Below, piece by piece: positions 1 through 13,685 of a stretch of 13,685 nt of DNA. The stretch's first letter is position 1; the number at the start of each line of letters is the position of its first letter. Both the position numbers and the translations under genes were made by a program. Below the pieces are notes generated by a model. It saw only the letters and a list, made by a program, of their open reading frames with translations, did no database searches and had not been told where the DNA came from. The stretch comes from Chloroflexota bacterium. GTDB taxonomy: Bacteria > Chloroflexota > Anaerolineae > Caldilineales > Caldilineaceae. The stretch covers positions 1-13,685 of the forward strand of contig QEUW01000209.1 in the NCBI GenBank assembly GCA_003577005.1, given 5' to 3'.

Positions 1-1331
1 TGGGCAATGATACCCAGCCCGGCGGTGACACTGCCAAAGGTATCGATGGCCTGCACCTTCTCGGCGCCAAACTTCTGCGCCAACATCCGCTGGAAGAGCG
101 GAATCTGCGACGAGCCGCCAGTACGGATCACCACGTCGATCTGCTCGGTGCGGAGACCGGACGACTGCAACGTTTCGTTGAGATGGCGCTCGATGATGTT
201 GTGTTCGGGCCGGATCAATTGCTCGAATTCGGTCCGGGTGATCGGTTCGCGGATGATAAAGCCATCCCCCTGAAGACGGATCACTGCTTCGTCCCGTTCG
301 GACAGCCGGCGTTTGACCTGCTCCACCACCTCGAAGAGCTTGAGGGCGTAATTGCTCGTTACCAGTTTGGCCAGCGCCTCGAGGTCGCGCCGCTTCTCGG
401 CTGTGGGTGTGATGGTGCGCAGCGTCTGCATCTGGTCCGGCTGTTGCAGCGTGAGGAGCGTACGCCAGTCGTTGAAAGCGTCGTAGATCCAGACCGGGAG
501 GGGCAGCTTTTTGTCGAGCGAACGATAGAGACTGCCTTCGCCAAAGAGGCGAGGAATCTTGGCGCGCACGATCTTGCGGTCGAAGTGGTCGCCGGCGATA
601 GGGACACCGCCGGTCGCCAGCACCTGGCGCTGGCGCGGGTCGCCCAACCGCATGACGGTGATGTCTAGGGTACCGCCGCCAAAGTCAAAGACCAGGACAT
701 TCTGGGGGCGGGTCATCGAGATTTCGTAATAATGCGCGGCGGCAATGGGTTCATACTCGAAGTAGACCTGTTTGTAGCCGGCCTGGAGCGCAGCATCAAG
801 CAGGCGAGCCTGAGCCAGCGCGTCCGCCTCGGGGTTTTCATTGAAACGCACTGGCCGCCCAAGGACGATGGCGTTGAGTTCGTGGCCTAGCGCCCGTTCG
901 GCGCGACATTTGGCGATATAGAGATAGGCAGCGGCGATATCTTCGAGCGAGTAAAAGAAGCGACCAATGGCCGTGCCGGCGTAACTGGCGTCCGATAGAT
1001 CAGTCTTGAAGGAGACAAAGAGCCGGCCCGGTGAAAGCACATCGACCCAAATGTAGACATCGCGCACAAAGGTAGGCAATTCGGCAAAGGTCTGCGTGAT
1101 CTCGCCGACCCACACCTTCTCCAGTTTACTGGGCCGGCCCAGGTTCTGGTCGAAATAGGCGTTGATGGCTGACCGGCCAAAGGTGATCTGCTGGTCATTG
1201 GTGATATAGAGTACGGTGGGGGTCACCCGGTCGCCAGGGTCGAGCGGGTTGAGCGGGATAGCGCGCAATTGCTGCCCATCGAAGAGCGCCATCCCAGAGT
1301 GCGTGGTGCCAAAATCCATACCGGCAATCAA
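1..1331 (-). CDS. Hsp70-family chaperone, YegD-like (3' end cut by window edge)
   Basis: The reading frame is open for 443 codons and runs off the left edge. It encodes an Hsp70/actin-fold ATPase. The N-terminal phosphate loop DFGTTHSG is at residues 6-13, LGRPVRF at about 157-163, the phosphate-2 loop VFDFGGGTLD at 214-223, and an adenosine-type motif TGGSSQIP at 404-411. It ends in TFGSVTAGL, close to E. coli YegD (DFGSVTAGL near its C-terminus, about 450 aa), so only a few residues should be missing. The substrate-binding domain of DnaK is absent, as in YegD. An in-frame TGA two codons upstream restricts the start to TTG (1329-1331) or the ATG at 1317-1319. I chose TTG because it aligns with the YegD N-terminus and has AGGTGA just upstream, although the spacer is only 3 nt. 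YegD proteins are poorly characterised, so a chaperone role is inferred from family membership only. Confidence 0.9.
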   Translation of the reverse strand, partial: MIAGMDFGTTHSGMALFDGQQLRAIPLNPLDPGDRVTPTVLYITNDQQITFGRSAINAYFDQNLGRPSKLEKVWVGEITQTFAELPTFVRDVYIWVDVLSPGRLFVSFKTDLSDASYAGTAIGRFFYSLEDIAAAYLYIAKCRAERALGHELNAIVLGRPVRFNENPEADALAQARLLDAALQAGYKQVYFEYEPIAAAHYYEISMTRPQNVLVFDFGGGTLDITVMRLGDPRQRQVLATGGVPIAGDHFDRKIVRAKIPRLFGEGSLYRSLDKKLPLPVWIYDAFNDWRTLLTLQQPDQMQTLRTITPTAEKRRDLEALAKLVTSNYALKLFEVVEQVKRRLSERDEAVIRLQGDGFIIREPITRTEFEQLIRPEHNIIERHLNETLQSSGLRTEQIDVVIRTGGSSQIPLFQRMLAQKFGAEKVQAIDTFGSVTAGLGIIA

Positions 1332-1378
1332 GGGTCACCTGCCTTTCGGGAACGAATGGTTTGCGCCGCGAACTTGTC

Positions 1379-1406
1379 ATAATAGCACGCCGTTTGCAGA
1401 TTGCAA
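1379..1406 (-). promoter_or_regulatory. Sigma-70-type promoter for the yegD-like gene
   Basis: Read on the minus strand, there is a -35 TTGCAA (1401-1406), a 16-bp spacer, and a -10 TATTAT (1379-1384, five of six consensus bases). Transcription would begin near 1372, leaving a 5' leader of about 40 nt. It sits in the AT-richest part of the divergent intergenic region. Assignment is by consensus match only. Confidence 0.6.
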
Positions 1407-1434
1407 AATTATAAAATCAAACTCGCGCCCTTAT

Positions 1435-1463
1435 TTGGCGGATCGATGGCCTGAGGCTACAAT
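1435..1463 (+). promoter_or_regulatory. Sigma-70-type promoter for the membrane protein gene
   Basis: A -35 TTGGCG (1435-1440), an exact 17-bp spacer and a -10 TACAAT (1458-1463) lie about 50 bp before the ATG at 1513. A weak AGGA ribosome-binding match at 1493-1496 is 16 nt from the start, which is longer than usual. This promoter diverges from that of the yegD-like gene without overlapping it. Confidence 0.55.
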
Positions 1464-1512
1464 GGCCGAGACTTGTCACCGCACCTGACCTCAGGATAAC
1501 GACCGGCACTCT

Positions 1513-3456
1513 ATGGACGCAGCTTTTTTCAGTGGGCTTGACCTTATCCGGTATTGTGGGCTAGCGCTGTTTCTCTACATCCTGCCCGGGTGGGGTTTGC
1601 TCCGTTGGGGTTGGCGGAACAATCCGTTGAACTGGGGCGAACAGCTTGGGCTGGCGACAAGCCTGAGCCTGGCGCTCTACCCCCTTGTGACGCTTTGGTT
1701 CTATCAGGCTGGCCTACACCCTGGGCCGTCTGTTGGTTGGGCGCTCGGCGGCATGGGGTTAGCGTTGTGGCTGTGGTCGCAGCATGAGCGCCTCTTGCGC
1801 TGGCCCTCAGCACGCCTGTGGCTCCACTGGCGCACTGCACCGGACTACGCATACGCCGCGCTGATCATCGTCCTCGTCCTCACTCGCCTGCTGCCCATCC
1901 GCACCATGGTGGCCCCAGCCTGGGGAGATTCGGTACACCACACGCTAATCGTGCAGTTGATGCTCGACCACGGCGGCCTGTTTCAGTCGTGGGCGCCCTA
2001 CGCACCGTTGGCGACCTTCTCCTATCACTTTGGCTTTCACGCGGCGATGGCAAATTGGGCATGGATCAGCGACATGGAGGCTGCGCAGGCTGTGCTGGTG
2101 GGCGCGCAGATGGTTAATGTGTTAGCTGTTCTGGCGCTCTACCCATTGGCGGTGCGGCTGGCGGGCGGGAACCGGTGGGCCGGTGTGGTTGCGGGGCTGG
2201 CGGCGGGGCTGTTGTTCCAAGTGCCCGCCTACTATGTCAACTGGGGTCGCTATACCCAGTTGGCCGGCCAGGCAATCTTACCCGGCTTGCTGTGGGCATT
2301 CGATCTGTGGTGGACCGAAAAGCCGCGACCGGCGCCGCGTCTGCTCTTGCTGATCGTCTTGCTCGGCGCTGGTCTGGTCTTGACGCACTATCGCATTGCC
2401 GCCATTGCGGGCGCCGCAGGGGTGGCATGGGCATTGTGGGCGCGCTGGCAGCACCGGCGCCACATACGGGATTGGGTTGAACGCACGTTGTTGAGCGTTG
2501 GCGCCGCCGTGCTCATTGGTTTGATCGTTGTACCCTGGGTGTTCGTCATCCAATCCGCACGGCTGCCTTATGTGGCGGGCGTCGTGGCGCAGCAGGGGCT
2601 TGACCCGGCGCTTGCGAGTAGCGACCTGACCGCCTGGGGTACTGCTGATCTCTTTTACAGCCGGCTTGGCTGGCTGGCCGCCGTGGGTGCGCTCCTGCTG
2701 GCGTTTGTGCGCAGCCCCAAGATAGCGCTCACCGTTGCCCTTTGGTGTCTGTTTACCTTTTTGGTGACCAACCCTTATCTCCTGGGGCTGCCCGGTTCGG
2801 GTCTCGTCAACAACTTTACCCTGGTCATCGGCGCCTATCTGCCAATCGCATTGGCGCTCGGCTGGCTGGTCGCCGAGGGTGAACGCCTATTACCAGCTAC
2901 ATTGCCGCTGCAACTCACGATTCTTCTCCTCTTTACACTGCTAACGATTTATGGCGCACGCCAACAAATGCAGATCATCGATCCATTCTTCCAGATGGTC
3001 ACGCCGGCCGATGAGGCTGCGCTGGCGTGGGTCGAGCAGAACACACAGGCGGACGCACGCTTTCTGGTGAATGGATTTCTGGCCTATGGCGACACGGTCG
3101 TAGTCGGCTCGGATGCGGGCTGGTGGTTGCCCTACTACACCCGCCGCTCCAACACGATCCCGCCTATCTCGTATACAACTGAACTGCTCAATCCCGAAGT
3201 CGATCGGCAGACGCTGCGCCAGTTGATCATCGATCTTGACGAGAGTAGAGGCGATGCTGACCAGTTACGGCGCATCTTGTGCCAGGCAGAGACCACCCAT
3301 ATTTACCTGGGAGACCGCCGGGGGCAAGTTGGCTATGGCGCAACACCGTCAGTACCAGTGGAGTGGCTGATCGATAACCCAGACTTTGAACTTCTGCATC
3401 AGGAAGGCCAGGCCCAGGTTTGGGCGTTTGAGCGAGAGGGATGTTCTGGGAGTTGA
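1513..3456 (+). CDS. Polytopic membrane protein, GT-C glycosyltransferase-like
   Basis: The product is 647 residues with about 12-13 predicted membrane segments between residues 10 and 480 (for example 10-30, 112-128, 195-215, 221-242, 276-292, 325-346, 386-400, 404-424, 434-454, 462-480). A soluble domain of about 160 residues follows. The loop after the fourth segment carries GDSVHH (138-143) and later SYHFGFH (170-176). An acidic residue with nearby histidines in the first large outer loop is typical of GT-C enzymes, which use lipid-linked sugars. The C-terminal domain (about 490-647), starting TPADEAALAWVEQNT and including GWWLPYYTRR, resembles the outer domain of such proteins. I infer a role in glycan or cell-envelope assembly, but the family is uncharacterised and no substrate can be named. 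Neighbouring genes give no pathway context. The start is the first ATG, and the first membrane segment follows directly. Confidence 0.75.
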   Translation: MDAAFFSGLDLIRYCGLALFLYILPGWGLLRWGWRNNPLNWGEQLGLATSLSLALYPLVTLWFYQAGLHPGPSVGWALGGMGLALWLWSQHERLLRWPSARLWLHWRTAPDYAYAALIIVLVLTRLLPIRTMVAPAWGDSVHHTLIVQLMLDHGGLFQSWAPYAPLATFSYHFGFHAAMANWAWISDMEAAQAVLVGAQMVNVLAVLALYPLAVRLAGGNRWAGVVAGLAAGLLFQVPAYYVNWGRYTQLAGQAILPGLLWAFDLWWTEKPRPAPRLLLLIVLLGAGLVLTHYRIAAIAGAAGVAWALWARWQHRRHIRDWVERTLLSVGAAVLIGLIVVPWVFVIQSARLPYVAGVVAQQGLDPALASSDLTAWGTADLFYSRLGWLAAVGALLLAFVRSPKIALTVALWCLFTFLVTNPYLLGLPGSGLVNNFTLVIGAYLPIALALGWLVAEGERLLPATLPLQLTILLLFTLLTIYGARQQMQIIDPFFQMVTPADEAALAWVEQNTQADARFLVNGFLAYGDTVVVGSDAGWWLPYYTRRSNTIPPISYTTELLNPEVDRQTLRQLIIDLDESRGDADQLRRILCQAETTHIYLGDRRGQVGYGATPSVPVEWLIDNPDFELLHQEGQAQVWAFEREGCSGS

Positions 3457-3476
3457 GCATCCTAGTGTAAGCTAAC

Positions 3477-3507
3477 TTGCAATTCTTGCTGTATATTGTG
3501 GTATACT
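3477..3507 (+). promoter_or_regulatory. Candidate extended -10 promoter for leuS1
   Basis: TGGTATACT (3499-3507) is an extended -10 (TGn plus TATACT). A -35-like TTGCAA lies at 3477-3482 with a long 19-bp spacer, which an extended -10 can tolerate. Predicted transcription starts near 3514, leaving a long structured leader before leuS1. Confidence 0.45.
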
Positions 3508-3577
3508 CATGGGCTATGATGGACGCATACAGGCCTACATGCTGTATTGATCGCTGCTCCATATCCGTTTTCCACCT

Positions 3578-3603
3578 GACCACCGGCATCTCTGTGGGTG
3601 GTC
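3578..3603 (+). other. Hairpin 1 in the leuS1 leader
   Basis: A perfect 7-bp stem, GACCACC (3578-3584) pairing with GGTGGTC (3597-3603), closes a 12-nt loop. It is not followed by a T-run, so it is not an intrinsic terminator. The 3' arm contains GGGTGGT, which superficially recalls a T-box core, but the rest of that motif is not found. Confidence 0.45.
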
Positions 3604-3618
3604 TCCTCGCGCTTAGAT

Positions 3619-3665
3619 AGCCCGCACTGTGCGACTGGCCCTTGTGGCCGAACCAGTGACGGGCT
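3619..3665 (+). other. Hairpin 2 in the leuS1 leader
   Basis: AGCCCGCACTG (3619-3629) pairs with CAGTG (3654-3658) and CGGGCT (3660-3665), giving 11 base pairs with one bulged A (3659). Inside is a second stem, GGCC (3637-3640) with GGCC (3646-3649), closing a 5-nt loop. An alternative inner stem ACTGG/CCAGT (3634-3638/3653-3657) would compete with it. No T-run follows. It could be a structured leader RNA or a relic of a repeat element. Confidence 0.5.
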
Positions 3666-3694
3666 GAACCCCAGACGAAAATAGAGGAAGTAAA

Positions 3695-3806
3695 ACGTAA
3701 TGCGTAATCCGTATTGCGTGTTCCGTATCGCGTGGCGCATCTACAAAGCAGCCAGAACTGCCACCACCTAACACAAGAATCACCGACTACGGAGTACGCA
3801 GTACGC
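3695..3806. repeat. Imperfect inverted repeat made of opposed heptad arrays
   Basis: Nineteen bases at 3695-3713 match the reverse complement of 3788-3806 at 16 positions, enclosing about 74 bp. The three mismatches occur at the same place in successive 7-bp units (A in the left arm, C in the complement of the right), as expected for two copies of one heptad family facing each other. It could fold into a long imperfect hairpin in the transcript just before leuS1. Confidence 0.6.
3696..3737. repeat. Six-unit heptanucleotide (7-bp) tandem array
   Basis: Six contiguous 7-bp units each begin with CGT. The first three follow CGTAWTS (first unit CGTAATG) and the last three have decayed to CGTNNNS. 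The period holds exactly over 42 bp. I recall very similar degenerate arrays scattered between genes in Chloroflexota genomes, and heptanucleotide arrays known as STRR in filamentous cyanobacteria. The relationship is inferred from resemblance. Confidence 0.7.
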
Positions 3807-3808
3807 AC
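3788..3808. repeat. Three-unit heptad array, opposite orientation
   Basis: Three 7-bp units, TACGGAG, TACGCAG and TACGCAC, run end to end. On the minus strand they read as CGTA-type heptads of the same family as the array at 3696-3737. They end 30 bp before the leuS1 start codon. Confidence 0.6.
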
Positions 3809-3838
3809 CGATCAATTCTCTCGGCGCGAGGAACTATC

Positions 3839-6421
3839 ATGGCAAAAGAGCATACGTACAATCCCAAAGTGATCGAGCCCAAGTGGCAGGCATACTGGCA
3901 AGAGCACCAGACCTTCTGCACCCCGGCCGACCCGGCGCTCTTGCAGGCCCGGCCCAAGGCTTATATTCTGGACATGTTCCCCTACCCCTCTGGCGATGGC
4001 CTGCACGTCGGCCACCCCAAGGGCTACACGGCGTCGGATGTGATCGCCCGCGTGCGGCGGATGCAGGGCTACCATGTCCTCCACACCATGGGTTGGGACT
4101 CCTTTGGTCTGCCCGCCGAACGGGCCGCTGACAGGGTAGGGGTTCACCCCCATGTCATCACCGAACGCAACATCGCCACCTTCCGCCGCCAGTTACAGCG
4201 CGTGGGTCTCTCGTACGACTGGGCGCGCGAGGTGACGACCTCATCGCCCGAATACTACAAGTGGACGCAATGGATCTTTCTACGGCTGTTCGAGCGCGGG
4301 CTGGCCTATATGGCCGATGTGCCCGTGAACTGGTCGCCCAGCCTGGGCACCGTGCTCTCCAACGAGGAAGTCCACGACGGCAAGTACGTCGAAACCGACG
4401 AACCGGTCGAGCGCCGCCTCATGCGCCAGTGGATGTTGCGCATTACCGCCTATGCCGAACGGCTGCTGGAAGATCTGGACGAGTTGGACTGGCCTGAAAG
4501 CATCAAGGAGCAGCAACGCAACTGGATCGGCAAGTCGGAAGGAGCATATATTGATTTTGAAATCGTTGACAATGGACAATGGACGATAGACGATAGGCCA
4601 CCGCCCATCCGCACTTTTACGACCCGGCCTGATACGCTCTTTGGTGCGACCTACGTTGTGCTGGCGCCGGAGCATCCGCTGGTGGATCAGATCGTCACAG
4701 CCGATCAGCAGGACGCGGTGCAAGCATATATCGCCGCAGCACAACGCCGCTCTGACCTGGAACGCACGGCAGCCACCGAGGAGAAGACGGGCGTCTTCAC
4801 CGGCGCGTATGCGGCCAACCCGGCTACGGGCCAGGCGCTTCCCATTTGGGTCGCCGATTACGTACTGATGGGCTACGGTACCGGCGCCATCATGGCCGTA
4901 CCCGCCCACGATGAGCGCGACCACGCCTTTGCCCGCCAACATGGGCTGCCCGTCCTCGAAGTCGTGCGCGGGGGCGAGGTTCCGGTGCAGGAGGCGGCCT
5001 TTGTGGGCGAGGGCATCAACGTCAACAGCAGGTTCTTAGATGGCTTGCCCACGCCAGAAGCCGAGCGACGAATCATCGAGTGGCTGGAGGAGACGGGTCA
5101 CGGCGAACGCGGCGTCCAGTACCGGCTGCGCGACTGGCTCTTCTCGCGCCAGCGCTACTGGGGCGAACCCTTCCCCATCATCCACCTGGACGATGGGGCG
5201 ATCATGCCCGTGCCGGAGGATCAACTGCCGGTGAAGTTGCCGGGGGTGCTGGAAAATCCGCCGGTCGACGGCCAGCCGCCCCTGGCGCGGGCCGACGATG
5301 ACTGGCTGCTGGTGACGCTGCCCGACGGCCGCACCGGCGTGCGCGAGACCAACACCATGCCCCAGTGGGCGGGCTCGTGCTGGTACTATCTGCGCTTCAT
5401 CGACCCGCACAACGACCAGCAGCCCTGGCGCCCGGCGTTGGAACAGTATTGGATGCCCGTGGACCTCTACATCGGTGGGGTGGAACATGCCGTGCTGCAC
5501 CTGCTCTACGCCCGTTTCTGGCACAAGGTGCTATACGATGCAGGCCTGGTCTCCACCAGGGAGCCCTTTCAGAAACTGTTCAACCAGGGGCTGATCCAGG
5601 CGTATTCGTACCAGGACGAGTCCGGCAAGTACTATTACCCGCATGAGGTCGAGGAACGGGACGGGCAGTGGTTCGCCAAGACCACGGGCCGGCCTGTGCG
5701 CACGCAACTGGAGAAGATGTCGAAATCGCGCTACAACATCTTCGGGCTGGACGCCGTCGTAGACGAGTATGGCGCCGATGCGCTGCGGCTCTACGAACTC
5801 TTTATCGGCCCGTTGAGCGCCAGTGGCCCCTGGCAGATGGACGGCCTGGCCGGCGTCTACCGCTTCTTACAGCGCGTCTGGCGGCTGGTGATCGACGAGC
5901 AGAGCGGCGAGTTGAACCCAAGGCTGGCGACAACACCGGCGGAGCGCGCGCCGGATCTGCACCGACTGCTGCACAAGACGATCCGTCAGGTGAGCGAGGC
6001 CGTCGAGTCGCTGGACAAGATGAACACGGCGGTCAGTACGTTGATGACCTTTGTCAATGCGGCGACCCAGGCCGCTATATTCCCGGTCGAGATGGCCAAG
6101 ATCTTCTTGCGGCTGCTGGCTCCCTTTGCGCCCCACATCGCCGAAGAGCTGTGGCAACGGTTGGGTGAGCGTGAAACCATCGCCTACGCGCCGTGGCCGA
6201 CCTACGATGCCGAATTGGCTAGCGACGAGATTATCGAGATCGCAGTCCAGGTCAATGGCAAGCTGCGCAGCGTGGTTCCAGTCCCGGCCGGTGCATCGGA
6301 TGCGGTTTTAGAAGCAGCCGCCCGGCAAGATGAGAAGATCCAACGTGCGCTCGACGGCGCCACCGTCCAGAGAGTCATCGTAGCGCCGGGAAGACTTGTA
6401 AACTTTTTGACCAGAGGTTAA
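3839..6421 (+). CDS. leuS: Leucyl-tRNA synthetase, divergent copy (LeuS1)
   Basis: This is an 860-residue class I synthetase that attaches leucine to tRNA-Leu in the cytoplasm, and all domains are present. The HIGH motif is HVGH (56-59). The editing (CP1) domain has the threonine-rich TTRPDT (261-266) and [12 protein letters not shown] with the key aspartate D358. KMSKS is at 626-630, followed by an anticodon-binding domain and the C-terminal VQVNGKLR tail. Sequence around [17 protein letters not shown] (162-178) is closer to LeuRS of Bacteroidetes/Spirochaetes type than to LeuS2. The zinc-ribbon cysteines expected here are replaced (NWSP, no CxxC). Residues 244-253 are encoded by a 7-bp repeat array, an extra loop in the editing domain. 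GAGGA lies 6 nt before the ATG. It looks intact and functional, and horizontal acquisition is my inference. LeuS2 lies 195 bp downstream. Confidence 0.96.
4568..4595 (+). repeat. Heptad array translated in frame inside leuS1
   Basis: Four contiguous 7-bp units, two of GACAATG then two of GACGATA, lie within the coding sequence. They encode residues 244-253 ([10 protein letters not shown]) between two strands of the CP1 editing domain, just before TTRPDT. LeuS2 has only a short turn at this point, so the array looks like an insertion that preserved the frame. It differs in unit sequence from the arrays in the leader but has the same period. Confidence 0.7.
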
Positions 6422-6444
6422 ACTTTGGGAAGTAGGTGATTGTC

Positions 6445-6601
6445 TAGAACACGGATTGGCAGGATGATAGAACTGGCGCCTGACCAAAAAGAGTAGTTGC
6501 CGCGGCGTGCGCACGCTGCAATGTCTTGAACCTATTGGGGCGGACGCCCGGACACCGCCGTATCATCTCCTATCCGTGTCATCCTGCAAATCTGTGTTCT
6601 A
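6445..6601. repeat. MITE-like 157-bp element with 25-bp inverted ends
   Basis: The 25-bp ends (6445-6469 and 6577-6601) are inverted copies, identical at 22 positions. Two of the three differences give G-U pairs in RNA, so 24 of 25 could pair. The left end begins TAGAACACGGATT. The 107-bp interior has a 12-bp perfect palindrome GCGTGCGCACGC (6505-6516) and a GGCGG/CCGCC stem (6539-6543/6555-6559). Similar ACACGGAT-type sequences are, as I recall, widespread in Chloroflexota genomes. It fills nearly the whole gap between the leuS genes and ends 3 nt before the AGGAG (6605-6609) that serves leuS2. There is no coding content and no evident target-site duplication. Confidence 0.6.
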
Positions 6602-6616
6602 ATCAGGAGTACACTC

Positions 6617-9112
6617 ATGACCGACCGTTATTCACCGGCTGAAATCGAACCCAAGTGGCAAACGTGGTGGGAAGAGCAAGGGCTGCACGATACAGTGGAA
6701 GACCCTAGTCGGCCCAAGTGGTATGCACTGACCATGTTGCCCTACCCATCGGGCGACCTCCACACCGGTCACTGGTACGCCTATACGCCCAGCGACGCCG
6801 CCGCGCGCTTCCGTCGCATGAACGGCTACAATGTCTTTTTCCCCATTGGCTTTGACGCCTTTGGCCTGCCCGCCGAAAACGCCGCCATCCGGCACAATGT
6901 CCACCCCAAGGAGTGGACCTACGCCAACATCGACCGTATGAGAGCCCAGTTGCGGCGCATGGGCGCCATGTGGGCGTGGGACCGCGAGGCCATCTCGTGC
7001 GACCCGGACTATTACAAGTGGAGCCAGTGGTTCTTCCTGCGCTTTTATGAGGCCGGGCTGGCCTATCGCGAGTATGCCCCGGTAGACTGGTGCCCCAACT
7101 GTAACACGACCTTAGCGCGCGAACAGGTCTGGGGCGAAGACCGTCACTGCGAACGCTGCGGCACCCCGGTGATCAAAAAGCTGCTCAACCAGTGGAAATT
7201 CCGCATCACCAACTATGCCGACGAATTGCTCGACAAGCTGGACGAGATCAACTGGCCCGAACGGGTCAAGGTCATGCAGACAAACTGGATCGGGCGCAGC
7301 GAAGGGGCACAGGTTACGTTTCATACCGAGCAGGGCGATCCACTGGAGATCTTCACCACGCGGCCCGACACGCTATGGGGCGCAACCTTTATGGTACTGG
7401 CCCCAGAGCATCCGTTGGTGGACAAGGTGACGACCGCCGAGCACTGGGACGCGGTCGAAGCATACAAGGCCCAGGCGGCGCGCCTGGACGAGATCCAGCG
7501 CGGCGCGGCGGACAAGGAAAAGACCGGCGTCTTCACCGGCGGCTACGCCATCAACCCGATCAACGACGAGCGCATCCCTATTTGGACCGCCGATTATGTG
7601 ATGATGGGCTACGGCACGGGCGCCATCATGGCGGTGCCGGGTCACGACCAGCGCGACTTCGAGTTTGCCCGCAAATTTGGCCTGCCCGTGCAGGTAGTCG
7701 TCCAGCCGCCCGACCAGGAGCTTGACGCCGCTACCATGACCGCAGCCTGGCCCGATGAAGGTATCATGGTCAACTCCGGCCCCATCAACGACGTGCCGGC
7801 GGGTAAGGGACCGGGTGAGAGCGTCCAGGTGACCATCGACTGGCTGGAGCAGACGGGCAAGGGCCAGCGCGCCAAAAATTACCGCCTGCGCGACTGGCTG
7901 ATCAGCCGCCAGCGCATGTGGGGCGCGCCCATCCCCATCATCTACTGCGAACGGTGCGGGACGGTACCTGTACCCTACGAAGATCTGCCCGTACTGCTGC
8001 CCGACGATGCCGAGTTCAAGCCTACGGGTGAAAGCCCGCTGCGCTATCACGAGGGCTTCCGCTATGTCAAATGCCCGCAGTGTGGCGGCGACGCCGAGCG
8101 CGAGACCGACACCATGGACACATTTATGTGCTCCAGTTGGTATCAGTACGCCTATGTCACGCCCTATTACAAGGCCGGCGAGCCGATCCATCGGGACGAC
8201 ATGCCGTGGGACCCGGCTAAAGGCGAATACTGGCTGCCGGTGGACCAGTACACGGGCGGCATCGAACACGCCACCATGCACCTGCTCTACACCCGCTTCT
8301 TTACCAAGGCGCTGCGCGACATCGGCGTAGTGGACTTCGACGAACCCATGCAGCGTCTCTTCAACCAGGGCATGGTGCTGGGACCCGACGGAGAGAAGAT
8401 GTCCAAAAGCCGCGGCAACGTGGTCAACCCCGACGAGATGGTGGCCAAACATGGCGCCGACACGGTGCGCGGCTATCTGATGTTTATCGGCCCGTGGGAT
8501 CAGGGTGGTCCGTGGGACCCAAGCGCCATCGAGGGCGTCTACCGCTTCCTGGCTCGCACCTGGGTGGTAGTGACCGAGGAGCCCGATTCGCACCAGATGA
8601 TGGCCACGCCCACCTCGGAGGAACTGCGAGCGCTGGAGCGCAAGCTGCACCAAACGATCCTCAAGGTGACCGACGACATCCGCAACTTCCGTTTCAACAC
8701 CGCCATCGCCGCCCTGATGGAGATGAACAACGCCCTCTTCAGGGCCAAGGATTCCGCCGTGGTCGGCACCGGGATGTGGCACGAGGCGTTGGAGACCCAA
8801 CTCAAACTCATGGCCCCCATCTTCCCCCACATCAGCGAGGAGTTGTGGCAGCGGCTGGGAAAGAGCGAGAGCATCCACTTGCAGTCCTGGCCGCAGGGCG
8901 ACCCCGAAAAGGCGAAAGAAGACGAAATCGAGGTAGTGGTGCAGGTCAACGGCAAGGTGCGCGACCGGCTGCTGGTCGCCCCCGGCACATCGCAAGCTAC
9001 CTTACAAGAGCAGGCGCTGGCGCTGGAGAATGTGCAACGGTGGCTCAACGGCAAGAGCGTCCGCAAGGTGATCGTAGTGCCGGATAAGCTGGTGAATGTG
9101 GTCATTGGGTGA
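6617..9112 (+). CDS. leuS: Leucyl-tRNA synthetase, Chloroflexota-type copy (LeuS2)
   Basis: This is an 831-residue complete LeuRS. Motifs in order: HTGH (49-52, HIGH motif), zinc-ribbon cysteines C159/C162 and C178/C181, TTRPDT (247-252) and VPGHD with D344 in the editing site. A second cysteine set follows at C444/C447 and C486/C489 in the catalytic domain, then KMSKS (594-598), and the C-terminal VQVNGKVRDR tail that contacts tRNA. The N-terminus and zinc region closely match what I recall of Chloroflexus LeuRS, so this is probably the native housekeeping enzyme. The start has AGGAG 7 nt upstream (6605-6609). It lies 195 bp after leuS1 and 3 bp before the NIPSNAP gene, so co-transcription with the downstream genes is likely. 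No clear promoter of its own is visible. Confidence 0.97.
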   Translation: MTDRYSPAEIEPKWQTWWEEQGLHDTVEDPSRPKWYALTMLPYPSGDLHTGHWYAYTPSDAAARFRRMNGYNVFFPIGFDAFGLPAENAAIRHNVHPKEWTYANIDRMRAQLRRMGAMWAWDREAISCDPDYYKWSQWFFLRFYEAGLAYREYAPVDWCPNCNTTLAREQVWGEDRHCERCGTPVIKKLLNQWKFRITNYADELLDKLDEINWPERVKVMQTNWIGRSEGAQVTFHTEQGDPLEIFTTRPDTLWGATFMVLAPEHPLVDKVTTAEHWDAVEAYKAQAARLDEIQRGAADKEKTGVFTGGYAINPINDERIPIWTADYVMMGYGTGAIMAVPGHDQRDFEFARKFGLPVQVVVQPPDQELDAATMTAAWPDEGIMVNSGPINDVPAGKGPGESVQVTIDWLEQTGKGQRAKNYRLRDWLISRQRMWGAPIPIIYCERCGTVPVPYEDLPVLLPDDAEFKPTGESPLRYHEGFRYVKCPQCGGDAERETDTMDTFMCSSWYQYAYVTPYYKAGEPIHRDDMPWDPAKGEYWLPVDQYTGGIEHATMHLLYTRFFTKALRDIGVVDFDEPMQRLFNQGMVLGPDGEKMSKSRGNVVNPDEMVAKHGADTVRGYLMFIGPWDQGGPWDPSAIEGVYRFLARTWVVVTEEPDSHQMMATPTSEELRALERKLHQTILKVTDDIRNFRFNTAIAALMEMNNALFRAKDSAVVGTGMWHEALETQLKLMAPIFPHISEELWQRLGKSESIHLQSWPQGDPEKAKEDEIEVVVQVNGKVRDRLLVAPGTSQATLQEQALALENVQRWLNGKSVRKVIVVPDKLVNVVIG

Positions 9113-9115
9113 TCT

Positions 9116-9478
9116 ATGATCCACCAACTTCGTATCTACGAAATCTTCGAGCATAACAAAGCGGCCTTTCATGACCGTTTCCGGGATCACGCGGCGCGGA
9201 TTATGCGGAGCTGCGGCTTTGATATCCTCGCCGTGTGGGAGACCCAGACCGGCGCCCGCACCGAATTTGTCTATCTGCTGGCCTGGCCGGATGAGCCGGC
9301 AATGCGCAGCGCCTGGGCCAACTTCATGGCGGACGAAGAGTGGAAGGAGATCAAACGGGTCACGAGTGCGCAACATGGCGATTTGGTTGGCGCAATTGAG
9401 GAGCGTATTCTCGTATCGACGAGCTACTCACCTTCCCATGAACCAAGCGACCCTCACCGCCTTTCAGGCCAGCTATGA
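9116..9478 (+). CDS. NIPSNAP-family protein
   Basis: The 120-residue protein has the pattern of a single NIPSNAP ferredoxin-like (dimeric alpha/beta barrel) domain. It starts IHQLRIYEI, has HAARIMRSCGFDILAVWET in the middle (about 25-43), FVYLLAWPDEPAMRSAW (51-67), and a final strand IEERILVSTSYSP (93-105). Members are small and often about 100-110 aa; their biochemical role is largely unknown. The start lies 3 nt after the leuS2 stop, with GGTGA inside the end of leuS2 as a weak ribosome-binding site, which implies coupled translation. The last 14 or so codons overlap the next gene, and that tail is probably unconstrained. A link to leucylation is not implied. Confidence 0.85.
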   Translation: MIHQLRIYEIFEHNKAAFHDRFRDHAARIMRSCGFDILAVWETQTGARTEFVYLLAWPDEPAMRSAWANFMADEEWKEIKRVTSAQHGDLVGAIEERILVSTSYSPSHEPSDPHRLSGQL

Positions 9479-10100
9479 TCGCGTGGCCGAAGAATACACC
9501 CGGCGCATTTTTGACGAATTGCAGCACAAGCCGCTGGACCGGGCATTGCTCGATCAATTGGTGCAGCGCGTGGGCAACTTGGGGCCCATCTGCGACCTCG
9601 GCTGCGGACCCGGCCATGTGGCGCGCTATCTTCACGAGCAAGGAGCCGCGGTGCTGGGCGTGGATCTCTCGCCGGGTATGGTCGAGGCGGCGCGGCGCTT
9701 AAATCCGGCCATTGAGTTTCGACAGGGGAACATGCTGGCGCTCGACGTGGAAGACAACGCCTGGGGCGGGATTGCAGCCTTCTATTCGATCATCCACATC
9801 CCCCGCGAGGAAGTGTTCCGCGCATTTGCCGAACTCAGGCGCGTGCTCAAACCGGGCGGCTGGCTGTTGGTAGCCTTTCACATCGGCGAACATATGGTTC
9901 ATGTGGACGAGTGGTGGGGCGAAGAAGTATCCCTGGATGGCTACTTCTTCCAGCCGCAGGAGATGGTTGGTTATCTCCAACGAGCCCGTTTTGGCGACAT
10001 TGAAACCATCATTCGTGAGCCATACCCAGAGGTAGAGCATCAGAGCCGCCGGGCATATATCTTTGCGTGCAATCCACGGAGTGGAGGATTCAGTGAGTGA
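9438..10100 (+). CDS. Class I SAM-dependent methyltransferase
   Basis: This is a 220-residue Rossmann-fold methyltransferase of the Methyltransf_11/25 type. The SAM-binding motif I is CDLGCGPGH (52-60), the acidic motif II VDLS has D76, and the post-motif strand LKPGGWLLVAFH is at 137-148. A start at 9171 is also possible in this frame, but the added 89 residues are out-of-frame NIPSNAP sequence. I therefore chose ATG 9438, where the normal N-terminal helix (AFQASYDRVAEEY) begins. It overlaps the NIPSNAP gene by 41 nt and has no good ribosome-binding site, so translation is probably coupled. The methyl acceptor is unknown; small molecules are common for this subgroup. Confidence 0.88.
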   Translation: MNQATLTAFQASYDRVAEEYTRRIFDELQHKPLDRALLDQLVQRVGNLGPICDLGCGPGHVARYLHEQGAAVLGVDLSPGMVEAARRLNPAIEFRQGNMLALDVEDNAWGGIAAFYSIIHIPREEVFRAFAELRRVLKPGGWLLVAFHIGEHMVHVDEWWGEEVSLDGYFFQPQEMVGYLQRARFGDIETIIREPYPEVEHQSRRAYIFACNPRSGGFSE

Positions 10101-10136
10101 GACCAACGGGTTTCTGGTAGAAATCCCGTCGGTCTC
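10099..10136. terminator. Strong hairpin between convergent genes, likely bidirectional terminator
   Basis: GAGACCAACGGGTTTC (10099-10114) pairs with the inverted arm ending at GGTCTC (10131-10136), giving about 15 base pairs with one mismatch and one bulge around a 5-nt loop (TGGTA). It begins inside the stop codon of the methyltransferase and ends 14 bp before the stop of the convergent cupin gene. There is no T-run on either side, so the mechanism may differ from a standard intrinsic terminator. Confidence 0.6.
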
Positions 10137-10150
10137 GAAGCGACGACACG

Positions 10151-10642
10151 TCAACTCGACGGTGGCAAGATTTCGATGCCATACTTCTGGGCAACGGCCA
10201 CCAAGTGCCCGGGGTCGAACGAGCCATTGGGCGACGGTGGATTGGCCCGGTCGGGGATCAACTGGCCGGCCTCGGCAAAGAACTTTTCGTGGATACCGCC
10301 CGGCGAGACCAGGATCAACATGCGCGCCGGGGTGCTCCCGCTGTTGGTAAAGGCATGGACAGTCTTGCGCGGGACAAAGGCATGATCGCCAGGCCGCAGT
10401 TCCGCCTTTTGCTCGCCGATCAGAAAGGTGTAGGTTCCCTCGAGCACAAGGAATGCTTCATCTTCGTAGTGTTGCAGATGGGGCGGCGTGCCCTGTCCCG
10501 GCGCTGTACACGTTTCGAAGAGCGAGTATGCACCCCCGGTCTGGTCGGCAATCGCCTTGAAGGTGACCAGGTCGGTCACAACACGGTAGGTAGGGCCTTC
10601 GCCCGACTTGACTAGACGGGCAGACAGTGTTTGAGTGGTCAC
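10151..10642 (-). CDS. Cupin-domain protein
   Basis: The 163-residue protein has one cupin_2 beta-barrel resembling quercetin-dioxygenase-like proteins. The first motif is PPHLQHYEDEAFLVLEG (53-69), with H55, H58 and E62 as candidate metal ligands. The usual second His of the HxH pair is Q57. The second motif GDHAFVPRKTVHAFTN (85-100) keeps H96 and N100. The start is GTG (10640-10642), supported by AAGGAGA (10649-10655) 6 nt upstream. It is transcribed away from the STAND regulator and may be regulated by it. The substrate is unknown: it could be an oxygenase or isomerase, or it may only bind a ligand. Confidence 0.87.
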   Translation of the reverse strand: MTTQTLSARLVKSGEGPTYRVVTDLVTFKAIADQTGGAYSLFETCTAPGQGTPPHLQHYEDEAFLVLEGTYTFLIGEQKAELRPGDHAFVPRKTVHAFTNSGSTPARMLILVSPGGIHEKFFAEAGQLIPDRANPPSPNGSFDPGHLVAVAQKYGIEILPPSS

Positions 10643-10736
10643 AAGAAATCTCCTTTTTCTCTGTGAGATTGCAACTCTCTGGTAGGAAGAGTCGTAACCT
10701 CAAAACAATTGAACGTTTGTGATTTGCACCGTCCTG

Positions 10737-10764
10737 TTGAACTGTTGCTGACACCTGCTACTAT
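10737..10764 (+). promoter_or_regulatory. Weak promoter candidate for the STAND regulator gene
   Basis: TTGAAC (10737-10742), a 16-bp spacer and TACTAT (10759-10764) match four of six consensus bases each. An alternative -10, TATACA (10762-10767), would need a 19-bp spacer. The leader would be about 115 nt. It is the best match seen in the region but not strong. Confidence 0.3.
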
Positions 10765-10794
10765 ACAGGCTGCGCCCGCCGGAATCCACCCACA

Positions 10795-10810
10795 GCGCCC
10801 ACACGGGCGC
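10795..10810. promoter_or_regulatory. Inverted repeat in the cupin/STAND intergenic region
   Basis: GCGCCC (10795-10800) and GGGCGC (10805-10810) are perfect inverted copies around ACAC. This could be an operator half-site pair or a small RNA hairpin in the regulator leader. The sequence CCCACAC occurs at 10798 and again about 20 bp later. Confidence 0.35.
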
Positions 10811-10834
10811 CACACACTGCCCACACAGTTGACC

Positions 10835-10846
10835 AACAGCGCTGTT
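10835..10846. promoter_or_regulatory. 12-bp perfect palindrome AACAGCGCTGTT, possible operator
   Basis: This dyad lies 37 bp before the start of the XRE-type regulator, a common position for an autoregulatory operator. Related CTGTTG hexamers occur at 10734 and 10742, in the candidate promoter. Binding by the neighbouring HTH protein is an inference. Confidence 0.35.
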
Positions 10847-10883
10847 TTGCGGCAGTTATCGTCTCATCTATCTGGTTTTAAGC

Positions 10884-13277
10884 ATGCGTGAAGAATCTCC
10901 TGTCGCATTTGGCGAATTGTTGCGCCGGCGCCGAGAACGCGCTGGGTTGACCCAAGAGGCCCTGGCCGAAAAGGCCAATTTGACGGCGAACGCCATCGGT
11001 GCCCTGGAGCGAGGCGAACGGCGGCGCCCGTATCCTCATACCGTCCGTGCGCTGGCCGATGCGTTGGATCTCGCGGCGGCAGAACGAGAGGCGTTGGTCG
11101 CGGCCGCATCACAACGTACAGAAGCGCAGACGGCGGTGGAATCTGTTTCCACGGATGCTGGTCAGGGCCTACCCTACCAGCTTACCGGACTGGTGGGGCG
11201 CACCGCCGAAGTGGCCGTTGTCCAGCAGCTCTTGCGGCGCAGCGACCTCCGGCTGTTGACGCTCACAGGACCGGGCGGCGTGGGGAAGACCCGGCTGGCA
11301 CTTGCCGTCGCGGCGAGCTGCGGCGATGCATTTGCGGATGGCGTGGCGTTTGTCTCCCTGGCGCCTATCAGCGAGCCGGCGCTCGTCCTGCCGGCGATCG
11401 CCCAGGGGCTGGGGTTGCAGGAGAGCAGCACACCGCTGCTGCAAGGCTTGCAACGTTGGCTGCGCAACAAACAGTTTCTTATGGTGATCGACAGTTTTGA
11501 ACATGTTGCTTCAGCAGCGCCTCAACTCGTTGCGTTGCTGGAGGCTACTCCACGGCTCAAGGTGTTGATCACCAGCCGCGAGGCGCTGCGGGTGCGCGGC
11601 GAACAGGAATATCTGGTCCCCCCTCTGGCTTTTCCAAAACTGGAGCGTCTGCCATCCGCTGAGACAGTGCTGGAATACGACTCGGTCCGCCTCTTTGTTC
11701 AGCGCACGCAGGCAGTCCGGCCAGATTTTGTGCTCACAGAGGAGGAGGCGCCGGTGGTTGCCGCCATCTGCGCACGGCTGGATGGGCTACCGCTGGCGAT
11801 CGAACTGGCCGCGGCGCGCATGGCCCTGCTGACCCCGCAAATGTTGCTCGCACGCCTGGAACACCAGCTTCAGGTGCTCACCCGTGGCCCGCGCGATCTG
11901 CCCGACCGGCAGCAGACCCTGCGTGCAGCCATCGCCTGGAGCTACGACCTGCTCACGCCCGCTGAACAGCGGCTCTTCCGCCAGTTGGCTATCTTTGCCG
12001 GTGGCGCAACGCTGGAGGCTATCGTCGCGGTGTGTGGCACGGAAGGTGACCTCAGCGAGGAAGTCATCGATCAGACGGAATCGCTGGTCAATAAGAACCT
12101 GGTACGCCGCGCCGCCGACGATGGGGAGACGAGGATCGAGCTGTTGGAGACCATTCGGGCCTATGGTCTCGAACAGTTGCAGGCCAGCACTGAGATGGAG
12201 ACTCTACAGGCGAAACACGCTTCATACTTTCTTGCCCTGGCGGAAAGCGCATCGCCCCACTTGATGGGGCCAGTACAGACGGCATGGTTTCGCCGGCTCA
12301 GCCAGGAGCGTAACAACCTGCGGGCAGCCGTGCGCTTTTGGCTGGAGCGCGATGGCCATGAGGAGGCGGTTCGCCTGGTCTGGGCCTTGTGGCGCTTCTG
12401 GTGGGTGAGCGGGATGCACCGCGAGGCGCACGAGTGGATACGGCAGATAGTAGAGCGCGACGCCTCAAAGACGTTACCAGCCTTGCGGCGCTCCCAGGCT
12501 GAACTGGTGCTTGGCAGCATGGCCTGGGCGGCGGGTGACAACAGCGAAGCAGTGAAACGGTGCCAGGCGGCGGTGGCCCTCTGCGCTGAGCACCAAGACA
12601 GGCGCACCGAGGCGATTGCCCTACTCATGCTGGGCACGAGCCAGCTCAGCCAGGGGAGCTACGATCAGGCGGTCACGGAGATTCTCGAGCGGAGTGGACG
12701 CCTCTTCCACCTGATTGGGGAAGAATGGGGCGCAGCCTTTGCAACAAGTTACCCGGGCCTGGTCTTGCTGGCGCAGGGCGCTATCGCCGAGGCGCTACAG
12801 CGCCAGGAAGCGGCGCTGGCGCTCGCCAAGCAGTCTCGTGATCGGATTGTGATCCACCAGGTGTTGTATAATCTCGGCATTACCAGCGTCGCTGCTGGCG
12901 ATGATCAACGCGCGCTGCGCAACTTTGCCGAAGGGCTGGCGCATACCACAGAGGTGGAAGACAGCGCCAATGCCGGTTACTTTATCCGAGGCATTGCTGA
13001 GGTTGCGCTGCGCCACTCTGTAACCGCTGAGGCTGTGTGTTTGCTTGGCGCTGCTCACGCGCTGCTCGAAGCCGTCGGCGCACCGTTGCTACGCTATAGT
13101 CTGGAACAGTGCTGGCATGACCAGACCATCGTCCATGCGCGCACAGTTCTGGGCGACGATGCGCGCACAGTTCTGGGCGACGAATCTTTCGAACAGGCCT
13201 GGGTGGGAGGAGAGACGCTAAGTCTGGAACAGGCCAAAGCAAAAGCACAGACGCTCGCACAGCTGCTTCGTGCGTGA
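10884..13277 (+). CDS. XRE-HTH / NB-ARC / TPR STAND-type regulator
   Basis: The 797-residue protein has an N-terminal XRE helix-turn-helix (about 9-65, GLTQEALAEKANLTANAIGALERG). A STAND NTPase follows: Walker A GPGGVGKT (129-136), Walker B FLMVIDSFEH (198-207), sensor ITSREAL (229-235), and GLPLAIELAA (301-310). A winged-helix segment (about 345-430) leads to TPR-like helical repeats to about 780. STAND proteins are nucleotide-controlled switches that oligomerise on ligand sensing. With an HTH they are presumed transcription regulators; related architectures also occur in antiviral defence, but no effector domain is visible here. Walker B has VIDSFEH where LDNxEH is usual. Residues near 750-766 include an 8-residue tandem duplication. 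No clear ribosome-binding site precedes the ATG, but the HTH begins right after it. It is divergent from the cupin gene and 30 bp before a methyltransferase-like gene. Confidence 0.93.
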   Translation: MREESPVAFGELLRRRRERAGLTQEALAEKANLTANAIGALERGERRRPYPHTVRALADALDLAAAEREALVAAASQRTEAQTAVESVSTDAGQGLPYQLTGLVGRTAEVAVVQQLLRRSDLRLLTLTGPGGVGKTRLALAVAASCGDAFADGVAFVSLAPISEPALVLPAIAQGLGLQESSTPLLQGLQRWLRNKQFLMVIDSFEHVASAAPQLVALLEATPRLKVLITSREALRVRGEQEYLVPPLAFPKLERLPSAETVLEYDSVRLFVQRTQAVRPDFVLTEEEAPVVAAICARLDGLPLAIELAAARMALLTPQMLLARLEHQLQVLTRGPRDLPDRQQTLRAAIAWSYDLLTPAEQRLFRQLAIFAGGATLEAIVAVCGTEGDLSEEVIDQTESLVNKNLVRRAADDGETRIELLETIRAYGLEQLQASTEMETLQAKHASYFLALAESASPHLMGPVQTAWFRRLSQERNNLRAAVRFWLERDGHEEAVRLVWALWRFWWVSGMHREAHEWIRQIVERDASKTLPALRRSQAELVLGSMAWAAGDNSEAVKRCQAAVALCAEHQDRRTEAIALLMLGTSQLSQGSYDQAVTEILERSGRLFHLIGEEWGAAFATSYPGLVLLAQGAIAEALQRQEAALALAKQSRDRIVIHQVLYNLGITSVAAGDDQRALRNFAEGLAHTTEVEDSANAGYFIRGIAEVALRHSVTAEAVCLLGAAHALLEAVGAPLLRYSLEQCWHDQTIVHARTVLGDDARTVLGDESFEQAWVGGETLSLEQAKAKAQTLAQLLRA
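13135..13182 (+). repeat. Perfect 24-bp tandem duplication in the STAND gene
   Basis: Two identical 24-bp copies (13135-13158 and 13159-13182), beginning ATGCGCGCACAG, lie end to end. They encode a repeated ARTVLGD(D/E) segment near the C-terminus. The frame is kept because 24 is a multiple of three. The absence of any base difference suggests a recent duplication or a slippage-prone locus. Confidence 0.9.
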
Positions 13278-13307
13278 GCGGTCTGTTTTGAACTGGGTTA
13301 GGAAGTC

Positions 13308-13685
13308 ATGACAATTGTGAATACGTGGCACAAGTATTTGACCGATTATAACGAAGGGTTGGGATTGGTCTATGAGCGATTTGTGCTCAACGATTTCTTG
13401 GACGGCTTACGACAGCGCTATCATCTCCACTCGGTGTTGGAAGCGCCCCTCTATGGCATGGCCGGCGTGAGCGGCATCAACGACGTGGTCTTTGCCCAAA
13501 AAGGGATCGATGTCACGCTGGTGGATGACAACGCCGAGCGGCTGCGCGGGGTGGAGCGCATCTGGCACGAAGACCTACGGCTGCCTGCCAACCTGGTCTA
13601 CAACCCGCCCAACCGCTGGGGGGAACTGCCCTTTGCCGGCCGCAGCTTTGACCTTACCTGGTGTTGGGCCGCGCTCTGGTACATC
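13308..13685 (+). CDS. Methyltransferase-like protein (3' end beyond window)
   Basis: The first 126 codons are present and open to the window edge. After a helical N-terminus comes VLEAPLYGMAGVSGIND (about 43-59), which sits where the SAM-binding motif I of class I methyltransferases belongs but lacks the usual DxGxGxG glycines. GIDVTLVDDNAERL (66-79) fits motif II with its acidic residues. PFAGRSFDLTWCWAALWYI (about 108-126) fits motif IV (FDLVWxxxxL). I infer a Rossmann-fold methyltransferase or a relative with altered cofactor binding. AGGAAG (13300-13305) precedes the ATG. It follows the STAND gene by 30 bp and is probably in the same transcript. Confidence 0.7.
   Translation, partial: MTIVNTWHKYLTDYNEGLGLVYERFVLNDFLDGLRQRYHLHSVLEAPLYGMAGVSGINDVVFAQKGIDVTLVDDNAERLRGVERIWHEDLRLPANLVYNPPNRWGELPFAGRSFDLTWCWAALWYI

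Follow-up and report, generated by a model that had tools for sequence, protein, structure and literature searches.

The window analysed here, the whole 13,685-nucleotide stretch of DNA from a Chloroflexota bacterium, carries in tandem two genes for full-length leucyl-tRNA synthetases (LeuRS), leuS1 and leuS2, which have diverged (46% identical), together with three arrays of tandem 7-bp units (heptads), one of them inside leuS1 and two in the intergenic region 5' of it (Table 1). In LeuS1 Pfam recognizes four LeuRS/class I synthetase families and places residues 227-417 in the LeuRS editing domain. The four heptads of the coding array fill exactly positions 4568-4595 and are read in frame, and Tandem Repeats Finder describes them as two abutting 7-bp arrays (4568-4584 and 4582-4596); the array peptide, encoded by 4568-4597, corresponds to residues 244-253. 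Sequence and Tandem Repeats Finder agree in this with the original prediction of two GACAATG and two GACGATA units translated within a LeuRS. Its statement that they lie directly before the TTRPDT motif is slightly loose, as the array does precede this motif but the segment PPPIRTF intervenes. Similarly, its description of the host as an essential enzyme holds for the LeuRS identity, given the Pfam matches, but with a second full-length leuS downstream leuS1 is perhaps not the sole source of activity, and essentiality is uncertain. Two LeuRS above the family cut-off are likewise present in the cyanobacterium Dulcicalothrix. At gathering scores Rfam has zero matches in the window, and a perfect 24-bp direct duplication (13135-13183) lies near the end of an HTH/NB-ARC/TPR ORF.

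Table 1. Features at the leuS1 locus, and putative heptad units at the equivalent loop of LeuRS homologues (P numbers).
Feature	Position or protein	Strand	Basis or remark
Intergenic heptad array, left arm, GTAATGC-type units	3690..3734	+	Lag-7 scan (3690-3726), Tandem Repeats Finder, fold, inverted-repeat search
Intergenic heptad array, right arm, AGTACGC units	3782..3807	+	Lag-7 scan, fold, inverted-repeat search
leuS1, 860-aa leucyl-tRNA synthetase, array in editing domain	3839..6421	+	ORF, Pfam, alignment to Thermus LeuRS
Heptad array, two GACAATG then two GACGATA units (+G)	4568..4596	+	Translated as 10 residues
Possible decayed right arm CCACCGCCCATC	4598..4609	+	10/12 match to reverse complement of GATGGACGATGG, by eye
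leuS2, second full-length LeuRS, without insert	6617..9112	+	ORF, Pfam, alignment
GACRATR-like units	P0001, P0005		Reconstructed from protein
GATTTTG with CCAAAAT or near forms	P0002, P0009, P0011, P0012, P0018		Reconstructed from protein
ATTTACG or AAATCGT units	P0027, P0024, P0030		Reconstructed from protein
AGTTACA with ACCTGCA	P0010		Reconstructed from protein
CATTCCA	P0016		Reconstructed from protein
GACAGAC with ACCGTCC	P0008		Reconstructed from protein
CGACGAC	P0036		Reconstructed from protein
GCGCATT with CGCAATG	P0041		Reconstructed from protein

The coding array reaches a local score of 17.0 at lag 7, the maximum among 400 Markov-1 random windows being 12.0, and eight other lags tested in the window all remain at or below 10.0. 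Upon synonymous resampling with the protein fixed and the codon usage of LeuS1, a score of 17 was attained in 9 of 20,000 cases. At a threshold of 11 the window displays three arrays at lag 7, the coding one and the two intergenic ones, and zero at lags 5, 6 and 8-11. GACRATR occurs in it 14 times (four of them inside the array) against 5.45 expected, a count that none of 200 shuffles reached. The array is real and is more than chance.

The two intergenic arrays, both of different unit sequence from the coding one, are mutually inverted, with 25-nt arms that are 80% complementary, and a hairpin is predicted for them (z -2.20, with 3 of 200 shuffles equally good) that stops 31 nt 5' of the leuS1 start codon. 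For the coding array, on the other side of this codon, no stable fold was obtained (z +0.96) and inverted-repeat search at the array found no pair, the segment 4598-4609 being left unpaired as well. Homologues P0004-P0007 have ASSI or PSSI at the site of this candidate right arm, whose reading as a decayed arm is suggestive only.

When aligned to the Thermus LeuRS (1h3n), LeuS1 is 8 residues longer at the array loop. A ColabFold model of modest quality (mean pLDDT 70, pTM 0.58), built on an alignment of 39 sequences with the window protein included, displays a strand at residues 230-242, coil and a short helix, and a second strand at 257-261, the array peptide being predicted to lie at the tip of a beta-hairpin where the editing domain begins. 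The predicted strands on either side, the LeuRS Pfam matches and the shorter Thermus loop all concur with the earlier placement of the heptads in a loop of the LeuRS editing domain.

Homologues were taken as the best 120 of ~8,000 scored for each of two queries, LeuS1 and P0024, which combined gave 143 proteins clustered at 90%, so that length variants may be hidden. The closest relative bearing an organism name among those listed is a Caldilineaceae MAG (P0007, 80% identity), and P0001, which is 99% identical to the window protein and shares its loop, comes from two other contigs (longest 7,448 b) of a sample that may or may not be independent. A motif search recovered the loop in 135 of the 143 homologues, with 107 loops of 13-17 residues (89 of exactly 15) and 28 longer ones (19-52). 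For every long loop the best 7-bp-periodic DNA over all its codings was calculated by exact dynamic programming and set against that of 100 shuffled versions of the loop. A fit at lag 7 matched by at most one shuffle was found for 20 of the 28 (P0001-P0012, P0014, P0016, P0018, P0024, P0025, P0027, P0036 and P0041), not all of them independent, several being near copies (P0003-P0007); P0030 and P0068 came close, reached by 2 and 4 shuffles, respectively. A rerun with fresh shuffles gave 21 of 28, with P0068 added and P0030 reached by 3 of 100. At control lags 4, 5 and 8 the long loops passing were 1, 0 and 1; the short loops, 107 in number, gave 3 passes at lag 7 and 0, 2 and 0 at those control lags. 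Scanning the 143 proteins end to end yielded 22 peaks of at least 18 at lag 7, 19 of them in the array loop (18 proteins), the remaining three being one glycine-rich (P0073) and two elsewhere (P0127, P0137), versus 2 peaks at lag 5 and a single one at lag 8. The P0073 peak, near residue 400 and hence in a different part of LeuRS, is a GSGGVGSGG repeat.

Six long loops (P0020, P0026, P0052, P0060, P0095 and P0121) have no lag-7 signal, indicating that the loop accepts ordinary inserts too. They lend something to the notion that ordinary variation in loop length is all that is seen, its heptad look coming from chance or low complexity; but the signal is specific both to lag 7 and to one loop, and arrays are present in the DNA itself in the window and in the distant LeuRS of contig L090 described below, making this notion very improbable. 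For the window array it was rejected.

Among Chloroflexota the window alone provides heptads at the DNA level, those of its relatives being deduced from protein with free codon choice. Units were reconstructed in this manner for 15 selected loops, their letters being approximate, and would be of at least seven kinds (Table 1). When applied to P0001, whose DNA is nearly given by the window, the procedure recovered the period and GACAATG and missed GACGATA. P0003-P0007 (80-81% identity) have a loop of the window's kind, and P0002 is 88% identical to the window protein, yet shows quite a different loop. The original prediction would be weakened by homologues of distant species carrying the peptide without heptads; the similar peptide of P0003-P0007 is itself heptad-consistent, and so does not refute it. 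Heptads elsewhere in the host were followed within the window, where there are the two intergenic arrays of other unit sequence. In a 79-row tree calculated with the loop excluded, P0018, which has an insert, is sister to P0021, which has a canonical loop (SH-aLRT 99). An exchange of the entire editing domain by recombination, considered as an explanation of why P0021 lacks the insert, was dropped, since the editing domain of P0021 taken alone is still nearest to that of P0018. Changes of state were counted on 63 rows, with P0004, P0006, P0029, P0040 and all but four of the proteins beyond P0063 omitted, 19 rows having an insert (P0030 counted among them) and without a shuffled-label control. 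Presence or absence of the insert requires 7 changes on the tree of the whole protein without the loop, 8 without the editing domain, and 8 with the editing domain alone; gain and loss are indistinguishable on these trees. The homologue sequences fit better with an enduring site, at which motifs would be replaced and inserts gained and lost, than with a single insertion. Thus, the proposed insertion of an array into the loop stands in so far as heptads occupy the loop, but one event is too narrow, as relatives appear to carry different heptads.

The same comparisons bear on a possible function as a contingency locus, in which gain or loss of units would shift the frame and toggle LeuS1, with leuS2 as a backup. 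Although a 7-bp unit is indivisible by three, a second leuS lies downstream and a precedent exists in neuO of E. coli K1, described as phase variable with 3 to 53 translated AAGACTC units in its 5' region (PMC13001214), the leuS1 array resembles neuO as there described in its in-frame 7-bp units but has merely four of them, of two kinds, lies mid-gene, ~244 codons inside leuS1, and displays no sign of switching. Loop length is equal in the window and P0001, in P0003-P0007 and in P0144-P0147, the last being Prevotella-type loops that vary by substitution and not by length, and no variation in unit number appeared among close relatives, a comparison that the 90% clustering limits. Such switching is highly unlikely, and this constancy of length speaks against the mutable site that the original prediction envisaged.

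It is conceivable, though on balance doubtful, that the insert is a palindromic element, whose two inverted heptad arms would form a hairpin acting at the RNA or DNA level, as in Rickettsia palindromic elements or the P6b region of Nostoc trnL. In 11 of the 28 long loops (P0002, P0008-P0012, P0016, P0018, P0027, P0030 and P0041) no more than 5 of 100 shuffles equalled the inverted complementarity, a flattering figure because shuffles erase the 7-bp period, and this period by itself makes inverted matches longer. The well-folding intergenic heptads 5' of leuS1 point in the same direction, as do the neighbouring array pairs (within 150 nt) in viral contigs fetched through their heptads, 33 of 46 being closer to inverted than to direct. 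Against it stand the window array, with neither fold nor inverted pair, and an exchange of arms among 15 proteins, in which a single protein had its own pair ranked top by row as well as by column; arms thus fit those of the same class about as well as their own partner, and a maintained hairpin is not supported. A maintained mRNA hairpin in the array was dropped on the grounds of its fold (z +0.96), the missing inverted pair and this class-level, not partner-level, matching. An inverted origin of the long inserts is plausible. The Rickettsia elements are described as inverted-repeat DNA lying in frame in genes and tolerated there (PMC10969869, PMC6649704), and in these accounts they form families of ~150 bp with a conserved peptide. 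On the contrary, the LeuRS inserts have no conserved sequence, only a 7-bp period: their inferred units differ among homologues instead of being one element sequence conserved in unrelated genes, and inverted arms forming a stem are lacking in the window copy and suggestive only in the long inserts of relatives.

Outside the window, a scan of viral contigs with LeuS1 gave three LeuRS at 39-48% identity, among them that of L090, a viral-collection contig found solely through LeuRS similarity. Its equivalent loop (EVEFKIQNSKFKITIF) is encoded by TTCAAAA (= AATTCAA) units, unbroken over 32 nt, with a score that 1 of 20,000 synonymous resamplings reached; organism names among 120 listed relatives of this LeuRS are few, Prevotella sp. 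The loop has canonical length and reads KIQNSKFKI versus KIQDSELKI and KIQNSDLEI in array-free relatives, so that growth from native sequence, and not insertion, may account for the array. L090 is the only one with heptads among 99 LeuRS loop matches checked on DNA (some genomes twice), indicating that heptads are rare there outside the Caldilineaceae-type group. LeuRS above 64% identity were listed neither in 194 genomes of the phylum of Dulcicalothrix (30 loci fetched) nor in 18 and 21 genomes from the phyla of two other loci, and a genome-contig scan with at least 80 matching loci had none titled Chloroflexota among those listed. In P0150, a Prevotella-type LeuRS, the equivalent loop displays an 8-bp periodicity (score 24.5 at lag 8).

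The contigs fetched through heptads (21 and 19 stretches, partly overlapping or repeated) contain many arrays, 152 at lag 7 versus at most 16 at any other lag from 4 to 13, a proportion that reflects the fetching. The contigs not obtained in this way (L001-L088) hold 9 arrays at lag 7, five of them in L002, with 0, 1, 0, 1, 0 and 1 at lags 4, 5, 8, 10, 11 and 13, respectively, and 4, 7 and 6 at lags 6, 9 and 12. Location of 78 of 162 arrays within some ORF of at least 90 aa is uninformative, either strand being counted and chance ORFs being abundant. When eight hand-picked array-bearing ORFs from the heptad-fetched contigs were scanned with Pfam, the array fell within a domain match in two (Mu-type portal, L115; Eco57I methylase, L126), between the condensation and AMP-binding domains of an NRPS in one (L127), and outside every domain match in five; in one of these five, L110, it follows the portal domain and its peptide, NDRRWTIDDRR, resembles that of the window. 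In-frame heptads are present at the DNA level in a distant LeuRS (L090) and in a few other genes. The phage portal ORF of L110 also holds a duplication spaced by 105 nt (7097-7282), each copy having a translated GACGATA-type and then a CCCTCAT-type run, and one frame, set by eye, of the viral contig L098 (3775-3804) reads DGRWTMDDGR, the peptide found in P0003-P0007.

Heptameric STRRs were reportedly treated by Mazel in 1990. Heptameric SSRs/STRRs of Calothrix, Nostoc and Xanthomonas (GGGNATC) are described as more frequent than expected between genes and less so in coding DNA, and inverted pairs are reported for Xanthomonas (PMC4692102). As portrayed there, they share with the leuS1 array 7-bp units, degenerate copies and often few units; its tandem units beyond chance agree with this class, and its coding position departs from the mainly intergenic location, a trait of the class and not of every member. 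Unlike them, the array is translated, and heptads appear to recur at one orthologous loop. TAACTGA repeats of Beggiatoaceae and cyanobacteria, as described in PMC4679880, are also tandem heptamers like the leuS1 array, mostly intergenic, with one dominant unit and often near start codons, several kinds being mixed in some genomes. Comparable as a site is P6b of the Nostoc trnL group I intron, where by one account (PMC4476775) a heptad motif (TDNGATT or NNTGAGT) shifted independently between lineages at a fixed position and copy number varies. The LeuRS loop may likewise be one fixed site with a changing heptad motif, its inferred units being of at least seven kinds and its presence or absence requiring 7-8 changes, which beyond the window and L090 are known solely from protein. 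P6b as described is an RNA stem with two motif classes, whereas the LeuRS site is a protein loop with a window copy that forms no stable stem. Neither the listed open-licence papers on heptamer repeats and palindromic elements nor those on Chloroflexi and LeuRS treat heptads in LeuRS or Chloroflexota genes, which does not prove absence.

Considering all of the above, the array is best regarded, with a probability of about 0.8, as a coding instance of the heptameric (STRR-like) repeat class, recurrent at one permissive LeuRS loop. To judge from their protein sequences, relatives probably carry heptad-consistent, mutually different inserts at the equivalent loop, with several gains or losses. 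The class consists of dispersed heptameric tandem repeats, chiefly intergenic and often in inverted pairs, of which the leuS1 array would be a translated member. In Caldilineaceae-type LeuRS, arrays would repeatedly enter, replace each other in, or leave one hairpin tip of the editing domain, arising or moving perhaps through 7-nt slippage or hairpin template switching. Survival within genes would require units free of stops in every frame and a net in-frame length, the loop may tolerate arrays because it projects from the fold, and the array peptide would be a passenger and not a new function.

A bolder and rather improbable extension is that the period, and not the sequence, is inherited: a 7-bp period with inverted polarity, the left arm being G-richer and the right arm C-richer, would be rebuilt as new arrays at permissive sites by a sequence-independent heptad-generating process, e.g. 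a polymerase or repair step adding 7-nt units at hairpins, and the LeuRS editing-domain loop would act as its recorder in coding DNA across phyla. Among 22 inverted pairs matching in at least 6 of 7 positions (L092-L131), G exceeds C in the left unit of 18, equals it in 2 and falls below it in 2, a count taken from a listing and biased by the selection of fetched units.

SKIQNPKSKI- or DGRWTMDD-like peptides in predicted proteins may be translated heptads and call for caution. Heptameric repeats occur widely among bacteria, have found little explanation and are described as scarcer than expected in coding DNA; the leuS1 array illustrates a route from non-coding repeats to protein. One loop of a housekeeping enzyme with many apparent heptads, and with sisters that lack arrays, would serve as a dated, frame-filtered record of the birth of arrays, the switching of their sequence and their loss.
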